Shown: positions 1-64,000 of the stretch, piece after piece
How the letters are laid out: each line of letters opens with the position of its first letter
Numbering within the stretch: position 1 is the first letter of the stretch
Assembly (NCBI GenBank): GCA_945882215.1
Contig: CAMCWM010000003.1
Coordinates: 1-64,000, forward strand
Direction: 5' to 3'
DNA: 64,000 nucleotides
Source: Akkermansia muciniphila
GTDB lineage: Bacteria > Verrucomicrobiota > Verrucomicrobiia > Verrucomicrobiales > Verrucomicrobiaceae
Translations under genes and position numbers: made by a program
The notes under the pieces: model-generated
Seen by the model: only the letters and a program-made list of their open reading frames with translations
Told to the model about the DNA's origin: nothing
Databases searched by the model: none

Positions 1-33
1 GGAGAGCAGGAGGGAGGCGCGAAAGGCATTCAT
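1..33 (-). CDS. Partial CDS, 5' end only (possible exported protein)
   Basis: Eleven codons run off the left edge of the window, reading MNAFRASLLLS, a charged-then-hydrophobic start that resembles a signal peptide. It begins 27 bp after the stop of the pentaheme cytochrome gene on the same strand, so it would be the next gene of the cytochrome operon. No Shine-Dalgarno site is visible. The call rests only on position and hydrophobic character; the function cannot be told. Confidence 0.4.
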   Translation of the reverse strand, partial: MNAFRASLLLS

Positions 34-60
34 GGGAGTGAAGGGCGTTGAGATCGCAGG

Positions 61-2601
61 CTAGTTTTTCTTGGGTGCGGATGCGGGGGCGTCTGGCGCA
101 GGCGGTGGTGACGGGGCAGACGGTGGTCCTTCAGGAACTGGAGGTACCAGCTGCAGCGGAGCCACTTTGGGCACTGCATGCATCGGCAGCGTAGGCTCTG
201 TGCCGGGCAGCGGGGCGATCATGATGGCACCGGCGCTGGAAAGCTGCTTTTCCTCAAATTTCGGGTCGTAGGGGAAGGGTGGCTCTGCTTTGGCGAGGAT
301 TTCTTTCTCTGTGGGCTTGAAGTTCCACTGCTTGCGAGTGCCGTCGATGACGAAATTTTTGTCCCAGATGGTCAGAGCGCCGCCGCGGCGGTCTTCATCC
401 CGGTTGGAGGTGGAGACCTTGTGGCCGAAGGCGACGCGCTTCGCCACCTCCATAGGGGAGAGGTCGTAGTCGAAACCGACAAAGGCGATTTCTTTGACCA
501 AGTTCACCGGGACCATCTGGCAGATGAACTTGAGGTTCACCTTGTAAGGCCGCTCGCCCGTAAGAGCGCTCGCGGGCACCTCATACTTGCCCCAGCGTTC
601 GCCGTTGGGGAGCAGGACTTCGGCCTGCTTGCGTGCACCGCCGGGGCGACCAAACAGAATGCCGGGGCGGGTGTCAGGTCGGATATAGGGCAGCGGGTCG
701 ATGACCTGGTTCACGGCCAGCACCTGCTCACGCTCACCGCCGCGCAGATTGCGGACGATGAATTTGGACTGGAGGTTGAGCAGGTCGTCGTCGAGCTTCC
801 AGTTGCGGTCCTCGGGCTGGATGGGGCGGCCAAGCTGACTTTTCCAGGAGGCCATGTTGAGCCAGTGGCTGGTTTTAGGGGCGTTGTGATGCACGAAGGT
901 GGAATGGATGTCGCGCATGTCGCCATTGGGGTCACGATCACCGGATTGGTAAAGGACGCGGCCTTTGGCGTCTTTGACGGTGACTTGCAGCGCCATCAAG
1001 CGTTCGGCATCGAAGCCCGTGGGGACGCCGTGGCCGTCGGTGCCATTTTTGACCTGCACCTGGAAGTTGAGCCCTTTGGCGTCATCACGGGTGATGACGA
1101 CATCGCCGAGCTGGATGCCGCGGCGGAGGATCTGCTGACGCTCGGTGTGGATGGTGTTGAGATTGCGGAACTGCTCGTTGAGCAGGATGCGGAAATCCAT
1201 GCGGTACTGGCGGTCACTCCACGGCCAGGGGAGCGATTCCTCGATTTTGGGGTTGTCGCGGACGCGTTTTTCAAAGGCGCTCTCGGCGTTGCCCCAGCCT
1301 TCCTCCCACTTGAAGGTGAGCGTGTGCTTGAGACCGGCACGTTCTTTGACCTCGATGGTGCCGTCTGGCTTGACCTCCTGTTTCTGCATGTCCCAGAGCA
1401 GGTCACGGATGCTTTTGGAATGCGGGAACATGCCGGTGTGGATGATGGAATAGTCCGGGCCGACGAACATGTGGTTGGTGCGTTTGCGCGGCTGCGTGGG
1501 TGCGCCGTAGTCGGGATCACCCTCTTTGGCCCAAGCGGCCCCACCGATGCGGGCGGCGGGGGCAACGGCGTAGTTGGCTGCACCTTCGGCGGTTTTGGCA
1601 CCCGGAACCTTGCCCATGTGGCAGTCCTGACAACTGGTGTTGTTCTTGGCGGCAGGGGAGTTTTTGAACTGAGTGAAAGCTTCCTCAAGGCGGAACCCGT
1701 TGAGCAGGTTCACGTCATGGCAGGAGCCGCAGAAGGCCGAGGTGGTGATGGGATCGAATTTGAGGGCGTCACTGTGAATCTTTTGCTGCCCCTGGGATTC
1801 CTCATTGGGTTTGAGGTTGGGGTTGGAAGCGATGGTCTTCTTGAGGATCTCGCCACCTTTAGGCCCGAAGACGGCATCATAGACATTGCCTTCGACGATG
1901 GCGGTGCGACCGCTGACCTTGCCGTAGTTGCGGTCCACACGATGGCAGACGATGCAGGTGATCCCCTCGGTGGAAGCTGGGTGGCGCTTGAGATTGCTGG
2001 TGAACAACGGTTCCTCACGTTGCATACCGATCTGGGTGTGGCAGCGGATGCAGAAGTCACCATTGGTGCCGGAGGTGCGGTGCAGGATAGCGGCCTGCAT
2101 GGAGTTGAACACGGGGCTGAGCTGGCCGTAGGCGTGGGCGGAGACGGACCATTCACGATAGTGGTCGGGATGACACTCGGCACAGGCAGACGCGGTAGGG
2201 AAGCGTTTCTCGCTCTCCAGCAGGTCGAGGAATCGAATGTGCGCTTCATTGGCGTTGGCATATTTAACGACGGGAGCGGCCGGGGCCGCTGGAGTTGGAA
2301 CCACGCTGGCCGGTCCGGTGCCGGTCAGGGGGCCGAAGGACTCACCGCCGAATGATTCGGCACCTGCGCCGGGTTTGGCGGGCATGGGAGCTCCAAAATT
2401 CTCCTGGGGTGCTGCGGCAGGCGCACCAGCAGGTGGAGCACTGAAGTTTTCCTGCGGCGCGGGCGCGGCAGCAGGGGGAGCGGCGGGTGCTTTGGCTTCC
2501 TGAGCTTCACCCGTCAAGGTGAGGGCCAGGACGAAGAACGCCAGACGCAGGAGGCGGCCCAGCGGCAGGCGGGATGTTTGGATGGCGCGTGTTGTTTTCA
2601 T
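61..2601 (-). CDS. Exported pentaheme cytochrome c
   Basis: An 846-residue exported c-type cytochrome, last complete gene of the minus-strand cytochrome operon. The start at 2601 gives a signal peptide (MKTTRAIQ, then a hydrophobic run ending near TGEAQEA). The longer open frame reaches back into the upstream cytochrome gene and was rejected. After the signal comes a Pro/Ala-rich stretch with repeated ENF and ESFG units. Five CXXCH heme sites follow (CAECH, CIRCH, CIVCH, CGSCH, CQDCH) in the first half. The roughly 450-residue C-terminal part has no heme site and looks beta-rich. The five closely spaced hemes recall cytochrome c554-like proteins. The protein probably passes electrons in the periplasm or at the cell surface together with the decaheme cytochrome upstream; the terminal partner is not evident. 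Confidence 0.9.
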   Translation of the reverse strand: MKTTRAIQTSRLPLGRLLRLAFFVLALTLTGEAQEAKAPAAPPAAAPAPQENFSAPPAGAPAAAPQENFGAPMPAKPGAGAESFGGESFGPLTGTGPASVVPTPAAPAAPVVKYANANEAHIRFLDLLESEKRFPTASACAECHPDHYREWSVSAHAYGQLSPVFNSMQAAILHRTSGTNGDFCIRCHTQIGMQREEPLFTSNLKRHPASTEGITCIVCHRVDRNYGKVSGRTAIVEGNVYDAVFGPKGGEILKKTIASNPNLKPNEESQGQQKIHSDALKFDPITTSAFCGSCHDVNLLNGFRLEEAFTQFKNSPAAKNNTSCQDCHMGKVPGAKTAEGAANYAVAPAARIGGAAWAKEGDPDYGAPTQPRKRTNHMFVGPDYSIIHTGMFPHSKSIRDLLWDMQKQEVKPDGTIEVKERAGLKHTLTFKWEEGWGNAESAFEKRVRDNPKIEESLPWPWSDRQYRMDFRILLNEQFRNLNTIHTERQQILRRGIQLGDVVITRDDAKGLNFQVQVKNGTDGHGVPTGFDAERLMALQVTVKDAKGRVLYQSGDRDPNGDMRDIHSTFVHHNAPKTSHWLNMASWKSQLGRPIQPEDRNWKLDDDLLNLQSKFIVRNLRGGEREQVLAVNQVIDPLPYIRPDTRPGILFGRPGGARKQAEVLLPNGERWGKYEVPASALTGERPYKVNLKFICQMVPVNLVKEIAFVGFDYDLSPMEVAKRVAFGHKVSTSNRDEDRRGGALTIWDKNFVIDGTRKQWNFKPTEKEILAKAEPPFPYDPKFEEKQLSSAGAIMIAPLPGTEPTLPMHAVPKVAPLQLVPPVPEGPPSAPSPPPAPDAPASAPKKN

Positions 2602-2644
2602 GATGATGCTGACTGAGTCGGTGTTGGCAGGGAAGAGAAAAGGA

Positions 2645-5377
2645 TCAGGGCACGGCGGCGGTCTTGATTTTGCCGGATGCGGGGGCGGCAGGGCGTTTGT
2701 CGGCACGTTGAGTGCCAGTTTTCGCAGGCTTGGCCTCATGCGAACGCAGCCATTCGAGCATGTCCGCAGGACCATCCGGGGCAGGATGGTGGTAGGCATG
2801 GCATTGGAGACAACTGTCCCCGCTTTTCGCCGGGGTGTGACACTCGGCGCAGGTGGTCTTGGAAATCTGCTCAAAGTTGCTGTGGAAGTGCGCGAGTCCG
2901 GCCTTCTCGAACCAGTTGGCGGCGGCGTTCCAGCTTCCCTCCCCTGGGAATGCGGCGGCGTACTCCTGACCAGCGGCGGGCTGGGTGAGGGTGACGTGGC
3001 ACTGGCGGCAGTCGGCGGCCAGCAGATGGGACATGTGGTTGTAACGCGTGAGCGGACGGTCGCTGCTCGCCGGAGAGGTGTGCTTGCCGTAGGCGAGCCA
3101 GTTGATGACTGCGCCCGTGAGCTGGCCCTGCTGATCCCGGCGTTCTTCAATGGTGTGGCACTTCAGGCAGTGGCCCGTGGCGGGGGAGAGCGCCCCTTTG
3201 TCAAAACCAAAGCCTTCGCGCAAGGTGGCTAGGCGCAGCGGATCACGAACATCCTCCAGGACGTGCTCCAACCATGCTTTCAGGAGCGGATCGGCATGGC
3301 CGGTGGACTTGTAATAAATGGTGCCATACTCCTGATGCCAGCCGCCGGAGGAAGTCCAGTTCATGCGGTCCAGGGGATCGATGCGCGGCGTTGCCACCGC
3401 AGCCGGAGCTGTAGCGGCCGCTGCAGGCGCGGCAAAGGATTCCCCGGCAGGTGGCGCTGCAGCAGGAGCCGGAGCACCGAATGATTCGCCTCCAGGTGGC
3501 GCTGCAGCAGGAGCCGGAGCACCGAACGATTCTCCTCCAGGTGGTGCGGGTGCGGGCGCAAAAGATTCAGACTTTACGGTCGGGGGTGCAAAAGATTCGC
3601 CTCCGCCCGTCGGCGGCATGGCAGCCGCAGCAGGAGCGCCGAAGGACTCGCTGGCATTGCCGGGGGCGGCTGGCGCGAAGTTTTCCCCACCTACGGCCGG
3701 GGCAGGCGCGGCGGCATTTTCCGGTTTGCGAACGCTTTCCTTGGGCGTGGCGGCGGGATAGACCTTGGTGCGGAAAGCATCGACTTCCTGCATGATCTTC
3801 ATGCAGGCATCCGCCCCCAGAAACTCGCGCATCTGGTCAAAGGCGTCCGGTGGCAGGCCGTTGATGAGCCCTTCCCGTTCGTTGCATCCGGCGGCGACGA
3901 GACGCCGGATGATTTCAGCGTGACCCACCTGCCCGGAGGGCGTGTCCGAGGGGGCGCTGGCGCACAAGTCGCGGAACAGCTCCTTGATGCCCCAAACCAC
4001 GCGTTCGGCGTCAGCGACGTGCTCTTGTTTGATCGAGGCAAGGTCATGCAGAAACACTTTTTGAGCGGCGAGCCGCTGCCAGGCCGCACGCGCATCCTCC
4101 GGCAGGAGGTAGAGGATGAGCCAGGGGAAATCATTGGGAGCATCTGCAGGCCAAGTGCCCAGCGAGCGCGGTTTCTGCTCCGCCTCGAGCTTGGAATTGA
4201 GAGCCGCCAAGTCCAACTGGGGATAGCCAATCACCGGCAGCTTGTTGCCGGAACGCGTGTCGTTTTCATGGCAGTCGGCGCAGGCCTTTTCATAGGAGAC
4301 CACGTTCATGGTGCCGCTGCTGCTGTTGGAGGCATGGCAGGCGGCGCAGGAGAGGCTTTCGCCATGCGGTGCATCGGCTTTGAAGCCGGCGGGCACTCCT
4401 TTGGCTGCGTCCTTGGTCTTTTCCGGGAAGTGCTTGGAGTAGTGGGTCAGATGATCGAAGAAAATGCGGGTGCGTCGGCTGGCAGGATAAGACACCGCCT
4501 CAAAATCAGGGTGGCCGTGGGAAAAGCTCTCGAACTGCTGCTGATGGCACACTTGGCACTGGCGGTTGGTGAACGATTTCAGGTCCGCCATGAGGCCGTG
4601 ATGCTCGTTGTGGCAGGTGCCGCAGGCGAGCTGCTCCCCGCTGCCGCTGGCCGCTCCCGGAGTCTTTTCTCCTGCCAGATAGGAAGCCAGGCGCAGTAGA
4701 GGGTCAGGCCGGGACTCCCCCTTGCTTTTGGCCTGGAGTTTTTTCGGGTCCATGGTGTGCGCGGTGAAGGCATACCGCCCGCCATTGCCACCGATCTCCT
4801 GATGACACCCAAGACAGAGCTGGCTGTCGGCGATGGCACGGTGGTCGAAGTTCGCGGAATGCATCGCCAGCAGCTTTTCCGGCCCCAGTTGCATGTCACT
4901 GTGGCACTGCTGGCAGTTGGATTTGAGCGTGGAGTGCGCCGCCGTGAGCGGCCCGGGATTGATGGCAGCCGTGCCAAGTCCGCCTTCTTGCGGTTGATGG
5001 GCGAGCAGCGCGACCAGCAACGCCACGGTCATGACCGCCGCGACCTTCGACAGAATGCCCCGCACCCGGCGCAGAGTAGGCGTGGGCTGGCAGGGGGCGA
5101 TGGCGCGGCAGCAGGAGCCGTCCGGCAGAGGCCCTTCTTTGCATGGTTCTCCTCCGTGGGTTTCCACCCGGGCACATTGCCACTGGTCACCGCTGCGGCG
5201 GGGCAGGCACTCACCGGACTTGCGCCCGTCGAACTTCATCCCCGCCCGGCACTTGCCTTTGGCGTCGGGCCCGAGGTAGCACGACTTCCCCTGACACTCC
5301 GCCCCACAGACCCATCCCTCGTTGGGGCGGTCATAGGTGGTGTGGCGGTGCCGGATGTCCTGGAATTTGTCTGCCAT
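2645..5377 (-). CDS. Membrane-anchored decaheme cytochrome c with Cys-rich N-terminal head
   Basis: A 910-residue protein. Residues 1-107 hold ten cysteines (24, 28, 33, 43, 57, 68, 79, 89, 90, 96), none in a heme motif. A single membrane segment follows at about 108-126. The exported part carries ten CXXCH sites (CQQCH, CLGCH, CGTCH, CQVCH, CAACH, CADCH, CLKCH, CRQCH, CAECH, CLQCH), six before and four after a Pro/Ala linker at about 560-668. That linker is made of repeated GGESFGAP units. With an N-in topology the Cys-rich head faces the cytoplasm and could hold a metal centre (inference). The gene begins 12 bp after the stop of the cytochrome b-like gene. The architecture suits electron transfer across the membrane into the periplasm. 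Confidence 0.9.
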   Translation of the reverse strand: MADKFQDIRHRHTTYDRPNEGWVCGAECQGKSCYLGPDAKGKCRAGMKFDGRKSGECLPRRSGDQWQCARVETHGGEPCKEGPLPDGSCCRAIAPCQPTPTLRRVRGILSKVAAVMTVALLVALLAHQPQEGGLGTAAINPGPLTAAHSTLKSNCQQCHSDMQLGPEKLLAMHSANFDHRAIADSQLCLGCHQEIGGNGGRYAFTAHTMDPKKLQAKSKGESRPDPLLRLASYLAGEKTPGAASGSGEQLACGTCHNEHHGLMADLKSFTNRQCQVCHQQQFESFSHGHPDFEAVSYPASRRTRIFFDHLTHYSKHFPEKTKDAAKGVPAGFKADAPHGESLSCAACHASNSSSGTMNVVSYEKACADCHENDTRSGNKLPVIGYPQLDLAALNSKLEAEQKPRSLGTWPADAPNDFPWLILYLLPEDARAAWQRLAAQKVFLHDLASIKQEHVADAERVVWGIKELFRDLCASAPSDTPSGQVGHAEIIRRLVAAGCNEREGLINGLPPDAFDQMREFLGADACMKIMQEVDAFRTKVYPAATPKESVRKPENAAAPAPAVGGENFAPAAPGNASESFGAPAAAAMPPTGGGESFAPPTVKSESFAPAPAPPGGESFGAPAPAAAPPGGESFGAPAPAAAPPAGESFAAPAAAATAPAAVATPRIDPLDRMNWTSSGGWHQEYGTIYYKSTGHADPLLKAWLEHVLEDVRDPLRLATLREGFGFDKGALSPATGHCLKCHTIEERRDQQGQLTGAVINWLAYGKHTSPASSDRPLTRYNHMSHLLAADCRQCHVTLTQPAAGQEYAAAFPGEGSWNAAANWFEKAGLAHFHSNFEQISKTTCAECHTPAKSGDSCLQCHAYHHPAPDGPADMLEWLRSHEAKPAKTGTQRADKRPAAPASGKIKTAAVP
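3450..3539 (-). repeat. Two exact-period 45-bp tandem repeats encoding a 15-residue linker unit
   Basis: Units 3450-3494 and 3495-3539 are nearly identical and encode PPGGESFGAPAPAAA on the minus strand. Degenerate versions continue on both sides to roughly 3370-3690. The period is a multiple of three, so copy-number change would keep the reading frame. The same ESFG/ENF motif occurs in the pentaheme cytochrome next door (about 2310-2500). Confidence 0.9.
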
Positions 5378-5389
5378 GCGGGGTGAGGA

Positions 5390-6211
5390 TCAAAGTCTGC
5401 CGCCATACACCAGCGCCACCCAGGCATGTACCAGGGCGACGATGATCAGGCTGTAGGTGAAGGGAATGTGAACAAACAGCCACAGCTTCAGCAGGCGTTG
5501 CGCGGCGTTTTGAAAGTCCAGGTTGCGTTTGCGCTCCACGCAATCGCGCAGTTGCTCCATGCTGCCGACGAGTTCCTCGTCCAGGTAGCGGCAGTACTCG
5601 TCCATCTGCCCGAGGATGCGCTGGGCATGGCGCGAGGGATTGCCCGCCAGGAGAAAGACACTGCTGCGGCCCTGAAAATAAGGCGCCAGCGTGCTCATGT
5701 AGAAATTGCCCATAGCCGTGGACCCGGATTGGCGTTCCGCGTCCTCCACGATGTCCTCCACCTCCGTGCGCAACGCATGCTGGTAGCGGGGAATGCGCTC
5801 ATAGACCAGCGGCTCGCCTGAGCGCGTGATGGCGGGTGGCAGCAGGCGCGTGATGAAAAGTCCCGCCACCCCGCTGAGCGCCACGATGACAAACAACACC
5901 GCCAGGATCGTCTCCAGCGTCCCCGTGGGCAGGCGGAAGCCCGAATGCAGCAGGAACATGAACACCGAGAGCCAGCCGGCGTAGATGTGGAACTGCAGCC
6001 AGGATGAGGCTTTCAGCAGCGGAAGGAATGGCAGCTTTTTGCGGCCGTTGAACAAGGCCAGGGCCAGCACCAGCGCCAGCAGCGCGAATCCGGTGTAGAT
6101 CGCCGCCGGCCGCAGCGCGACTTTCAGCATGCGCCACAGCCCGTAGGCAAGCACCATGCCCACGAGGCAGAGCAGCGTGTTGCGGAGGCGTCTGCGGGCG
6201 AAAAAATTCAT
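5390..6211 (-). CDS. Cytochrome b-like integral membrane protein
   Basis: A 273-residue membrane protein with about five hydrophobic segments: two at the N-terminus, two around residues 75-130, and one at the C-terminus. Four histidines lie in or beside membrane segments, in the contexts QFHIYAGW, LLHSGFR, FVHIPFTY and ALVHAWV. This pattern is what a two-heme b-type or ferric-reductase-like quinone-interacting subunit would show. A soluble stretch of about 110 residues separates the last helices. The start overlaps the stop of the upstream CNB-ferredoxin gene by four bases (ATGA), so translation is probably coupled. It would link a quinone pool or the FeS protein to the multiheme cytochromes. 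The role is inferred from histidine placement and gene order. Confidence 0.8.
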   Translation of the reverse strand: MNFFARRRLRNTLLCLVGMVLAYGLWRMLKVALRPAAIYTGFALLALVLALALFNGRKKLPFLPLLKASSWLQFHIYAGWLSVFMFLLHSGFRLPTGTLETILAVLFVIVALSGVAGLFITRLLPPAITRSGEPLVYERIPRYQHALRTEVEDIVEDAERQSGSTAMGNFYMSTLAPYFQGRSSVFLLAGNPSRHAQRILGQMDEYCRYLDEELVGSMEQLRDCVERKRNLDFQNAAQRLLKLWLFVHIPFTYSLIIVALVHAWVALVYGGRL

Positions 6212-7977
6212 CGGTTCAGCCAGGCGGCCAGTTTGTCGGTTTCCTGCATGTCCAGGCGGATGAGCGCATCATGCGGGCAGGCACGCACACAGGCCGGACC
6301 TCCCAGCAAGTCATGGCACAGGTCGCATTTCGTCGCCCGCTGCACCGCGCCATCAGCGCTCAGGCTGGTCATGGCACCCCGGCTGTCGAGGACGATGCGC
6401 TGCTTCTCGTCCAGCTTCACCGGAAACTGCGGCATCCCCCGCTCATCGCGGATTTCCACCATCTGGATGTTGTTGTAGGGGCAGTTGTTCGCGCAACTGG
6501 AGCAGCCGATGCAGGTGCGGTCATTGATCACCACCTCGCCGCTTTCTTCTCGGTGAATCGCCCCGGTCGGACAGGGGATCATGCAGATCGGGTCATGACA
6601 GTGCATGCATGCCTGCGTGATCTGGATGCCTTCGAGCTGGTCCCCTTGGCGGATGAAACGCGGATTGCCATCATGCGCGGAGGCGCAGCCGCGCACGCAG
6701 TCATCACAGCGCGTGCAGCGGTCCAGGTCGATGAGCATGGTGGCACCACCGTTGATCGTGCGCTTGTCCATGAAGAACTCCACGATGCCTGGCCCCAATT
6801 TTTCCCGCGCATCCTCACCAAGCTTCGCTGGACGCGCCGTTTTCGGTTTCGCACCTTGAGGTTCCAGTTTGCGCACCTCCGCCGCAGTGAGCCGCGGCAG
6901 GATCAGCCGCTCCACCAGCACAGTGGGGATGACCAGCACGTCCACATAACCCACGGCGCGCAACGAGTGCTCGGAGGTCATCAATTCGCCGGGTTTCTGT
7001 GCGTTTTGATAGATCTCCTTCAAGCCGTAACACTGCCCCTTCCCCAAATAAGCGGTCGTCTGCTCACCCAGGTGGTATTTGCGGCTCACACGCACAAAAC
7101 CGCCGCGCACGATGACGAGGCCATTCAAATAGTCGCCTTGCTGGAGAATCATCGGCTCGGTGCGCAGGCGCTCCGCAGGTGTCGTTGAGTCCAGCAGCTG
7201 CTGGTAGCTGCCATACCAGTCCATCCGGCCATACCGCTCGAACTCCGTCGCCGCCACGATCTCATCCACCGCCGACTGCGGCAGGCGGCGGATGATGTCC
7301 AGAGTCCGGAGGAGCGAGCGCAGTCCAAACTCACGAAAGCGCTGCTCAATGTAGGCCTTCAACTCAGGCGCGTAGTTCATCATGTCCCGCAGCCCCTGCC
7401 AGCGGATCTCCAGCATCTGCGTGCCGCTTTGCGCGGCGATGACGGTGGCGGTGCGCGGACTGCGCCCTAACGCGGCGATCTCGCCAAACAACTCGCCAGG
7501 CTGGAGGTCTTCCGTGCGCTTTCCCGCCAGCACGCGCGGCACATCGTGCAGGAGGATGAGATCATCTTCGTCTGCCTCACGTTGCCGGATGGAGTGGTGG
7601 GGCCGGTGCTCGCGCACACGCTTGGTGCCCAGCGCTCGTGCGATGCTCTGAAACCAGCCCTTCTTGGCACCTTCACTGCGGCCCAAGACCTCACGCGGCA
7701 GGCTCTCTAGCACCACGCGCGCCGTCCCCTCCAGCACCAGGAAGGCGGAGTTGCCGTAATCTCCCTCACGCACGACGATCTGGTCCTGTTTCAACGTCAG
7801 CAGGCGCGTGTCATTACGCAGAATGCCTGCCAGCGGCAGATGGCGCGGAAACCGCTGCGGGTCCAGCCGGTCAAATGGCGGCAGTGTCAGAATACGCTCC
7901 ACCTTCTCCGGCGTCACATCCGCGTCGAAGGGCTCGTCCCAGCGTGCTGGTCGGATGGTCTGTCCGCTGGCATCCAT
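6208..7977 (-). CDS. Ferredoxin with two cyclic-nucleotide-binding domains and four FeS cluster sites
   Basis: A 589-residue soluble protein. A first cyclic-nucleotide-binding domain spans about 46-200, with the phosphate-binding cassette GELFGEIAAL at 161-170 and the RTA triad at 175-177. It contains a long insert at about 92-158. A second, degenerate domain spans about 225-360 (LGKGQCYG at 311-318). The C-terminal part is a HybA/DmsB-like electron carrier with 16 cysteines in four groups: 421/424/427/431, 457/460/465/469, 489/492/495/499 and 551/554/563/567. The start at 7977 was chosen because the longer frame runs into the upstream cytochrome gene. Being encoded between cytochrome genes, it probably carries electrons under allosteric control by a cyclic nucleotide. 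The control is inference; the domains are visible. Confidence 0.9.
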   Translation of the reverse strand: MDASGQTIRPARWDEPFDADVTPEKVERILTLPPFDRLDPQRFPRHLPLAGILRNDTRLLTLKQDQIVVREGDYGNSAFLVLEGTARVVLESLPREVLGRSEGAKKGWFQSIARALGTKRVREHRPHHSIRQREADEDDLILLHDVPRVLAGKRTEDLQPGELFGEIAALGRSPRTATVIAAQSGTQMLEIRWQGLRDMMNYAPELKAYIEQRFREFGLRSLLRTLDIIRRLPQSAVDEIVAATEFERYGRMDWYGSYQQLLDSTTPAERLRTEPMILQQGDYLNGLVIVRGGFVRVSRKYHLGEQTTAYLGKGQCYGLKEIYQNAQKPGELMTSEHSLRAVGYVDVLVIPTVLVERLILPRLTAAEVRKLEPQGAKPKTARPAKLGEDAREKLGPGIVEFFMDKRTINGGATMLIDLDRCTRCDDCVRGCASAHDGNPRFIRQGDQLEGIQITQACMHCHDPICMIPCPTGAIHREESGEVVINDRTCIGCSSCANNCPYNNIQMVEIRDERGMPQFPVKLDEKQRIVLDSRGAMTSLSADGAVQRATKCDLCHDLLGGPACVRACPHDALIRLDMQETDKLAAWLNR

Positions 7978-8014
7978 CGTGTTTAGTGGGGGGGATTTGA
8001 GGGTGATCCACTCT

Positions 8015-9052
8015 TCACTTCGGCTGGAACGGCGTGCCGCGCTGCTTGGTGGGAATGAGACTATCCACCCCGGCAAGGCCCGAACCGTCGTGCTTCTGAC
8101 CAAACATCTCGATCTGCGCCTTGATGTCGTCTGCGCCTTTGATCACGGTGGCGGCATCGCCGCCGAGATTGGTGGCCTTGGCGATGGCGAGGATCTGCTT
8201 CAACTCCTCTGGCGCAGCGTCACCGCCCAGCTTCTCAATGACGGCTGGCAGCTCGGCGCTGATGATGGTGAAGGCTCGGCGTCCCATCGCCTGGCGGAAC
8301 GGAAACTGGTTGCCCTTCTGCACCCCGGCGGCCAAGCCGCGCAGGCTGTGTTCCAGGTCCAGCAGCAGTCCGGTGGTAAACAGCACGCGCTTGAAGGCCT
8401 GCGGCACCTCCTTGTTCTCCTTCTCATGCCGCACCGAGTTCGTGTAGAAATGATGCCGCACCTCGCCCTGGCTCCAGCTTGCCAGCTCGAAGCCCTCGCT
8501 GCGCGGCGGGTGGCCGCCGACGTTGATCAGCTTCTCGTCCCGCGCTACATGGCAACTGAAGCAGTTTTCCGCCACTTGATAAGTGTTGCGCGGGTTCAAC
8601 ATCCCGCCGGCGATCGCTTTCAGGATGCGGTCTTCATGGCTAGCGATCTTTTCCTTGTCCCCATGCACATCCACCCAGTCCTTCGCCCCACCGTGGCAGG
8701 ATTCGCAGCTCACCCCGCCGATCACCTTCAGCACATTCCCCGTCTGCTGACGCGTAAAATGGCACTCCGTGCAAAGCTGGTTCGTCGCGATCTCGTTCAC
8801 GCTCCGCAAGCCCATCTTCGTGGCGATCTCCTTGGCTTTTTGCGAGGTTTTCGGATCGCGGTGGATGCTGTCGCTGCGCGCATGCTGGGAGACGCGCCAG
8901 GACTGCAGCTCCTGCGTGTGGCACTTCTCACAGCGCTCCGCACCGATCACCCGCTCCGGATGCAGCGTGGAAATGGCCTGACCGCTGGCACTCGTGGCAA
9001 TGGCAAGCCCAAGGATGGCAATGGCAGGACTTAGCAGGGAGAAGGTGTTCAT
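8015..9052 (-). CDS. Exported tetraheme cytochrome c (cytochrome c554-like)
   Basis: A 345-residue protein and the first gene of the cytochrome operon. An N-terminal signal peptide (hydrophobic run ending ATSASGQA) is followed by four CXXCH sites (CEKCH, CTECH, CESCH, CFSCH) in the first half. Isolated histidines (QHARSDS, GHPPRSEG, VRHHFYT) could serve as distal ligands. The C-terminal third is helical with no heme site. The spacing of the hemes and the motif CHGGAKDWVDVH resemble cytochrome c554-family proteins. The gene ends 37 bp before the CNB-ferredoxin gene. It probably acts as the soluble periplasmic donor or acceptor of the system; its redox partner outside the operon is unknown. Confidence 0.88.
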   Translation of the reverse strand: MNTFSLLSPAIAILGLAIATSASGQAISTLHPERVIGAERCEKCHTQELQSWRVSQHARSDSIHRDPKTSQKAKEIATKMGLRSVNEIATNQLCTECHFTRQQTGNVLKVIGGVSCESCHGGAKDWVDVHGDKEKIASHEDRILKAIAGGMLNPRNTYQVAENCFSCHVARDEKLINVGGHPPRSEGFELASWSQGEVRHHFYTNSVRHEKENKEVPQAFKRVLFTTGLLLDLEHSLRGLAAGVQKGNQFPFRQAMGRRAFTIISAELPAVIEKLGGDAAPEELKQILAIAKATNLGGDAATVIKGADDIKAQIEMFGQKHDGSGLAGVDSLIPTKQRGTPFQPK

Positions 9053-9403
9053 GGTGAATGAAAGGTGTAATCTAATAATAATGGCAGCATTCTTCTAACT
9101 CCCGATGAGAAAGATGAGAAGCAAAAAAGTGGCTTTTTTCAGGCATCATTTTTCGTGCCGAAATTGTCGCTCAATTCTCCGAACGATTAAGCTGCCCGGC
9201 AGGGCTGCTGCGTGGGATGCTGCTTGACTTGCAGTTAAATGCGAGCTGTGAGCTACCAAGTCACGGTGCGCCTTGGGTAAGTATCTCATATACAGATGTC
9301 GTGCGATTCACCACAACACCGCTGCGGTGCCCTCCGCCAAGACGGCTTGCTGGCCTCCAATGGTTTGAGCCCAAAAACCAGGTCGCCCGCGCTGGCGCAT
9401 GCT
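9053..9403. other. Intergenic region upstream of the cytochrome operon
   Basis: This 351-bp stretch separates the cytochrome operon from the cyclase gene, both on the minus strand, so it should hold the operon promoter and any terminator of the cyclase gene. The half next to 9052 is clearly more AT-rich than its surroundings. The only structure I see is the A/T stem-loop at 9123-9139. No ORF in it looks like a real gene and no -35/-10 pair stands out. Confidence 0.5.
9123..9139 (-). terminator. Weak A/T stem-loop
   Basis: AAAAAAG and CTTTTTT form a 7-bp stem around a TGG loop. It lies downstream of the cyclase gene and upstream of the cytochrome operon. It could be a weak terminator or a promoter-proximal structure. 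The stem is nearly all A-T, so the evidence is thin. Confidence 0.25.
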
Positions 9404-10492
9404 TCAGGATGCCTGAATATCGCCCCTGGCCTCCTCCGCCCCCAGCCACAAAGCACGGCGCAAGACATCGCTGGCTTTGCCGCATTGATCCATCTGGCGC
9501 AATAGGCGGCCAAACTCCAGATGACCGTCGGCAAAATGCGGCCAGTAACGCGTGAGTTCGCTCAGCAGCAGTTCCGCCATTTGGAGATCATTCCGTTCTT
9601 GGTAGGCATGGGCCAGATGATACAGCGCGCTGGGATTGTCGGGCGAGTGCCGTAGCACCCTGCGGCACAGCTCCATGGCCTCATCCGTCACCTGGCCATG
9701 CTGCCGCTTGCTCCACACCTGGAACAGGTCATTCATCCAGAGATCCTGTGTCGCCAGAGTGATCGCATCCACCAGCATGGACTGGAGTTTCTCCACAAAA
9801 TATGGGTCGATCCGGCGGTGCGTGTCCTGAAAGCTGTGTGTCACCTCATACATGCCCACATCGCCCAAAATCCCCTTCACCTCGTAGCGCAGCCTTGCGC
9901 CAAAGATCAGGTTGCGCAGCAAATGGTGGATTTGCTTGAAGGCCTGATCAGACAAGAAAATTCGATAGTGCTGGCCATTGCGTGAGAGGCTTTCGACCCG
10001 CTTCGCCACATTGATGCCATAGCCGCTCAAACGCCAGCCCTCCCCCTGCATCACCGCCCACAGTGGCCCGTGGTGGATGCCGGCAGAGATTTCCGCCACC
10101 GGCGCACGCCGCTGGATGCGGCCGCGGTTTTGCTCTGAGGTCAGCCAGGCTGCCTTCAGTGTGATGGCCAGGCAAGCCAGTTGATACACATCATTCTGCG
10201 GCCTGCCGCTGTGGGCGAACACCAGCAGCTCATCCCCGGCGATCTGGTAAGTGTAGTCCCGGCCCGGCCGGTATGCCCCCTTGAGGAAGGTGTTGAAATA
10301 AAACTCGCACTGCCTGCCGCAGGTCGTGTGAAAATCATCCAGATAGGCCGCATACTCCGCCAGGCTCATCACGCTGGCGAAGACGCTGGAATTGACCAAG
10401 TCCACAAACAGCACGGCCGCCTCCAACGGCCGCCCCTGCCGGCTGTCAGCCGTCCCGTCCTCGCCGTGAGTGGTCTCTGCTGGGGCGCTCAT
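9404..10492 (-). CDS. Class III nucleotide cyclase-like protein with C-terminal TPR repeats
   Basis: A 362-residue soluble protein. Residues 22-215 match a class III adenylate/guanylate cyclase domain: metal-binding Asp31 in LFVDLVNSS, second Asp87 in YQIAGDELL, and the transition-state pair Asn161/Arg165 in GINVAKRVES. The base-selecting lysine usually found before the GD motif is Gln83, so ATP versus GTP preference cannot be read. The C-terminal part (about 270-350) has two to three TPR-like helical pairs (SALYHLAHAYQERND, ADGHLEFGRLLRQMD). It is encoded just upstream of an operon with a cyclic-nucleotide-binding ferredoxin, which suggests it makes the ligand for that protein (inference). 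It lies 15 bp after a lipoprotein gene in the same direction. Confidence 0.82.
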   Translation of the reverse strand: MSAPAETTHGEDGTADSRQGRPLEAAVLFVDLVNSSVFASVMSLAEYAAYLDDFHTTCGRQCEFYFNTFLKGAYRPGRDYTYQIAGDELLVFAHSGRPQNDVYQLACLAITLKAAWLTSEQNRGRIQRRAPVAEISAGIHHGPLWAVMQGEGWRLSGYGINVAKRVESLSRNGQHYRIFLSDQAFKQIHHLLRNLIFGARLRYEVKGILGDVGMYEVTHSFQDTHRRIDPYFVEKLQSMLVDAITLATQDLWMNDLFQVWSKRQHGQVTDEAMELCRRVLRHSPDNPSALYHLAHAYQERNDLQMAELLLSELTRYWPHFADGHLEFGRLLRQMDQCGKASDVLRRALWLGAEEARGDIQAS

Positions 10493-10507
10493 AAATCTGT
10501 TGGTTTC

Positions 10508-11191
10508 TCACAATTGGCGTCCGCGCTTCAGCGCATCGGGATCCGGCACTTCCTGCAATTTGTTCAGGCCGCCTTTTTTCAAGGCATCTGGGTCCGGCAC
10601 ATCCTGACGGTCGGCGGCCTGGGGTGGGGGTTGGTCTGACGGCATGCTACGGCTAGCACCCAGGATGTCGGCGGCAGCCAGCAAATCGTGGCATTCGACG
10701 CTTTGATTGAGCGTGCGGTTAACCCGCGCAAACATGTTATGGGAAGTGGGCAACTTGGCGATGAGTTGCCGCTGCAGCGCCACATTTTCCTTATAGTCTT
10801 TGACCTCGCCAGCCACTTGTTTGTCCAGTGCCTTGAGTTCGCGGTCGATCTTTGCCAGTTCCTTGCGGTCATTCAAGGCTCGGGCAGTGGCAACCCGCTT
10901 CTTATAATCAGCGAGTTTGTGGTTCAATGTCTCGATCCATCGCCTGGTGGCGGCATTTTCGCTGGCCGCTTCCCTGATGCATGCTTCCAATTCCCTCTCG
11001 AGTTCGGTGGTCTGACTCTTCATCAGCACCTGCTTTTGTTCCAAGGCAAAGAGCTCACAGCTTCTTGACTCTATCCGGACATCAGCTTTGGACTGGCTCC
11101 AGCCAAACAACCCACCCTGGCTCGGATCGCCAGTGGTGGCACAGGAACAGAGGCTGAATACCAGCAAGGCATTTAAGAGGGGGCGCAGCAT
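10508..11191 (-). CDS. Coiled-coil lipoprotein with duplicated C-terminal motif
   Basis: A 227-residue lipoprotein. The start at 11191 places MLRPLLNALLVFSLCSC at the N-terminus; the Cys after LCS is the likely lipidated residue, although Cys at the -2 position is unusual. The upstream extension is out of character and was rejected. Residues about 40-150 are strongly charged and helical, predicting a coiled coil. The C-terminus contains two copies of VPDPDALK followed by a basic residue and Gly. The gene ends 15 bp before the cyclase/TPR gene, so the two are probably co-transcribed. I do not recognise the family. It may be an envelope sensor or scaffold linked to the cyclase, but nothing in the sequence proves it. 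Confidence 0.75.
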   Translation of the reverse strand: MLRPLLNALLVFSLCSCATTGDPSQGGLFGWSQSKADVRIESRSCELFALEQKQVLMKSQTTELERELEACIREAASENAATRRWIETLNHKLADYKKRVATARALNDRKELAKIDRELKALDKQVAGEVKDYKENVALQRQLIAKLPTSHNMFARVNRTLNQSVECHDLLAAADILGASRSMPSDQPPPQAADRQDVPDPDALKKGGLNKLQEVPDPDALKRGRQL

Positions 11192-11350
11192 GTGTATTTG
11201 AGTTGAGGTGATGCTGGTGGCAAGAAACCGCCGGTCAAGCGGCAAATCATCTGGCGGCCCGCGGCGTTTATCTCCCACCCCGGTGAACTTCGTTGCGATC
11301 ATGCTGGCCAGGTGGTTTCATTGCCTCTCCTTGCACGCACCCCCACTTTC

Positions 11351-12163
11351 ATGAGCACTTCCCCCACCGCCGCCAGCCCTTTGGGCGTCTTTGACTCCGG
11401 CGTCGGCGGATTGACGGTCGTGCGAGCTTTGCGGGATCTGCTGCCGAATGAATCCATCGTCTATCTCGGCGACACAGCCCGCGTGCCCTATGGTTCCAAG
11501 TCACCGGACACGATCCGGCGCTTCTCGATGGAGGACACGCAGTTCCTCGTCTCGCACGGGGTGAAGGCGGTGGTGGTGGCGTGTAACACGGCCACGGCGC
11601 ATGCACTGCCGGTTTTGCAGGCCACTTTTCGCGTTCCTGTGATCGGTGTGCTCGGTCCTGGAGTCGAGGCCACGCTGGCGGATGCCCATTGCGAACGCGT
11701 GGGCATCATCGGCACGGCGGGAACGATCCGCAGCCATGCCTACCAGCATGAGATCGCGATGCGACGGCCGGATATCATGATTGAGGCCAAGGCGACGCCG
11801 CTGCTGGTGCCATTTGTCGAGGAAGGCTGGATCGACCATCCCGCGCTAAAGTCAGTGCTGCGCGAGTATTTAAAACCACTGCTCGACAAGGGCATCGACA
11901 CACTGGTGCTGGCCTGCACGCACTACCCGCTGCTGATTCCCGTGCTGAAACGCATGCTGGGCCAGAAAGTACGGCTGGTGGACTCCGCCAGCACCTGCGC
12001 GGCCCATGTGAAGGCACGGCTGGAGCAAGACGGGCTGCTGCGGACGGTGAAATCGAAACCCACGCTGGAGATTTACCTCACCGACCACTCCGAGCAGGCG
12101 GAGAATCTGGCCAAGCGCTTCCTGGGCACGGATTTCGGCAAGGTGAAGAAGGCGGTTGTTTGA
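11351..12163 (+). CDS. murI: Glutamate racemase
   Basis: A 270-residue enzyme that converts L-glutamate to D-glutamate for peptidoglycan synthesis in the cytoplasm. Family features are the N-terminal GVFDSGVGGLTVVRAL, YLGDTARVPYGSKS, the first catalytic Cys in VVACNTATA and the second in LACTHYPLL. The start at 11351 was preferred over the ORF start at 11312 because the protein then begins shortly before the conserved GVFDSG motif and leaves room for a promoter. The length is normal for MurI. It is divergently transcribed from the coiled-coil lipoprotein gene and followed by an LptF/LptG-type permease gene. Confidence 0.96.
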   Translation: MSTSPTAASPLGVFDSGVGGLTVVRALRDLLPNESIVYLGDTARVPYGSKSPDTIRRFSMEDTQFLVSHGVKAVVVACNTATAHALPVLQATFRVPVIGVLGPGVEATLADAHCERVGIIGTAGTIRSHAYQHEIAMRRPDIMIEAKATPLLVPFVEEGWIDHPALKSVLREYLKPLLDKGIDTLVLACTHYPLLIPVLKRMLGQKVRLVDSASTCAAHVKARLEQDGLLRTVKSKPTLEIYLTDHSEQAENLAKRFLGTDFGKVKKAVV

Positions 12164-12222
12164 AGCGGACTATGGCAATCTCAAATTGCCCGACGGAGAC
12201 ATCTCGCTAGCCTCGCGGCCAC

Positions 12223-13356
12223 ATGTTTCCGCGCATCTTTGACCGCTACCTGGGCCGCCAAGTTGGATCAGCCACGCTGATCGGCGTCGCCCTGCTCAGC
12301 GGCGTGATGGTTCTGGGGAATGTGTACAAGAAGCTCGACGAGCTGTTGGGCAACACCGAGCTGCCGCTCTCGGTGATCGCGGAGTTCGTGACGCTGGTCA
12401 TCCCCTTCTCGCTGATCTTTACCATCCCCTGGGCCTTTCTGACCGGCATCCTGCTGGTGTTTGGCCGTCTCTCCGCCGACAACGAGCTGGTGTCTCTGCG
12501 CATGACCGGCATGTCCATGCAGCGCATTTGCGCGCCGGTGTTTGTGCTGGCAGTGCTGCTCAGCGGCCTGTGCCTGTGGGTGAATGTCAGCCTAGCCCCG
12601 GCGGCGAAGGACCGCATGAAGCGCCTGTTTTACGAGGTGGCCGTGAAGCAGCCGGAGACACTGTTCCAGGAGGGCCAGGTGCTGGAGCGCGTACCTGGCT
12701 ACCGCATCTACACTGGCAAACGCGACGACAAGACCCTGACCGACCTGCACATCGTCAAGCTCAACAGCGCCGAGGTCGGCAGTTACATCCGTGCCAAAAG
12801 CGGCCTGATCCAGACGGTGCCGGGCAAGCTGGACTTCACCATGCTGCTCAAGGAGGTGAGCATCGAGCATTTTCAGGCGCAGACCGCAGCGGGACCACCT
12901 GCCGCGCCCAAACCACTGACCCTGGCCGAGTTTCCGCTCGAGTTCCCGCTCTCCGACATGCAAAAGGACGCGGTGCGGGTGAATGCCAGCATGAAAACGA
13001 CCAGCGCCCTCGCCGAGGAGGTCCGCACCTGGAAAGACACCTTCACCGGCGAAAAGCTCGATGCAGTGACACGGTCGCTGTCACTCACGGAACTCAGCAA
13101 GCGCTACAGCTTCTCGATGGCCTGCTTCACCTTCGCGCTGGTGGGCATTCCGCTGGGCGTCACGGCCCAACGCCGCGAAACCTCCAGCGGCTTCGCGCTG
13201 AGCCTCATCACCGCCACGGTGTACATCGTGTTCATCATTCTGGCGGACACGCTGAACGACAAACCAGCGGCCATGCCCCACCTCATCATGTGGCTGCCCA
13301 ATGTGATCTTCCTCGGCATCGGGGGCTGGCTGTTTTACAAGCTGAGCCGGAAGTGA
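12223..13356 (+). CDS. LptF/LptG (YjgP/YjgQ) family permease
   Basis: A 377-residue membrane protein of the lipopolysaccharide-export permease family. Three membrane segments lie in the first 125 residues, including the characteristic FGRLSADNELVSLRMTGMS stretch. A periplasmic beta-jellyroll-like domain (about 130-285) follows, then three C-terminal membrane segments (FTFALVGIPLGV, the LITATVYIVFIILAD region, IMWLPNVIFLGIGGWLFY). In LptB2FG these subunits extract lipopolysaccharide from the inner membrane. The partner permease is not in this window, so LptF cannot be told from LptG with certainty. It lies 59 bp after murI. Confidence 0.9.
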   Translation: MFPRIFDRYLGRQVGSATLIGVALLSGVMVLGNVYKKLDELLGNTELPLSVIAEFVTLVIPFSLIFTIPWAFLTGILLVFGRLSADNELVSLRMTGMSMQRICAPVFVLAVLLSGLCLWVNVSLAPAAKDRMKRLFYEVAVKQPETLFQEGQVLERVPGYRIYTGKRDDKTLTDLHIVKLNSAEVGSYIRAKSGLIQTVPGKLDFTMLLKEVSIEHFQAQTAAGPPAAPKPLTLAEFPLEFPLSDMQKDAVRVNASMKTTSALAEEVRTWKDTFTGEKLDAVTRSLSLTELSKRYSFSMACFTFALVGIPLGVTAQRRETSSGFALSLITATVYIVFIILADTLNDKPAAMPHLIMWLPNVIFLGIGGWLFYKLSRK

Positions 13357-13670
13357 GGCTGGGCCGCATTGGGAAACCCGCCCGTCGCCTCTGCCGAGAT
13401 GAGATGGTATGGCGCTCGCGGAATGCACGACAGCGTCACGCGAGACAAAGGACCACCGTTGCTCCCAGACCAGACCGCACCACACAGGAAGCCTGAAGGG
13501 CTTCAGGATTGCAGCCCAGGGATGAGCGAGGCACGAGCGATTCCCTGGGTTCGTGCCATCGCAGCAATGGAAGCAAAGCGATCGTGTCATCGGAGCCCCA
13601 GAGCCGCCAGCAGCGCCTGGGTGCGGTGCCGCCAGCCAGCCTGCGCACCAGAACCCGAGCAGTCACAGCG
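13357..13670. other. Intergenic region between convergent genes
   Basis: This 314-bp stretch lies between the 3' ends of the LptF/LptG-type gene and the M20 peptidase gene. It contains a REP-like hairpin (13515-13549). No credible coding sequence was found; the short ORFs are low-complexity and overlap on both strands. Confidence 0.6.
13515..13549. repeat. REP-like stem-loop between convergent genes
   Basis: CCCAGGGA at 13515-13522 pairs perfectly with TCCCTGGG at 13542-13549 around a 19-nt loop that itself holds the near-repeats GAGCGAGG and CACGAGCG. It sits between two convergent genes and could act as a bidirectional terminator. The layout resembles dispersed REP-type elements. No second copy was seen in this window. 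Confidence 0.55.
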
Positions 13671-14969
13671 CTATTTCTTCATCAATCCGATCACCGCTGT
13701 AGTCATCGCCTTCACACCCGTTTCAATGCTGGGCTCGGGAACCGGTTTGAAGAAGGGGGAATGCAGCGATGGCAAGGTGGTGCCCTTGGCCTTCGCTTCT
13801 GCCACGACCTGCGGCGGCTGCGTGCCGAGCCAGAACATGCACAGCGGCACTTTTTCCTTGGTGAGACCGTATTCGGCAAAGTCTTCGGCTCCCATCACGG
13901 GTTCGCGGGTCAGGACGTTGTCAGGACCGATGGCGGAGCCGACCAAGCCGCGCACTTCAGCGCACAAGGCGGGCTGATTGTAGAGCGCGGGCGCTTGATC
14001 GTCGGAGACGATGACTTCGGGCATCTTATCAGCGGGCATGTTCGCGGACTCGGCCTGCGCTTTGACGATGCGCTTGATGGATTCGATGAGCTTCTTGCGC
14101 GTGTCCGTCTGATAGCTGCGCAGCGTGAGCTGGAGGCGCACCTCGTCGGAGATGATGTTGCTTTTCGTGCCGCCGTGGATGCTGCCGACCGTCACCACCG
14201 CCGGATCACCGGGCCGCACCTCGCGGCTGACGATGGTCTGCAAGGCCAGCACGATGTGCGAGGCGAGCACGATGGGGTCTCTGGTCAGATGCGGCATGGA
14301 ACCATGCCCGCCGACGCCTTTGACGACGATCTCAACGCTATCGACATTCGCCAGCGCGTAACCTTCGACGATGCCGATCTGCCCATGCGCCATGTCGGAG
14401 GCGCAATGCAGCGCGATGGCCTTGTCCGGCTTTGGAAACTTGGAAAACAAGCCCGCACGCAGCATGAGCCGCGCCCCGAGCACGCGCTCCTCCGCATGCT
14501 GGCCGATCATGACGACCGTGCCCTTCCATTGATCCCGCATCTTGCTCAAGGCCCGTGCCGTGCCGATGAAACTGGCCATGTGGATGTCATGCCCACAGGC
14601 GTGCATCACGTTCACCTCGCGTCCGAGATCATCCTTCACGACCTTCGTGCTCGCGTAAGGCGCACCAGTCTGCTCCTTCACCGGCAGCCCGTCCAAATCC
14701 GTGCGCACCATGATCACCGGCCCCTCGCCGTTCTTGAGCACACCGACGAGGCCGTTGCCACCGACCTTCTCCATGACCTCAAAACCGGCCGCTCGCAGTT
14801 CTTTGGCAACGCGGGCCGCCGTCTCCACCTCGTGCAGCGACAGCTCAGGGTTCGCGTGCAGTTCCTTGTAGAGCGCCACAAGCGATGGCAGCTCCGATTT
14901 GACCTGTGAGACCACATCGGCGGCAAAAAGCGAGGCTGTGGCAAGGAGGGAGACGAGGAGCGTTTTCAT
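13671..14969 (-). CDS. Exported M20-family amidohydrolase/peptidase
   Basis: A 432-residue metal-dependent hydrolase of the M20/amidohydrolase family (hippurate or N-acyl-amino-acid amidohydrolase type). Visible motifs are ELHANPELSLHE, VRTDLDGLPV, the metal-binding HACGHDIHMA, the EE pair in GQHAEERVLGA, a dimerisation domain with GVGGHGSMPH, and the C-terminal MGAEDFAEY. The start at 14969 gives a signal peptide (MKTLLVSLLATASLFAAD). The 33-residue upstream extension is encoded by an intergenic repeat element and was rejected. It probably releases amino acids from N-acyl or aminoacyl substrates in the periplasm. The real substrate is unknown. Confidence 0.9.
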   Translation of the reverse strand: MKTLLVSLLATASLFAADVVSQVKSELPSLVALYKELHANPELSLHEVETAARVAKELRAAGFEVMEKVGGNGLVGVLKNGEGPVIMVRTDLDGLPVKEQTGAPYASTKVVKDDLGREVNVMHACGHDIHMASFIGTARALSKMRDQWKGTVVMIGQHAEERVLGARLMLRAGLFSKFPKPDKAIALHCASDMAHGQIGIVEGYALANVDSVEIVVKGVGGHGSMPHLTRDPIVLASHIVLALQTIVSREVRPGDPAVVTVGSIHGGTKSNIISDEVRLQLTLRSYQTDTRKKLIESIKRIVKAQAESANMPADKMPEVIVSDDQAPALYNQPALCAEVRGLVGSAIGPDNVLTREPVMGAEDFAEYGLTKEKVPLCMFWLGTQPPQVVAEAKAKGTTLPSLHSPFFKPVPEPSIETGVKAMTTAVIGLMKK

Positions 14970-14979
14970 AAAAATGACG

Positions 14980-15109
14980 AATGACGAAACCAGAATGGCG
15001 AATGAATGCCGAAGCTCGAATGACGAAAAAGCACGATGAATCCCTGTGAGGAGTTCGGACTTCGACATTTGGGGCTTCTTTCGTCATTCGTCATTCTGAT
15101 TTCGTCATT
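14980..15109. repeat. MITE-like element with 26-bp terminal inverted repeats (GAATGACGAA family)
   Basis: Left arm 14980-15005 and right arm 15084-15109 are inverted copies matching at 24 of 26 positions. They are built from AATGACGAA and GAATGGCGAATGA-type units, and the centre is about 78 bp. No ORF for a transposase is present. The right arm overlaps the end of the NapH/NapG-like gene and supplies its last codons and stop. Related arms occur at 50360-50453 and 56368-56400. Confidence 0.8.
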
Positions 15110-16860
15110 ATCCTGCGGTCTTCCTTGCCCGGACCAGCGGAAATCACGATGGCGGATTGTTTCAGGAGGCCTTTTTCGAGGACATTGATGCCGTGGCAGC
15201 GCGTCTGGCACAGGCCGCAGCCGACACATTTGTCGGCGAGCACGACGGGGGCGACGAAACCCGTGCCTTCGACAGGATTTCCGTTCGCGTCCGCCTTCGT
15301 GTGGACCTGGATGAACTCGATGGCGTTGTAGCCGGCGGCGGTGCAGTCATCGACGCAGAGCTGGCAGGCCTCTTTCCCGGCATGCGGCAGGCAGGTTTGC
15401 AGATTCACCTCCGCCAAGGCCATGCGCGTTTTCTTTTTCACCTCCAGCGGCAGAGGCTGGATGGCGCCGGTGGGACACACCTGGCCGCAGGCGTTGCAGC
15501 TCGACTCGCAGCCCGCCCAGTCGGCCTTCACCATCGGCGCCCACAGGCCTTCAAAGCCCTGCTCGAAGCCCTCGGCGTGCAGCACGTTGTTCGGACAGGC
15601 CTTGAAACACTCGCCGCAGCGAATGCACATTTGCAGGAACTCCTTTTCCGGCACGCTTCCCGGCGGACGCACGGGGCGGAAGGCGTCCTTGTTGTCCAAA
15701 TCGGCACCCCACACGCTTGTCGCGGCCTTTGCAGCCGCACCACCGGCCACCGCGAGCGCGCCGCCGGTGGCGAGCGACACAAAACCGCGCCGTCCGAGCG
15801 GCGTCTCGTGCGTGGGCGGTTCGTTCTCCTTTTTCAGACTCATCACGTCCCAGCGATCCACGAATTTGATCGACAGCGTCGGACACACGCCGCCGCAGGT
15901 CTGGCAGAGCGTGCAATCCGTCGTGCGCGTGGTGAAGTCCGGCTTGATCGCGTCGAAGGGGCAGATGTCCACGCACTTGCGGCATTTGATGCAGGAGTCC
16001 TCAACTTTGCGCTCGGTGACGCGGAAGAGATTGGCCACGGAAAACACCGCGCCGCTCGGGCAGACATATTTGCACCAAAAACGCGGACGCAGCAGACCGA
16101 GGCCGAGCACGCCGAGGAACAACAAGATCGAAATCACATGTCCCGCGTGCATCGGCACGACGAGATGCCACTCGCGCAGCAAACCCGTCTGCAACGGCTC
16201 ACCGAGAAAGAGCAACCCGCGCGTGATCACCGGAATCGCGGCAAAGAACCCGCTGATGAGCACACCAAACGCGGCGGCGATCAGTGTGCCGAGCAGGAGG
16301 TAGTATTTGATGTGGACCCACCAGCCGTCGCCTTTCACACGGAAACGCTTCACTCGTCTTCCAATCAGCCAGTCGAACAGATCAATCATCGTGCCAAGCG
16401 GACACAGGTAGCCACAAAAGCCACGCGGAATGAGCACGCAGGCCAGCAGAATGATGCCCGCGCTCACCAGCGAGTAAATCCAGCTTCGCGACGCGATGGC
16501 GGTGCTCAAACTCACCAGCGGATCGATGCGCAGAAACAAATCCGCCGGAATCACCTCCTTCCGCGCCAGGTCGTCGGTGTAGTGCGACGGCCACACGGCC
16601 TCTCCGCCGAGCAACGCATCGAGTTGAGCCTCTGTGGCGGGTGTCTCAGCCGTCGATGCCGGCCTGGCCGTGTAGGGCCAGCACACATAGAAAAACGACA
16701 CCAAGAATGTGATGAAGCACACCGCCTGGATCACGCGCCGCAACGGCGAAGAGGCCATCGTCGGTCCGATGCGCTCCAGCACCCGTCGAAACCTCCCCGG
16801 CGGCTTGCGGTCCGCCTTTTTCGCCCGTTTGAGCGTTGGGAGATAATGATCGAGGCGCAT
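15091..16860 (-). CDS. NapH/NapG-like polyferredoxin fusion membrane protein
   Basis: A 589-residue protein. The first half has four membrane segments (about 43-63, 126-146, 186-210, 238-258) with the NapH/NosR-type motifs CGYLCP (149-154) and CKYVCP (263-268). Two [4Fe-4S] sites follow (Cys290/293/296/300 and 316/319/322/326). A twin-arginine-like segment RRGFVS begins at 357 and runs into a hydrophobic stretch. A NapG-like part with further clusters comes next (412/415/418/422, 451/455/458/462, about 490-506, and 545/548/551/555). It probably takes electrons from quinol or a cytosolic donor to extracytosolic flavoprotein, since the genes upstream encode an FMN-binding protein and ApbE. Its last residues and stop come from a repeat element. 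Confidence 0.88.
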   Translation of the reverse strand: MRLDHYLPTLKRAKKADRKPPGRFRRVLERIGPTMASSPLRRVIQAVCFITFLVSFFYVCWPYTARPASTAETPATEAQLDALLGGEAVWPSHYTDDLARKEVIPADLFLRIDPLVSLSTAIASRSWIYSLVSAGIILLACVLIPRGFCGYLCPLGTMIDLFDWLIGRRVKRFRVKGDGWWVHIKYYLLLGTLIAAAFGVLISGFFAAIPVITRGLLFLGEPLQTGLLREWHLVVPMHAGHVISILLFLGVLGLGLLRPRFWCKYVCPSGAVFSVANLFRVTERKVEDSCIKCRKCVDICPFDAIKPDFTTRTTDCTLCQTCGGVCPTLSIKFVDRWDVMSLKKENEPPTHETPLGRRGFVSLATGGALAVAGGAAAKAATSVWGADLDNKDAFRPVRPPGSVPEKEFLQMCIRCGECFKACPNNVLHAEGFEQGFEGLWAPMVKADWAGCESSCNACGQVCPTGAIQPLPLEVKKKTRMALAEVNLQTCLPHAGKEACQLCVDDCTAAGYNAIEFIQVHTKADANGNPVEGTGFVAPVVLADKCVGCGLCQTRCHGINVLEKGLLKQSAIVISAGPGKEDRRIMTKSE

Positions 16861-16880
16861 GGGGAAGTGATGAGTTACGG

Positions 16881-16958
16881 GTTATGAGTTATAAGTAGCG
16901 ACGCGCATTTCTGGTTGAGTTGACGAACGATTCCCGCTCATAACCTATAACTCATAAC
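16881..16958. repeat. Imperfect inverted-repeat element (ATAACTCATAAC family)
   Basis: GTTATGAGTTATA at 16881-16893 pairs perfectly with TATAACTCATAAC at 16946-16958. The right arm abuts the TAG stop of the FMN-binding protein gene (16958-16960). A related copy lies at 22961-23020. It falls between two genes of one operon, so it may affect mRNA processing or read-through. Confidence 0.7.
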
Positions 16959-18187
16959 TACTTCGCCCCCTGGGCCAGCGCTTTCGCTGTCGCGTTGATG
17001 ATCGCCTCGCCGGTGATGGTGGCGCGGCTGGTGGCGTCCACGCCTTTCACGCCCTGCTTTGCGATGATCTGCGCCGGAACGTCGGTGAGCGCGGAGTAAT
17101 ACTGCTTCTCCTTGTGCTGGGTGACCTTCACGTCCTCGATCTTTTTGCCGCGCACTTTGACGCTGACCTCCACCTGACCCTCGTAGCCGAGGCTGCTGTC
17201 CTTGTAGGTGCCGTCGGCCACCTTCGACACATCGCTGAGTTCAAAGAGCTTCAACGCGGCGAGATTGGCCTGCGCACGATTTTGTGTGCGCTTCAGGCGC
17301 TCTGGCTTCTGATTGGTGGCGGCCGTGTTGATGACTTTCTCATAAAAGGTCCGCGCCTCCTCGATGCGGCCCGCCAGACGGCAGGCGTCGCCAGCGAGCA
17401 GCCAGGCGTCGTGCTCGTCGTAACCCTCAGCCATTTCCACCGCCCGATCGGTCTCCAGCATGTCACCGAGCAGCTTGATGGAGTCGAGTTGCAAGAACTG
17501 GGACTGCGCGAGAAGGTCGAGCGCCATCTGCTTGCTTCCGAGCCGCCAGTAACACTCTGCCAGATGCGCGCCCGGGCCGTCATCCATCTTGATGCCCGCC
17601 TGTTGCCACCACCACGCGGCGCGCGCGTAGTCCTGGAACAAGCGGAAGTGCATGTTCGCGATCTCCTTCGTCACTCGCGCTTTCAACGACGCATCTGGAT
17701 TGGAGTCGAGGATGTGATGCATGAGCTTCAGGCCCTCATGCCAGCGTCCGGCGTTCGGATTGATGATGTCCCAGATGAACTGGCCGACGTTCTTCTGGTT
17801 GTTCCACCCGCCCTGCGGCGGCCCCTCGGGCCAGGAGATGTCGAGCGTCTTCGGATAGTTCAGCTTCGTCGATTTCAACCAGTCTGGCTCCGTGGGGCCG
17901 ACTTTGGCGATGTGGGCCTGCACTTCTGCCGGGGTACGCGTCGTGCTGGATGCCGGTACTTGCAGATCGGTGCGCGTGCCGTTCACCGTGATGGCCTTCA
18001 CACTGGCATATGGCACGGTGCGTTTCATCAAAGCACCTCCGAGGCTGAATTCGACCGTCAGCGTCTTCGCCGTCGCGTTGTTTTCGAGGACCTTGCCCTC
18101 GACCTTCGCGCCGGTCATCAATTCAATCGTGTCCGCGCGGCACATCACCGCCACCGTCAGGAAAATCAGGATGCGCGTCGGCTTCAT
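16958..18187 (-). CDS. Exported TPR-like protein with C-terminal FMN-binding domain
   Basis: A 409-residue exported protein with a short signal peptide (MKPTRILIFLTVAVMCRA). Residues about 20-75 form a small beta domain. The middle (about 110-320) is helical with TPR-like repeats (GAHLAECYWRLGSKQMAL, AWLLAGDACRLAGRIEEA). The last 80 residues are an FMN_bind domain: DGTYKDSSLGYEGQVEV and the motif DATSRATITGEA, where Thr390 fits the site that ApbE modifies with FMN in NqrC/RnfG-type proteins. Arg replaces the usual Gly of the SGAT motif. It is encoded 3 bp after apbE and just before the NapH/NapG-like gene, so it is very likely an ApbE substrate carrying electrons outside the cytoplasm. Confidence 0.88.
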   Translation of the reverse strand: MKPTRILIFLTVAVMCRADTIELMTGAKVEGKVLENNATAKTLTVEFSLGGALMKRTVPYASVKAITVNGTRTDLQVPASSTTRTPAEVQAHIAKVGPTEPDWLKSTKLNYPKTLDISWPEGPPQGGWNNQKNVGQFIWDIINPNAGRWHEGLKLMHHILDSNPDASLKARVTKEIANMHFRLFQDYARAAWWWQQAGIKMDDGPGAHLAECYWRLGSKQMALDLLAQSQFLQLDSIKLLGDMLETDRAVEMAEGYDEHDAWLLAGDACRLAGRIEEARTFYEKVINTAATNQKPERLKRTQNRAQANLAALKLFELSDVSKVADGTYKDSSLGYEGQVEVSVKVRGKKIEDVKVTQHKEKQYYSALTDVPAQIIAKQGVKGVDATSRATITGEAIINATAKALAQGAK

Positions 18188-18190
18188 AAG

Positions 18191-19168
18191 TCATGCGGCG
18201 AAGGGAAAGCCCGGCGTGGCGACGCGGTGGCCGTCTTTGAGGATGAGGAGCGCGTCCGTGCCGGGGTAGTCACGCAGAAAATCGTTCCCGCGTTTCGCGC
18301 CGAGCACGAACAGCGCGGTGGAAAGCGCATCCGCCGCCATTGCTGAAGGCGCGAGCACGGAAACGCTCGCCAGTTCGCCCGGCGACTCGCCGGTATGCGG
18401 ATCAAAGATGTGATGACGGCTGAAATCGTCGCTGAAGGCCGTCTCGTAGTCTCCCGAGGTGGCAAGGCATCGGTTTTCGAGCTGTGCGAGCGCCGCAAAG
18501 GCATCGCGCTCACGCGGATGCTGGATGCCAATGCGCCAAGGAGCGTTCTTCGCGTTGTTTCCACGCGCGCTGAACTCACCCGCGTCGATCAAGGCATGTT
18601 CCACACCATGCGCACGCATCACGCGCATCGCCGCATCCGCCGCGAAGCCTTGTGCGATGCCGTTGAGCGTGATCGCCATGCCAGAGCCGAGTTTGATGGC
18701 AGTTTCCTCGACCTCGACTTTGCGCCAGTCCACAAGCGCGAGCATCGCAGCATCGGGTTTCACGCCTTTCAGCTCCCAAAGTGGCTGCACGGTCACATCG
18801 AAGGCTCCGCCAGATTTTTCGGCCACCTCAGCGGCAAAACGCAGCACTTCGACGAGCGAGGCATCCGGCGTTTCGAGCACACCTTCGCGATTCAGCCGCG
18901 AAATCTGGCTCTCCGGCCGGTAGAGGCTCATCACGCTCTCGATGCGCTCCAATTCCGAAAACGCCGCGTCGAGGGCCGCGTTGGCCGCGCTCTCATCCGC
19001 ATGCAGAACCGTCATGGTCACGGTCGCACCAAGCGCTTTCGAGGACTGAGAAAACATTCGCACTCCATTTTGGCGGGAACAATTCGTCATCCAAGCGCCA
19101 CACGCGCCTGCGGCGAGAGCGAAGAAGCGGCGGCGGCCTGGCAGGGAGCGGGCAGGGGGCGAGTTCAT
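18191..19168 (-). CDS. apbE: FAD:protein FMN transferase (ApbE)
   Basis: A 325-residue enzyme that attaches FMN from FAD to threonine of an exported flavoprotein. Family motifs are ESVMSLYRPESQISRLN, the ITLNGIAQGFAADAAM flavin-binding segment, ALIDAGEFSARG (the usual GG is AG), HHIFDPHTGES and the metal-site AMAADALSTALFVLG. The N-terminus has a twin-arginine-like RRRFFALAAG followed by a hydrophobic run and Cys30, so it may be a Tat-exported lipoprotein. It is the first gene of a three-gene unit with the FMN-binding TPR protein and the polyferredoxin fusion. Confidence 0.95.
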   Translation of the reverse strand: MNSPPARSLPGRRRFFALAAGACGAWMTNCSRQNGVRMFSQSSKALGATVTMTVLHADESAANAALDAAFSELERIESVMSLYRPESQISRLNREGVLETPDASLVEVLRFAAEVAEKSGGAFDVTVQPLWELKGVKPDAAMLALVDWRKVEVEETAIKLGSGMAITLNGIAQGFAADAAMRVMRAHGVEHALIDAGEFSARGNNAKNAPWRIGIQHPRERDAFAALAQLENRCLATSGDYETAFSDDFSRHHIFDPHTGESPGELASVSVLAPSAMAADALSTALFVLGAKRGNDFLRDYPGTDALLILKDGHRVATPGFPFAA

Positions 19169-19255
19169 GGTGAGATTTGAATGTGTGGCGACTTAACGCG
19201 AGTCATGGCCACTGGTTGTGAGAAAAATGAGGGCAGGCATTGTTGCCGGGCTCGG

Positions 19256-20455
19256 TCAGGGCTTGGCCTGGGTTTTGAGTAGCTGCTCACGCTCGGCTTC
19301 GAATTCGAGCTTCTCTCTCTTCAACCGGTTAATGTCTTCTGCGAGGGTCTCGATTCTTGGAAGCGCTTCCTGCTGCTTTTCGATTTCCTTCATGGCTCTT
19401 TTGATCTCCGCCGTACGATCTTGAAGCTCACGTTCCAGCGCTGGCTTCTGTTGTGCTTTCGCGTCTTTGAGACGGCGAGTCAACGACTCAAGCTCGCTTT
19501 GCATGATGGGCAAATCGTCCCCGAATGATTCGATTAATTTCACGATATTCTCAAGCTTCTCCTGTCGCAGGGCTATCTCCTTGTCCAAGGCATCCACACT
19601 CAGGAAGCTGCCCATGCTGTGCATCCACTCCGAGCAACGAGCCGGCCAATCATTGATCGGATTGCCCGCCTTGCGCATGCCAAAGCCGTGACCGCCTTTG
19701 GTGAAGAGATGGATTTCGCAGGGGATTCTGTGCTTTTTGTATTCGAGGTAGAGCAGCGTGGAGGCGACGGGGTTCTGGCCGTCGTCGTGGGCGCAGGCGA
19801 TGAACAGGGGCGGCGCATCGGCGGGCACGGTGAAGCCTTCCTTAAACTTCGTCGGCTCTTTGGATTCCACAAAGCCACCGCTGTAGATCATGATGCCGAA
19901 GTTCGGACGGCCAAGCGCCAGTTCGTCTGCATTGGCCGGATAGCGTGACCAGTCACGATCACACGCGAGATGCGCGAGCAGGTTTCCTCCGGCGCTGAAG
20001 CCGAGGAGACCGACGCGATTCGGATCAAGGTTCCATTTCTTGGCATGCTCACGGACGAGCACGATGGCCCTGGCGGCATCTTGAACGGGTTTTTCGTGGG
20101 GGGCGGCTTCATCACGCGTTGGAGTGCGGTATTTGAGCAGGATGCCGGTGACGCCGAGGGTGTTGAGCCATTCGCAGACCTGGGTACCTTCGTGAATGGC
20201 GGAGAGGAAGATGTAGGCACCGCCGGGAGCGACGATGACGCTGGTGCCGTTGGGTTTTTCCGGACGATACACCGTGATCGTCGGGTCGTGGATGTCGGTG
20301 ATCGTGCTTTTGCCGGCCTTGGTGCGGATGAAGTCCTCGGTGGCCTTGGAATGGGGCAGCATCTGGCCTGGAGCGCCCTCGGGCCAGAGTTTCAGCGTGA
20401 TGGGCTCGACCGCGTGCAGATTTGCGGCAAGGAGGATGAACAGCGGCAGTTTCAT
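19256..20455 (-). CDS. Exported alpha/beta-hydrolase (esterase) with C-terminal coiled coil
   Basis: A 399-residue protein. The start at 20455 gives a signal peptide (MKLPLFILLAANLHA). Residues about 15-285 are a BD-FAE-like alpha/beta-hydrolase: oxyanion APGGAY, nucleophile GFSAGG, acid residue in AHDDGQNP and His in KGGHGFGM. These enzymes commonly remove acyl groups from polysaccharides. The last 100 residues or so are a long charged helix (EIALRQEKLENIV onward) with clear heptads, unusual for this family. This coiled coil may oligomerise the enzyme or bind it to the envelope. It is transcribed divergently from a DUF1501 gene. Confidence 0.85.
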   Translation of the reverse strand: MKLPLFILLAANLHAVEPITLKLWPEGAPGQMLPHSKATEDFIRTKAGKSTITDIHDPTITVYRPEKPNGTSVIVAPGGAYIFLSAIHEGTQVCEWLNTLGVTGILLKYRTPTRDEAAPHEKPVQDAARAIVLVREHAKKWNLDPNRVGLLGFSAGGNLLAHLACDRDWSRYPANADELALGRPNFGIMIYSGGFVESKEPTKFKEGFTVPADAPPLFIACAHDDGQNPVASTLLYLEYKKHRIPCEIHLFTKGGHGFGMRKAGNPINDWPARCSEWMHSMGSFLSVDALDKEIALRQEKLENIVKLIESFGDDLPIMQSELESLTRRLKDAKAQQKPALERELQDRTAEIKRAMKEIEKQQEALPRIETLAEDINRLKREKLEFEAEREQLLKTQAKP

Positions 20456-20515
20456 GAGTGGCTGCGGGATGATGATGGAAAGGCAGGGCTTTGTCACTCG
20501 TAGAGATCAACGTTC

Positions 20516-21970
20516 ATGAATCCGCTCGACGCCAACCGCCTGCATCTCACCCGCCGCTCCTTGTTTGGGAAGACGGCGATGGGCATTGGCGGCGCGGCAC
20601 TGGGCTCGCTGCTGACGCGGGAGGGATTCGCGGCGCAACTGGCGGATGCGATGGCCCCTGCCCTGCCGCATTTCGCACCCAAGGCGAAACGGGTGATCTA
20701 CCTGCTGCAAAACGGCGCTCCTTCGCATGTGGACCTGTTTGATCACAAGCCGATGCTCAAAAAGATGCACGGCACGCAGATCCCGGACAGCATCGTGGGC
20801 GGAAAGCGCTTCAGCACGATGACGGGCGGCCAGACAGCGCGTCCGGTGCTCGGCGAGATCTCGAATTTTTCACGCCACGGCCACAGCGGCGCGACGGTGA
20901 GCGATTTCATGCCGCACACAGCGGCGATTGCGGATGAGCTGTGCTTCATCAAGTCGATGCACACGACGCAGGTAAATCATGCGCCGGCGATCACGTTTTT
21001 CATGACGGGCAGCGAGCAGGCGGGACGTCCGGCGATCGGTTCGTGGCTGAGCTATGGCCTGGGCAGCGATGCAGAGGACATGCCGGCTTTTGTGGTGATG
21101 ACCTCGCGCGACAAGGAAGCGAGCTGCGGCCAGATTTTTTATGACTTCTACTGGGGCAGCGGCTTTCTGCCGTCGAAGTATCAGGGCGTGAAATTTCGCG
21201 GTAGTGGCGATCCTGTCTTGTATCTGAGCAACCCGGACGGCATGAGCCGCGAGGTGAAGCGCACCATCTTGGATGGCATCGCGGGCCTGAACGAGATGAA
21301 GCTGCGCGAGTTTGGTGATCCGGAGATCGCCACCCGCATCGCGCAATACGAGATGTCCTACAAGATGCAGACCAGCGTGCCGGAGCTGACCGATTTTTCC
21401 GACGAGCCAAAGCATATCCTCGACATGTACGGCCCGGATGTGATGCGGCAGGGCAGCTTCGCCTACAACTGCCTCATGGCGCGTCGCCTCGCCGAGCGTG
21501 GCGTGCGTTTTGTGCAGCTCATGCATGCGGGCTGGGACCAGCATCGCAATCTGAACACGCAGCTCAAGATTCAAGCCACCGACACCGATGCGCCGAGCGC
21601 GGCGCTGGTGAAGGATTTGAAGCAACGCGGTCTGCTGGAGGACACGCTCGTCATCTGGGGGGGTGAATTTGGCCGCACACCGTTTTTGCAGGGAAAGATC
21701 GAGGATACGAAGCAATGGGGCCGTGATCATCACCCGTATGTGTTCACGATCTGGATGGCCGGTGGCGGCGTGAAGCCGGGCATGACCTACGGCGAGAGCG
21801 ATGAGTTCGGCTTCAACGTGGGGAAGGATGGCGTCCACGTTCACGATTTCCAGGCCACACTGATGCACCTCCTCGGCATCGACCACGAACGCTTCACCTT
21901 CCGCTTCCAGGGAAGGCAGTTCCGGCTGACGGACGTGCTTGGGCATGTGGTGAAGCCGGTGCTGGCTTAA
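20516..21970 (+). CDS. DUF1501 protein with Tat signal
   Basis: A 484-residue protein of the DUF1501 family, widespread in Planctomycetes and Verrucomicrobia and related to the alkaline phosphatase/sulfatase fold. The N-terminus LTRRSLFGKTAMGIGG is a twin-arginine signal. Family features include VIYLLQNGAPSHVDLFDHKP, SMHTTQVNHAP, MHAGWDQH, WGGEFGRTP and GRDHHPYVFTIWMAGGG. Members usually follow a DUF1549/DUF1553 cytochrome gene. Here that partner is absent and a secreted esterase gene is divergent instead. The biochemical role of the family is not established. Confidence 0.92.
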   Translation: MNPLDANRLHLTRRSLFGKTAMGIGGAALGSLLTREGFAAQLADAMAPALPHFAPKAKRVIYLLQNGAPSHVDLFDHKPMLKKMHGTQIPDSIVGGKRFSTMTGGQTARPVLGEISNFSRHGHSGATVSDFMPHTAAIADELCFIKSMHTTQVNHAPAITFFMTGSEQAGRPAIGSWLSYGLGSDAEDMPAFVVMTSRDKEASCGQIFYDFYWGSGFLPSKYQGVKFRGSGDPVLYLSNPDGMSREVKRTILDGIAGLNEMKLREFGDPEIATRIAQYEMSYKMQTSVPELTDFSDEPKHILDMYGPDVMRQGSFAYNCLMARRLAERGVRFVQLMHAGWDQHRNLNTQLKIQATDTDAPSAALVKDLKQRGLLEDTLVIWGGEFGRTPFLQGKIEDTKQWGRDHHPYVFTIWMAGGGVKPGMTYGESDEFGFNVGKDGVHVHDFQATLMHLLGIDHERFTFRFQGRQFRLTDVLGHVVKPVLA

Positions 21971-22020
21971 AGCCCAGATGGCGGTTGCATCCCGCACTCG
22001 CCGCGTGTTTGAATCGTCCA

Positions 22021-22953
22021 ATGCTGATCCCCCGTCTTGTTCTCGCCCTCGCACTGGTCGTGTGCGTCGTGGCATGCGGGCGTGAGGAGAAAAAGCCGGA
22101 TTCAGCGGCCTTTGTCTCCGATGGTGCCGGTGACGGCAGCGTGTGGGTGGTGGATTCACCCAATGGAGGACGCTTGTACCTCTGCGGCACGATTCACATC
22201 CTGCGCGAGAAGGACTACCCGCTGGCTCCTGCCTACGAGGCCGCTTACATGTATTCGAACAAGCTCGTGCTGGAACTGCCGCCGGGCGCGGCCTCGGGGC
22301 CGGAGCTGACCAGCCGGATGTCACAGCTCGGCTTGTACTCGGCGGACACCTCTCTGGAGGCGAATGTGAGCAAAGAAACGTGGGAGGACGTGAAAAAGTG
22401 GACGCAGAAGCACGGACTGGAGGTTTCCTCGATGAACCGCTTCCGCCCGTGGTTCGTGGCACTGCTCATGACCAACGTGGAATACGCCAACCTGGGAGCC
22501 AAGGCCGAAATGGGTGTGGACACGCACTTTGAGCAACGGGCGAAGAAGGATGGCAAGCCTGCCGAAGGACTCGAAACGGTGGAGTTCCAAATCCAGCTCT
22601 TTGCATCTCTGAGCGACAAACAGCAGCGCGAGCTGCTGGAGCAAACGCTGACCGAGGTCAGCCATGTGGCCGAGGAGTATGAAAAAATCGTCCGGGCATG
22701 GAAACAGGGTGATCTGGCGGCCCTGAGCGAGATGATGTTGCAGGAGGCGGATCGCTATTCCGACCTGAACGAGCTGTTCGTCACAGCCCGCAACCTGTCA
22801 TGGATGGACCGGCTGGAGCAGATGCTCAAGAAAGGTGAAAAAGTCATGGTGCTGACCGGCACGCTGCACTTCATCTCGGACACCGGCTTGATCGAACTGA
22901 TGCGCAAGCGCGGCCACCGTGTGCGGCATTACCGCGAAGTCACTGACTTCTGA
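22021..22953 (+). CDS. TraB/GumN family lipoprotein
   Basis: A 310-residue protein. The start at 22021 gives a lipoprotein signal (MLIPRLVLALALVVCVVAC). The rest matches the TraB/GumN (TIKI-like) family: the N-terminal GTIHILREKDYPL and the C-terminal GTLHFISDTGLIELMRKRG, whose paired Gly-X-X-His motifs are thought to form the active site, plus the RFRPWFVALLM segment. Bacterial members are putative membrane-associated proteases. It is 50 bp downstream of the DUF1501 gene on the same strand, perhaps co-transcribed. Confidence 0.88.
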   Translation: MLIPRLVLALALVVCVVACGREEKKPDSAAFVSDGAGDGSVWVVDSPNGGRLYLCGTIHILREKDYPLAPAYEAAYMYSNKLVLELPPGAASGPELTSRMSQLGLYSADTSLEANVSKETWEDVKKWTQKHGLEVSSMNRFRPWFVALLMTNVEYANLGAKAEMGVDTHFEQRAKKDGKPAEGLETVEFQIQLFASLSDKQQRELLEQTLTEVSHVAEEYEKIVRAWKQGDLAALSEMMLQEADRYSDLNELFVTARNLSWMDRLEQMLKKGEKVMVLTGTLHFISDTGLIELMRKRGHRVRHYREVTDF

Positions 22954-22960
22954 GGATGGT

Positions 22961-23020
22961 GTTAGGAGTGAGGAGTTATGAGGTCTCACTCTCCTATAAC
23001 TCATAACTTCTAACCCTTAA
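22961..23020. repeat. Imperfect inverted-repeat element (ATAACTCATAAC family)
   Basis: GTTATGAG (22975-22982) pairs with CTCATAAC (23000-23007). Flanking GTTAGGAG and CTAACCC/TTAAC extend the imperfect pairing. The core TATAACTCATAAC (22995-23007) is identical to the right arm of the element at 16881-16958. It fills the gap between the convergent TraB-like gene and kdsD, where it could serve as a terminator. Confidence 0.65.
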
Positions 23021-23024
23021 CTCA

Positions 23025-23996
23025 TCACACCAGCCGCAGCCGCGTGAGATCCTGCGTATCGACCATGCCGACGGGTTTGCCTGTGGAATCGACGACGACG
23101 ATGTCATCGACGCGGTTCTTCTCCAGTGTGGCGAGCACCTCGGCGGCGAGTTTGTCGGCCTGGATGCTGACGGGGCGTGCCGTCATGAAGTCGCGCACGG
23201 GTTTGAAGGCGATGGCGTTGTCCTTCTGGAAGGCACGAACGAAATCGCCATGCGTGAAGACGCCGGCAAGCGTGCCGTCCGCGTTCGTGACGATGGCGGC
23301 ACCGCTGCGTGCGCGTGTCATGGCCTGGAGCGCCTCGCGGACAGGAGTCTCGGGAGTGATCATCGCGAGCTGCTCACCGCTGCGCATGACGTCACTCACA
23401 CGGGTGAGCAGCGCACGGCCCAGCGAGCCGCCGGGATGCAACCGGGCAAAGTCCTCGGATTGAAAGCCGCGTGCTTCGAGCAGTGCCATCGCCAGGGCGT
23501 CGCAGAGCACGAGCATGGTGGTGGTGCTGGAGGTGGGGGCCAGGTTCAGCGGGCAGGCCTCCTGCGTGACATGCACATCGAGCACGACATCCGCATTTTT
23601 TGCCAGCGTGGACTGCAGCGCGCCGGTGATCGCGATGATCGGAATGCCGAAACGCTTCACATGCGGCAGCAGATCCAGCAGCTCCGAAGTTTCGCCGCTG
23701 TAGCTGAGCATGATCGCCAGATCGCCCGGATCGGCAACGCCGAGATCGCCGTGCAGCGCATCACCGACATTCAGCAGCACGGTGGTGGCCCCGGTGCTGT
23801 TGAGGGTGGCGGCCAGCTTGCGGCCGATGTTGCCGCTTTTGCCCACACCGCAGACGATGAGCTTGCCACGGTTGCGAACGCACGGCAGCAGCAGTTCGAT
23901 GGCACGGGAGAAACTCTCGTCAATGCGTGCATGCAACCGCTGCAGCTCGTCGATTTCGAGCTGGATGACACGGCGGGCTTTCTCCGGGTAATTCAT
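23025..23996 (-). CDS. kdsD: Arabinose-5-phosphate isomerase (SIS plus two CBS domains)
   Basis: A 323-residue enzyme converting D-ribulose 5-phosphate to D-arabinose 5-phosphate, the first step to Kdo of lipopolysaccharide. An SIS domain spans about 35-175 (GVGKSGNIGRKLAATLNSTG, AIMLSYSGETSELLDLLP, TSSTTTMLVLCDALA). Two CBS domains follow (about 205-260 and 270-323, ending VDTQDLTRLRLV). The length and domain order are those of KdsD/KpsF/GutQ. It fits with the lipopolysaccharide-export permease gene in the same window, indicating a Kdo-type outer membrane. Confidence 0.94.
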   Translation of the reverse strand: MNYPEKARRVIQLEIDELQRLHARIDESFSRAIELLLPCVRNRGKLIVCGVGKSGNIGRKLAATLNSTGATTVLLNVGDALHGDLGVADPGDLAIMLSYSGETSELLDLLPHVKRFGIPIIAITGALQSTLAKNADVVLDVHVTQEACPLNLAPTSSTTTMLVLCDALAMALLEARGFQSEDFARLHPGGSLGRALLTRVSDVMRSGEQLAMITPETPVREALQAMTRARSGAAIVTNADGTLAGVFTHGDFVRAFQKDNAIAFKPVRDFMTARPVSIQADKLAAEVLATLEKNRVDDIVVVDSTGKPVGMVDTQDLTRLRLV

Positions 23997-24100
23997 GAGC
24001 CGGAACCTTTAGACAGATAGCGAGATGCAGCAACCAAGTGCTTGAGCATGAGAGAATTCCCCGCCATTATCCAAATGCCAACGCATCTGACTTATCGCCA

Positions 24101-25099
24101 ATGACTTCCGGTTCCATCGGTTCCCACCGCGCCTTCATGGGTGTCTGCATCACCCTGAGCATTTGTCTGGCGCTGACTCTCTTTGTGGGCTGGAAGTGGT
24201 ATTTTGAGAGCCTTGCCAGCCGCAATACTCTGATCGAGATGGCAAAAAAAGCTGAGACACGCGTTCGGGAGTTGGAAAACCTGGGGCTTTCCGTCGAAGC
24301 GGCGAAAACCGAAGCGGAACCGCCTTCAGTGCTGCCCAAGATTTCGGTCCCTGAGACGGCTCCTCAGGCGGCACCTCAGACGTCTGTCAGCAATCAAGGT
24401 GCCCTGCACCCTGCGGAGTCCAAGATCAAGGAGCTGCCACTGATGGAAACCAGTGATGATGTGGTTCACGCACTGGCCCTTCTGGACCAATACTGGAAAA
24501 CCGAGGCGTGGAAGGACCGTGTCCCGCTGGTGGTCCATTCTGACCGTGTCGCCGAACTGATGAAGGACTTTTATGAGACACAGGGTGCTGCAGACCCGGC
24601 GCCCGGTGGGCTGGTCAGCAAGGCCCGTTATCAGATCGACGGCACTGAAATTCTCTACTTCAGCTACACCAGCAGCCGCCCGACGGGTTCGCTGGAGGTC
24701 GCCATGCTGCGCGGCCCCGACGGGAAGTTCCTGATCGACTGGGAAAGTCTCACCGGCTATGGCGAGATGTCCTTTCAGGACTTCCGCGCCAAGCGTCCCA
24801 CCAAACCAGTGATCATGCGTGCCTACGTGCGCCTGTTTGAATACTTCAACTTCGAGTTCTCCGACTCTAAAAAATACCTCTGTGTGAAGCTGACCTCAGA
24901 AAACGGCGAAAGCTCTGTTTACGCCTACTGCGAGCGAGGCACGGAATTGGGCCGCTGGCTCGAATCCGACCTCTCCTCCACGGGCCCTTCCGGTTTCAAG
25001 GGCTACACGATGCAGGTCTCTTTCCCGCCGGACGCCCAGTCAAACCAGTGCGTGAATTTGGACAAGGTCTTGACTGCACGCTGGCTGGTGCTGCCGTGA
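24101..25099 (+). CDS. Hypothetical single-pass membrane protein
   Basis: A 332-residue protein of unknown function. The start at 24101 places a membrane segment near residues 12-34 (AFMGVCITLSICLALTLFVGWKWYF), followed by a helical charged region (EMAKKAETRVRELENLG) and a Pro/Ala linker. A folded domain of about 220 residues runs from about 115 to the C-terminus and contains the aromatic motif ILYFSYTSSRPTGSLEVAMLR. It is divergent from kdsD. I do not recognise a named family. The large domain would lie in the periplasm if the N-terminus is cytoplasmic. Confidence 0.7.
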   Translation: MTSGSIGSHRAFMGVCITLSICLALTLFVGWKWYFESLASRNTLIEMAKKAETRVRELENLGLSVEAAKTEAEPPSVLPKISVPETAPQAAPQTSVSNQGALHPAESKIKELPLMETSDDVVHALALLDQYWKTEAWKDRVPLVVHSDRVAELMKDFYETQGAADPAPGGLVSKARYQIDGTEILYFSYTSSRPTGSLEVAMLRGPDGKFLIDWESLTGYGEMSFQDFRAKRPTKPVIMRAYVRLFEYFNFEFSDSKKYLCVKLTSENGESSVYAYCERGTELGRWLESDLSSTGPSGFKGYTMQVSFPPDAQSNQCVNLDKVLTARWLVLP

Positions 25100-25141
25100 A
25101 AACCCGCCCCGTTGGGCTGTCAGGTGGTAAAAAAGAGCCTT

Positions 25142-25375
25142 TTACTCTCCGTCACGGCCGATGGCCTCCACCGGGCATCCGGTGAGGGCTTCCTCGCAGA
25201 GATTGCGCTCGTCGTCGTTTTCAGGCTGCTTGTAGAGGTACGAATGGCCGCCGTCATCGTCACGCTTGAAGTTCGCCGGGGCCGTTTCACGGCAAAGGTC
25301 GCAGTCGATGCACTGGTCATCGACATAGTAGGCACCGGGGGCGTTTTGGGCGTATTTGTTTGCAGCGTCAGCCAT
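25142..25375 (-). CDS. Small single-cluster ferredoxin
   Basis: A 77-residue acidic ferredoxin. Cys22, Cys25 and Cys28 form CIDCDLC. Cys67, followed by Pro in GCPVEAIG, completes the likely [4Fe-4S] site; Cys60 is extra. The second-cluster motif of bacterial two-cluster ferredoxins is absent, which matches the Fer4_13/15-type one-cluster proteins. The start at 25375 (MADAANKYAQ) was chosen because the longer frame overlaps the upstream divergent gene. No redox partner is adjacent, so it is probably a general cytosolic electron carrier. Confidence 0.9.
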   Translation of the reverse strand: MADAANKYAQNAPGAYYVDDQCIDCDLCRETAPANFKRDDDGGHSYLYKQPENDDERNLCEEALTGCPVEAIGRDGE

Positions 25376-25544
25376 GGGGTCTGGGGAGGTAGGGGCCGCG
25401 ATAGTAGTTCCCGGCCCCTTGGTTTCAAACGGTTTTTTGCCCTGTTGTCCCCACCCTGAGTCCCTGATTGACACACCCTTTACAATAAAAGCTCGCCTCA
25501 GCCGTGATGCTCGCCGCATCATTCCCTCCAACCACCCCACGGCC

Positions 25545-28500
25545 ATGAAAACGCTCGCCCTTGCCCTCCTCCTGCCGCTCGCCGCCCTCGCCCTGCCCTC
25601 CATAGCCTTGGCGCAGGAGGGCGAAAACGAAATCGGCTTCATTGAGCGCTTCGCCCTCGCCGCCGACCGCGAAAAAGCCCTCGGTGAACTCGTTCCCGGT
25701 TCCGAAGAGTATTACTTCTTCCACGCCCTCCATTATCAAAACGTCCGCGACACCGCGAAGCTCAACGACCTCCTCAACCAGTGGCGCAAACGCGCGCCCG
25801 ACGAAAACGAGCAGCGCCGCATCATCGAAAACCGCGAGGCCATCCTCAACTACGAACGCGATCCGCAGGGCACGCTCAAGTACCTCATCGAGCGCCTCGG
25901 CATCCGCCACGACCACCAGCAGGAGGTCCGCGACCAAAAGCCCGACCTGCCCACCAGCCTCGACCAGGCCAAAATCTCCCGCGAGGTCTTCCTCCGTGAT
26001 GCGCTCAACAACGACCGCGCCTTGCAATCCCTCACCCAGGACGCTCTCGCGGCCTTGATCCGCGATCAGGTGCCGCTCACGCCAGACCAGCGCCGCTCAG
26101 TGCTGCAAAAGCTCCAGCGCCCCGACGTGCCAAATCTCGTCGCCGCTCTCAATGCGGACTTCAAAGCGGAACCGAACATCGGTTTCGGCGATTTGCCCAT
26201 TCATCGCCAGCTTTTACTTACCCAACTCGACGAGCTGAAAGGCGAGCACGGCAGGAGCACCAACTTCATTTACACCTACCTGCGCAAACTGGCCCCCAAC
26301 GCCGATGTAAACCTCGAATACGACGAAGCGGAGCGCGAGGCCTGGCTCGACCGCGTATGGGCCTTTGCCGAAGGCGTTTCATCGCACAAAACTCTCAAAG
26401 CCCGCATCCTCTACCTCCGCCTCGATCACGACCGCAAAAAAGGCGTCTATGACCGCGAACGCTTCCTCGCCTACCTCAAACTCCCCCGCCGGATGCCCTA
26501 CATCAACGAGGAGTTCTTGCGGACCTACAACTCCGACTGGAGCGACCTCGACGCCGACCTCAGCGAGCCGCTGATCAGCTCGCCGCCCGTCCACAACGAC
26601 GAAGAACTCGTCCGCGACTACTTCCTCCACCTCTTCGCCACCGCCCAAGCCGACGCCACCGCGCCGCAGCTTCTTGCTCCGTGGACCGAGCATGTGAGCG
26701 ACACCTGGCTCAAACCCATCCTCGCCGAGGCGCTGATCACCAACGGCATCGGCAATCCCGAGCGCTGGGCCTCGCTCATCACGCCCACCGAGTTTCAGCA
26801 GCTCAAAGAACGCGTGGACATCGAATTCCCCGCAACGAACGCACCGCAGTTCCTGCCGGGCGACGACATCGCCTTCGATGTCATCGTCAAAAACACGCCG
26901 AAGCTCATCGTGAAGATTTTCGAGCTGAACACGCTCAATTTCTTCCAGACGCAGCAGCGCCAGCTCAACACCGATCTCAATCTCGACGGCCTCGTCGCCA
27001 ACAGCGAGCAGACGCACGCCTTCGACGGCGGCCCCTTCAACCGCACGCGGCAGAAATTCCAGTTCCCCGACCTCAAAGGCAAGCGCGGCGCCTGGATCAT
27101 CGAGTTCATCGGTGGTGGCCGCAGCAGCCGCGCCCTCATCCGCACCGGCCAATACCACGCGCTTCAGCAAACCGGCCCTGCGGGCGATTTGATCCTCGTC
27201 CTTGATGAAAAGAATCAGCCCGTGAAGGAGGCCGCCGTGTGGTTTGAAGGTCGCAAACTCAGCGTCGATGAAAAACTCGGCCGCATCGCCATTCCGTTCA
27301 CCAACCAGCCCGGCACAAAAAACCTCATCATTGGCGACACCACCGGCACCTTCGCCACGCTCACCTCCTTCACGCATCACGCCGAAGATTATCGTCTCGA
27401 CACGCAATTCCACATCGAGCGCGAACAGCTCCTCGCCCGTCGCGAGGCCACGCTCGCCGTGCGCACCGCCTTGATGCTTGGCGAAACGCATCTCGCCCCC
27501 GAACTGCTCACCGAGCCGAAGCTGACCATCACCAGCACCACCCACGACGGCATCTCCACCACCCGCGAAGTCAAAGACCTCAAACTCAGCGCCGGCAGTG
27601 TCCTCACGCACAAGCTCACCGTCCCCGAGCGCCTCGCATCACTCACCGTGGCCTTCAGCGCCAAAGTCGATGTCCTCAGCGCCGGTGGCGAAAAACGCGA
27701 TGTCTCCGCGCAGCACGCATGGACCCTCAACGGCATCGACAAGACCGAAGCCGTCAACGACGGCCACCTCAGCACCTTCGACGGCCAGCGCATGTTTGAG
27801 CTTCTCGGCAAAAACGGCGAACCCGTTGCCGACCAGCAGGTCATCTTCACCTTCAAGCACCGCGAGTTCAACCGTGTGCAGACCGCTGCATTGCGCACGG
27901 ATGACAAGGGCCGCGTGGCGCTCGGCAAACTCGAAAACATCGCTCAAGTCACCGCCAAAATCCCCGACGGCCGCAGCAGCATGTGGCCGCTCGAAGACGC
28001 CGACACCACGCTTTCCACGATCATCCACGTCATCGAAGGCGAACCGATCCGCATCGCAGAAAGTAGAACGGGGTTTCAACCCGTCTCTCTGCTCGCTCAA
28101 ACCGTCGGAACCTTCACCGCCGATCACCAAGCCCTTCTCAAATCCGAAAACGGCTTCCTCACCATTACCGGCCTCAAGCCTGGCGACTACTCCCTCAAAC
28201 TCGCCGACCAACTCATCGACATCAAAGTCACGAAAGGCTCCGTCATCGGCGGCTGGGCGCTCGGCAAGCACCGTCAGCTCGAACTCAAAGGCAACTCTCC
28301 GCTGCACATCGCCAGCGTCGAGAACGACAAAGACTTCATCACCGTCAAACTCGCCCACAGCAGCCCGTTTGCGCGTGTCCACATCGCCGCATCGCGCTTC
28401 GATCCCGGCAGCGGCATCTTCGGTGGCCTTGGCGGCTTCACCCGCTTCGGCGCGGCCTCCGGCTCGCCAGCGCGGAATCCGAATCTCTACTCCGCTGGAC

Positions 28501-31500
28501 GCGAGATCGGTGATGAATACCGCTACATCCTCGAACGCCGCTACGCGAAGCTCTTCCCAGGCAACATGCTCACCCGCCCCGGCCTGCTGCTCAATCCCTG
28601 GGAAATCCGCAGCACCAATCTTGAAGAATTGAGGCTGCAAGCAGGCGAGGGCGCTTCTCAGACACGCGGCGGAGCCGCAGGCGGCATGGCACCCGCCGAG
28701 GCGATGCTCGCAAAGAAAATGAAGGCCCAGGCAAGCCCGCAAGGCGGCACCAACCTCGACTTCCTCGCCGAATCCGCGCCGGTCATCTATAATCTCGTTC
28801 CTGACAAAGACGGCGTCGTGCGCATCGAGCGCAAAGCGCTCGGCGACCGCCAGCATGTGCAAATCTACGCCGAGGACCTGCACAACGCCTCCTGGCGTAC
28901 GCTCACGCTGCCAGAGGTGCCGACGAAGTTCGCCGACCAGCGCCTCGCGCGGAATCTTGATCCCGTGAAGCCCTTCACGCAGAAAAAGGAGATCACCGTG
29001 CTCGAAACCGGCAAGTCCCTCACGCTCGCCGACATCCTCACCAGCGAGCTCGAAACCTACGACTCCCTCGGCGGCATCCACTCGCTGTTCACCACACTCA
29101 GCGGCAACGGCCATCTGGCAGAATTCGCCTTCATCCTGAACTGGCCGAACCTCAAGGACGACGAGAAACGCGCCAAATACGGCGAGTTCGCCTGCCACGA
29201 GCTGAGCTTCTTCCTCTCCCGCAAAGACAAACCGTTCTTCGAACAAGTCATCAAGCCCTACCTCGCGAACAAGAAGGACAAGACCTTCATGGACGAGTTC
29301 CTCCTCGGCCTTGATCTGCAAAAATACCTCGAACCCTGGGTCTATGCCCGCCTCAACGTCGTCGAACGCATTCTCCTGGCCCAACGCATCGAGAACGAAG
29401 CTCCGAACGCCGCGAGACATGTGCGCGAGCTGTGGGAAATGATTCCGCCGAATCCCGAGCAAGCCGATCATCTCTTTGAAACAGCGTTGCGTGGCCGAGC
29501 GATGGAGTTCGGTGATTCAGGTGCCGGAGTTGCTTTCGATAAGGCCAAATCAGAGATGGCCGCGAATGCTCCACCGCCACCACCCATGTTGCCCGCGACA
29601 TCACCTGCGGCACTCATGGACAATTTTGCCGCCGAACCCGCTGCTGGCGGTGGTTTTGGGAAAGGCATGGGAATGGGTGGCGCTCCAGGTGCGCTTCGAC
29701 GCTCCATGACCGCCGAAGAACTGCGGGCACTGCCTCAATTAAAAGCCGCCGATGGAGATCGCGCGGCGGGCCGCAAAGAACTCGAAAAGCTCGGCGCAGA
29801 ACGTGAGGTGGCTCTGGGGGAGACCTTGGCCCTCAACGGCGGCACTACCTACACGGGAGCCACCGTCATCAGAGCCGGAACATTGGCCTACTTTGGCGCG
29901 GCTGACGCTCAGAACGCTCGTGGGCTCGTCCGCGCCTTCTTCCGAGCGCTCGGCCCGACGAAGGAATGGGCGGAGAACAACTACTACAAGCTGCGCATCA
30001 CCGAGCAGGCTGCCGAACTCGTCACCGTGAACGCCTTTTGGCGTGATTACGCGGCCTGGGTGGCCGCTGGATCGAAGAATGGCTTCGTTTCATCGAATGT
30101 GGCCGAGGCGAGCCGCAACTTCACCGAGATGATGCTGGCGCTCGCGGTGCTCGATCTGCCGTTTGAGGCGGCGAAACACACCACGAAGGCCGACAACGGC
30201 CAGTTCACCTTCACCGCAGGCGGGCCGGTCATTTTGTATCACAAGGAGATCAAACCCGCTGCGACCAAAAACAACGCGCAGGGCCAGCTTCTCGTGTCGC
30301 AGAGCTTCTTCCGCCATGGCGACCGCTATCGCCAGGAGGGGAACGAGAAGTTCGAGAAATACGTCACCACCGAGTTCCTCACCGGCGCGACGTATGGGGC
30401 GAACATCGTTGTCACCAATCCCACCAGCAGCCCGGTGAAGGCCGTGGTGCTGCTGCAAATCCCGCAGGGCGCGCTGCCCGTGCTCGGCAGCAAGGCCACC
30501 AACAGCCGTCAGGTGCGTCTGGAGCCTTACACGACCCAGACCTTCGAGTATCACTTCTACTTCCCGCTCGTGCCCGCGAAGGCCGGGCTCAAGTTCGCGC
30601 ATTTCCCGGTCAATGTCGCCACCGCCACCGGTTCAGCCGCCGCGAAGCCGTTTGAGTTCAACGCCGTCGCCAAACTCACTGAAGTGGACAAGGCTTCATG
30701 GGATTACGTGTCGCAATACGGCACTGATGCGGAGGTGTTCAGCTTCCTCGACCAGAACAACCTCGAAGGACTCAACCTGGAGCGCATCGCATGGCGCTGC
30801 CGCAAGAGCAGCGACTTCTACCAGAAGCTCGTCGCCTTCATGAACCAGCATCACGTCGCGGACGATGCCGTTTTCAGCTACGCCTTCCTCCACAACGACG
30901 CCTCGACACTCGGCCAGATGTTGAAGGACGACGAAAGCTACGGCCCTTACCTCGCCAGCAAGCTGCTCACCATCGAGCCCATCGAACTGCGCAGCTACGA
31001 GCACCTCGAATACTCCCCGCTCGTGAATCAGCGCGCACATCGTGTTGGCAGCGAGTGGCGCGTCGCGAATCCGGCGGTGCTGGAGGAATACACGCAGCTT
31101 CTCGGCATCCTCGCCTTCAAGCCGCAGCTCGATGCGATGGACAGCATGAGCGTGACCTACTTCCTCTTCCTGCAAGACCGCGTGGAGGAGGCGCTGGCCC
31201 GCTTCAAGGCCATCGACGCCGCCAAGCTGCCCACACGCCTCCAGCACGACTATTTCCAGTGCTACGCCGCCTTCTACGAGGGAGATCTCGCCAACGCTCG
31301 CGGTCTCGCCGCCAAATACGCCGACCATCCCGTCCCACGCTGGAGGACACTCTTTGCCGATGTGACCACGCAGCTCGATGAGATCGAAGGCAAGGCCGCG
31401 AAGAACGAAAAGACTGACAAACCCGACCGCGAGAAGCAGCAGGCCGAACTTGCCGCCACGGAGCCGACGTTTGAGTTTAAGGTGGAGAACAAAACCATCG

Positions 31501-32114
31501 CTCTGAGCTGGAAAAATCTCTCCGAAGTCACACTGAACTACTACCTGATGGACCCCGAGTTCAGCTTCAGCAGCAATCCGTTTGTGAGCCAAGACTCCGG
31601 TCGCTTCAGCATCATCAAGCCGAACAAAACCGCCACCCAGGCGCTGCCGAAGGACCAAACAACGCTCGAAGTCGCCCTGCCCGCAGAGTTCACCAAAGCC
31701 AACGTGCTCGTGGAGATCATAGGTGCCGGACAGCGCAAGACCCAGGCCTACCACGCCAACACGCTGAAGCTCACGCTCACCGAAAACTATGGCCGACTCG
31801 AAACCCGCGATGCCGCCACTGACAAACCTTTGCCAAAAGCTTATGTGAAGGTCTATGCCAAACTCAACAACGGCACCGTGCGCTTCTTCAAAGACGGCTA
31901 CACCGACCTGCGCGGCCGTTTCGACTACGCCAGTCTCAACGCTCCCGAAAACGGCGCTCCGCAGCCCACACCGTATGAGCCTGCGCCCGCCAACGGCCTC
32001 GATTACCAGATGCTCAAGCCCGCTGAACTGAACAGCGTCGAAAAACTCTCCCTCCTCATCCTTAGCGACACGCATGGAGCCACCGTGAAGGAAGTGAATC
32101 CGCCAGGACGGTGA
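25545..32114 (+). CDS. Giant secreted protein of unknown function (2189 residues)
   Basis: The start at 25545 gives a signal peptide (MKTLALALLLPLAALALPSIALAQ). Residues about 20-430 are helical. The region from about 430 to 800 has beta-rich segments with a regulatory or macroglobulin-like look (LILVLDEKNQPVKEAAVWFEG, VFTFKHREF-type strands), so a distant alpha-2-macroglobulin-like organisation is possible but not shown. A Met/Gly/Pro linker at about 1340-1400 precedes an autotransporter-like strand-repeat segment at 1427-1451. Large helical and beta regions continue to the C-terminus (TLNYYLMDPEFSFSSNPF, LRGRFDYASLN). A REP-like hairpin is translated at about residues 840-848. No catalytic motif is recognised; an envelope or surface location is inferred. 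Confidence 0.85.
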   Translation: MKTLALALLLPLAALALPSIALAQEGENEIGFIERFALAADREKALGELVPGSEEYYFFHALHYQNVRDTAKLNDLLNQWRKRAPDENEQRRIIENREAILNYERDPQGTLKYLIERLGIRHDHQQEVRDQKPDLPTSLDQAKISREVFLRDALNNDRALQSLTQDALAALIRDQVPLTPDQRRSVLQKLQRPDVPNLVAALNADFKAEPNIGFGDLPIHRQLLLTQLDELKGEHGRSTNFIYTYLRKLAPNADVNLEYDEAEREAWLDRVWAFAEGVSSHKTLKARILYLRLDHDRKKGVYDRERFLAYLKLPRRMPYINEEFLRTYNSDWSDLDADLSEPLISSPPVHNDEELVRDYFLHLFATAQADATAPQLLAPWTEHVSDTWLKPILAEALITNGIGNPERWASLITPTEFQQLKERVDIEFPATNAPQFLPGDDIAFDVIVKNTPKLIVKIFELNTLNFFQTQQRQLNTDLNLDGLVANSEQTHAFDGGPFNRTRQKFQFPDLKGKRGAWIIEFIGGGRSSRALIRTGQYHALQQTGPAGDLILVLDEKNQPVKEAAVWFEGRKLSVDEKLGRIAIPFTNQPGTKNLIIGDTTGTFATLTSFTHHAEDYRLDTQFHIEREQLLARREATLAVRTALMLGETHLAPELLTEPKLTITSTTHDGISTTREVKDLKLSAGSVLTHKLTVPERLASLTVAFSAKVDVLSAGGEKRDVSAQHAWTLNGIDKTEAVNDGHLSTFDGQRMFELLGKNGEPVADQQVIFTFKHREFNRVQTAALRTDDKGRVALGKLENIAQVTAKIPDGRSSMWPLEDADTTLSTIIHVIEGEPIRIAESRTGFQPVSLLAQTVGTFTADHQALLKSENGFLTITGLKPGDYSLKLADQLIDIKVTKGSVIGGWALGKHRQLELKGNSPLHIASVENDKDFITVKLAHSSPFARVHIAASRFDPGSGIFGGLGGFTRFGAASGSPARNPNLYSAGREIGDEYRYILERRYAKLFPGNMLTRPGLLLNPWEIRSTNLEELRLQAGEGASQTRGGAAGGMAPAEAMLAKKMKAQASPQGGTNLDFLAESAPVIYNLVPDKDGVVRIERKALGDRQHVQIYAEDLHNASWRTLTLPEVPTKFADQRLARNLDPVKPFTQKKEITVLETGKSLTLADILTSELETYDSLGGIHSLFTTLSGNGHLAEFAFILNWPNLKDDEKRAKYGEFACHELSFFLSRKDKPFFEQVIKPYLANKKDKTFMDEFLLGLDLQKYLEPWVYARLNVVERILLAQRIENEAPNAARHVRELWEMIPPNPEQADHLFETALRGRAMEFGDSGAGVAFDKAKSEMAANAPPPPPMLPATSPAALMDNFAAEPAAGGGFGKGMGMGGAPGALRRSMTAEELRALPQLKAADGDRAAGRKELEKLGAEREVALGETLALNGGTTYTGATVIRAGTLAYFGAADAQNARGLVRAFFRALGPTKEWAENNYYKLRITEQAAELVTVNAFWRDYAAWVAAGSKNGFVSSNVAEASRNFTEMMLALAVLDLPFEAAKHTTKADNGQFTFTAGGPVILYHKEIKPAATKNNAQGQLLVSQSFFRHGDRYRQEGNEKFEKYVTTEFLTGATYGANIVVTNPTSSPVKAVVLLQIPQGALPVLGSKATNSRQVRLEPYTTQTFEYHFYFPLVPAKAGLKFAHFPVNVATATGSAAAKPFEFNAVAKLTEVDKASWDYVSQYGTDAEVFSFLDQNNLEGLNLERIAWRCRKSSDFYQKLVAFMNQHHVADDAVFSYAFLHNDASTLGQMLKDDESYGPYLASKLLTIEPIELRSYEHLEYSPLVNQRAHRVGSEWRVANPAVLEEYTQLLGILAFKPQLDAMDSMSVTYFLFLQDRVEEALARFKAIDAAKLPTRLQHDYFQCYAAFYEGDLANARGLAAKYADHPVPRWRTLFADVTTQLDEIEGKAAKNEKTDKPDREKQQAELAATEPTFEFKVENKTIALSWKNLSEVTLNYYLMDPEFSFSSNPFVSQDSGRFSIIKPNKTATQALPKDQTTLEVALPAEFTKANVLVEIIGAGQRKTQAYHANTLKLTLTENYGRLETRDAATDKPLPKAYVKVYAKLNNGTVRFFKDGYTDLRGRFDYASLNAPENGAPQPTPYEPAPANGLDYQMLKPAELNSVEKLSLLILSDTHGATVKEVNPPGR
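28063..28087. repeat. REP-like hairpin inside the giant ORF
   Basis: ACGGG (28068-28072) pairs with CCCGT (28080-28084) around GTTTCAA, preceded by GTAG. The whole resembles the GTAGCACAGGCTTTCCAG-type arm at 58500-58521. It is translated in frame as SRTGFQPVS without interrupting the gene. Confidence 0.6.
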
Positions 32115-32192
32115 TTGGCAGTTTGTTGTTCACGTGTCAGCGTGTTTGTGAGAGAAGAGGCCATGCCAAAGCGTGAACAACACCCAACCGCC

Positions 32193-33260
32193 ATGATCCG
32201 CACTCTCTTCCTCGTTTTCGCCATCGCTTTCACCGCTTCCGCCCGTGACAAGACACTCGACATCTACTGGATCGACTCCGAGGGCGGCGGTTCGACGCTG
32301 ATCGTGACGCCAGCGGGCGAATCGGTGCTGATTGACACGGGGAATCCCGGTGGACGTGATCCGCAGCGCATTCAGAAGGTCGCCACCGAGATCGCGGGGC
32401 TCACGCGCATCGACCACGTCGTCATCACGCACTTTCATGTCGATCACTTTGGCGGACTGGCCGAGCTGGCGGCGCTGATGCCGGTGGGGACGCTTTATGA
32501 CAAGGGAATCACGGAGGGCAGCCCGGATGGCAAGGCGCAGGACATGCGCTGGACGTTGATGAGCCGCCCGTATCGCGATGCGAAGGTCGAGAAACGCGTC
32601 ACGCTGGCTGCGGGGGATGTTGTGCCACTCAAACAGGCTGAGGGCAGTCCAAAGCTTGTTTTGCGATGCCTTGGGGCGAATCAGAAGTTCATCCCGCCGT
32701 ATCCCGACCAGGCGGAAAACCCGCTAAAGGGCTCCGTGCCGCCCAAAGAGCCTGATCCGAGTGACAACGCCAACAGCGTCGTGCTGGTGCTCGAGTTTGG
32801 CGGTTTCCGCTTCTTCGATGGTGGTGATTTGACCTGGAATGCGGAGGAGAAACTTGTCTCGCCCTTCAATCTGGCCGGCACAGTTGATCTGTATCAGGTG
32901 AATCATCATGGGCTCGACAGCAGCAACAACCCCATGCTCATCCGCAGCCTTCAACCGACCGTCTCCGTGATGAACAACGGCCCGAAGAAAGGCACCAGCA
33001 AGAGCGCCATGGACGCGCTGAAGTCCACGCCGACGATCCAGGCCATGTATCAGGTGCATGAGAACATCCGCCCCGACGCCGAAAACACCACCGACAAGGC
33101 CATGATCGCGAATCATGGCGATCTGGCCGAGGGTTGCACCGCACAGCACATTCACTGCGTGGTGAGCGCGGATGGCAAGAACTACACGGTGGAGGTGCCG
33201 TCGCAGAAGCACTCGCGCGCATTTCAAACGCGTGAGAAAACGGCTGCGGGAGCCCGATAA
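32193..33260 (+). CDS. Exported metallo-beta-lactamase-fold hydrolase
   Basis: A 355-residue protein. The start at 32193 gives a signal peptide ([17 protein letters not shown]). The MBL-fold metal site is clear: [21 protein letters not shown] and VNHHGLDSS, in an arrangement close to the ComEC C-terminal hydrolase domain. No membrane part is present, so this is a free-standing enzyme in the periplasm or outside. The substrate could be a phosphodiester or an ester; the sequence does not decide. It follows the giant secreted protein by 78 bp on the same strand. Confidence 0.88.
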
Positions 33261-33266
33261 GTCAGA

Positions 33267-34883
33267 TCACCTGGCTTTTCGAAGATCGGAACGAATCACT
33301 GGCCCGAGCCACTTCGCTGTCTCGTCGGCGATGACGTTGTAGCCCGCGAGGTTTGGATGACGGTCGCCCGCCCAGCCGGGAAGGTGGCCGAAGATGCCAT
33401 CGAGGCGGTTGTCGAGCACGACGACCTGGGGATCGGCTCCAGGCTGAATGTAAGGCGTGGCAAACGCGCGGAGGTTCTCGGGAATCTTGGAAAGTGCGAA
33501 GCGGCGGTAGTTGAGACCGTCGGGGTTCTTCTTCAACTCGGCGAGATAGCGGGGCGCGATGTCGAAGAGCGTGAGCTTTTCCTCGGCGGCGATCTGTTTG
33601 ATGAGCGCGTTGATGTCCTCATGCAAGTTGTCGAGCGCGTAGGGGATGGCGGTCATCGGAATGAGCATCGCCTTCGGGTGGTCTTTACGCAGGCGTTCGA
33701 GGAGTTCATGGAAATCCCTCGGGAAGGCGGTTTTGAAGTCTTTGACCCGCGCCTGATCGTTCAGGCCGTAGCGGATGAAGATGTAGTCGGCCTGCGGTTT
33801 GGTCTTCACCGCCTTGTCATAGCGTGTGTCGAGCAAGCGGCGGATGTATTCGCCGCTGACACCTTCGTTGTACACATCACAGGGCGGCAGATCGGTCTGC
33901 TCGGCGAGCTTGATGCGCAACGTGTCCTCGATCTGAGGCTCATCAGGGGCCAGTTTCTTGGGAATGCTGGCCTCGGTGGTGCTGTCGCCGAGAAGGATGA
34001 TCTGTAGGCGCTTTTTGCCCGCAGTAGCATTGCTGAAGGCGAAAGGTTGCCCGCCGATGAGTTGATCGGAGGTAATCGTGGGGCAAATGCGCTTCTCGAC
34101 ATGCTGAATGAACAGCTCCGTGCCGCGCACATGGCTGACGAAGGGCCAGCGCGCGGGATTGTACATCGTGTCAGTCATGTCGCGCATGAGGACGACGTGC
34201 TTGCCGTTCTTCGCCATCTGGCGCAGGCCAAAGGGGCGGCCGCTGACGCACATGTTGAGATGCACGCCCATGAGGATGACGTTGTCGATGTTCTTCGACT
34301 CCAGGAGGTTCCAAATTTCGACGCCGTTGTCGCTGATGGCATCCTTGTCTTGATCGATGCGCAGCGTGTCGATCTGCTTCGTCCATGGAGCACGTGGATT
34401 GAGACCCTTGGCTTCGAGTTCCTTCGCCCAGGCGGCATGTTCCGCGGGATCATCGTCCTCGCCGCCGTCGGTTTGATCAATGGGATACACGGCCATCTCC
34501 TCGGCCGGGATTTGTTTGCACCACTCGCCGATTTTGTCAGGCAAGCGCGCGGCGGCGGGCGCGGACTTCGCGTGCTCGCGTGCCGGAGTGCCTTCATAGG
34601 GCTTCATGCAAGAACTCGGCGCATGAATGATCAGCACGCCGTCTTTGCGGGCCTTTTCGAGCACCTCATTGAAGCGCGGTGCCATCTCGCCTTCACGCGT
34701 GACGGCATTTTTGCAGTGATGCAAGTCCCACATGTCGCAGACGATGATGGCGGTGCGCGATGGCAGCCATTGTTCTTTGACGAGCGTGATTCTGCCAGAT
34801 GGCGAGCGGGATTGAAGTGTCAGCGAGAGGTCTGCGGAGAAGGCAGACAGCGTGAGAGCGAGGAGGAGGGCGATGATCTTCAT
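33267..34883 (-). CDS. Isochorismatase-like and SGNH-hydrolase fusion protein
   Basis: A 538-residue exported protein (signal MKIIALLLALTLSAFSA). The N-terminal half is an isochorismatase-like cysteine hydrolase: Asp in TAIIVCDMWDLHHC and the likely nucleophile Cys in LMGVHLNMCVSGR. The C-terminal half (from about residue 290) is an SGNH/GDSL hydrolase: LLGDSTTEAS (Ser), NEGVSGEYI (Gly), RYGLNDQA (Asn) and DRHPNLAGY (Asp and His). All core residues are present in both halves, so both may be active. Fusion of these two families is unusual. A role in degrading acylated or amidated carbohydrate is plausible but unproven. It lies 2 bp after a ceramidase-like gene, probably in one operon. Confidence 0.88.
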   Translation of the reverse strand: MKIIALLLALTLSAFSADLSLTLQSRSPSGRITLVKEQWLPSRTAIIVCDMWDLHHCKNAVTREGEMAPRFNEVLEKARKDGVLIIHAPSSCMKPYEGTPAREHAKSAPAAARLPDKIGEWCKQIPAEEMAVYPIDQTDGGEDDDPAEHAAWAKELEAKGLNPRAPWTKQIDTLRIDQDKDAISDNGVEIWNLLESKNIDNVILMGVHLNMCVSGRPFGLRQMAKNGKHVVLMRDMTDTMYNPARWPFVSHVRGTELFIQHVEKRICPTITSDQLIGGQPFAFSNATAGKKRLQIILLGDSTTEASIPKKLAPDEPQIEDTLRIKLAEQTDLPPCDVYNEGVSGEYIRRLLDTRYDKAVKTKPQADYIFIRYGLNDQARVKDFKTAFPRDFHELLERLRKDHPKAMLIPMTAIPYALDNLHEDINALIKQIAAEEKLTLFDIAPRYLAELKKNPDGLNYRRFALSKIPENLRAFATPYIQPGADPQVVVLDNRLDGIFGHLPGWAGDRHPNLAGYNVIADETAKWLGPVIRSDLRKAR

Positions 34884-34885
34884 AA

Positions 34886-36208
34886 CTATTTCGAAAGCTT
34901 CTTGTGCAGTTCATGAACTTTGGTGGCGATGCGGTCTTCGACGCTGTCCGCCCAACCGGCGGCGGCCTCGTAGCCGCCTTCTTTGAGCACGCGGAGGCTA
35001 GGGACGTAACCGGTGTAGTCGTTGGAGTAACCGGCGACCCACACGCCAGCATCACCGGCAAACTCGCGTTTGAAGCGCAGTGAGTAATCGACCACGACTT
35101 CGCTGCCGAGCGTGATGAAGGTGAGGTCGTTGCCGATCTTGATGACCTGCACGGGATACGGATGGGATTCGCGACCCGGCTTGGCGTAATCAAGGACGAT
35201 CTCCTCATAGGCGGCACGGATCGGACCTGCGATTGGCCGTGGATTGACAGTGAGGGCCATTTCGACGGCGTTGGAGAGCGAGCGGCCATGCTGCATAGAG
35301 AGTTCGAGATCGGTCACGCCGGGAACGACATCGCTGCGGCGCGGATACGGATTTTGATCGGCCCCGCAGCCCATCAAGAACAGCGCGGTGAAGTCGGGGC
35401 GATGCTCCTGGAGGTATTCCTGCGCGAAACCAGCGTAGTCGCCGCAGTAATTGTAGAAGCCAAGGCTGGTGTTGTGGCAGGCGTAGCCGAAGAGCGTGGC
35501 GCGTAGCGTTCCGTCAGGCGCTTCGACACGTAGCGCGGGCACTTCGTGATCCACGGGGCCGTTCGGATTCGGCGCTTTGTTCGCATTGGGATGATCGGGC
35601 GGCAACGTGTAGTCGCGACGACGGTTCATGGCGAAACCACAACGCGCTTTGTTCCAGGTGAGTCGCGCTGGCTGCACATCGGCGAGCGCCTTGCCGATGA
35701 TGCCGACGATGTCGTCTTGCAGCTTCTGCGTGTAGTCCCAGGCATCTTGGGTCTTCGGGTTGTCCTTGTCTTTCTCGGTCAAAGGCGTCGTGCGCAACGA
35801 CGGCCCGCTGTGTGTATGCGAGGCGTTCATGACCAGGTTCGCCTGCGGCAGCTTGAACTCCTTCTCCGCACGCTCAGCGACCGCATGGCGCAGCAGTTGC
35901 GGCACACCGATGAGATCCAGCGTCACAAACACGAGCCTGTTTCCCTGCTCATCTTGAAGCGCGAGCGCCTTGGCGAAAAGATCCTGCACCTTGCCGACCG
36001 CAGGCGTCTTCCGCGACGCATAACCCGCCATGAAAAGCATCTTCTGCGGCGTCACCTTGGCCACGGCCACGCCAACCTTCCAGTTCGCCGGAACATGCGG
36101 CGCGACCGACTTCGGCGGTGCTGGTGGCGACAGCGGCGTGGCTCCCGGCGGTGCTGCGATGATTGTGGTGGCGAATAATAGGCTGGTGATGATTCCTCGG
36201 AATGGCAT
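34886..36208 (-). CDS. Neutral/alkaline ceramidase-like exported protein
   Basis: A 440-residue protein. The start at 36208 gives a signal peptide (MPFRGIITSLLFATTIIAA). It matches the N-terminal catalytic part of neutral/alkaline non-lysosomal ceramidases: zinc-site histidines in NASHTHSGPS, a further His in YACHNTSLGFYNYCGDYAGF, and GCGADQNPYPR. Proteins of this length lack the C-terminal domain of the classical enzymes and are common in Planctomycetes and Verrucomicrobia, where the substrate is uncertain. The gene immediately precedes the isochorismatase-SGNH fusion. It is divergent from the UxuA-like gene. Confidence 0.87.
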   Translation of the reverse strand: MPFRGIITSLLFATTIIAAPPGATPLSPPAPPKSVAPHVPANWKVGVAVAKVTPQKMLFMAGYASRKTPAVGKVQDLFAKALALQDEQGNRLVFVTLDLIGVPQLLRHAVAERAEKEFKLPQANLVMNASHTHSGPSLRTTPLTEKDKDNPKTQDAWDYTQKLQDDIVGIIGKALADVQPARLTWNKARCGFAMNRRRDYTLPPDHPNANKAPNPNGPVDHEVPALRVEAPDGTLRATLFGYACHNTSLGFYNYCGDYAGFAQEYLQEHRPDFTALFLMGCGADQNPYPRRSDVVPGVTDLELSMQHGRSLSNAVEMALTVNPRPIAGPIRAAYEEIVLDYAKPGRESHPYPVQVIKIGNDLTFITLGSEVVVDYSLRFKREFAGDAGVWVAGYSNDYTGYVPSLRVLKEGGYEAAAGWADSVEDRIATKVHELHKKLSK

Positions 36209-36260
36209 GAGCAAACTACGCCGCCATTCGCGTTGTTTGTTCACTCTCACCGATCACCGC

Positions 36261-37229
36261 ATGCGTCTCGCCTCCGTCCTCACTCCACTCGATGAACATC
36301 ATCTAAAACTCGCGGCGCAGTGTGGAGTGGAGGAGATCACGGTGAGGTATCCGGGAGCGCGGCTGGAAGATATGCTGCGCACGAAGGCTCAGATCGAGCG
36401 CCACGGCATGAAACTGGGCATCATTGAGGGCTACCTGCCCATTGAGAAGCTCAAACTCGGCAGAGATGACGACGGCAGCGACACGGCGGCGATGAAGCTG
36501 CTGCTTCAACACATGAGCGAGGCGGAGGTGCCGTTGCTCTGCTACAATTTCATGGCCGGCACCGACTGGGTGCGCACCAAGCTCCATGCCAAAGAACGCG
36601 GTGGTGCGCTGGTGACGGCTTTTGACCTCAAAGAAGCGGAAAAGGCGATGTCGCTGAGTGCCACGGCGAATCAGATCAGCAACGAGACGATCACGGCAGA
36701 AGCCTTGTGGACGAATCTGGAGCGCATGCTGACTGAATTGCTGCCCGTGGCTGAAAAATATGGCCTCACGATGGTCATGCATCCCGATGACCCGCCGCTG
36801 GCTGAGTTTGCTGGCAAGGCGCGCATCATGAACAGCGTGGAAAACTTTGAACGGCTTATACGTCTCGCGCCGAGCCGACACAACGCGATCTGTTTCTGCC
36901 AGGGCACTTTCGCGGCCATGGGCGTCGATATTCCCGCCACCATCCGCCGACTCGGCCCGCACATACGCTACGTTCACTTTCGTGATGTGCGTGGCAATGC
37001 CGAGGCTTTTGCGGAAACATTTCACGACAACGGGCCGACGGACATGGTCGCCGCCATGCATGCGTATCGTGACATCGGCTTCACCGGCCCCATGCGGCCC
37101 GATCATGTGCCGCAGCTCGATGGCGAGGAAGACGGTGAGCCCGGCTATACGATGATGGGCCGCCTCTTCGCCTACGGCTATATGCGCGGGCTGATGGAGG
37201 CATCATTGAAAATTCACCGTATTAAATGA
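36261..37229 (+). CDS. uxuA: Mannonate dehydratase-like TIM-barrel protein
   Basis: A 322-residue cytosolic protein resembling UxuA, which dehydrates D-mannonate to 2-keto-3-deoxygluconate in hexuronate breakdown. Characteristic segments are ARLEDMLRTKAQIERHGMKL, CYNFMAGTDWVR, MVMHPDDPP, CFCQGTFAAMG, the metal-site YVHFRDVRG and MRPDHVPQLDGE. The start at 36261 was chosen because the longer frame overlaps the divergent ceramidase-like gene. It is shorter than the E. coli enzyme (about 394 residues), so a related dehydratase activity is possible. Confidence 0.85.
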   Translation: MRLASVLTPLDEHHLKLAAQCGVEEITVRYPGARLEDMLRTKAQIERHGMKLGIIEGYLPIEKLKLGRDDDGSDTAAMKLLLQHMSEAEVPLLCYNFMAGTDWVRTKLHAKERGGALVTAFDLKEAEKAMSLSATANQISNETITAEALWTNLERMLTELLPVAEKYGLTMVMHPDDPPLAEFAGKARIMNSVENFERLIRLAPSRHNAICFCQGTFAAMGVDIPATIRRLGPHIRYVHFRDVRGNAEAFAETFHDNGPTDMVAAMHAYRDIGFTGPMRPDHVPQLDGEEDGEPGYTMMGRLFAYGYMRGLMEASLKIHRIK

Positions 37230-37254
37230 ATCTGAAGCAAAAACGGATTGGGCA

Positions 37255-37273
37255 CCCGGCCGGAACGACCGGG
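37255..37273. terminator. GC-rich stem-loop between convergent uxuA and clpX
   Basis: CCCGG and CCGGG form a 5-bp stem around a 9-nt loop, followed on the plus strand by GAAAA. It lies between two convergent genes and may help both terminate. There is no U-tract on the plus strand, so confidence is low. Confidence 0.3.
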
Positions 37274-37286
37274 AAAATGCCAAAAC

Positions 37287-38579
37287 CTACGCCGCCTTGC
37301 GCTCAACGCGCTTGCGCATCAGCGGGGCACGTTCGCCTTTGACGACACCTTCGTTGATCGTGACACCGCGGATGTCCATCCGGCTTGGCACGTCATACAT
37401 GACATCAAGCATGATGCGCTCAAAAATGCTGCGCAGACCTCGCGCACCGGTGCCGCGTGACGCGGCTTCCTTCGCCATGGCGAGCATGGCGTCTCGCGTG
37501 ATGGAAAGCTCCACGCCATCCATGTTCATGAGCTTGGAATACTGCTTGATGAGCGCGTTTTTGGGCTCGGTGAGCACCCGCATGAGCTCCTGCTCGGTGA
37601 GGGCCTCCAATGAGCAGATCACCGGCAGGCGTCCGATGAACTCTGGAATCATCCCGAAGGAGAGCAGATCCTCCGGCTCCACTTCAGCCCTGATTTTGGC
37701 GGTTTCAGAGGCCTGGACATCGTGTGGATTGACAAAACCCATCGTTTTGCGCCCACGGCGGCGCTCCATGAGCTTGTCCAGACCCACAAACGCCCCGCCG
37801 CAGATGAAGAGGATGTTCTCCGTGTTCACCTGGATGTATTCCTGCTGCGGATGCTTGCGCCCGCCCTGCGGCGGAACATTGCACACGGTGCCTTCGATGA
37901 TTTTCAGCAGCGCCTGCTGCACCCCTTCGCCGGAGACGTCACGCGTGATGCTGACGTTCTCCGTCTTGCGACCGATCTTGTCGATCTCGTCAATGTACAC
38001 GATGCCAATCTCGGCGCGTGACACATCATAGTCAGCGGCCTGCAGCAGTCGCAGGATGATGTTTTCGACGTCTTCACCCACATAACCCGCCTCCGTGAGC
38101 GTGGTGGCGTCGGCGATGCTGAACGGCACGTTCAGAATGCGCGCAAGCGTCTTGGCGAGCAAGGTCTTGCCGCAGCCGGTGGGACCCATGAGCAGGACGT
38201 TGCTCTTTTCGATCTCGACATCGTGCGGATCAGGCAGCGTGGCGGTGATTTTTTTCTGCGCGCTGGCGCTGCGGGCCGCCTGCTGCTGCGAGTGCAGGAT
38301 GCGCTTGTAATGATTGTGCACCGCGACGCTGAGCACCTTCTTCGCATGCGGCTGGCCGATGACGTGCTGGTCGAGCAGTTCAACGATGTCCGCAGGACGC
38401 GGCACCAGCAGCGAAGGCCCTCCCTCTGAATCCAACGACGCCTCCTTGTCGAGGATGTTCTTGCAGACGTGAATGCAGTTGTCGCAAATGTACACCCCCG
38501 GACCCGCAATGAGCTTTTTGACTTCAGCATGGCTTTTGCCGCAGAAGGAACAGAGAGTGACGTTGGAACCGCGAGCCAT
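37287..38579 (-). CDS. clpX: ATP-dependent Clp protease ATP-binding subunit ClpX
   Basis: A 430-residue AAA+ unfoldase that feeds substrates to ClpP. The N-terminal zinc-binding domain has [14 protein letters not shown] and CDNCI. Walker A is [11 protein letters not shown] and Walker B lies in [13 protein letters not shown]. The pore loop region [30 protein letters not shown] and the sensor segment [14 protein letters not shown] are all present. The length and order are typical. clpP and tig, frequent neighbours, are not adjacent here. A conserved hypothetical gene lies 48 bp upstream in the same direction. Confidence 0.98.
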
Positions 38580-38627
38580 GATGTTTGATTGGATTGGGGG
38601 GAATGTCGCACGGAAGCGTGATGCACG

Positions 38628-39269
38628 TCAAGGTGACGCTTCAACAGAACGCAACACCACCTGACCTTTGTCATTACGCTCATATCGGGCGTTGAGTTTG
38701 GCTCCAGCAGGAAATTCAGAGAACAAAAAACTGTCACGTGAAGCCAGCGCACCCGACAGATCCTCGCGGACATGGCCGGTTTGATCATTAATTTTCCACG
38801 TATTGCCCCCACTGGGAGCGATCTGCCCCCATGCAGCAACGCTGAGGCCTTGAATCACCGCTCCGGGTGGAATGCCCGCAGCATCCAGCGGCCAGACCTG
38901 CGGCACGATGGCTTTCAACGCTTCAAAATGCTGACGGCGCAGTTCCTGGCTCCAAAAAGTCCGCAGGGCCGGCAAATGCAGCAGCGCACGCTCCAAAAGC
39001 GACTCGGCGAGCGCTGCGCCACCACCAAGCAGCCGGATATGATCCGGCATCAAATCAAACGTCAGCCAAAGCTCGTCAGGAGCCGCCCGCTGTGAAGCAA
39101 GAGACAGCCAATGTGCCAAAAAAGCGCCCACATCACCTGCGATGCGGCCTTTCGCGACACGTGCCTCCAATACCTCTCGCGCCGCCGCCCAGCGCACCAC
39201 ACGATACCCCGCAGACTCGATCGCTTCGCGCTGTGATCGAGGGAGTTGTGCGAGTGAATTCGGGGCCAT
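38628..39269 (-). CDS. Conserved hypothetical protein upstream of clpX
   Basis: A 213-residue protein without signal peptide or membrane segment. The first 140 residues or so are helical (REAIESAGYRVVRWAAAREVLEARV region). The C-terminal 60 residues are beta-rich (NTWKINDQTGHVREDL, SFLFSEFPAGAKLNARYERN). I do not recognise a family or motif. It is in the same direction as clpX with a 48-bp gap, so it may share a transcript. The codon pattern and intact length support a real gene. Confidence 0.7.
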   Translation of the reverse strand: MAPNSLAQLPRSQREAIESAGYRVVRWAAAREVLEARVAKGRIAGDVGAFLAHWLSLASQRAAPDELWLTFDLMPDHIRLLGGGAALAESLLERALLHLPALRTFWSQELRRQHFEALKAIVPQVWPLDAAGIPPGAVIQGLSVAAWGQIAPSGGNTWKINDQTGHVREDLSGALASRDSFLFSEFPAGAKLNARYERNDKGQVVLRSVEASP

Positions 39270-39324
39270 GTGTGTGGTGTCCTAGATGCAGACCGCCATC
39301 CGTCAAAAGGAGAGATTGCAGCGA

Positions 39325-39777
39325 ATGAGCACTTATGGTAATTATAAGACAATGTTACGTACTTTTACCCGCACTTCTCACGCCATTATCTCCCGTGGCC
39401 GAGGAAACTCTGCTTTTTCCCTCCTGGAGATGCTCATGGTCATCTGCTTCATCGGCATCGTCTGCGGAGTGGCCATCGGCTGGTATGCAGGCATGCACAA
39501 GGATGTGCTCGAACGTGTGACCGCCCAGCGCAACGCCCAGGAAATCGTCTCTCTCGGTGTCTGCGCCACGGTCAGCGGCGCCGACTTCGTCGTGGCCGAC
39601 AGCAAACAGGCCACGGTGGAAAACCTTATTGCGGGCACGATGGGCCGGCATGGCCTGTGGAAGGGCAAGACCTTCCGCCTCACCAGCCTGCAACCCGAAG
39701 CCCTGCCCGGAGCGCTCACCTTTGTGAAATTCGACTCCGGTCTGCTGCTCTATGATCCTGCAGGCGGCCAGCTTTGA
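39325..39777 (+). CDS. Type II secretion/type IV pilin-like pseudopilin
   Basis: About 150 residues. The segment AFSLLEMLMVICFIGIVCGVAIGWY is a prepilin-type cleavage and methylation motif (FxLLE followed by a hydrophobic helix); Ala rather than Gly precedes the Phe. The basic leader is 20-30 residues long. The start at 39325 has AAGGAG about 12 bases upstream; ATG at 39352 is an alternative. The remaining roughly 110 residues form a small globular domain. No secretion or pilus assembly gene is next to it, so it is an isolated pseudopilin-like gene. Confidence 0.78.
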   Translation: MSTYGNYKTMLRTFTRTSHAIISRGRGNSAFSLLEMLMVICFIGIVCGVAIGWYAGMHKDVLERVTAQRNAQEIVSLGVCATVSGADFVVADSKQATVENLIAGTMGRHGLWKGKTFRLTSLQPEALPGALTFVKFDSGLLLYDPAGGQL

Positions 39778-39782
39778 TGCGG

Positions 39783-40559
39783 TCAGTCTGCCTTGACCTC
39801 CAGATGAAGCGTGGCGGGCTGCTTCATCGCCTCCGCCGCGTTGCTCGCCCCTGGCTCATCGGGAAAAATCACCACGATCTCGTGGATGCCGCCCTGCCCG
39901 CGGTTTTTTTGCTCTTTGAGCACCCACATCTGCACAAACTTCGCCACGGACTGACGTGCCGCCTCGCGCACCTGCCTGATTTTTCCCGGCGTGGCGGCAC
40001 GCCGCTCCAGAACCGCCGTCAATCCTTTCTCCAGCTCGGCCAGATTCTCCTCCGCATTGAATCGCAGCCAGCCCGCCTCGGATTTTTTCTCCATCGTCTC
40101 CGTGCGGATCGCCGGTGGCAGCGAAGGTCGGATCGCGGGCGCGATCACCACACAACGCCCGTCCTGCACATTCAGGCTCCAGTCGTCGGACAGCTTCAGA
40201 TGGTAGCGATAAACCACCATCGCGCGGATTTCAGACACCGTGGTGCCGAGGTAAACCACTTCATTGAACAACGACTTGGTGTCGAACTTCGTCACCATCT
40301 CCTCGGTGTCCACGGTGGCCAGCTCCAGCACATCTCCATTCGTCGAGACGATGCGTTTCACGTTCTCGCGAAACACCTCGGTGATGGTCTGTTTTTGAAA
40401 GTGCTCCGCCAGCCACTTCATGCCAAAGCCCGAGTCCACGACCTTCCAGGCCACAATGCCGCCGATGATCAGCACCGCGAGCAATGTCAGCGCCAGCAGA
40501 GCAAAACATCCCGGTCCGCGACGTGGAGCGGATGTGGGGGAGGCATTCGGTTCAGACAT
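39783..40559 (-). CDS. Hypothetical membrane-anchored protein (possibly DUF4230-like)
   Basis: About 258 residues starting at MSEPNASPTS; an ATG three codons earlier (40568) is equally possible. A Pro-rich N-terminus is followed by one membrane segment (about 19-41, CFALLALTLLAVLIIGGIVAWKV). The rest is a single extracytoplasmic domain with ELATVDTEEMVTKFD, MVVYRYHLKLSDDW and a long helix ending in VLKEQKNRGQGG. The pattern recalls DUF4230 proteins, but I am not certain. It is convergent with the pseudopilin gene. Confidence 0.65.
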   Translation of the reverse strand: MSEPNASPTSAPRRGPGCFALLALTLLAVLIIGGIVAWKVVDSGFGMKWLAEHFQKQTITEVFRENVKRIVSTNGDVLELATVDTEEMVTKFDTKSLFNEVVYLGTTVSEIRAMVVYRYHLKLSDDWSLNVQDGRCVVIAPAIRPSLPPAIRTETMEKKSEAGWLRFNAEENLAELEKGLTAVLERRAATPGKIRQVREAARQSVAKFVQMWVLKEQKNRGQGGIHEIVVIFPDEPGASNAAEAMKQPATLHLEVKAD

Positions 40560-40625
40560 GCGGGACAAAAAACAAGTTCATGCTGATGATGCGCAGGCGA
40601 CCGGGGCTGCCAAGGTTGTTTTGCA

Positions 40626-41642
40626 TCATTGAACATGACGCAACATCCACTCCGCCATTTCAGCATAGATGGGAAAATCGGTGATCAGCACATTGTCATG
40701 ATCAGCACCGGGGATTTCGATCCAGCGCTTCTCCACGGCGGGCGGCAATGCTTCATAGAGAGGACGGCCATACCCGATGGGAATCACGCGATCGGAGCTT
40801 CCATGGGCGATTAGCGTCGGGCATTTCAAATCACAAACCAGTTTGAGCGAGTTCGCCGCACCGATTTCCATGCCCGTTTGCCATTCAAACAACCAGCCAG
40901 TGATCCAGCGAAGCCCTGAACCTCCCCACGAGCCCGCCAAACCTGAAGCCTGATGCCGCAGGACGTGGTCCAGCGTGTCGAACGTCGAGACAAACACCGT
41001 TGCGCGCCAGGGAGCCTCGTTCTTCACCGCGGCACGAATGCCCACGGCTCCTCCCATCGAAATCCCCATGATGCCACACGGCTGCGGATCAAATCCAAAC
41101 TCCGCCGCCGCCCTCCGCAGCACCATCTCCGGCAGGTGTGACTCCTTCACACCGTAACACGCCACGGCACCAGGATGATCGCCATGCGCGGGCAGATCGA
41201 ACAAGATGCAGCGAAATCCAACGGCGCAGAAGCGCTCCGCGATGAGCAGGTAGTCCTCCTTCCGGCCACGACGACCATGCACGAGCACCAGACTGCCGAC
41301 GATTTGTCCCGCAGGTGGCAGCACAATCTTTTTCTTCAACATCTGCCCTCGAATCGTCTGGCCACGCTTGCCCAGCACGCCAGATGGAGCGGACTCGCAC
41401 ACGATGACGGGCGTGTTGTCAGCGCAGGTGAAAGATTTCAACACCACGCCATGCGCCGATGGATCAGCGAGAAATTCATGATGGTAGTCCTGCAACGGCC
41501 TGCGGGGCGGATGCGCGAGCTGGTCGGCAGCCCACCAAATGGCCGCAAGCGGCAGTACGAGGATACCCGTGATGATAAAGCGTCTTTTCACCGGCGGATC
41601 ATTGCTGCGATTGTGCCTCACGCCAATCCCGGCTATGATCAA
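40626..41642 (-). CDS. Alpha/beta-hydrolase with N-terminal membrane anchor
   Basis: Up to 338 residues. The catalytic triad is clear: Ser in GIMGISMGGAVG, Asp in HGSSDRVIP and His in PGADHDNVL; VLVHGRRGRKEDY holds the oxyanion region. A hydrophobic segment (RRFIITGILVLPLAAIWWAA) anchors or exports the protein. A GTG at 41591 would place that segment right at the N-terminus and leave more room for the promoter of the divergent RlpA gene; it may be the true start. The substrate is unknown. It is close to the family of serine aminopeptidase/lysophospholipase-like hydrolases. Confidence 0.82.
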   Translation of the reverse strand: MIIAGIGVRHNRSNDPPVKRRFIITGILVLPLAAIWWAADQLAHPPRRPLQDYHHEFLADPSAHGVVLKSFTCADNTPVIVCESAPSGVLGKRGQTIRGQMLKKKIVLPPAGQIVGSLVLVHGRRGRKEDYLLIAERFCAVGFRCILFDLPAHGDHPGAVACYGVKESHLPEMVLRRAAAEFGFDPQPCGIMGISMGGAVGIRAAVKNEAPWRATVFVSTFDTLDHVLRHQASGLAGSWGGSGLRWITGWLFEWQTGMEIGAANSLKLVCDLKCPTLIAHGSSDRVIPIGYGRPLYEALPPAVEKRWIEIPGADHDNVLITDFPIYAEMAEWMLRHVQ

Positions 41643-41653
41643 TTTCGCCGATC

Positions 41654-42226
41654 ATGAACACCTCCGCGCTTCTTCGATTCCTTGTCATCGCGCTGCCGGC
41701 CCTGCTGGCAAATTGCGCCAAACCCGCGTACGAGGCACGTGGACTCGCCTCCTACGTGGCGGATCACTATGCGGGGCATTACACCAGTTCCGGCGAGATT
41801 TACAATCCACAGGGCTGGACCGCCGCGCACAACTCGCTGCCCTTCGGCACGCAGGTGAAGGTGAAGAACCACTACAACGGCCGCACGGTAAACGTGACGG
41901 TGAATGACCGCTTCCCGTATTATCCGAACCGCGTCATCAATCTCTCCCGCGCCGCCGCCGAGTACATTCAGATCCCCTATCATCAGCTTGGTGATGTGAC
42001 GGTGACAGCCAAGACGATCCCGGGCGGCACCGCAGCAGCCACCAGCTATGGCGCACCGCCGCCTGCCGGTTATGGAGCACCGCCACCATCCAACTACAGT
42101 GCTCCACCGGCCGGTTACGGAGCGCCGCCGGCTTCAAACTATGGAGCGCCTCCACCCGGTTACGGCACCACCACCCCGCCTTCAGGCTTGCCACCGCCAC
42201 CGGCTGGCTATCCAGGCGCCAGATAA
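41654..42226 (+). CDS. rlpA: RlpA-like double-psi beta-barrel lipoprotein
   Basis: A 190-residue lipoprotein (signal MNTSALLRFLVIALPALLANC, lipidated Cys21). Residues about 28-120 form the RlpA double-psi beta-barrel: GLASYVADHYAGHYTSSGEIYN, TAAHNSLPFGTQVKVKN, VNDRFPYYPNRVINLSRAAAE. RlpA proteins act on or bind glycan strands of peptidoglycan, often at the septum. There is no SPOR domain. The C-terminus instead has repeated YGAPPP/NYGAPP units, a flexible Pro/Tyr-rich tail. The start is only 12 bp from that of the divergent hydrolase as annotated. Confidence 0.85.
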   Translation: MNTSALLRFLVIALPALLANCAKPAYEARGLASYVADHYAGHYTSSGEIYNPQGWTAAHNSLPFGTQVKVKNHYNGRTVNVTVNDRFPYYPNRVINLSRAAAEYIQIPYHQLGDVTVTAKTIPGGTAAATSYGAPPPAGYGAPPPSNYSAPPAGYGAPPASNYGAPPPGYGTTTPPSGLPPPPAGYPGAR

Positions 42227-42296
42227 CTTGGCAGAAAAAGAAGTGGCGTGAAATTTCCCGCCACACTTCAATCGTGGCAGTCCATATCATCAGCGT

Positions 42297-42872
42297 ATGC
42301 CACTTCCTCCCGATTCCGAGCACCCTGCCGACGCCGAACTGGCCCGACGGGTCGAGCAAGGAGACGACTCAGCGTTCCGCAGGCTGATGGAGCGGCATTT
42401 GCAGCGGCTGCGCTCGTTTCTCGCGCTGCGCGCTCCGGTGCCGGACCTCATCGACGAGGTGGCGCATGATGCCTTCGTCTTCGCGTATCAAAATCTCGGC
42501 GATTTCACCGAGGGGTCGATGCAGCCGTGGCTGCGAAGCATCGCACACAATCTGCTGCGCGACCGGTTGAAGGCGTATGCACGCGAGTCGGTCAAACACG
42601 AGCGGTACTCTGAGATGGTGCGCTGGGAAATGGCACTGGAGGCTTCGGACAAGCCGGTGAGCGAAGAGTCAGATCACCTGGCCGCCTGCATCGAAAAATT
42701 GCGGCATCACCAGCGCACCGTTTTGGATCTGCGCTATGAGGCACAGCTTAGCAGCGAGGAGATCGCCAAACGCACCGGACGCAGCACGCTGGCGGTGCGC
42801 ACGCTGCTGATGCGCGTGCGCCAGCAACTGCGCAAGTGCATCGAATCCCAACTCCAGCAAACCCCGGCATGA
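42297..42872 (+). CDS. ECF-type RNA polymerase sigma factor
   Basis: A 191-residue sigma factor with region 2 (SAFRRLMERHLQRLRSFLALRA, DEVAHDAFVFAYQNL, WLRSIAHNLLRDRLKAYARE) and region 4 (HHQRTVLDLRYEAQLSSEEIAKRTGRSTLAVRTLLMRVRQQLR). It belongs to the ECF groups common in Planctomycetes and Verrucomicrobia. Its stop overlaps the start of the next gene (ATGA at 42869-42872), so the two are translationally coupled. The next product carries a membrane segment after a short cytosolic N-terminus and probably acts as its anti-sigma factor. Confidence 0.93.
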   Translation: MPLPPDSEHPADAELARRVEQGDDSAFRRLMERHLQRLRSFLALRAPVPDLIDEVAHDAFVFAYQNLGDFTEGSMQPWLRSIAHNLLRDRLKAYARESVKHERYSEMVRWEMALEASDKPVSEESDHLAACIEKLRHHQRTVLDLRYEAQLSSEEIAKRTGRSTLAVRTLLMRVRQQLRKCIESQLQQTPA

Positions 42873-45742
42873 ACGACGACGAAGCCATCGACAAGGCCTT
42901 GGAGGGAGTGCTTTCCAATGAGGAATGGCAGGCGCTGACGAACGATCCTGAGACGCTCAAGGAACTCGAGCAGCAACTCGGCATGGACGCGCTGCTGCGC
43001 GTGGCTCTTGAGAAGACCGGCACGCCGGAGTCGCTGACAGAGGCCATCGAAGCCAGCGTGGGCGTGTCACCCGTCGAAGATCTCATGTTCAGCATCGAAG
43101 CGGCGACGACTGGCACGCGCAAACGGCGGCGCTGGTTCACTTCATTGCCGCGCTGGACGACAGCCGCCGCTGCGGTGCTCATCGGATTCATCAGCGGCAG
43201 TTTCGCGTGGCCGGATGTGTTTCTGTGGCTCGATCTCGGCCCCACCGTCGCCCAGCGCACCGGCAAACGCGTGATCCTGCATGGCCACATCATCGCCGAG
43301 CCGCCGAAGTCCGCCCCAGTCATCACCTTCTCATTGCCATCGCCCAAACCGGAGCCAACAGCACCGGCGATCACCGAAACGCCCAAGTCGGAGCCAGTTG
43401 CGAATGTAGTGGCCGTTCCATCACCAACTCCGGCACCAATGGCGGCGGTACCAAAGCCAGAACCCGAAAAGAAGCCCGCTGCCCCGCCCGCAAAACCCGC
43501 GATGGCGCAGTCCACGCTGCCGCCGCCGATGAATCTCGCCTCAAAACCCACGGGCGACATGACACTGGTCATTCCCGACGCCTCCACAAAGGTCGATTTC
43601 GAAAAGCATGTGCTGCCAATCTTGGAACGCTCCTGCTTTGAATGCCACAGCGGCAAACTGAAGAAGCCGAAGGGCGGCATTCGCTTCGACGACCTCGAAT
43701 TGATCCGCGAAAAAAGCCGCTCGGACAATCTCGTGCTGCCGCACAAGCCGGACAAAAGCACGTTGGTGAAATCCATCTCCCTCAAAAAGGATGATGACGA
43801 CCTCATGCCGCCGCCGAACGAAAGCAAGCCGCTCAGCGCGGACGAGATCGCCCTCATCCGTCGCTGGGTCGATGAAGGCGCGAATTTCGGCTCCTGGACC
43901 TCGATGCGGGCGAAAGAAGTCATCATCTCGACGCAAAACGAGGCAGTGGATGTTTCCAAACTGCAGGCCGTGGCCGCGCGCATCGACCAGCTCATCGAAG
44001 CCGACCTGACCAAGCACGCGCAGGAACCGCGCCCGCTTGCCAATGACGCCACCTGGCTGCGCCGCGTTTACCTCGACCTCGTTGGCCGCATTCCCAGTGG
44101 TGATGAAACGAAGCGCTTCTTCGCCGCGAAGGAATCCGACAAGCGCGCCCGCCTGATCAACGAATTGCTCGTCTCCAACGGCCACGTCAGCCACATGTTC
44201 AACTACTGGTGCGACCTGCTGCGTGCGAAGGACGATCTCGCCGAGGGCGTGCAGGGAGATTTTTATCTCGCCTGGATCAAGCAAAGCGTCCGCGACAACA
44301 AACCCTTCGACGAATGGACACGCGAACTGCTCAGCCCCGAAGGCTATGGCTGGCGCGCTCCCGCCGCCGGTTATTATCTGCGCGACGGTGAAAACCGCGC
44401 CGCGAACATCGAGAGCACCGCCACGCTTTTTCTCGGCACGCAAATCTCCTGCGCGCAGTGCCACGATCATCCCTACAGCCGCTGGACGCGGAAAGATTAC
44501 CATCAGTTCCTCGCCTGGACCTCCGGCATCAAGACCGCCTCCAAAGAGGATGCCGTCGGCACCGTCGAAGCCGAAAAAATCCGCGAAGCAGCGGAGCGTT
44601 ACGATCGGCTGGCGATGGCCGGCATGAGTTACGAGCGCAAGCAGAAGTATGAACGCATCAAGGAAGCGCTGCTGGCCCTCCAGCGCGCGGCTGGTGGCGC
44701 AGGCGTCGTGAATGACGAAGGCAGCCCCGCCGTGCTGCCAGATGACTACCAGTATCCCGACGGCAATCCCGGCGATGTCATCCCCGCCGCCGTGCTCTAT
44801 GGCGAACCACCACCCGCAGGCGCACGTCCGGCGGAAACACTGGCCGCGTGGGTCACCTCGCCGCAAAACACGCGCTTCAGCCTCACGCTCGCGAATCGTC
44901 TCTGGGCCAAACTTTTCGGCCTGCCCTTCGCCGGACGCGTGGATCAGGTGCGCGAGATCGCCGACTGTGCGAATCCCGACCTCGCCCAATACCTCGTCCA
45001 TGTCGTGCGTGAGGCGAAATACGATGTGCGGCAGATTCTGCGCATCCTCTGCCTCACCCGCGCCTACCAGCGCGAGGCCGGACTGCCGCCAGTGGACAGT
45101 GAAGTCGTTTATCGATTCCCCGGCCCCGTCGTGCGTCGTCTGAGCGCCGAACAAGTCTGGGACTCGATGATGGCGCTCGCGGTCAAAGATCTTGATGTGA
45201 AGCTGAACTTCGATCCGCCCGGCGTCGCCGCGCTCGAAGCTGCCGTCGGAGCCAAAAAAACCAGCGATGTCACCGGCGTGGCACGCAAAATGGCCGGCGA
45301 GGAGGAGAGCGAGATGAAAGCGGACCAGCGCCGTGCGCGGCTGCGCAAAGAAATGGCGAAGGAATTCGCCGGTGGTGGCTTGGAGCGTGCCTCCGAGCTG
45401 CCGCAGCCCGCGCCGGACGGTCATTTCCTGCGCATGTTCGGCCAAGGCAATCGTGACTTCATCGGCGATGCGTGGAGTGCCTCCACCGTGCCGCAGGCGC
45501 TGCTCATGCTGAACAGTGATTTCTTCGACCACGTCGCACGTTCCGGCAGCCCGCTTGCCGACAGCCTGCGGGGACTCAACAACATCCGTGAAGCTGCCCG
45601 CGGTGCCTTCCTTGCCGTGCTCACACGCGAACCGACGCAGGAAGAACTCGACGCCTGTCAGGAAACACTCGGCGACACCCGCAACGCCAAGGCGCTCGCC
45701 CGCATGCTGCTCTCCACCGCCGAATTCATGTTTCAAAAATAA
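42869..45742 (+). CDS. Anti-sigma-like N-terminus fused to PSCyt1-DUF1549-DUF1553 cytochrome
   Basis: A 957-residue membrane protein. Residues 1-96 are a small acidic cytosolic domain and a membrane segment follows at about 97-115, as in anti-sigma factors of adjacent ECF genes. A Pro-rich linker (about 140-235) leads to a heme c site CFECH at 256-260 in a planctomycete-type cytochrome domain. DUF1549 follows (about 380-600, with a second CXXCH at 528-532 in CAQCHDHPYSRW), then DUF1553 (about 640-930). DUF1549/1553 proteins usually carry a plain signal peptide; here the N-terminus looks like a sigma-factor regulator. The downstream DUF1501 gene begins 11 bp later. The electron-transfer substrate is unknown. 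Confidence 0.88.
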   Translation: MNDDEAIDKALEGVLSNEEWQALTNDPETLKELEQQLGMDALLRVALEKTGTPESLTEAIEASVGVSPVEDLMFSIEAATTGTRKRRRWFTSLPRWTTAAAAVLIGFISGSFAWPDVFLWLDLGPTVAQRTGKRVILHGHIIAEPPKSAPVITFSLPSPKPEPTAPAITETPKSEPVANVVAVPSPTPAPMAAVPKPEPEKKPAAPPAKPAMAQSTLPPPMNLASKPTGDMTLVIPDASTKVDFEKHVLPILERSCFECHSGKLKKPKGGIRFDDLELIREKSRSDNLVLPHKPDKSTLVKSISLKKDDDDLMPPPNESKPLSADEIALIRRWVDEGANFGSWTSMRAKEVIISTQNEAVDVSKLQAVAARIDQLIEADLTKHAQEPRPLANDATWLRRVYLDLVGRIPSGDETKRFFAAKESDKRARLINELLVSNGHVSHMFNYWCDLLRAKDDLAEGVQGDFYLAWIKQSVRDNKPFDEWTRELLSPEGYGWRAPAAGYYLRDGENRAANIESTATLFLGTQISCAQCHDHPYSRWTRKDYHQFLAWTSGIKTASKEDAVGTVEAEKIREAAERYDRLAMAGMSYERKQKYERIKEALLALQRAAGGAGVVNDEGSPAVLPDDYQYPDGNPGDVIPAAVLYGEPPPAGARPAETLAAWVTSPQNTRFSLTLANRLWAKLFGLPFAGRVDQVREIADCANPDLAQYLVHVVREAKYDVRQILRILCLTRAYQREAGLPPVDSEVVYRFPGPVVRRLSAEQVWDSMMALAVKDLDVKLNFDPPGVAALEAAVGAKKTSDVTGVARKMAGEEESEMKADQRRARLRKEMAKEFAGGGLERASELPQPAPDGHFLRMFGQGNRDFIGDAWSASTVPQALLMLNSDFFDHVARSGSPLADSLRGLNNIREAARGAFLAVLTREPTQEELDACQETLGDTRNAKALARMLLSTAEFMFQK

Positions 45743-45753
45743 CCGCCACTTCC

Positions 45754-47046
45754 ATGAATCATCCTTTGAACCGACTCGACGATCTCGCACGCCGCGAATT
45801 CATCACCCGCATGGCAAAGACCTGCCTCGGCGTCAGCCTCGTGCCGCCTGCGGGCCTCGCACGAGCGCTGGAAACCAGCGCGCCAAAGTTCGCCGGGCAC
45901 GTCATTTATCTCTACATGCGCGGCGGCATGAGCCACCTCGACACCTTTGACACGAAGCCTGACGCCCCGGCCGGTTATCAAGGCTCCACACGCACCATCA
46001 AGACGAAGTCCGATGATTTGCAGATCTCCGGCTACTTCCCCAAACTCGCGGATCATGGCAAAAAAATCGCCGTCGTTCGCTCCATGCATCACACCCAGGG
46101 CGCGCACGAGCCAGGCATGTACAAAGTGCTCACCGGCTATGAAGTCTCCACCTCGATGAAGCATCCCGCGCTCGGCTCCTGGGTCGCGCGGCAGGTCACG
46201 CAGGGTGCTTCCACCCTGCCCGCCTACATTCGTCTCGCCGATCTCGCCGGTCATCCGAGCAGCGGCTTCATGGACGCCCGTTTCGCCCCCGTCCCCGTTT
46301 TGGATGCCAGCAAGGGCCTGGAGCACACCCAGCTTCAGCAAGGCGACTCCATGACGAACCTGCGCAAGCGCACCGGACTCGCCGAAAAGCTCAACAGCGA
46401 CTTCCTCAAACGCTTCCCCATGGACGGAGTGAAGGCACACTCGGATGTCTTCGCCGATGCCATCAAGCTCATGACCAGCAAGGATCTCGACGCCTTCGAT
46501 ATCACCCAGGAAAAAGGCAATCTCGTGAACGACTACGGAGCCAACTACTTTGGCCAAGGCGTGCTGCTCGCCCGTCGGCTCGTTGAGCGCGGCACAAAGT
46601 TCGTCGAAATCGAACTCGGCGGCTGGGACACGCATTCCAACAACTTCACCACGGTCGAGGCGCTCGCCAAAGTCGTGGATGACGCTGTGGGCACGCTGCT
46701 GGAGGACTTGGAAGCCCGCGGCTTGCTGGAAAGCACGCTCGTGGTGCTCACCACCGAGTTTGGCCGCAGTCCACAGATTCGCGGCTCCGGCCGCGATCAT
46801 CATCCCATCGCCTTTTCATCCTTCATCGCCGGTGGCGGCGTCAAAGGCGGCCAGGCCTACGGCAAAACCGACGAAACCGGCACGCGTGTCATCGAAAATC
46901 CCGTCACCGTGCTCGACTTCCACGCCACCATCGGCGCACTGATGGGCGTCTCTCCCCACGACCTCATCCCCGCAGGCAGCGGCAGCTTCAACATCTACGG
47001 CGGCACCGGCGCGAAGCGCGGCGTGCCGATCGCGCCGTTCGTCTAG
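45754..47046 (+). CDS. DUF1501 protein
   Basis: A 430-residue DUF1501 protein, the usual partner of DUF1549/DUF1553 cytochromes. Features are VIYLYMRGGMSHLDTFDTKP, SMHHTQGAHEPGM, ELGGWDTHSNNF, TTEFGRSPQIRGSGRDHHP and a C-terminal SFNIYGGTGA. The N-terminus (DDLARREFITRMAKTCLGVSLVPPAG) is a twin-arginine-like signal with RRE. It is placed 11 bp after the cytochrome fusion, so the ECF gene, the fusion and this gene form an operon. The function of the pair is not established experimentally as far as I know. Confidence 0.92.
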   Translation: MNHPLNRLDDLARREFITRMAKTCLGVSLVPPAGLARALETSAPKFAGHVIYLYMRGGMSHLDTFDTKPDAPAGYQGSTRTIKTKSDDLQISGYFPKLADHGKKIAVVRSMHHTQGAHEPGMYKVLTGYEVSTSMKHPALGSWVARQVTQGASTLPAYIRLADLAGHPSSGFMDARFAPVPVLDASKGLEHTQLQQGDSMTNLRKRTGLAEKLNSDFLKRFPMDGVKAHSDVFADAIKLMTSKDLDAFDITQEKGNLVNDYGANYFGQGVLLARRLVERGTKFVEIELGGWDTHSNNFTTVEALAKVVDDAVGTLLEDLEARGLLESTLVVLTTEFGRSPQIRGSGRDHHPIAFSSFIAGGGVKGGQAYGKTDETGTRVIENPVTVLDFHATIGALMGVSPHDLIPAGSGSFNIYGGTGAKRGVPIAPFV

Positions 47047-47051
47047 AGCAA

Positions 47052-47504
47052 CTAGTCGCTGTTTCGCGCCAGTTTGCGCTTCAGTTTGCGCAGCAATTCG
47101 GAATTGCCCTCCAGCTCCTCCATCAGGAGCGTCAGCACCTCCAGCGTCTGGCGGCTGATGTGATGCTCCATGCCTTCCACGTCTTCATGAACGGTTTTGG
47201 GATCGAGACCGAAACTGGCGAGCAGACGCGTGAGCACCTCATGACGGCGGGCGATTTCCGCGCCCACTTTGCGGCCTTCCTCGGTCAAAACGACGCCGCG
47301 ATAGCGCTCATAGACGACGAAACCCTCGGCATCGAGCTTCTGGATCATATTCGTCACACTGGCTTGCGAGATGCCAAGGTTCTGCGCGATGTCCACCACG
47401 CGCGCATAACCCTTTCCGGCGATGAGATTGTGAATCTGCTCGAGGTAGTCTTCGATGGCTGGTGAGCCGAGATGGCTGGTGTGTTCCTTGCGTTTGGCGG
47501 GCAT
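47052..47504 (-). CDS. mntR: Manganese-responsive transcriptional regulator MntR
   Basis: A 150-residue DtxR/MntR-family repressor. A winged helix (about 35-75; IAQNLGISQASVTNMIQKLDAEG) is followed by a dimerisation domain. All manganese ligands of Bacillus subtilis MntR are present with a constant offset of 11: Asp19, Glu22, His88, Glu110, Glu113 and His114. There is no SH3-like domain, as in MntR proper. It is divergent from an operon for an outer-membrane barrel and a metal ABC importer. Palindromes in the shared promoter are its likely operators. The gene ends 5 bp from the convergent DUF1501 gene. Confidence 0.95.
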   Translation of the reverse strand: MPAKRKEHTSHLGSPAIEDYLEQIHNLIAGKGYARVVDIAQNLGISQASVTNMIQKLDAEGFVVYERYRGVVLTEEGRKVGAEIARRHEVLTRLLASFGLDPKTVHEDVEGMEHHISRQTLEVLTLLMEELEGNSELLRKLKRKLARNSD

Positions 47505-47535
47505 GCAGTGTGCATGCCATAGCAGGAGCGAGGTG

Positions 47536-47559
47536 CTTCTGAAAATGTTTTTTCAGAAG
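47536..47559. promoter_or_regulatory. 10-bp perfect inverted repeat in the mntR leader
   Basis: CTTCTGAAAA (47536-47545) pairs with TTTTCAGAAG (47550-47559) around TGTT. It lies 32 bp before the mntR start, so it would be in the mntR leader or promoter. It differs in sequence from the two MntR-like palindromes. It may be an extra operator or an RNA hairpin. Confidence 0.5.
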
Positions 47560-47566
47560 TGAAAAT

Positions 47567-47590
47567 AAAAGTTAGCCAAGGCTAACTTTT
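47567..47590. promoter_or_regulatory. Putative MntR operator 1
   Basis: AAAAGTTAGCC and GGCTAACTTTT are perfect 11-bp inverted arms separated by AA. The sequence resembles DtxR/MntR-family boxes (TTAGCC/GGCTAA cores). It lies in the 158-bp region between mntR and the divergent import operon, where autoregulation and import control would be expected. Confidence 0.8.
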
Positions 47591-47610
47591 TAAGTTGCGG
47601 ATACAGCGTC

Positions 47611-47640
47611 TTGGTTGAATTAGGTCAGCCTAACTTTAAT
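47611..47640 (+). promoter_or_regulatory. Putative promoter of the manganese import operon overlapping operator 2
   Basis: TTGGTT (47611-47616) and TTTAAT (47635-47640), 18 bp apart, form a plausible -35/-10 pair facing the barrel gene, whose start is at 47663. Between them TTAGG (47620-47624) and CCTAA (47629-47633) form a second palindrome like operator 1. A repressor bound there would block RNA polymerase. Confidence 0.6.
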
Positions 47641-47662
47641 AACCCAAGCAATAGTTCGACCC

Positions 47663-48520
47663 ATGCACCTCCGACCACCCAACCGTTTCGCCGCCATGGC
47701 CCTCGGCGCACTTTTCGGTGTCATCTGCCTTCCAGCCGCAGCGGAGAACAAGAGCGCCTGGCACCTGTTCAATCCCACGCCGCCCGACCAGATGCGGGAG
47801 ATGAGCACGGACCGGCCTGACACGACCGAATCGGCCTACACGGTGCCTGCCGGGCACTTTCAGCTCGAAATGAGCTTCTTCGACTACAGCCGTGATCTCA
47901 GTCCAGATCCTGCGGATTCCATACGCAACCAGGCCTGGAGCTACGGCCTGATGAACTTCAAGGTGGGTCTGTCGCACAACACGGACCTTCAGGTCATTTT
48001 CGACACCTACACCCAGGAAAGGTCCACGACCGATGAGGTCACGGACAAGCTCTCCGGATTCAGCGATGTCACACTGCGCTTCAAAATGAACATGTGGGGC
48101 AATGACGAGGGCACCACGGCCCTGGCCCTCATGCCGTATGTGAAAATCCCCACCGGCACGCGCTTGAGCAACAATGAATGGGAGGGCGGCTTGATCGTGC
48201 CGCTGGCGGTCGCGATCAATGACCGTGTGAACCTGGGATTGATGGCCGAAATGGATCTGGTGAGCGATGCGAACACGGGCGGCTACGACATCGAGTGGAT
48301 GCAGACGGCCACCGTGGGCATCAGCCTCACCGAAAGGCTGGGCATGTATGTGGAACTGGTCGGCGTCGCGGGTGCCTCGACGGACTTCCGGGCGCTGCTG
48401 GACGGCGGCCTGACCTTCGCCGTCACTGACAACTTGGTGTTCGACGCCGGGGTACGCATCGGCCTGAACCGCGCCGCCGAAGACATCGGCGTCTTCAGTG
48501 GCATGAGCTTTCGTTATTAA
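47663..48520 (+). CDS. Outer-membrane beta-barrel protein of the manganese operon
   Basis: A 285-residue exported protein (signal with ALGALFGVICLPAAAE). The body alternates short beta strands (GHFQLEMSFFDYSRD, LSHNTDLQVIFDTYTQE, SDVTLRFKMNMWGN, GGLIVPLAVAIND, NLVFDAGVRIGLN) and ends in FRY, as outer-membrane barrels end in an aromatic residue. It resembles the transporter family related to meta-pathway phenol degradation proteins (PF13557-like). It is the first gene under the MntR-like promoter and 26 bp before the binding-protein gene. It may be a channel for manganese across the outer membrane (inference from context). Confidence 0.8.
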   Translation: MHLRPPNRFAAMALGALFGVICLPAAAENKSAWHLFNPTPPDQMREMSTDRPDTTESAYTVPAGHFQLEMSFFDYSRDLSPDPADSIRNQAWSYGLMNFKVGLSHNTDLQVIFDTYTQERSTTDEVTDKLSGFSDVTLRFKMNMWGNDEGTTALALMPYVKIPTGTRLSNNEWEGGLIVPLAVAINDRVNLGLMAEMDLVSDANTGGYDIEWMQTATVGISLTERLGMYVELVGVAGASTDFRALLDGGLTFAVTDNLVFDAGVRIGLNRAAEDIGVFSGMSFRY

Positions 48521-48546
48521 ACAAACTCCAACACCCCACAGACAGT

Positions 48547-49446
48547 ATGAAAACACTCCATCTCCTCGCGCTCCTGTGCTGCCTGCTGGTTTCCTGCGGC
48601 CCATCGGCTGAGAAAACCAAAACCGGACCGAAGCGCATTCTGACCACGTTCACCATCATCCAGGACATCGCACAGAATGTCGCGGGCACGGCGGCCATCG
48701 TGGAGTCCATCACCAAGCCGGGCGCGGAGATTCACGACTACGAACCGACGCCGCTGGACTTGGTGAAGGCACAGGACGCCGATCTCGTGCTGTGGAACGG
48801 CCTCGGGCTGGAGCGCTGGTTTGAAAAATTCCTGCAGCAGGTGAATGACGTGCCCAGCGTGGTGCTCACCGAGGGCATCGAGCCGATGGGCATCGGCGAA
48901 GGGCCGTACAACGGCAAACCGAACCCGCATTCCTGGATGTCGCCCGCGAACGCGATCATCTATGTGGAAAACATCCGCAAAGCCTTGGTGAAAATGGACC
49001 CCGCCAATGAGGCCACCTACACGAAGAACGCCGCCGCCTACACCGCTGAACTCCGCGCCGTGGATGAACCCGTGCGCAAGGCGCTGGAGGCCATTCCCGC
49101 GGATCAGCGCTGGCTCGTGAGCTGTGAAGGAGCCTTCTCTTATCTCACCCGCAACTACGGCATGAAGGAACTTTATCTCTGGCCCATCAATGCCGACCAG
49201 GAAGGCACGCCGCAGCAGGTGCAGAAGGTCGTGGACACCGTGCGCTCAAACAAAATCCCGGTCGTGTTCTCGGAAAGCACCATCAGCGACAAGGCCATGT
49301 TGCAGGTGGCGAAGGAAACCGGTGCGCGCTACGGCGGCGTGCTGTATGTGGACTCGCTCACCAGCGACGACGGTCCCGCACCGACGTATCTGAAGCTTCT
49401 GCAATACAACGCCGACACCATCGTGAAGGCGTTCGCCAATCCCTGA
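48547..49446 (+). CDS. mntA: Manganese/metal ABC transporter substrate-binding lipoprotein
   Basis: A 299-residue cluster A-I (ZnuA/PsaA/MntA-like) binding protein with a lipoprotein signal (LLVSCGPS, lipidated Cys17). The four metal ligands His63 (EIHDYEPTP), His128 (NPHSWMSP), Glu194 (SCEGAFSYL) and Asp269 (YVDSLT) give the His-His-Glu-Asp set of manganese/iron binders. The His-rich loop of zinc-specific ZnuA proteins is absent. It is followed by ATPase and permease genes and lies in the operon divergent from mntR. The symbol is used by analogy. Confidence 0.92.
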
Positions 49447-49448
49447 CA

Positions 49449-50357
49449 ATGCACGACACAGCCCCGCCGCTCTCCATTGAAGTCGCCGATGTCACCGTGG
49501 CGTACACCAACGGTCACATCGCGCTGCGGGACGCCTCCTTCTCACTCGGAGCGGGCACGATCTGCGCGCTCGTCGGCGTCAATGGCAGCGGCAAGAGCAC
49601 CTTGTTTAAAGCCATCATGGGCTTCCTGCGCCCGGCGAAAGGCAGTGTGAGCATTGCTGGGCTCACAGTCGAAGCATCGAGAAAGCGCAAGCTCGTCGCC
49701 TATGTGCCGCAGAGCGAGGAGGTGGACTGGACCTTCCCTGTCAGCGTCTGGGACGTGGTGATGATGGGGCGCTACGGCCACATGAACTTCATGCGCATCC
49801 CGCGTGCCGAGGACAAACGCATCGCCCAGGAATGCTTGGAACGCGTGGGCATGGCAGACTTCAAAGACCGTCAGATCGGTGAACTCTCCGGCGGACAAAA
49901 GAAGCGCGTCTTTCTAGCCCGTGCCCTGGCGCAACGCGGCCGCATCATGCTGCTGGACGAGCCGTTCACCGGCGTGGATGTGCAGACCGAGTCCGCCATC
50001 ATCGAGCTGCTGCGTGCCTTGCGTGAGGAAGGCCACATCATCCTCGTTTCAACCCATAACCTCGGCAGCGTGCCGGAGTTTTGCGACCAGGTCGTGCTCG
50101 TGAACCGCACCGTGCTCGCCTTCGGTCCCACCGAGCAGGTGTTCACCGAAGACAACCTTTCCAGGGCCTTCGGCGGCGTGCTGCGTCAGTTCCACTTCGA
50201 GCAATCGACCATCCAGGAACACGACGGACGCACTGTGAAGCTGCTTACTGACGACGAACGTCCGCTGGTCTTCGGCAAAGACGGACATTTGGAGTACACG
50301 GATCGCCACGGCAGGGAGAAACTGGTGAAGGAGCGGGAGAAGGAGGTGGGGGAGTGA
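49449..50357 (+). CDS. mntB: Manganese/metal ABC transporter ATP-binding protein
   Basis: A 302-residue ABC ATPase. Walker A is GVNGSGKST, signature [11 protein letters not shown], Walker [11 protein letters not shown], and the H-loop lies in [10 protein letters not shown]. The segment [28 protein letters not shown] is typical of the metal-chelate ABC family. About 60 residues follow the core domain ([16 protein letters not shown] onward), as in other family members. The start is 2 bp after the binding-protein stop. The stop is followed at once by a repeat element. Confidence 0.95.
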
Positions 50358-50359
50358 GA

Positions 50360-50453
50360 AATGACGAATGCAGAATGCAGAATGCCGAATTTCTGAGGCA
50401 GGCATCTTCACGCCGTCATTCATTCGTCATTCGCCATTCGTCATTCGTCATTC
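50360..50453. repeat. GAATGACGAA-family inverted repeat inside the manganese operon
   Basis: A left arm of AATGACGAATGC-type units (50360-50392) and a right arm of ATTCGTCATTCG-type units (50415-50453) are inverted and imperfect. It occupies almost the whole gap between the ATPase and first permease genes. The permease Shine-Dalgarno site begins two bases after it. The same family occurs at 14980-15109 and 56368-56400. Confidence 0.75.
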
Positions 50454-50454
50454 C

Positions 50455-50461
50455 AAGGAGG
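50455..50461 (+). promoter_or_regulatory. Strong ribosome binding site for the first permease
   Basis: AAGGAGG lies 5 bases before ATG 50467. Such a clear Shine-Dalgarno site is rare in this window and fixes the start. It directly follows the repeat element, so the permease may need independent initiation after the interruption. Confidence 0.75.
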
Positions 50462-50466
50462 TTCGC

Positions 50467-51318
50467 ATGTCCAGCCTCCTGACACCCTTTGAATACGAAT
50501 ACATGCTCAAGGCCATCGTCGTGAGCGGCCTCATCGGCGGCGTATGCGCGTTTTTGTCGTGTTTCATCACGCTGAAAGGCTGGTCGCTGATGGGCGATGC
50601 ACTGTCTCATGCGGTGGTGCCCGGTGTGTCGCTGGCGTGGTTGCTGGGTCTGCCGTTTTCCGTCGGAGCCTTCGTCGCGGGCATTTTGGCGGCGCTGAGC
50701 ATGGGCTGGGTGAAGAACCATTCACGTCTGCGCGAAGACGCGGTGATCGGCGTGGTCTTCACCAGTTTCTTCGCCCTCGGCCTTCTCCTGCTCTCGCTGT
50801 TTCCGAGCAATCTCAACCTGCGCACCATCATCTTTGGCAACATCCTTGCCATCTCGGACCCCGACATCCTCCAGGTGCTCATCATCTCCGCGCTGTCCAT
50901 CCTCGTGCTCAGCCTGAAGTGGCGTGACCTGCTGCTCTACTGCTTCGATGAAAGCCACGCGCGCAGCCTCGGCCTGAACACGCGTTTCCTGCACTTCCTG
51001 CTGCTCGCGTTGCTCTCCGCCACAGCCGTCGCGGCCTTGCAGACGGTGGGCGCATGCCTTGTCGTGGCGATGCTCGTCACGCCGGGTGCCACGGCGTATC
51101 TGCTGACGGATCGCTTTGGCAAAATGCTCGTCATCGCCACCGTCACCGGTGTGGTGTGTGGTGTGGTGGGCGCGTATGTCAGCTACTTCCTGAACGGCTC
51201 CACCGGCGGCTGCATCGTGGTTTTACAAACACTCGTCTTCCTCGTCGCTCTCGTGCTCGCACCGAAGCACGGCCTCCTCGCCGCACGCACTCAGCGTCGC
51301 GCCGCCGCCATGTCATGA
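50467..51318 (+). CDS. mntC: Metal ABC transporter permease 1 (ABC-3 family)
   Basis: A 283-residue membrane protein of the ABC-3 family with about eight membrane segments. Family stretches are FLSCFITLKGWSLMGDALSHAVVPGV, LREDAVIGVVFTSFFALGLLL, LYCFDESHARSLGLNTRF and TVGACLVVAMLVTPGATAYLLTDRFGKM. The start at 50467 is set by the AAGGAGG site; the upstream extension is repeat DNA. Its stop overlaps the start of the second permease (ATGA). Two different permeases suggest a heterodimeric channel, as in the MntABCD systems of Bacillus. Confidence 0.94.
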   Translation: MSSLLTPFEYEYMLKAIVVSGLIGGVCAFLSCFITLKGWSLMGDALSHAVVPGVSLAWLLGLPFSVGAFVAGILAALSMGWVKNHSRLREDAVIGVVFTSFFALGLLLLSLFPSNLNLRTIIFGNILAISDPDILQVLIISALSILVLSLKWRDLLLYCFDESHARSLGLNTRFLHFLLLALLSATAVAALQTVGACLVVAMLVTPGATAYLLTDRFGKMLVIATVTGVVCGVVGAYVSYFLNGSTGGCIVVLQTLVFLVALVLAPKHGLLAARTQRRAAAMS

Positions 51319-52148
51319 ACCTTCTCACCCCCTTTCAATACGGCTTCATGCAGGAAGCGCTGCTCGTCGGCGCTCTCGTCGGGGCTGTGTGCGCGGTGCT
51401 CTCCTGCTATCTCGTTTTGAAGGGCTGGTCGCTCATGGGCGATGCCATCTCCCATGCCGTGCTACCCGGTGTGGTCGGTGCTTACATGCTCGGTCTGCCA
51501 CTGGCCGTGGGTGCGTTTGCTTCCGGACTGTTTTGCGCCACGGCCACGGGCTGGATCAAATCCAACACGCGCATCAAAGAAGACACGGTCATGGGCATCG
51601 TCTTCACCGGACTGTTCGCCTTTGGACTCGTGCTCTTCACCAAAGTGGAGACCGAGGCGCATCTTAACCACATCCTGTTCGGCAACATCCTCGGTATCGA
51701 GCGTGCTGACATGATCCAGACCATCACGGCCTCAGTGCTGACTCTGGTGGTCATCCTGTTCATGCGCAAAGACCTGCTGCTGTTCTGCTTCGACGCCGCG
51801 CATGCCCGCGCCATCGGCCTGAACACCAACCTGCTCTACTACGTGCTCCTGGGCCTGCTGGCGGCCACTATCGTTGCCTCGCTCCAGGCCGTCGGCATCA
51901 TCCTGGTCGTGGCCATGCTCATCACCCCCGGCTGCACCGCTCGATTGCTCACGGATCGCTTCGACCACATGCTGCTCATCGCCGCCGGCTCCTCCGTGCT
52001 GGCAAGCTGCCTCGGTGTTTACGTCAGCTTCTTCATCAACGGCGCCACCGGCGCCTGCATCGTCCTCGCGCAAGCCTCATTGTTCGCCCTCGCCTTTGTC
52101 TTCGGCCCCAAGCACGGCCTGATCGCAGCCCGCAGACGGGTGGCCTGA
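51315..52148 (+). CDS. mntD: Metal ABC transporter permease 2 (ABC-3 family)
   Basis: A 277-residue paralogue of the preceding permease, with VLSCYLVLKGWSLMGDAISHAVLPGV, IKEDTVMGIVFTGLFAFGLVL, LFCFDAAHARAIGLNTNL and AVGIILVVAMLITPGCTARLLTDRFDHM. It starts inside the stop of permease 1 at 51315. Its last 17 codons and stop (52095-52148) recur at 56277-56330, beyond the next gene. It is the last gene of the manganese import operon. Confidence 0.94.
   Translation: MNLLTPFQYGFMQEALLVGALVGAVCAVLSCYLVLKGWSLMGDAISHAVLPGVVGAYMLGLPLAVGAFASGLFCATATGWIKSNTRIKEDTVMGIVFTGLFAFGLVLFTKVETEAHLNHILFGNILGIERADMIQTITASVLTLVVILFMRKDLLLFCFDAAHARAIGLNTNLLYYVLLGLLAATIVASLQAVGIILVVAMLITPGCTARLLTDRFDHMLLIAAGSSVLASCLGVYVSFFINGATGACIVLAQASLFALAFVFGPKHGLIAARRRVA
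52095..52148 (+). repeat. Proximal copy of a 54-bp direct repeat (3' end of permease 2)
   Basis: The last 54 bases of the mntD-like gene including its stop match 56277-56330 at 48 of 54 positions. The segment between the copies contains only the 1345-residue protein gene and short flanks. Confidence 0.88.
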
Positions 52149-52217
52149 GGACTTCGGCCGTCTTTGCCGCCTTTTCGATTGCCAGAAACACGCGCCGTGC
52201 CCTAAAAGCATGCGCGT

Positions 52218-55200
52218 ATGATTTTTCACACACTCGCGGACGCCAGTTCGGACGCCTACCGGTCAGGACAAGTCGTTGGAATTTTCATCATCGTGCTTCC
52301 CACGCTGATTGGCATCGTCAAATGCCTCAGCCTGCTCAAGCGCCCGACCACCAGCAAACTCTGCGTCATCGCGCTGACGCTCATGCTGACCGGCTGGCTC
52401 ACTGCGGCCCTCGGCCAAGGTGTGGGCATTTTTGTACCTGCCTTGGCGGTAGTCGCGCAAACCATCGCAGGACTCATTGCGATGGTCTTGTTTCTCGCTG
52501 CCTTCGTGCTCGCGATTGTCGGCCTGGCCTGCTATGACCGCACCCGTCTCACACAAGGGCGTGCCCAGGCCGTCTGGACGCTGGTCATCGGCGGCATTTT
52601 TCTGGTGATTGCCGTTGCTGGAGCCGTGATGGCAGTCCGCACGCAGATTCTTGCTGAGGAACTCGCGGCCCAGAATTCACCGGACAAAACCGTCGCCAGC
52701 GAGGAGTTCAACTGCTCGCTGACCTGCCCGCCTCGCTGGGTGAAGATGAACGCCACCTCGCTCAACAAGCTCGCCTGCATCGCCTTCCGTCGTTCCGCGC
52801 CCGAGGGCTACGCCATGGTGCTCGGCGAGCATCTGGACTCAGACATTGCCATCGAGGATCTGATGGACGCTGTGAAGGCGAACCTCGCCGCCGCCGCAAC
52901 CAGCGTTGAGGATGACAAGACGGAAAAGCTCACCCTCAACGGGATCGACTTCATGCGTCGCACATGCATCGTGCGCACGGCGGAATCGCTGGGCATTCCG
53001 ATGTATTTTGATCAATGGGTCACGACACGCCCTGGCTTTTCCTGGCAGATCACCTGCTGGGGACCGTCCGCCGGCCGGGAACGGCTCGCGCCGGAGTTCC
53101 GCACGTTGATGGAATCGTTCAAGGTGCTCGACGAAAAACGCATCGGTTCGCCCAGTGCGGTCATTGCGAATGTGACGCGGCCCGCCTGGGGTTACCGCAC
53201 GCAGCTTCCAGTCAACGACTGGAAACAATGGCCCGCCCACGGGCAGGCGCTCGCCGATTTCGCCGCGTTGCGCCCGTTGGAGGCACTGCTGGTCATTCCC
53301 GTCGATCTTGGCGAGCAAGCCCCGGACCTCGACTCTGTCGCCACCGCTTTGCTGGATCGCCTGGACATTCCCTATCCTTCTGATGAAGGCTGGGTCGCCA
53401 AACCCTGGCCTTGCGCCTGGGGTGACGGGTTGGAAATCACAGGCAGCCGAACCGTTGACGATGCCGAGTACGACTATGTCCTGCGTGTGGCCGTGAAAGA
53501 TCGTTTGGCCCACCTGCACGCCGGCTGGGCGACAAAAAAGAAAGGCGATCTCGCCAGCGTCCGGGCTGCGCTTGATGCCATCGAGCTGCTGCCGCCCCAG
53601 GGCCAGCCGCCCGCGCTACAGTCATCCCAGCGGCAGGATGCTGGACTCTTCTTCAATGACCTCGGTATCGCTCTCTACCAGCGTGACCAGTTCAAGGAAG
53701 CCGTGTCGTGGTTCAAACGCGGCTTTGAGCAGACCTCCAAGGACGCCGCCATTCTCGGCAACGTCGCCGACGCCATGGAGCAGGCCGGGCAGTTCAAGGA
53801 GGCGCTGCAATTTCTCACACCGCACCTGCCGGCCTTTCCCAAGAGTCCCACCCTGCACCTGCGCCACGCTTACATTCTCTCAGGCAACAACGACGACGAT
53901 GCCGCCAACACCGCCTTCCAGCAGCCCGTCAGCACCGGTCTCAAAGATGAAAACAAAGCCCTCGAATGGCTCCAGCACCTCAATACGAAGGAAAAGTACC
54001 AGCTTGCGATGCTGGCCGCAGAAGCGTGGATGAAAAAGTCTCCCAGCGTTACCTCCCGCCGCTGGCATGCACAAACCGTCGTCTCCGCTGGTGATGAAAA
54101 ACGCGGCATCCAGTTGTTCGAAGAACTCGCCGCTGAATTCCCCGACGACCGCCGCGTCAGCTACGACCTCGGCGAAGCGCTCAACGACGCCGACGAGCAT
54201 GCGCGTGCCGCCGCCGTGGCTGAAAAACTCCTCGCAGATGGCAAAGAGGCGCCACGCGCCCTCATGATCCTCGGCTGGAGCCAGATGGGGCGGAAATGGT
54301 ACCGCGAAGCCAAGCTCACCTTTGAAAAAGTCGCCAAGAAAGACCCCGACAACGAAACCGTGCAGGACGCCGTGCGCCGCGCCTCCGCCATGCTCGGCCA
54401 AGGCAACAACTCTGACATCAAAACGCCCGTCGAAGCCGTCTCCCTGCCCGCTGCCGTCCAGCAGGCGCTCACGGCGCATCCCGCCGCCAAAGATTACGGC
54501 AAAGACCAGCCCTATGCATGGTTGCTCACCGCCAAGGGCTATCACTTCGATCCCGCCAAACCCATGCGCCGCACCTGGCACCGCAAGGCGCGCATCTACA
54601 CCACCGAAGGCGCCAATGACCTCAGCAGCATCGAGTTTACCTTTGACCCTCTGAGCGAGCGCATCTTCATCAACCGCGTCGAGGTGCGCGATGAGAACGG
54701 CAAAATCATCGGTTCCGCGCCCGGTGACGCCTATGTGATGGACATCAACAATGGCAGCGCCTCTCACCGCAAGAAGCTCCATTTCCAGATTCCCGGCCTG
54801 CGCCCCGGCTGCACCGTCGAATATCAGGTGAGCATTGAGGATTTCGGCAAAACCGAGGAGTTCACCTTTGAACGAAAGCTCTTTGGCGACAGCGCGGCGG
54901 ACATCGTCTTCGTCACAGGTGACATCGACAAAGTACAAACCGCCAGCGCACGAACCGCAACGCTGCAAACCGTGCGGGAGAAAAACCTGCTCGCCTGGAT
55001 GGGCTTCAACCTGCCCTTCGACCCCGACGAACCTATGAGCGGATTCTATGAAGACCGCGTTCCCGGGGTGTGCCTCGGCGGCATGGAGGGCACCTGGGCT
55101 GAGATCGGCGAAAAGTTTCTCAAAGACCTTCAGGAACGCTTCCAGCCGGAGTCCCAAGTCACCGCGCTCGCCACGCAGCTCACCAGCGGCATGAAAACGC

Positions 55201-56255
55201 CGCGCGAAAAAATCGCCGTCCTAGCTGGCCATGTGCAGAAAGAGATCAGCTACACCGCCATCGAGTTCGGCACTCGCGCGCGCCGTCCAAACCCCGCCGC
55301 CCAGACGCTTCAGCAGCAGTATGGCGACTGTAAAGACCAGGCGCTGCTCCTGCATCAGCTTCTCACTGCCGCAGGCGTCGAAAGCCATCTCGCCCTGGTG
55401 AACACCAACTGGCGCACCCAGCCCGCGCTGCCCACACTCGACCAGTTCAACCACATGGTGGTGCATGTCCCCTCCCTCGGTTCCGGATGGTTGATCGACA
55501 CCACCAACAAAAACCTCCCCTCTGACGCCTGGCATGCCGACGACCTGTGGCATTCGCACGCCCTGATCCTGCAGCCCGGCAAGGTGCGTCTCGACGCGCC
55601 GCAGGCAGAACCTGCGGCGGACAGTTGCCGTGTGGCCTGCCGCCGCATCATCCGCCCGGAAGGTGATGCGTGGCATGTCGAAGAAACGCTCACCCTGCAC
55701 GGCTACTACGCTGCCGGGATGCGCAGCGCCTTCACCGGCCTGGATGCCGCCGCGCAGTTGCGCAAGGCACAGAGCATTCTCGAAAAAAATGCGCGCGTGC
55801 AGGTGCACAGCTTCACCTTCGACACTCTCGCCAGCAATGCCGACCCAGCCCGCCTTACAATCACCTACGATGTGCCAGGCCGCTTGCATGATGAAGGGGG
55901 TCTTCACCGGGCCGTACTGCCCGCCCTATGGGAAAACGACTATCTCGTCACCACTTTCGTCAAAGCACGCCAGACGCCTTTCCTTGTGCGTTATCCATTC
56001 CGCTTTCGCTCGGAAGTCATTGTTGAAAACATCCAGGGCATCACCCCCGCCTCCGCACAAGCCCTGAACCAGTCTGCCGCCGGCTCTCACACACGATGGC
56101 AGCTCAGCACCGCCGCTGACAGCAAAACCACCACCATCCGTTTTGAGTTTGATTCCACTCCCGGCGCGCATCCCCCTGCCAGCTACCAAAAATGGCATAA
56201 CGAATGGAATGCCGCCCTCAAGGCGTGGGATCGACCACTGGTCTGGAAACCGTAG
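52218..56255 (+). CDS. Large membrane protein with TPR, DUF3857 and transglutaminase-like domains
   Basis: A 1345-residue protein. Four membrane segments lie in the first 145 residues (IFIIVLPTLIGIVKCLSLL, LCVIALTLMLTGWLTAA, the IAGLIAMVLFLAAFVLAIVG region, VIGGIFLVIAVAGAVMAV). A soluble domain follows (about 160-300), then TPR-type helices (about 470-740, e.g. AAILGNVADAMEQAGQFKEAL). DUF3857 spans about 770-930 and a transglutaminase-like domain about 990-1130, with nucleophile Cys1038 in YGDCKDQALLL, His in FNHMVVHVP and Asp in WLIDTTN. Such proteins are common in Bacteroidetes and Verrucomicrobia, with unknown substrates. The gene is bracketed by a duplicated 3' end of the preceding permease gene, suggesting it was inserted. 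Confidence 0.88.
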   Translation: MIFHTLADASSDAYRSGQVVGIFIIVLPTLIGIVKCLSLLKRPTTSKLCVIALTLMLTGWLTAALGQGVGIFVPALAVVAQTIAGLIAMVLFLAAFVLAIVGLACYDRTRLTQGRAQAVWTLVIGGIFLVIAVAGAVMAVRTQILAEELAAQNSPDKTVASEEFNCSLTCPPRWVKMNATSLNKLACIAFRRSAPEGYAMVLGEHLDSDIAIEDLMDAVKANLAAAATSVEDDKTEKLTLNGIDFMRRTCIVRTAESLGIPMYFDQWVTTRPGFSWQITCWGPSAGRERLAPEFRTLMESFKVLDEKRIGSPSAVIANVTRPAWGYRTQLPVNDWKQWPAHGQALADFAALRPLEALLVIPVDLGEQAPDLDSVATALLDRLDIPYPSDEGWVAKPWPCAWGDGLEITGSRTVDDAEYDYVLRVAVKDRLAHLHAGWATKKKGDLASVRAALDAIELLPPQGQPPALQSSQRQDAGLFFNDLGIALYQRDQFKEAVSWFKRGFEQTSKDAAILGNVADAMEQAGQFKEALQFLTPHLPAFPKSPTLHLRHAYILSGNNDDDAANTAFQQPVSTGLKDENKALEWLQHLNTKEKYQLAMLAAEAWMKKSPSVTSRRWHAQTVVSAGDEKRGIQLFEELAAEFPDDRRVSYDLGEALNDADEHARAAAVAEKLLADGKEAPRALMILGWSQMGRKWYREAKLTFEKVAKKDPDNETVQDAVRRASAMLGQGNNSDIKTPVEAVSLPAAVQQALTAHPAAKDYGKDQPYAWLLTAKGYHFDPAKPMRRTWHRKARIYTTEGANDLSSIEFTFDPLSERIFINRVEVRDENGKIIGSAPGDAYVMDINNGSASHRKKLHFQIPGLRPGCTVEYQVSIEDFGKTEEFTFERKLFGDSAADIVFVTGDIDKVQTASARTATLQTVREKNLLAWMGFNLPFDPDEPMSGFYEDRVPGVCLGGMEGTWAEIGEKFLKDLQERFQPESQVTALATQLTSGMKTPREKIAVLAGHVQKEISYTAIEFGTRARRPNPAAQTLQQQYGDCKDQALLLHQLLTAAGVESHLALVNTNWRTQPALPTLDQFNHMVVHVPSLGSGWLIDTTNKNLPSDAWHADDLWHSHALILQPGKVRLDAPQAEPAADSCRVACRRIIRPEGDAWHVEETLTLHGYYAAGMRSAFTGLDAAAQLRKAQSILEKNARVQVHSFTFDTLASNADPARLTITYDVPGRLHDEGGLHRAVLPALWENDYLVTTFVKARQTPFLVRYPFRFRSEVIVENIQGITPASAQALNQSAAGSHTRWQLSTAADSKTTTIRFEFDSTPGAHPPASYQKWHNEWNAALKAWDRPLVWKP

Positions 56256-56276
56256 GCTCGTGCATGCACGCAGGCA

Positions 56277-56330
56277 TTTATCCTTGGCCCCAAGCACGGG
56301 CTGATTGCAGCCCGCAGACGGGTGGCTTGA
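56277..56330 (+). pseudogene. Distal copy of the permease 2 3' end (remnant)
   Basis: In one frame it reads AFILGPKHGLIAARRRVA and stop; the intact gene ends AFVFGPKHGLIAARRRVA. Six of 54 bases differ. It starts 21 bp after the stop of the large transglutaminase-like gene. It cannot be a functional gene. It looks like a leftover of a second copy of the permease gene end. Confidence 0.85.
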
Positions 56331-56367
56331 ACCGTGACGCGGGAAAAGGACTGGAAGCCCGCCTCTC

Positions 56368-56400
56368 ATTCGGCATTCGACATTCCGCATTCGTCATTCA
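56368..56400. repeat. Half element of the GAATGACGAA family
   Basis: Four CATTCG/CATTCC-type units in a row match the right arm of the elements at 15084-15109 and 50415-50453. No inverted left arm is visible nearby. It lies 37 bp after the distal copy of the permease gene end and just before trpS. Confidence 0.65.
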
Positions 56401-56436
56401 AACTCCGCCTCCATCTTCAAGCCTCTTCCCCCGACC

Positions 56437-57402
56437 ATGCGCATCCTTTCCGGCCTCCAACCCAGCGGCAGACTTCACATCGGCAATTACTTCGGCATGA
56501 TGAAGCCTGCGCTCAAGCTGCAGCATGAAGGCGACGCCTACTACTTCATCGCCGACTACCATTCTCTCACCTCGGTTCACGATGGCAAGGCGCTGCGCGA
56601 ATACGTCCGCGAACTCGCGGTCGATTTCCTTGCCTGCGGCCTCGATCCGACGAAATGCGTCTTCTTCCGCCAGAGCGACGTGCCGGAGCACTGCGAACTG
56701 GCCTGGATCCTCAGCACCGTCACCCCGATGAGCCTGCTGGAGCGCTGCCACAGCTACAAGGACAAGATCGCCCGCGGCCTGCATGCCTCTCATGGCCTCT
56801 TCGCCTATCCCGTGCTCATGGCGGCGGATATTTTGATGTACGACAGCGATGTCGTCCCCGTGGGCAAGGATCAGAAACAGCACGTCGAGGTCACCCGCGA
56901 CATCGCCATCAAGATGAACGAGACCTTTGGCGAAGGCCTCTTCAAACTGCCGCAACCGCGCATCCAGGAGGCCACCGCCGTCGTCCCTGGCCTCGACGGT
57001 CAGAAGATGAGCAAGAGCTACGACAACACCATCCCGCTGTTTGAAGAGCCGGGCCCGCTCAAAAAGAAAATCATGGGCATCAAGACCGACTCCACGCCCG
57101 TCGAAGCGCCGAAACCTGTCGAAGGCAGCAGCATTCTCGCTCTTTATAAACTCGTCGCCTCCGAGGCCGATTACGACACCATGGTGAACGACCACCTCAA
57201 CGGCGGTGTCGGCTACGGCGACTTCAAAAAGCGCCTCCTGCAAGGCGTCACCGACTACTTCGCCCCCTACCGCGCCCGCCGCGACGAAATCCTCGCCGAC
57301 CAAGGCTATGTGGACAAGGTCCTCGCCGAAGGAGCCGAGAAAGCTCGCGCCGTCGCCCGCAAGACGCTCAGCCGTGTGCGTGATGCGGTGGGCCTGGGTT
57401 AA
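56437..57402 (+). CDS. trpS: Tryptophanyl-tRNA synthetase
   Basis: A 321-residue class I aminoacyl-tRNA synthetase that charges tRNA-Trp. The HIGH-type signature is HIGNYFG at 14-20, the KMSKS loop is GQKMSKSYDNT, and the tryptophan-site region ILMYDSDVVPVGKDQKQHVE is conserved. The length is normal for the compact bacterial form. Its last 101 coding bases recur almost exactly at 58345-58445, beyond the alginate lyase-like gene. Confidence 0.97.
   Translation: MRILSGLQPSGRLHIGNYFGMMKPALKLQHEGDAYYFIADYHSLTSVHDGKALREYVRELAVDFLACGLDPTKCVFFRQSDVPEHCELAWILSTVTPMSLLERCHSYKDKIARGLHASHGLFAYPVLMAADILMYDSDVVPVGKDQKQHVEVTRDIAIKMNETFGEGLFKLPQPRIQEATAVVPGLDGQKMSKSYDNTIPLFEEPGPLKKKIMGIKTDSTPVEAPKPVEGSSILALYKLVASEADYDTMVNDHLNGGVGYGDFKKRLLQGVTDYFAPYRARRDEILADQGYVDKVLAEGAEKARAVARKTLSRVRDAVGLG
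57300..57400 (+). repeat. Proximal copy of a 101-bp direct repeat (3' end of trpS)
   Basis: It matches 58345-58445 at 98 of 101 positions. The copies diverge right after the last Gly codon except for the stop (TAA here, TGA in the copy). The enclosed segment holds one gene on the opposite strand. Confidence 0.95.
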
Positions 57403-57432
57403 TGTGGCAACCAGATTGCCGATTCGCAGCAC

Positions 57433-58293
57433 TCACTCCACCGAAAGCATGGAGTAGCGCACTTCGCCCACCGGCGTTGCCACAGGGCCGGGATCGAACA
57501 TGTAGCAGCCAGCTTTGAAGTAGCAGGTTTCTGCCTCCCAGGCTGCATCAAGAGCCTGTCCCTTCTGCGAACTGTCAGCCAGCACACTCCAGGTTTTGGT
57601 GCCGGTCTTGCGCACCTTCACCGTCAGCACATGAGTGCTGCTCAACATGATTTCATAGTCCATCGCCTTGTTCAGTATGATGGACTCACGCTGGCGGTCC
57701 GGCGTGTGAATGATTTCGGAAGACTTTTTCGGCTCCGTGCGATACTCCGCCAGCAGCTTCCACGGGCGGGCATTGTAATCGCACATCAGCTTCAGCAGCG
57801 GCCCGTTATCGCTGATGTCGTCGTGAATCTGCGCCAGGGTGATCTCGCCTTTCTCCGTGATCTTGGGCACCGAGGTCAGGGCAAAGGTGCCCCGCAGCGT
57901 GTGGTTGCCACCGCCGACCTTCCAACGCTCCGTCTTTTTCTGGCTAAGTTCTGTGCGGGGAAAATGCGAGTTCGGCGTCACGGCTCCGTTCGGCGGGACG
58001 GCGAAAATCAACTGCGTGGAACCAAGCGCCCAAAAGAAACTGCCGTAGCCGGGATCAGCGGCAAAACCCTTCGTCGGATCGGAGGCCAGCGTGGTGATCT
58101 TGATCACCCCGGAAGCATCCGCGACCGGAATCTCCAGATCGAAATGTGTCAGCACTGTCGCAAAGCCGGGAACGCTGCCAGGCGGCTTCTTGTCCATCAT
58201 AGGATCAGCCGCCGAAGAGACGACACCACATGAACAAACTGCGATGGCGACCGTGACAATACTGTGAACCGTTCGGTGGCTGGTTTTATTCAT
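57433..58293 (-). CDS. Alginate lyase-like polysaccharide lyase (PL7 family)
   Basis: A 286-residue exported protein (hydrophobic N-terminus with VAIAVCSCGVVSSAAD). The PL7 (alginate lyase 2) signature motifs are present: Arg113 in RTELS, QIH at 155-157, and Tyr258/Tyr264 in YFKAGCYMF. The beta-jellyroll spacing and total length fit the family. PL7 enzymes cleave alginate or related uronans by beta-elimination using the His and Tyr seen here. The position normally Gln after the last Tyr is Met-Phe, so specificity may differ. It points opposite to its neighbours and is enclosed by a 101-bp direct repeat of the trpS 3' end, which suggests acquisition as a single gene. Confidence 0.82.
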   Translation of the reverse strand: MNKTSHRTVHSIVTVAIAVCSCGVVSSAADPMMDKKPPGSVPGFATVLTHFDLEIPVADASGVIKITTLASDPTKGFAADPGYGSFFWALGSTQLIFAVPPNGAVTPNSHFPRTELSQKKTERWKVGGGNHTLRGTFALTSVPKITEKGEITLAQIHDDISDNGPLLKLMCDYNARPWKLLAEYRTEPKKSSEIIHTPDRQRESIILNKAMDYEIMLSSTHVLTVKVRKTGTKTWSVLADSSQKGQALDAAWEAETCYFKAGCYMFDPGPVATPVGEVRYSMLSVE

Positions 58294-58344
58294 GACTCAT
58301 TCAAAACGGATATGCCGATCCATGTCAATCCTGAACTCTTGAGT

Positions 58345-58445
58345 CCAAGGCTACATGGACAAAGTCCTCGCCGAAGGAGCCGAGAAAGCTCGCGCCGTCG
58401 CCCGCAAGACGCTCAGCCGTGTGCGTGATGCGGTGGGCCTGGGTT
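58345..58445 (+). pseudogene. Distal copy of the trpS 3' end (remnant)
   Basis: The 101 bases encode YMDKVLAEGAEKARAV and so on to the C-terminal GLG, then a TGA stop. Only three bases differ from trpS itself. There is no upstream catalytic part. The copy ends two bases before the REP element. Confidence 0.95.
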
Positions 58446-58447
58446 GA

Positions 58448-58521
58448 GTAGCATGGCCTTTCCAGGCTGCGCTCTGCCGAAATTGAAGCCCAATACCCAC
58501 AGGCTGGAAAGCCTGTGCTAC
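58448..58521. repeat. Inverted pair of REP sequences (REPIN-like)
   Basis: The left arm 58448-58469 and the reverse complement of the right arm 58500-58521 agree at 18 of 22 bases. The right arm is itself a perfect hairpin, CAGGCT/AGCCTG around GGAA. It directly follows the trpS remnant. A one-armed relative lies in the giant gene at 28063-28087. Confidence 0.75.
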
Positions 58522-58941
58522 GATGCCGCCATTCGCGTTGCAACGCCCATGCCGGTGTCAGTGAGTGCAATCTTCGAGAGAGTGTGGAAACCGTTCACCA
58601 TTCGGCCCATCGAAGAACGGCTTAATCTTCGGGCAGCCATTCAAGTGCGAAATCACTTTCACAATCTCAAGGTTGCCTTGCTTGGTCAGCTTCTTGGCGC
58701 TCGCATGCTGATCAACGCCAATGACTGCGGGGGCGAGCTTCAACGTGTATGGCAGGAGTTCCTTCAAAGGCAATTGGGGCCGGGTTTTCGAGTCCTTGAA
58801 GGTGAGCATTGTTATACCCGCAATTTCGTCGTTTTTGACTCAACGACCGGCGACGAGATTATTATCGCGGCCAGCGATGGCCTTGAGATGGCTTTAGAAG
58901 AGGCCAAAAAGTACAGAAAACTAACCCTGAGGACCAGGAGT

Positions 58942-61560
58942 TCATCGCTGCTCCAATTTGACGTTATCAATGAAGAAAGCGGTCTTCGTGGTGCCGAGTG
59001 CACTGAAGAGGAGGTAGCTGGCGGTAGCCCAGGTGGGTTTGCAGGGGATGGATTTGAAGTCGGTTTTCGTGCCGTCTTCGCGGGTGAGGGTCACGTCATA
59101 CTTGCCGTTGCCGGTGGTGGCGGTGAGGTCGATGCGGAGCCATTCGCCGGGCTTCACGTCGGCGAGCTTTTGGTTGGCAGTGTTATTGGCGACGAGGACG
59201 CCTTTTTGCCAGCGGAGATACGGGCCTGCCGCGAACTCGCCACCATTTCCAGCGCGCATCTCGAAGAACCAGTCGGCTCCGGGCTGGGCCATGATGTCGA
59301 AGCTGACATGGAAGGTGCCGGAATCCCATTTCGCGTAGATGTCGAGCACCGGGTCGTAGCTGTGCTTCAAGCCGGGGGTGTCCTGCACCTTGAGGCTGCG
59401 TTTGGAGGCTCCGCCGATGGGCGAGCCGACTTCGTCGGTCACGCCGATGCTTTCGCCTTTGTTTTCACTGCCATACTTCGCCCCACGAATGCCGATCATG
59501 CCCAGCGCGATGCCCTCGAAGGTTTGATCGACCTTGTAAGGCGGTGCGGGCCAGGGTTTGGCGTCGGTTTGCCAGGTGGGGTAGTCGTGGCCCTTCGAGG
59601 CGAGTTCTTGCCACGTCGCGTCAGTTTTGCGCACTCCGGCAAGCGTGAGATCCCAGGGCTTGAAACCGAGCTTTTCAGCCGGTGAGCCGGGTTTGAGGCG
59701 GAAGTCGCGTTTCGCGAGGTTTTCGAACAGCGGGTCGGCGAACTGGCTGCCGGCATCGCGGCCCATTTTGAGCCATTCATCCCAGGTGAACTTCGTCTTG
59801 GTCAGCAGCGCGGGGATTTTGCCGTCGATGGGCCAGTAGAGGTTTTTGCGAAAGATGAGGCTGTCCTTGGGATCGCCGCGGTCGATCTTTTCGAAGAACT
59901 TCCAGTTCCACTCGCCGCCATCGAGCAGCGGCGACGCGGGGTCCCACACGACGATGTTGTTCATGTAGCGGAAGCGCAGCCGCGCTTCGTTGCGTGAGGC
60001 CTGGATCTGCGCGGAGTTGCCGAAGGCGAAGATGTTGTTCCGCACGGTGTTGAAGTAGCCGTAGTGCTGATGGAAACCGGCGTTCCAGGTGTCATGCACG
60101 AGGTTGTTCTCCATCAGCGTGTCCGTGGCACCTTCATCATTGTAGAGACCCCAGCCGCCGTAGCGATGACTGGCGATGTGATGGACGTGATTGCCGCGAA
60201 TGATCGTGCCGGGCGAGGTGCCGAGGCCGTAAAAACCGCCCATGTCGCTGAGGTAAGCCCAGCCGAGATGATGGATGTGATTGTTCTCGACGAGCGTCTC
60301 ACGCGAGGCGGTGTCGCCATAGCCCCAGTTCCATCCGGCGCTGACGCCGGTGTAGTAAAAGTCGCCGATGTCGCAATGCGTGACCGCGCAGTGCTGCGTG
60401 TGCGTGAAGACCACGCCGCAAGCGCTCGGATGGAGCCGTCCGCCGTGCTGGATGATGCAGTCATCGACGACGAGGTGATGATTCACGCGTTCGTCCGCTG
60501 GCCGCGCCGTTTCGCCGACATACACGCCACCGCCGCCGAGGTCGTGGAGGTGGCAGTGTTTCACCGAGGAGTCGGCGCAGCCGTTTTTGAACCAGATGCC
60601 GTGCAGGCCAGTGTGCGCGATCTCGCAATTCTCGAAGTGAATGCCGCGCGAGTCCTCGATCTCGATGCAGCCATCGCTCGTCGTGGCCGCCTGGCCGTCG
60701 TGCAAGCCATCTGCCGGATACAAATGCTGGCTGTATTGAAACGAGATGCCTTCAAAGCGCACATCGCTCGCGCCTTTCATGGCGATGAACTTCGTCACCA
60801 CCGGCGCGATGACTTCGGCCTTCGTCATGTTCTCGCCGTGCAGCGGGAGGTAAAGCACCTCGCCCTTCGCCTTGTCGAGAAACCACTCGCCGGGCGCATC
60901 CAGCGCGGCGCGGTAGTTCTCCATCCAGAAGCGCTGATCCGGCTCGAACTCGACGAAAGGATACCGCGCCCGGCCTTTGATCTGCACGGCGAGCGCCTCG
61001 TCGTTCAGCGCCTTGATGCGACACTGCCCCACGGCCCAGGCATGAGTCACGGTGAGCAAAACATCGTCGCGCTCGGCCTGTGGGATGGATTTGAGCACAT
61101 CAAACTGCTCGGCGGGGATGCTGAAGGCGTGGAAGTTCATGTTCGCCTTCAAATCCGGGAACACACCCGCGCCCACGGCCTCGGTGATGTGATGGTAGCC
61201 TTTGTTCGGCGAGCGGGCCAATGTCGCGCGACGGCCATTGATCCAGAGCTGCTCAAACTTCCACGCCTTGTCTGGCAGTGTGGCCTTCCACACAGCACCG
61301 TCTTTGACCCAGCCGGTGATCGGTTTCCCGGCCATGAAGACCGCGTTTTTGCCGCTCCACGTCACCTGCGAGTCGTCTTTGCCGAGTGTGATCGTCTTCG
61401 TGATCGGATGCACGCCGTCTTCGACGACAATGCGCACCGGTTTCGGAGCCTTGCGGGCTTGTTCGAGCACGGCGGCGAGGTTTCCGGGCTTCAAAGCGAT
61501 GTCGGCGGCGGAAGCGACACAAACGAAGGAGAACAAGATGCAACAGGAACGAATCATCAC
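58942..61560 (-). CDS. Exported right-handed beta-helix glycoside hydrolase-like protein (GH141-like)
   Basis: An 872-residue protein with a signal peptide (MMIRSCCILFSFVCVASA). Residues about 20-620 form a right-handed parallel beta-helix with repeated short strands and Asn ladders (GIHFENCEIAHTGLHGIWF, ETLVENNHIHHLGWAY, DTLMENNLVHDTWNAGF, NTVRNNIFAFGN). This resembles GH141 fucosidase/xylanase-like proteins. A C-terminal domain of about 200 residues (YAKWDSGTFHVSFDIMAQPG, TAFFIDNVKLEQR) resembles a carbohydrate-binding concanavalin-like sandwich. It probably acts on a fucosylated or uronic polysaccharide outside the cell. It lies in the same region as the PL7-like gene and a sulfatase. Confidence 0.84.
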   Translation of the reverse strand: MMIRSCCILFSFVCVASAADIALKPGNLAAVLEQARKAPKPVRIVVEDGVHPITKTITLGKDDSQVTWSGKNAVFMAGKPITGWVKDGAVWKATLPDKAWKFEQLWINGRRATLARSPNKGYHHITEAVGAGVFPDLKANMNFHAFSIPAEQFDVLKSIPQAERDDVLLTVTHAWAVGQCRIKALNDEALAVQIKGRARYPFVEFEPDQRFWMENYRAALDAPGEWFLDKAKGEVLYLPLHGENMTKAEVIAPVVTKFIAMKGASDVRFEGISFQYSQHLYPADGLHDGQAATTSDGCIEIEDSRGIHFENCEIAHTGLHGIWFKNGCADSSVKHCHLHDLGGGGVYVGETARPADERVNHHLVVDDCIIQHGGRLHPSACGVVFTHTQHCAVTHCDIGDFYYTGVSAGWNWGYGDTASRETLVENNHIHHLGWAYLSDMGGFYGLGTSPGTIIRGNHVHHIASHRYGGWGLYNDEGATDTLMENNLVHDTWNAGFHQHYGYFNTVRNNIFAFGNSAQIQASRNEARLRFRYMNNIVVWDPASPLLDGGEWNWKFFEKIDRGDPKDSLIFRKNLYWPIDGKIPALLTKTKFTWDEWLKMGRDAGSQFADPLFENLAKRDFRLKPGSPAEKLGFKPWDLTLAGVRKTDATWQELASKGHDYPTWQTDAKPWPAPPYKVDQTFEGIALGMIGIRGAKYGSENKGESIGVTDEVGSPIGGASKRSLKVQDTPGLKHSYDPVLDIYAKWDSGTFHVSFDIMAQPGADWFFEMRAGNGGEFAAGPYLRWQKGVLVANNTANQKLADVKPGEWLRIDLTATTGNGKYDVTLTREDGTKTDFKSIPCKPTWATASYLLFSALGTTKTAFFIDNVKLEQR

Positions 61561-61663
61561 GGGACATTGGATGGCACCTGGGAGGCTTCAAGAGCAGGAA
61601 TGTGTGGCGAGGTGATTTTAGTCGCCACCAGCGTGCGTTTCGTTACTGTCCGCCGCCTTTTTC

Positions 61664-63424
61664 ATGTCCCAAGAAGCCCCGCATCATCATCCGCCGCCAT
61701 TTGACGTCCCCAGCGTCGAGGAGATGTCCGCGCTGCTGCCGCAGTACAAGTTTGAAAAGCTGGCGGCCTACGGCGGCATGGGGGCGGTGTTCAAGGCACG
61801 GCAGGAGAGCCTGGACAGGCCGGTGGCGATCAAAATCCTGCCGCCGGAGTTCGGCGCGGAAAAGGATTTCGCCGACCGTTTCAAATCCGAGGCGCGTGCG
61901 ATGGCGAAGCTCAACCACACACACATTGTTGGTGTTTATGACTTCGGCATCACGACGAGCGGGCATTTGTATCTGGTGATGGAATGGGTGCAGGGCCACA
62001 CACTGCACGAGATCATTCACAAAGGCAGTCTGCCGGTGCGCAAAGCGGCGAATCTGGCGATGCAGCTCTGCGACGCGCTGGCCTACGCGCACAATCACAA
62101 AATACTGCATCGCGACATCAAGCCGGGCAACATCATGGTCAATGAGGATGACCAGGTGAAGGTGGCCGACTTCGGCCTCGCACGACCGATCACGGGCGAG
62201 GCGGAGGAAAATCCGTATGGCACGCCGGACTACGTGGCGCCGGAGATTCTCGGCAAGGGAGCGGTGGACCAGCGGGCGGACATCTTCGCCGCCGGCGTGG
62301 TGCTTTATGAGATGCTCACCGGCCGCGTGCCGCAGCAGCCGCGGCGTTCGGTGACGGAGTTCGCGCCGCTTTCCCCGCGCTGGGACGAGTTGATCGACAA
62401 GGCCACGCATCCCGAGCCGGAGAGGCGCATTCAGAACGCGCATGATTTTCGCGCGAGCATTTTGATGCTGGTCAACCAGTCGGCGCAGGCTGCCGCCGTT
62501 TCTGTGGTGGAGGTCGTGGAAGACGGGCACAAGGTGAAAACCGCGCTTCAGCCGCTGCATCTGGTGTTGATCGGGACTGCGGTGGTCGTGATCGGCATCG
62601 TTCTTGGGGCGATGTTCAAAGGCGAACCCGAACGGGTGAAGCAGAAAAAGAAGGTGGTGGCAGACACCCGTCAGGTGCCTGATGAGCCGGAGAACAAGCC
62701 CAGGAAGCCGAATGTGGAGGGCAATGACAGCATGACGGAGCCCGTGGTGGTGCTGCCCGCTCCTGAGCCGGAAAAGAAAGCGCCGGAGCAGCCTGCGATA
62801 AACATGGCCGCCGCGACACCGGTGCCTGCTCCGACACCGATGCCAGCGCCTGCTCCCGCACCCGTTCCGGTCCCGGAAACGCCGCTTGAGGCCATTTTGA
62901 AACTGGAAGAACGTGATGCTGAGCTGGCGCAGCTCGTCAGCGCATTTGGCGACGAATGGTCGGCCAATGGGGAGATTGACGCCGCGCCGGAAATCCAGGA
63001 ACTGGCCGGCAAATACATTCCCGCGCTTCAGCGCAGCCTGAACGGACTCATGCCGGAGCAGCGTGATCACATTCTCAGTGAAATCTCGCATGTGGCGAAC
63101 CGCGAGCCGTTGAATGAGCCTGAGGCTTCCTGGCCATCCGTGCTGAACAACTTGCGCAAGACTTACGAGGCGCAGCTTGCAGTGATTCAATCCACAGCGG
63201 ATGCCGCCGCGCAAAAAATGCGCGCCGCGCAGTGCGAACTCGTGCTGGCCAAGGCGAAGGAACGGGCCGCCGCCGGCAAGGTGGAGGCTGCCAAGCGGGC
63301 GGAGGCCGTGGCCGCTGAGCTGGCGAAACTTCGTGCCGTGCCTTCCTTGAAGGCATTGAAGCAAAATGTGGCTGATGGTGCTGTTTTGGGTGCTCCGCCC
63401 ACGTCTCCGGCTTCCGTTCGCTGA
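61664..63424 (+). CDS. Transmembrane Ser/Thr protein kinase
   Basis: A 586-residue PknB-like kinase. The catalytic domain covers about 20-275: Gly-rich AAYGGMGAVFKARQ, Lys in RPVAIKILPPE, catalytic LHRDIKPGNIMVN, VADFGLARP and YVAPEIL. The HRD and DFG residues are intact, so it should be active. A membrane segment lies at about 302-322 (LHLVLIGTAVVVIGIVLGAMF). A Pro/Ala/Glu-rich linker and a helical extracytoplasmic domain follow (about 405-586, with an Ala/Lys/Glu-rich coiled coil). Such kinases are abundant in Planctomycetes and Verrucomicrobia. The signal it senses is unknown. It is divergent from the beta-helix protein gene. Confidence 0.93.
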   Translation: MSQEAPHHHPPPFDVPSVEEMSALLPQYKFEKLAAYGGMGAVFKARQESLDRPVAIKILPPEFGAEKDFADRFKSEARAMAKLNHTHIVGVYDFGITTSGHLYLVMEWVQGHTLHEIIHKGSLPVRKAANLAMQLCDALAYAHNHKILHRDIKPGNIMVNEDDQVKVADFGLARPITGEAEENPYGTPDYVAPEILGKGAVDQRADIFAAGVVLYEMLTGRVPQQPRRSVTEFAPLSPRWDELIDKATHPEPERRIQNAHDFRASILMLVNQSAQAAAVSVVEVVEDGHKVKTALQPLHLVLIGTAVVVIGIVLGAMFKGEPERVKQKKKVVADTRQVPDEPENKPRKPNVEGNDSMTEPVVVLPAPEPEKKAPEQPAINMAAATPVPAPTPMPAPAPAPVPVPETPLEAILKLEERDAELAQLVSAFGDEWSANGEIDAAPEIQELAGKYIPALQRSLNGLMPEQRDHILSEISHVANREPLNEPEASWPSVLNNLRKTYEAQLAVIQSTADAAAQKMRAAQCELVLAKAKERAAAGKVEAAKRAEAVAAELAKLRAVPSLKALKQNVADGAVLGAPPTSPASVR

Positions 63425-63486
63425 ACGGCAAGGGACACGGAAAAAACTTTCTCGCCATCATGCGCGGCTTTTGCCACGATGACCTC

Positions 63487-64000
63487 ATGCGCCTGCTGTT
63501 TGCCCTGCTTTTCTCCGCTTTGACCGTTTCCGCCGCCGAACCGCGTCTGCCGAATGTCGTGCTCATTCTGGCCGATGACCTCGGTTATGCCGACCTCGGC
63601 TGCTTTGGCTCTGAAAAGATCAAAACACCGAACATTGACCGCATGGCGGCGGAAGGGATGAAGTTCACGAGCTTTTATGTGGCGCAGGCCGTGTGCAGCG
63701 CGTCACGCGCGGCGCTCATGACCGGCTGCTACGCGAATCGTGTCGGCATGCAGGGCGCTTTGAACCACACGAGCAAGGAGGGCATTCATCCTGACGAACT
63801 GCTGCTGCCGGAGATGTGCAAGACCGTCGGATATGCCACCGGGGCGTTTGGCAAATGGCATCTGGGCACCTACCCGATGTTCAATCCGCTGCGGCATGGC
63901 TTTGATGAGTTCCTCGGCATCCCGTATTCAAACGACAACACGAAGTTTCACCCCTCGCTGGCGAAGGAGATGCCACCCCTGCCCTTTTACGACGGCTTGA
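63487..64000 (+). CDS. Sulfatase, 5' part (truncated by the window end)
   Basis: The first 171 codons of an exported type I sulfatase. The signal peptide is MRLLFALLFSALTVSAAE. The metal-binding start LILADDLGYADLGCFG and the formylglycine motif CSASR in QAVCSASRAALMTGCY are intact, followed by GAFGKWHLGTYP. The Cys would be converted to formylglycine by a sulfatase-modifying enzyme not seen here. Family members desulfate polysaccharides; the specificity is not readable from this part. It follows the kinase gene by 62 bp on the same strand. Confidence 0.92.
   Translation, partial: MRLLFALLFSALTVSAAEPRLPNVVLILADDLGYADLGCFGSEKIKTPNIDRMAAEGMKFTSFYVAQAVCSASRAALMTGCYANRVGMQGALNHTSKEGIHPDELLLPEMCKTVGYATGAFGKWHLGTYPMFNPLRHGFDEFLGIPYSNDNTKFHPSLAKEMPPLPFYDGL

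Follow-up and report, generated by a model that had tools for sequence, protein, structure and literature searches.

The window, by which the whole analysed stretch of 64,000 nucleotides of Akkermansia muciniphila DNA is meant, carries near its start a redox operon (Table 1) that is a porin-cytochrome cluster of PCC4 subgroup II, a group with Planctomycetes among its described members (He et al., 2017, PMC5566968), and through which the cell probably exchanges electrons with donors or acceptors in its surroundings. Common to the operon and the published cluster are cytochromes with 4, 5 and 10 hemes (CXXCH counts of 4 in the tetraheme, 10 in the decaheme and 5 in the pentaheme gene), the motifs of the inner-membrane protein, IMP (WX3HX13H at residues 71-89 and 244-262, SGXXG at 113-117), and a PF13247 iron-sulfur gene (37.7 bits, cut-off 26.2) immediately preceding that of the IMP; the hydropathy scan of the IMP gave four merged segments, the PCC4 criterion being five transmembrane helices. 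This iron-sulfur gene encodes a CNB-ferredoxin; its open reading frame (6208-8103) overlaps that of the IMP at 6208-6211, and it invariably lies just upstream of the gene for the di-heme membrane protein. The contig ends at the pentaheme gene; as to the outer-membrane porin gene of PCC4, the closest relative (locus L040) has a 494-aa ORF matching no Pfam family beside its pentaheme gene, and a FAD/2Fe-2S reductase is also present there. The operon likely has its own promoter within the conserved upstream region; neither a consensus promoter nor a terminator was found in 9053-9403.

Table 1. Coordinates of the redox operon, its CNB-ferredoxin and the upstream genes in the window.
Feature	Position	Strand	Remarks
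Pentaheme c-type cytochrome	61..2601	-	846 aa from ATG 2601; at contig end
Decaheme c-type cytochrome	2645..5377	-	One TM helix and N-terminal Cys-rich domain
PCC4 IMP, inner-membrane protein	5390..6211	-	Two WX3HX13H and SGXXG; two b-type hemes predicted
CNB-polyferredoxin, 589 aa	6208..7977	-	CNB1, degenerate CNB2, 16 Cys for four predicted [4Fe-4S] clusters
Four-cluster Fe-S region	6277..6717	-	Residues 421-567
CNB2	6925..7245	-	CNB fold; cassette Glu and Arg gone
CNB1 phosphate-binding cassette GELFGEIAALGRSPRTATV	7441..7497	-	Residues 161-179
Tetraheme c554-type cytochrome	8015..9052	-	First gene of the operon
Upstream region of the operon	9053..9164	-	Conserved with relative L040
Class III cyclase-like/TPR protein	9404..10492	-	Substrate residues non-canonical, Gln/Arg
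Small coiled-coil, lipoprotein-like ORF	10508..11191	-	Upstream of cyclase; absent, like it, from L040

Translation of the CNB-ferredoxin likely starts at ATG 7977, as supported by the equal length of its L040 homologue. The protein matches cNMP_binding (E 5e-22) and several Fer4 dicluster families including Fer4_11/PF13247, and its translation shows no signal peptide. Of its two CNB domains only CNB1 combines what defines PF00027, i.e. the fold and the cassette Gly, Glu and Arg, the latter being ribose- and phosphate-contacting residues (PMC11224242); CNB2 lacks the cassette, which is lost in 13 of the 15 rows listed for this domain. In CNB1 the three residues are invariant over 116 of 116 homologue rows (three of them duplicate genomes; fragments below 480 aa, namely L144 and two of L036, were left out of the counts), and the sixteen cysteines of the predicted clusters are kept in 114-116 of the 116. 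The earlier note had claimed precisely a canonical cassette, four FeS clusters and a multiheme cytochrome operon, and all three stand, the last as an already described cluster type. The best structural matches of the predicted model are the tandem CNB domains of the PKG and PKA regulatory parts, unlike which the CNB-ferredoxin is fused to Fe-S clusters and has a second CNB domain devoid of cassette. The protein may be a cyclic-nucleotide receptor besides an Fe-S subunit. It is no chance occurrence, its family being detected in 14 of the 288 genomes of Verrucomicrobiota and 26 of the 294 of Planctomycetota, and no viral relatives were found.

Beyond PCC4 as published, the present analysis adds the CNB domains, a linked cyclase clade and members from Verrucomicrobiota; the main text of the PCC4 paper contains no mention of cyclic nucleotides, cNMP, cyclase or regulation (PMC5566968). 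A paper on freshwater Verrucomicrobia (He et al., 2017, PMC5615132) describes a porin-multiheme cytochrome cluster and lists among its carriers Verrucomicrobia bacterium IMCC26134 and Opitutus sp. GAS368; its main text mentions neither ferredoxin nor cyclic nucleotide, and inner-membrane electron transfer is left open there. In the records bearing these two names (L056 and L048, respectively) the CNB-ferredoxin is present.

The cyclase-like gene of the window is a weak PF00211 match (22.5 bits, cut-off 21.9) with a TPR_19 part (E 2.3e-8), and its solved relatives retrieved by phmmer all matched the TPR part, none being useful. Adenylyl cyclases carry the substrate pair Lys/Asp (or Lys/Thr). 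The protein in question keeps the two metal Asp and the transition-state Asn and Arg, and has Gln/Arg at the substrate positions, Arg being placed by eye because automatic alignments gap there. The earlier note had put this gene immediately upstream on the same strand: the strand holds; 351 bp lie between the end of the gene and the tetraheme cytochrome gene, and it is not adjacent to the CNB-ferredoxin gene. The note had also stated that relatives without the cyclase next to this operon would refute the idea, and the gene is missing from the nearest relative, where the CNB-ferredoxin is 94% identical and both murI and the operon are kept, from all 80 CNB-ferredoxin loci searched by tblastn, from the 67 remaining genomes of the family and from the genomes of all eight named relatives; the proposal therefore falls for this particular cyclase.

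One may still suppose that this genome has newly recruited the TPR cyclase as a dedicated partner for its CNB-ferredoxin, in place of the clade used elsewhere. It adjoins the operon on the same strand with an intact set of metal and catalytic residues, it shares with the conserved partners described below the lack of the adenylate-specifying Lys, and none of the cyclase matches examined in its own genome has an Asp/Gly or His/Gly pair. We consider this unlikely, given its absence from L040, where the operon and murI are kept, the lack of family homologues, and the separation from the operon by the 351-bp gap and the conserved upstream region. Its residues differ from those of the linked clade, outside which it falls in the tree (at most 22% identity to linked cyclases, end branch 5.63; the placement is weak, 24/31), and at about one cyclase per Mb a few of the 113 loci should have such a neighbour by chance alone. 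Most likely, the gene is an incidental neighbor standing outside the conserved system. Its inclusion in one transcription unit with the operon was rejected on account of the conserved upstream region and the junction in L040. A Pycsar-like defence role was likewise discarded, no PADLOC Pycsar model (PycC or effector) matching at E<=1.

In other lineages a different clade of class III cyclases is directly observed beside the operon, being of GAF or FHA type in Planctomycetota and of CHASE2 type in Limisphaerales. A flanking cyclase accompanies 21 of the 80 CNB-ferredoxin loci (weak edge matches in L072 and L078 not counted), 15 of the 50 that reach at least 16.3 kb, for which a density of 244 cyclases per 238.5 Mb predicts 0.93 (a Poisson figure ignoring phylogeny), and 7 of 23 further loci from the Planctomycetota draw. 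In nine Planctomycetota loci the cyclase stands head-to-head with the first operon gene at gaps of -14 to 327 bp, and in Limisphaerales it lies downstream of and beyond the operon. Most loci in the CNB-ferredoxin tree (84 of 113) have no flanking cyclase, and none was found in the 14 loci of the Verrucomicrobiota draw; the linkage is therefore clade-bound. The cyclase tree, from which L067 was omitted as having no full catalytic domain, places the 24 cyclases of the conserved groups on one side of a single branch (86/87 support) together with one outsider.

The substrate positions of the linked clade are occupied by Asp/Gly or His/Gly in place of Lys/Asp, and two of its members have Val where the catalytic Asn stands. 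Among the 18 control cyclases remaining after removal of L168 (the L053 cyclase gene itself) and L159 (on the contig of L072), 14 have Lys/Thr, two Lys/Ser, one Asp/Ala and one Asp/Gly with an otherwise altered site. Given their substrate residues, the product of the linked cyclases may differ from cAMP. Guanylyl cyclases of Cya2 type, with their E-G pair, resemble the Asp/Gly enzymes in having an acidic residue for Lys and Gly for Asp, while the linked cyclases carry Asp or His at the place of Glu (PMC4215837). In the Limisphaerales draw, CNB-ferredoxin was present in all six non-query genomes with a His/Gly cyclase versus four of the 13 whose pair is Lys/Thr or Lys/Ser. The Asp/Gly cyclase as a strict marker of CNB-ferredoxin was rejected, 7 of 10 Planctomycetota genomes possessing one (E<=1e-60) being devoid of CNB-ferredoxin (E<=1e-100); three of the Asp/Gly loci that were checked adjoin CNB-Ser/Thr kinases, and one of the three lies in a genome (G472) that has CNB-ferredoxin elsewhere.

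The chances appear about even that the cytoplasmic arm of the transmembrane electron conduit is a direct target of a cyclic nucleotide, which may be other than cAMP. NAD(P)H or a soluble pool would exchange electrons, via a FAD/2Fe-2S reductase as seen in L040, with the four-cluster CNB-ferredoxin; in the direction presumed here, they would run on through the di-heme-b inner-membrane protein and then the decaheme and tetraheme cytochromes to the pentaheme-porin unit at the outer membrane. Binding of the nucleotide to CNB1 would act as a switch at the cytoplasmic end, on docking or on electron flow, with no need for transcription, and in two lineages a dedicated cyclase clade would supply the putative ligand. 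More tentatively, we suggest that the clade with altered residues makes a nucleotide other than cAMP, cGMP being the nearest guess, and that this nucleotide, once bound to the CNB-ferredoxin, directly gates an outer-membrane-spanning conduit at its cytoplasmic end in both Planctomycetota and Verrucomicrobiota. Of the earlier idea of a second messenger working on an electron carrier, the core fits the invariant CNB1 cassette and the dedicated clade in two lineages, and the part assigned to the cyclase of the window does not survive. A similar arrangement is known for XC_0250/XC_0249 of Xanthomonas campestris, where a linked class III cyclase and a CNB effector are described and cGMP acts directly on the enzyme, the effector there being a GGDEF diguanylate cyclase and here a putative electron carrier protein (PMC3770947).

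Alternatively, CNB1 may serve as a structural or dimerisation module with the cassette retained for folding and no nucleotide control of electron flow. The persistence of CNB2 as a fold without cassette and the absence of a nearby cyclase at most loci agree with this; it seems improbable in view of the exact ribose- and phosphate-contacting residues being invariant in CNB1 and drifting in CNB2 (PMC11224242) and of the cyclase linkage in two lineages. Still less probably, the CNB-ferredoxin would be a regulator by which the state of the conduit is reported or set, with the Fe-S region as a redox sensor tuned by the nucleotide. In favor of this, regulation is the usual role of CNB domains and the protein is cytoplasmic by its lack of a signal peptide; against it, the Fe-S fold is of the four-cluster electron-transfer type found in DmsB/HydN/HycB, and the gene always holds the place known from PCC4 subgroup II, directly before that of the di-heme membrane protein. 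Mere inherited synteny without functional tie, favored by the clustering of linkage on the CNB-ferredoxin tree (13 changes against a shuffled mean of 25.9; FastTree only, duplicate genomes L026, L027 and L029 left out) and by the location of the Limisphaerales cyclase past the operon, is quite doubtful, as the two lineages are separate and differ in their sensor domains yet share one cyclase clade with unusual substrate residues, and His/Gly cyclases accompany CNB-ferredoxin even on different contigs.

If gating by a nucleotide other than cAMP is true, it would mean that a second messenger controls extracellular electron transfer post-translationally, and no paper describing such control of an electron conduit was found in the open-access literature of one library. 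With the CNB domain as a gate, electron exchange with minerals or humics could be switched within seconds, faster than by transcription, in response to a trigger sensed by the cyclase, and the linked cyclases together with CNB-ferredoxin offer a defined genetic pair for testing this gating.

The CNB-ferredoxin, an Fe-S protein carrying two cyclic-nucleotide-binding domains (CNB1 and CNB2), is encoded within a single gene run spanning positions 61-9052 on the minus strand.

Genes of the run and its upstream neighbors
Feature	Position	Strand	Remark
Tetraheme c554-type cytochrome	8015-9052	-	
CNB-ferredoxin	6208-7977	-	
Membrane protein	5390-6211	-	
Decaheme cytochrome	2645-5377	-	
Pentaheme cytochrome	61-2601	-	contig end here
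TPR/class III cyclase-like gene	9404-10492	-	upstream of gene run
Small lipoprotein-like coiled-coil gene	10508-11191		upstream of gene run

L040, a close relative, shares this gene order, and its run goes on to a 494-aa ORF that is likely the porin and to a FAD/NAD/2Fe-2S reductase. Features described for subgroup II of the porin-cytochrome cluster type PCC4 include heme counts of 4/5/10, an inner membrane protein with two WX3HX13H motifs and SGXXG, and, immediately before its gene, an Fe-S gene with PF13247 (PMC5566968), and in all three the operon agrees: its cytochromes have 4, 5, and 10 hemes, the membrane protein carries two WX3HX13H motifs and SGXXG, and a PF13247 Fe-S gene directly precedes the membrane-protein gene. 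The main text of that paper gave no match to “cyclic”, “cNMP”, “cyclase”, or “regulat”. Porin-cytochrome clusters of Verrucomicrobia, with IMCC26134 and Opitutus GAS368 named, are mentioned in PMC5615132, and records bearing these names are among our loci (L056 and L048, respectively). The N-terminus of the decaheme cytochrome (5090-5308, minus strand) forms a Cys-rich domain with duplicated C-x8-C-x2-GP-x3-G-x-C pattern, seven cysteines of which are conserved in 87-90 of 90 homologues; it matched no Pfam family, is separated by one TM helix from most of the heme-bearing protein, and possibly provides a metal or Fe-S site on the cytoplasmic side that connects to the decaheme.

Related loci come from Verrucomicrobiota, Planctomycetota, SAR324, Poribacteria, Alphaproteobacteria, and Mariprofundus. 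In whole-genome draws, the CNB-ferredoxin was detected in 14 of 288 Verrucomicrobiota (E<=1e-20) and 26 of 294 Planctomycetota genomes (E<=1e-100), as well as in 26 of 116 genomes from the order of locus L068 (E<=1e-100). Four lake MAG contigs titled Akkermansia muciniphila (L040, L057, L058, and L079) carry the electron-conduit operon, and this label looks doubtful for them.

The cyclase adjacent to the operon was taken in the earlier note as the partner of the CNB-ferredoxin, and its retention in relatives was not borne out. L040, whose CNB-ferredoxin is 94% identical, aligns to positions 1-9164 and 11374-13354, leaving the cyclase and coiled-coil genes in the gap; the missing segment (9165-11373) is in part poorer in G+C (0.54-0.58) than the sequence on either side and resembles either a lineage-specific insertion or a segment that L040 has lost. 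The cyclase was found by tblastn in none of 80 related loci (several with short flanks), in no genome of its family except its own (1/68 in genome searches), and in none of eight named relatives' genomes in a search run without positive control, while the phylum draw gave weak matches in three of the other 287 genomes, two of them in the TPR part only. It is the weakest of 10 PF00211 matches in its own genome. Metal-binding Asp pair, Asn, and Arg are retained, and the substrate positions read Gln/Arg, where Arg was placed by eye because automatic alignments were gapped there. In the loci and genomes covered, this cyclase is not a conserved partner of the operon. The 112 bp preceding the operon are conserved, which suggests a promoter of its own for the operon.

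A different class III clade accompanies the operon elsewhere. By clustering of 1002 called ORFs, 21 of the 80 related loci carry a member of a class III cyclase family; of the 50 loci that are 16.3 kb or longer, 15 contain a cyclase versus 0.93 expected by chance from the whole-genome PF00211 count (244 in 238.5 Mb), phylogeny being ignored. The Planctomycetota draw gave the cyclase in 7 of 23 further loci (8 of 26 genomes with three other loci added) and the Verrucomicrobiota draw in 0 of 14; the short contigs of the many MAGs among these genomes lead to an undercount of linkage and make absence weak evidence. In nine Planctomycetota loci, the cyclase is head-to-head with the reductase gene (gaps from -14 to 327 bp), and in four others (L138, L139, L140, and L142) an FHA-cyclase occupies the matching place (Pfam on two of four). 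Limisphaerales have a CHASE2-type cyclase, located downstream; GAF was found in L076 only, among four cyclases of its group scanned. On the FastTree phylogeny of the CNB-ferredoxin (113 rows, 29 labeled as having a cyclase near), this label needs 13 changes versus 25.9 when shuffled and falls mostly into two blocks, Planctomycetota and Limisphaerales. The scattered rows, namely the window, L046 (SAR324, with 53 cyclases in its genome), L153, and L154, are about what chance would give at one cyclase per Mb (by our own estimate, ~2 expected).

Among the linked cyclases of the Planctomycetota and Limisphaerales groups, 14 have Asp/Gly as substrate pair and 10 have His/Gly, with catalytic Asn replaced by Val in two of the former, versus 14 Lys/Thr, 2 Lys/Ser, 1 Asp/Ala, and 1 Asp/Gly among 18 unlinked controls (two rows dropped); Glu/Gly was reported for guanylyl cyclase Cya2 (PMC4215837). 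All 24 linked cyclases and one control lie on one side of a branch with support 86/87, each sub-group being strongly supported, and the window cyclase, on a very long branch, falls outside. In the 116 genomes from the order of L068, the L068 cyclase has 21 listed CHASE2-cyclase matches, of which 19 were read, leaving out the query's own match and a second match in one genome (G713). All six His/Gly enzymes occur in genomes with CNB-ferredoxin, versus 4 of 13 with Lys/Thr or Lys/Ser (exact chance 0.008 when compared with those 13, and 6e-5 when compared with the base rate of 25/115, phylogeny ignored); as each of these six genomes has the two genes on separate contigs, co-occurrence is independent of adjacency. 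It is looser in Planctomycetota, where 10 genomes have an Asp/Gly-type cyclase (E<=1e-60) and 3 of these also have CNB-ferredoxin. Asp/Gly-type cyclases also lie within ~8 kb of CNB-Ser/Thr protein kinase genes in three of the loci checked (L188, L189, and L192), an apparent bacterial cyclase/CNB-kinase pair, suggesting that CNB effectors generally are served by this clade. At locus L186 (8833-16312), the same cyclase type stands beside a PCC4 membrane-protein homologue, a porin-like ORF, and multiheme cytochromes, and CNB-ferredoxin was not found in 19.5 kb.

Alignment of 116 CNB-ferredoxin homologues (113 after removing duplicate genomes) demonstrated Gly, Glu, and Arg of CNB1 in 116/116 rows and the sixteen Fe-S cysteines in 114-116. 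The CNB2 cassette is lost in 13 of 15 rows printed and retained in L037 and L038, distant proteins (~31% identical) with a canonical cassette in the second CNB too. Arg of the CNB1 cassette is followed by Thr in 86 rows, Ser in 18, Val in 8, and other residues in 4; in PKG, Thr at this place favors cGMP, which is a weak argument here. The AlphaFold model (mean pLDDT 75.9) gave PKG and PKA regulatory CNB domains as best Foldseek matches; by VIA-align, the CNB2 half superimposes on CNB-B of PKG II (Z 17.0, rmsd 2.3, 135 aligned) and CNB1 on the M. loti channel CNB (3cl1; Z 15.4, rmsd 2.6, 130 aligned). The same Gly/Glu/Arg of the CNB cassette bind ribose and phosphate (PMC11224242).

Nucleotide binding by CNB1, identity of the ligand, gating, and electron direction are what we infer here. 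Most likely, the CNB-ferredoxin would relay electrons between the reductase and the PCC4 conduit's di-heme membrane protein, and this hand-over would most likely be controlled by cyclic nucleotide on CNB1. For a linked cyclase and CNB effector enzyme acting without transcription, XC_0250/XC_0249 is a precedent (PMC3770947).

Follow-up and report, generated by a model that had tools for sequence, protein, structure and literature searches.

Elements that integrate site-specifically into the 3' ends of genes, such as SCCmec and the tRNA islands, restore the end of the gene that they enter and leave the old end at their far side. Homology-facilitated illegitimate recombination (HFIR) is known from S. 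pneumoniae, A. baylyi and P. stutzeri, where it generally deletes about 1 kb of resident DNA. Typical HFIR products lack resident DNA and are mostly joined at microhomologies of 3-10 bp (PMC3240628). In an E. coli assay that selected for one-sided homology, 56 of 60 recombinants yielded the product that marks the homologous gene as partially duplicated; in the 14 clones sequenced, the duplication measured 109-950 bp. This outcome was put down to molecules that had been shortened and recircularised before a single crossover (PMC3240628). For the Rhs/T6SS effector loci, displacement of resident 3' regions by newcomers has been proposed, with HFIR invoked there too (PMC5361080). Finally, long and variable target duplications involving restriction-modification genes of Helicobacter pylori are attributed to Nobusato et al. 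(2000) in the summary given in PMC3031569.

The locus described here lies in the window, by which we mean the whole 64,000-nucleotide stretch that was analysed. Its genome is designated G000, and the comparison set comprised 48 genomes of the genus, with Prosthecobacter MAGs among those members that have names. A 1345-codon gene has been inserted behind mntD, and the 3' end of mntD stands on both sides of it (Table 1). The initial annotation had given an identity of 48/54 for the two copies (52095-52148 and 56277-56330), which is exact, and the repeat extends to 50/57 positions (88%), with TGA closing both copies. As had also been claimed, GPKHGLIAARRRVA is read in both copies of the window, but the distal copy of the sister genome G008 contains an in-frame TGA, so that the frame is not conserved for function.

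Table 1. Features of the mntD and trpS loci in the window (G000), and further host genes in the sister genome G008.
Feature	Position	Strand	Remarks
mntD, metal ABC-transporter permease (ABC-3), host gene of the insertion	51054..52148	+	PF00950, E 8.9e-89
Proximal copy, 57-nt mntD 3' end, functional, closes at the stop codon	52092..52148	+	50/57 to distal copy
Inserted segment, left flank, begins right after the mntD stop	52149..52217	+	common to G008, unlike any empty site
Inserted gene, 1345-aa transglutaminase-like protein	52218..56255	+	93% identical in G008
Inserted segment, right flank, to the scar junction	56256..56273	+	partly common to G008
Distal copy, displaced original mntD 3' end (scar)	56274..56330	+	in-frame TGA in G008
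Resident DNA from the original mntD stop to trpS, with CATTCGNCATTC repeat at ~56365-56400	56331..56436	+	93/108 to G058, z 17
trpS, downstream anchor and host of a second, separate insertion	56437..57402	+	PF00579; 47/48 genomes
Proximal trpS 3' end, 101 nt, 97%	57300..57400	+	stop TAA created at the junction
Inserted alginate-lyase-like gene	57433..58293	-	PF08787, E 3.3e-28
Displaced trpS 3' end	58345..58445	+	GGGTTGA end as in most relatives
Host gene, Gfo/Idh/MocA oxidoreductase	G008 C14:228234-229313
Host gene, 1445-aa DUF7133 protein	G008 C8:169162-173499
Host gene, pectate-lyase-like	G008 C23:356865-358469

The inserted gene encodes a protein with N-terminal hydrophobic segments, TPR repeats, a DUF3857 domain and a transglutaminase core, with the motifs of the Cys/His/Asp triad at 1036 (GDCKD), 1077 (FNHMVV) and 1092 (LIDTT). 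Comparison of G000 with G008 gives a dN/dS of 0.14, demonstrating purifying selection. Any match to this gene at 1e-20 was found in only 8 of the 48 genomes, and searches returned no plasmid or phage match.

Empty sites were found among the relatives. trpS has a match in 47 of the 48 genomes and mntD a close match in 31. The prediction that mntD would directly precede the repeat element and trpS in some relatives is borne out: G058 has mntD with a single 3' end, 107 bases with a CATTCG repeat and then trpS, while in G001, G040 and G045 mntD ends 34 bases before trpS, so that in all of these genomes the flanking genes are adjacent with no insert between them. The corresponding order in G000 and G008 is mntD, the 1345-codon gene, the 57-base copy, the matching 106 bases with the repeat, and trpS, and the gene behind mntD together with a distal copy was found only in these two. 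The outcome that the initial annotation had named as refuting its view, namely the gene between mntD and trpS in all relatives and no distal copy, did not occur. The same comparison bears on the possibility of an assembly artefact or chimeric contig. The window's genome is a fragmented assembly of 391 contigs, but the separate assembly of G008 (about 30 contigs) has the same junctions in diverged sequence, which refutes an artefact for the mntD case and leaves it a negligible probability.

The site upstream of trpS varies further in the genus. Many genomes without a linked mntD have, immediately 5' of trpS, a gene ending in HKATVPLF.VPPKR, which probably encodes a universal-stress-type protein. 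In G039 and G052 the end of mntD is altered, and behind it come a short stub from the end of the stress-type gene, a further gene, a version of the 1345-codon gene that is about 68% identical across the aligned part, the repeat and trpS. In both of these loci (L085 and L086), the changed mntD C-terminus runs into the remains of an apparent outer-membrane-protein gene, followed by the 3'-end stub of the stress-type gene, a second and different rearrangement at the same spot. Where repeat and insert are missing, the 34-38 bases before trpS are conserved (TTGACGA...CCGCCATATCAGCGG; L070 in G045, L082 in G001 and L084 in G040), and TTGACG, which resembles the -35 box of a promoter, overlaps the stop codon of mntD or of the stress-type gene. 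This stretch is replaced in G000, G008 and G058 by the sequence with the CATTCG repeat (window 56331-56436). Repeats of the CATTCGNCATTC type occur in both orientations in the window, in the mntB-mntC gap (50360-50455) and before trpS (56365-56400), and similar ones precede trpS in G039, G052, G058 and G011.

The flanks of the two copies identify the resident one. The 106 bases 3' of the distal copy match those 3' of the only mntD of G058 in 93 of 108 columns (z 17), and the portion before the repeat element matches on its own (36/44, z 9.2). By contrast, the downstream flank of the proximal copy has no match to the resident downstream sequence (z 0.9). Since the distal copy is joined to G058-like resident DNA, it is the displaced resident end, and what is new is the proximal copy, which arrived together with the 1345-codon gene. 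The suggestion that the distal end came from a donor's homologue therefore has to be reversed. The short repeat that had been reported after the distal copy is indeed present, but it is a feature of the resident site that already stands in the insertion-free G058. The right part of the distal copy of G000 shares AGACGGGTGG with the proximal copy (RRVA variants), which occurs in no other recovered mntD end and suggests gene conversion between the two copies of G000 after its split from G008. A tree of the 57-base copies was left out of the evidence, given too few sites and the gene conversion in G000.

The pair of mntD ends could also be what is left of a tandem duplicate, if mntD had been doubled (or a third permease had been present) and the new gene had replaced all but its last 57 bases. 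mntC and mntD are themselves tandem paralogues with ends that are about 70% similar. The scar, however, has 88% identity to mntD and continues into the DNA found behind the single-copy mntD of G058; no similarity to mntD upstream of the repeat is left in the right flank of the insert (56256-56273), and no relative was seen with a second mntD at the site. We regard such a remnant as distinctly unlikely.

That the event is old, one of the options offered by the initial annotation, is borne out by G008, as a structure common to both genomes must predate their split or have passed between them. Between G000 and G008, dS is 0.225 (0.196-0.262) for the 1345-codon gene, 0.27-0.29 for mntC and mntD, and 0.40-0.43 for znuA, mntB and trpS. 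mntC+mntD reject a grouping of G000, G008 and G045 (p-AU 6e-6) that is allowed by znuA+mntB and that falls within a starred gyrB clade. mntC+mntD have thus recombined relative to znuA+mntB and gyrB, either in G045 or in the ancestor of G000 and G008, and the locus is a mosaic of homologous exchanges with a break near the mntB/mntC boundary. By rpoB and the mnt genes, G000 lies nearer to G008, but its trpS is closest to that of G045 (dS 0.26), another sign of exchange at the locus.

trpS itself carries the second case in the window, with the same geometry as the first: an alginate-lyase-like gene, for which the trpS loci of the other genomes retrieved gave no counterpart, lies between a proximal and a displaced trpS 3' end. 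The distal copy of this case precedes a different, hairpin-like sequence, so that the initial annotation was mistaken in having the short repeat follow "again". Internal trpS fragments outside called genes were observed 5' of an intact trpS in L261 (4358-4545 and 7468-7655; 188 nt, 82%) and likewise in L294 (6486-6570 and 8075-8159; 85 nt, 86%).

A scan of 2.06 Mb of the genus, made up of the window, 1.6 Mb from G008 and 0.4 Mb from G023, was partial and had few cases; it gave 56 direct-repeat pairs of 40-300 nt outside single genes. The class was defined by the stop codon: one copy had to end no more than 5 nt from a stop, and the other had to lie downstream in non-coding sequence. Seven pairs belonged to it, compared to 0.028 expected under random placement, which agrees with the earlier view that two such structures in the window are not due to chance. 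The seventh candidate (G008 C8:263335/256837) looks like a dispersed GTAGCTTCGATTG palindrome and was dropped, leaving six counted cases: mntD in G000 and in G008, which are one event, trpS in G000, and three other genes of G008. The window thus holds two cases and the 1.6 Mb of G008 four, while there was none in the 0.4 Mb of G023. A further 1.1 Mb of trpS loci, most of them outside the genus, also gave none; these loci are short, and their genes were called more crudely. In the main scan, no pair had the mirror arrangement at start codons, which are called less surely than stops.

The three additional host genes of G008 show the same signature. The oxidoreductase and DUF7133 genes are present in 16-17 of 18 genomes. 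A search of 17 relatives showed the first gene inserted behind the oxidoreductase (VOC family) to be confined to G008; the same holds for the gene inserted behind the DUF7133 protein, except for a 31% match in G001. The pectate-lyase-like gene has an orthologue in G011 with the same stop and other genes next to it; the insert is absent there, yet there is no matching empty site. Upstream of each scar, no similarity to the host gene is left (z 2.2 or less). Taken together, the partial scan suggests that the genus repeatedly gains single genes by insertions that displace the tail of a resident gene.

In all six counted cases, the repeats have downstream ends within 5 bases of the stop and arbitrary upstream ends, which is what one would predict if homology did not reach beyond the coding sequence. 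Elsewhere in the same list, repeats overshoot the stop by 19 and 32 bases, and one ends 19 bases short of it. One of these pairs, on contig C14 of G008 (L153-L172; 119991-120076 and 127828-127913), consists of 86 bp at 98% identity, covering a gene 3' end and 19 bases past the stop; it encloses 7.8 kb of DNA a short way 5' of the znu/mnt operon in G008 and looks like a younger insertion.

These repeat ends also bear on a long target duplication, in which a gene is inserted at one point and 57 bases of the target (101 for trpS) are copied to both sides. Such an event would produce the same geometry, with an empty site in relatives, direct target repeats and no integrase in the window inserts; at mntD, 57 nt at 88% surround the insert and are single copy in G058, and the 86-bp pair described above is nearly identical and runs beyond the stop. 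On the other hand, the six counted duplications close at the stop instead of at scattered positions farther on, where coding pressure would have tolerated any longer copy. This coincidence fits homology better, but the cases were selected by the stop, and other pairs overshoot it. We consider a long target duplication possible but unlikely. The pattern would also arise from a directed process in the genus, i.e., an enzyme or uptake pathway that adds single genes right behind the stop codons of resident genes, exchanges the gene end on each occasion and uses gene tails as general docking sites, an idea to which we attach little credence.

Site-specific integration into gene 3' ends, as for SCCmec and the tRNA islands, shares the topology seen here, with the functional end proximal and the displaced end distal. 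However, the inserts behind mntD and trpS consist of one gene each, with no integrase or recombinase, and the target ends (mntD, trpS, oxidoreductase and pectate-lyase-like) share no visible sequence when compared by eye. Together with the lack of plasmid or phage matches for the 1345-codon gene, this makes an integrating element very improbable.

We favour one-sided homologous insertion, in which incoming DNA shared only the end of the host gene and was joined illegitimately at its other end (probability roughly 0.6). On the incoming DNA, the 1345-codon gene would have stood behind the tail of an mntD homologue. Homologous recombination within the shared mntD end would have given the resident mntD the incoming tail with the new gene behind it, which is the arrangement seen by synteny, and the non-homologous end would have been joined illegitimately just 5' of the resident tail. 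That tail stayed behind with its own downstream DNA, as the 57-base scar now observed there. No clear microhomology is legible at the illegitimate junction, given the strong divergence. As intergenic DNA diverges fast, homology would stop at the stop codon, and the duplication would end there. Afterwards, the scar would have decayed, as in G008, or swapped bases with the live copy, as in G000; recombination between the two direct repeats could in principle excise the gene precisely. In the likeliest form of this one-sided insertion, a fragment that had recircularised with no more than a short piece of mntD entered the chromosome by a single crossover; a linear event, i.e., HFIR, is a close alternative. 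We prefer the single crossover because the partial-duplication product in E. coli has the same geometry, which falls short of proof. The 57 bases are a short homology for a crossover, and this counts against the preferred mechanism. Neither a donor nor an excised form came to light, and a literature search for this group found no paper on natural transformation, nor any experiment.

Gene gain in bacteria is mostly known only as presence or absence, whereas the present locus still has the junction in place. Its displaced end shows the recipient's side, its intact end probably that of the donor, and homology reaches as far as the stop codon. Should the rest of the genus follow this pattern, one-sided insertions of single ordinary genes into an environmental lineage, with no mobile element involved, could be counted from such scars, and the share of gene gain that works by this route would become directly testable.

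Compared with the systems introduced above, the long target duplications, as summarised for H. pylori, likewise show direct target repeats of tens to hundreds of bases that are seen when related genomes are compared; they concern restriction-modification genes, whereas the repeats counted here end at stop codons. At the Rhs/T6SS loci, a displaced resident 3' part also persists downstream as an orphan, but these are effector and immunity modules, while here ordinary genes stand behind ordinary genes and a non-coding stub is left. HFIR likewise gains unrelated DNA through one homologous and one illegitimate end; it deletes resident DNA, mostly at microhomology, whereas at mntD both the resident end and its downstream DNA have been kept. 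The single crossover in E. coli also joins foreign DNA via one-sided homology and duplicates a piece of the homologous gene on the far side, and at mntD a partial duplication of the homologous segment indeed lies beside the insert, with no deletion. That assay used a laboratory plasmid, while the present insertions are natural and old, involve 57-101 bases and leave the host gene intact. The kind of insertion is already known; what is new is its recurrence behind ordinary genes, without an integrase in the two inserts of the window.
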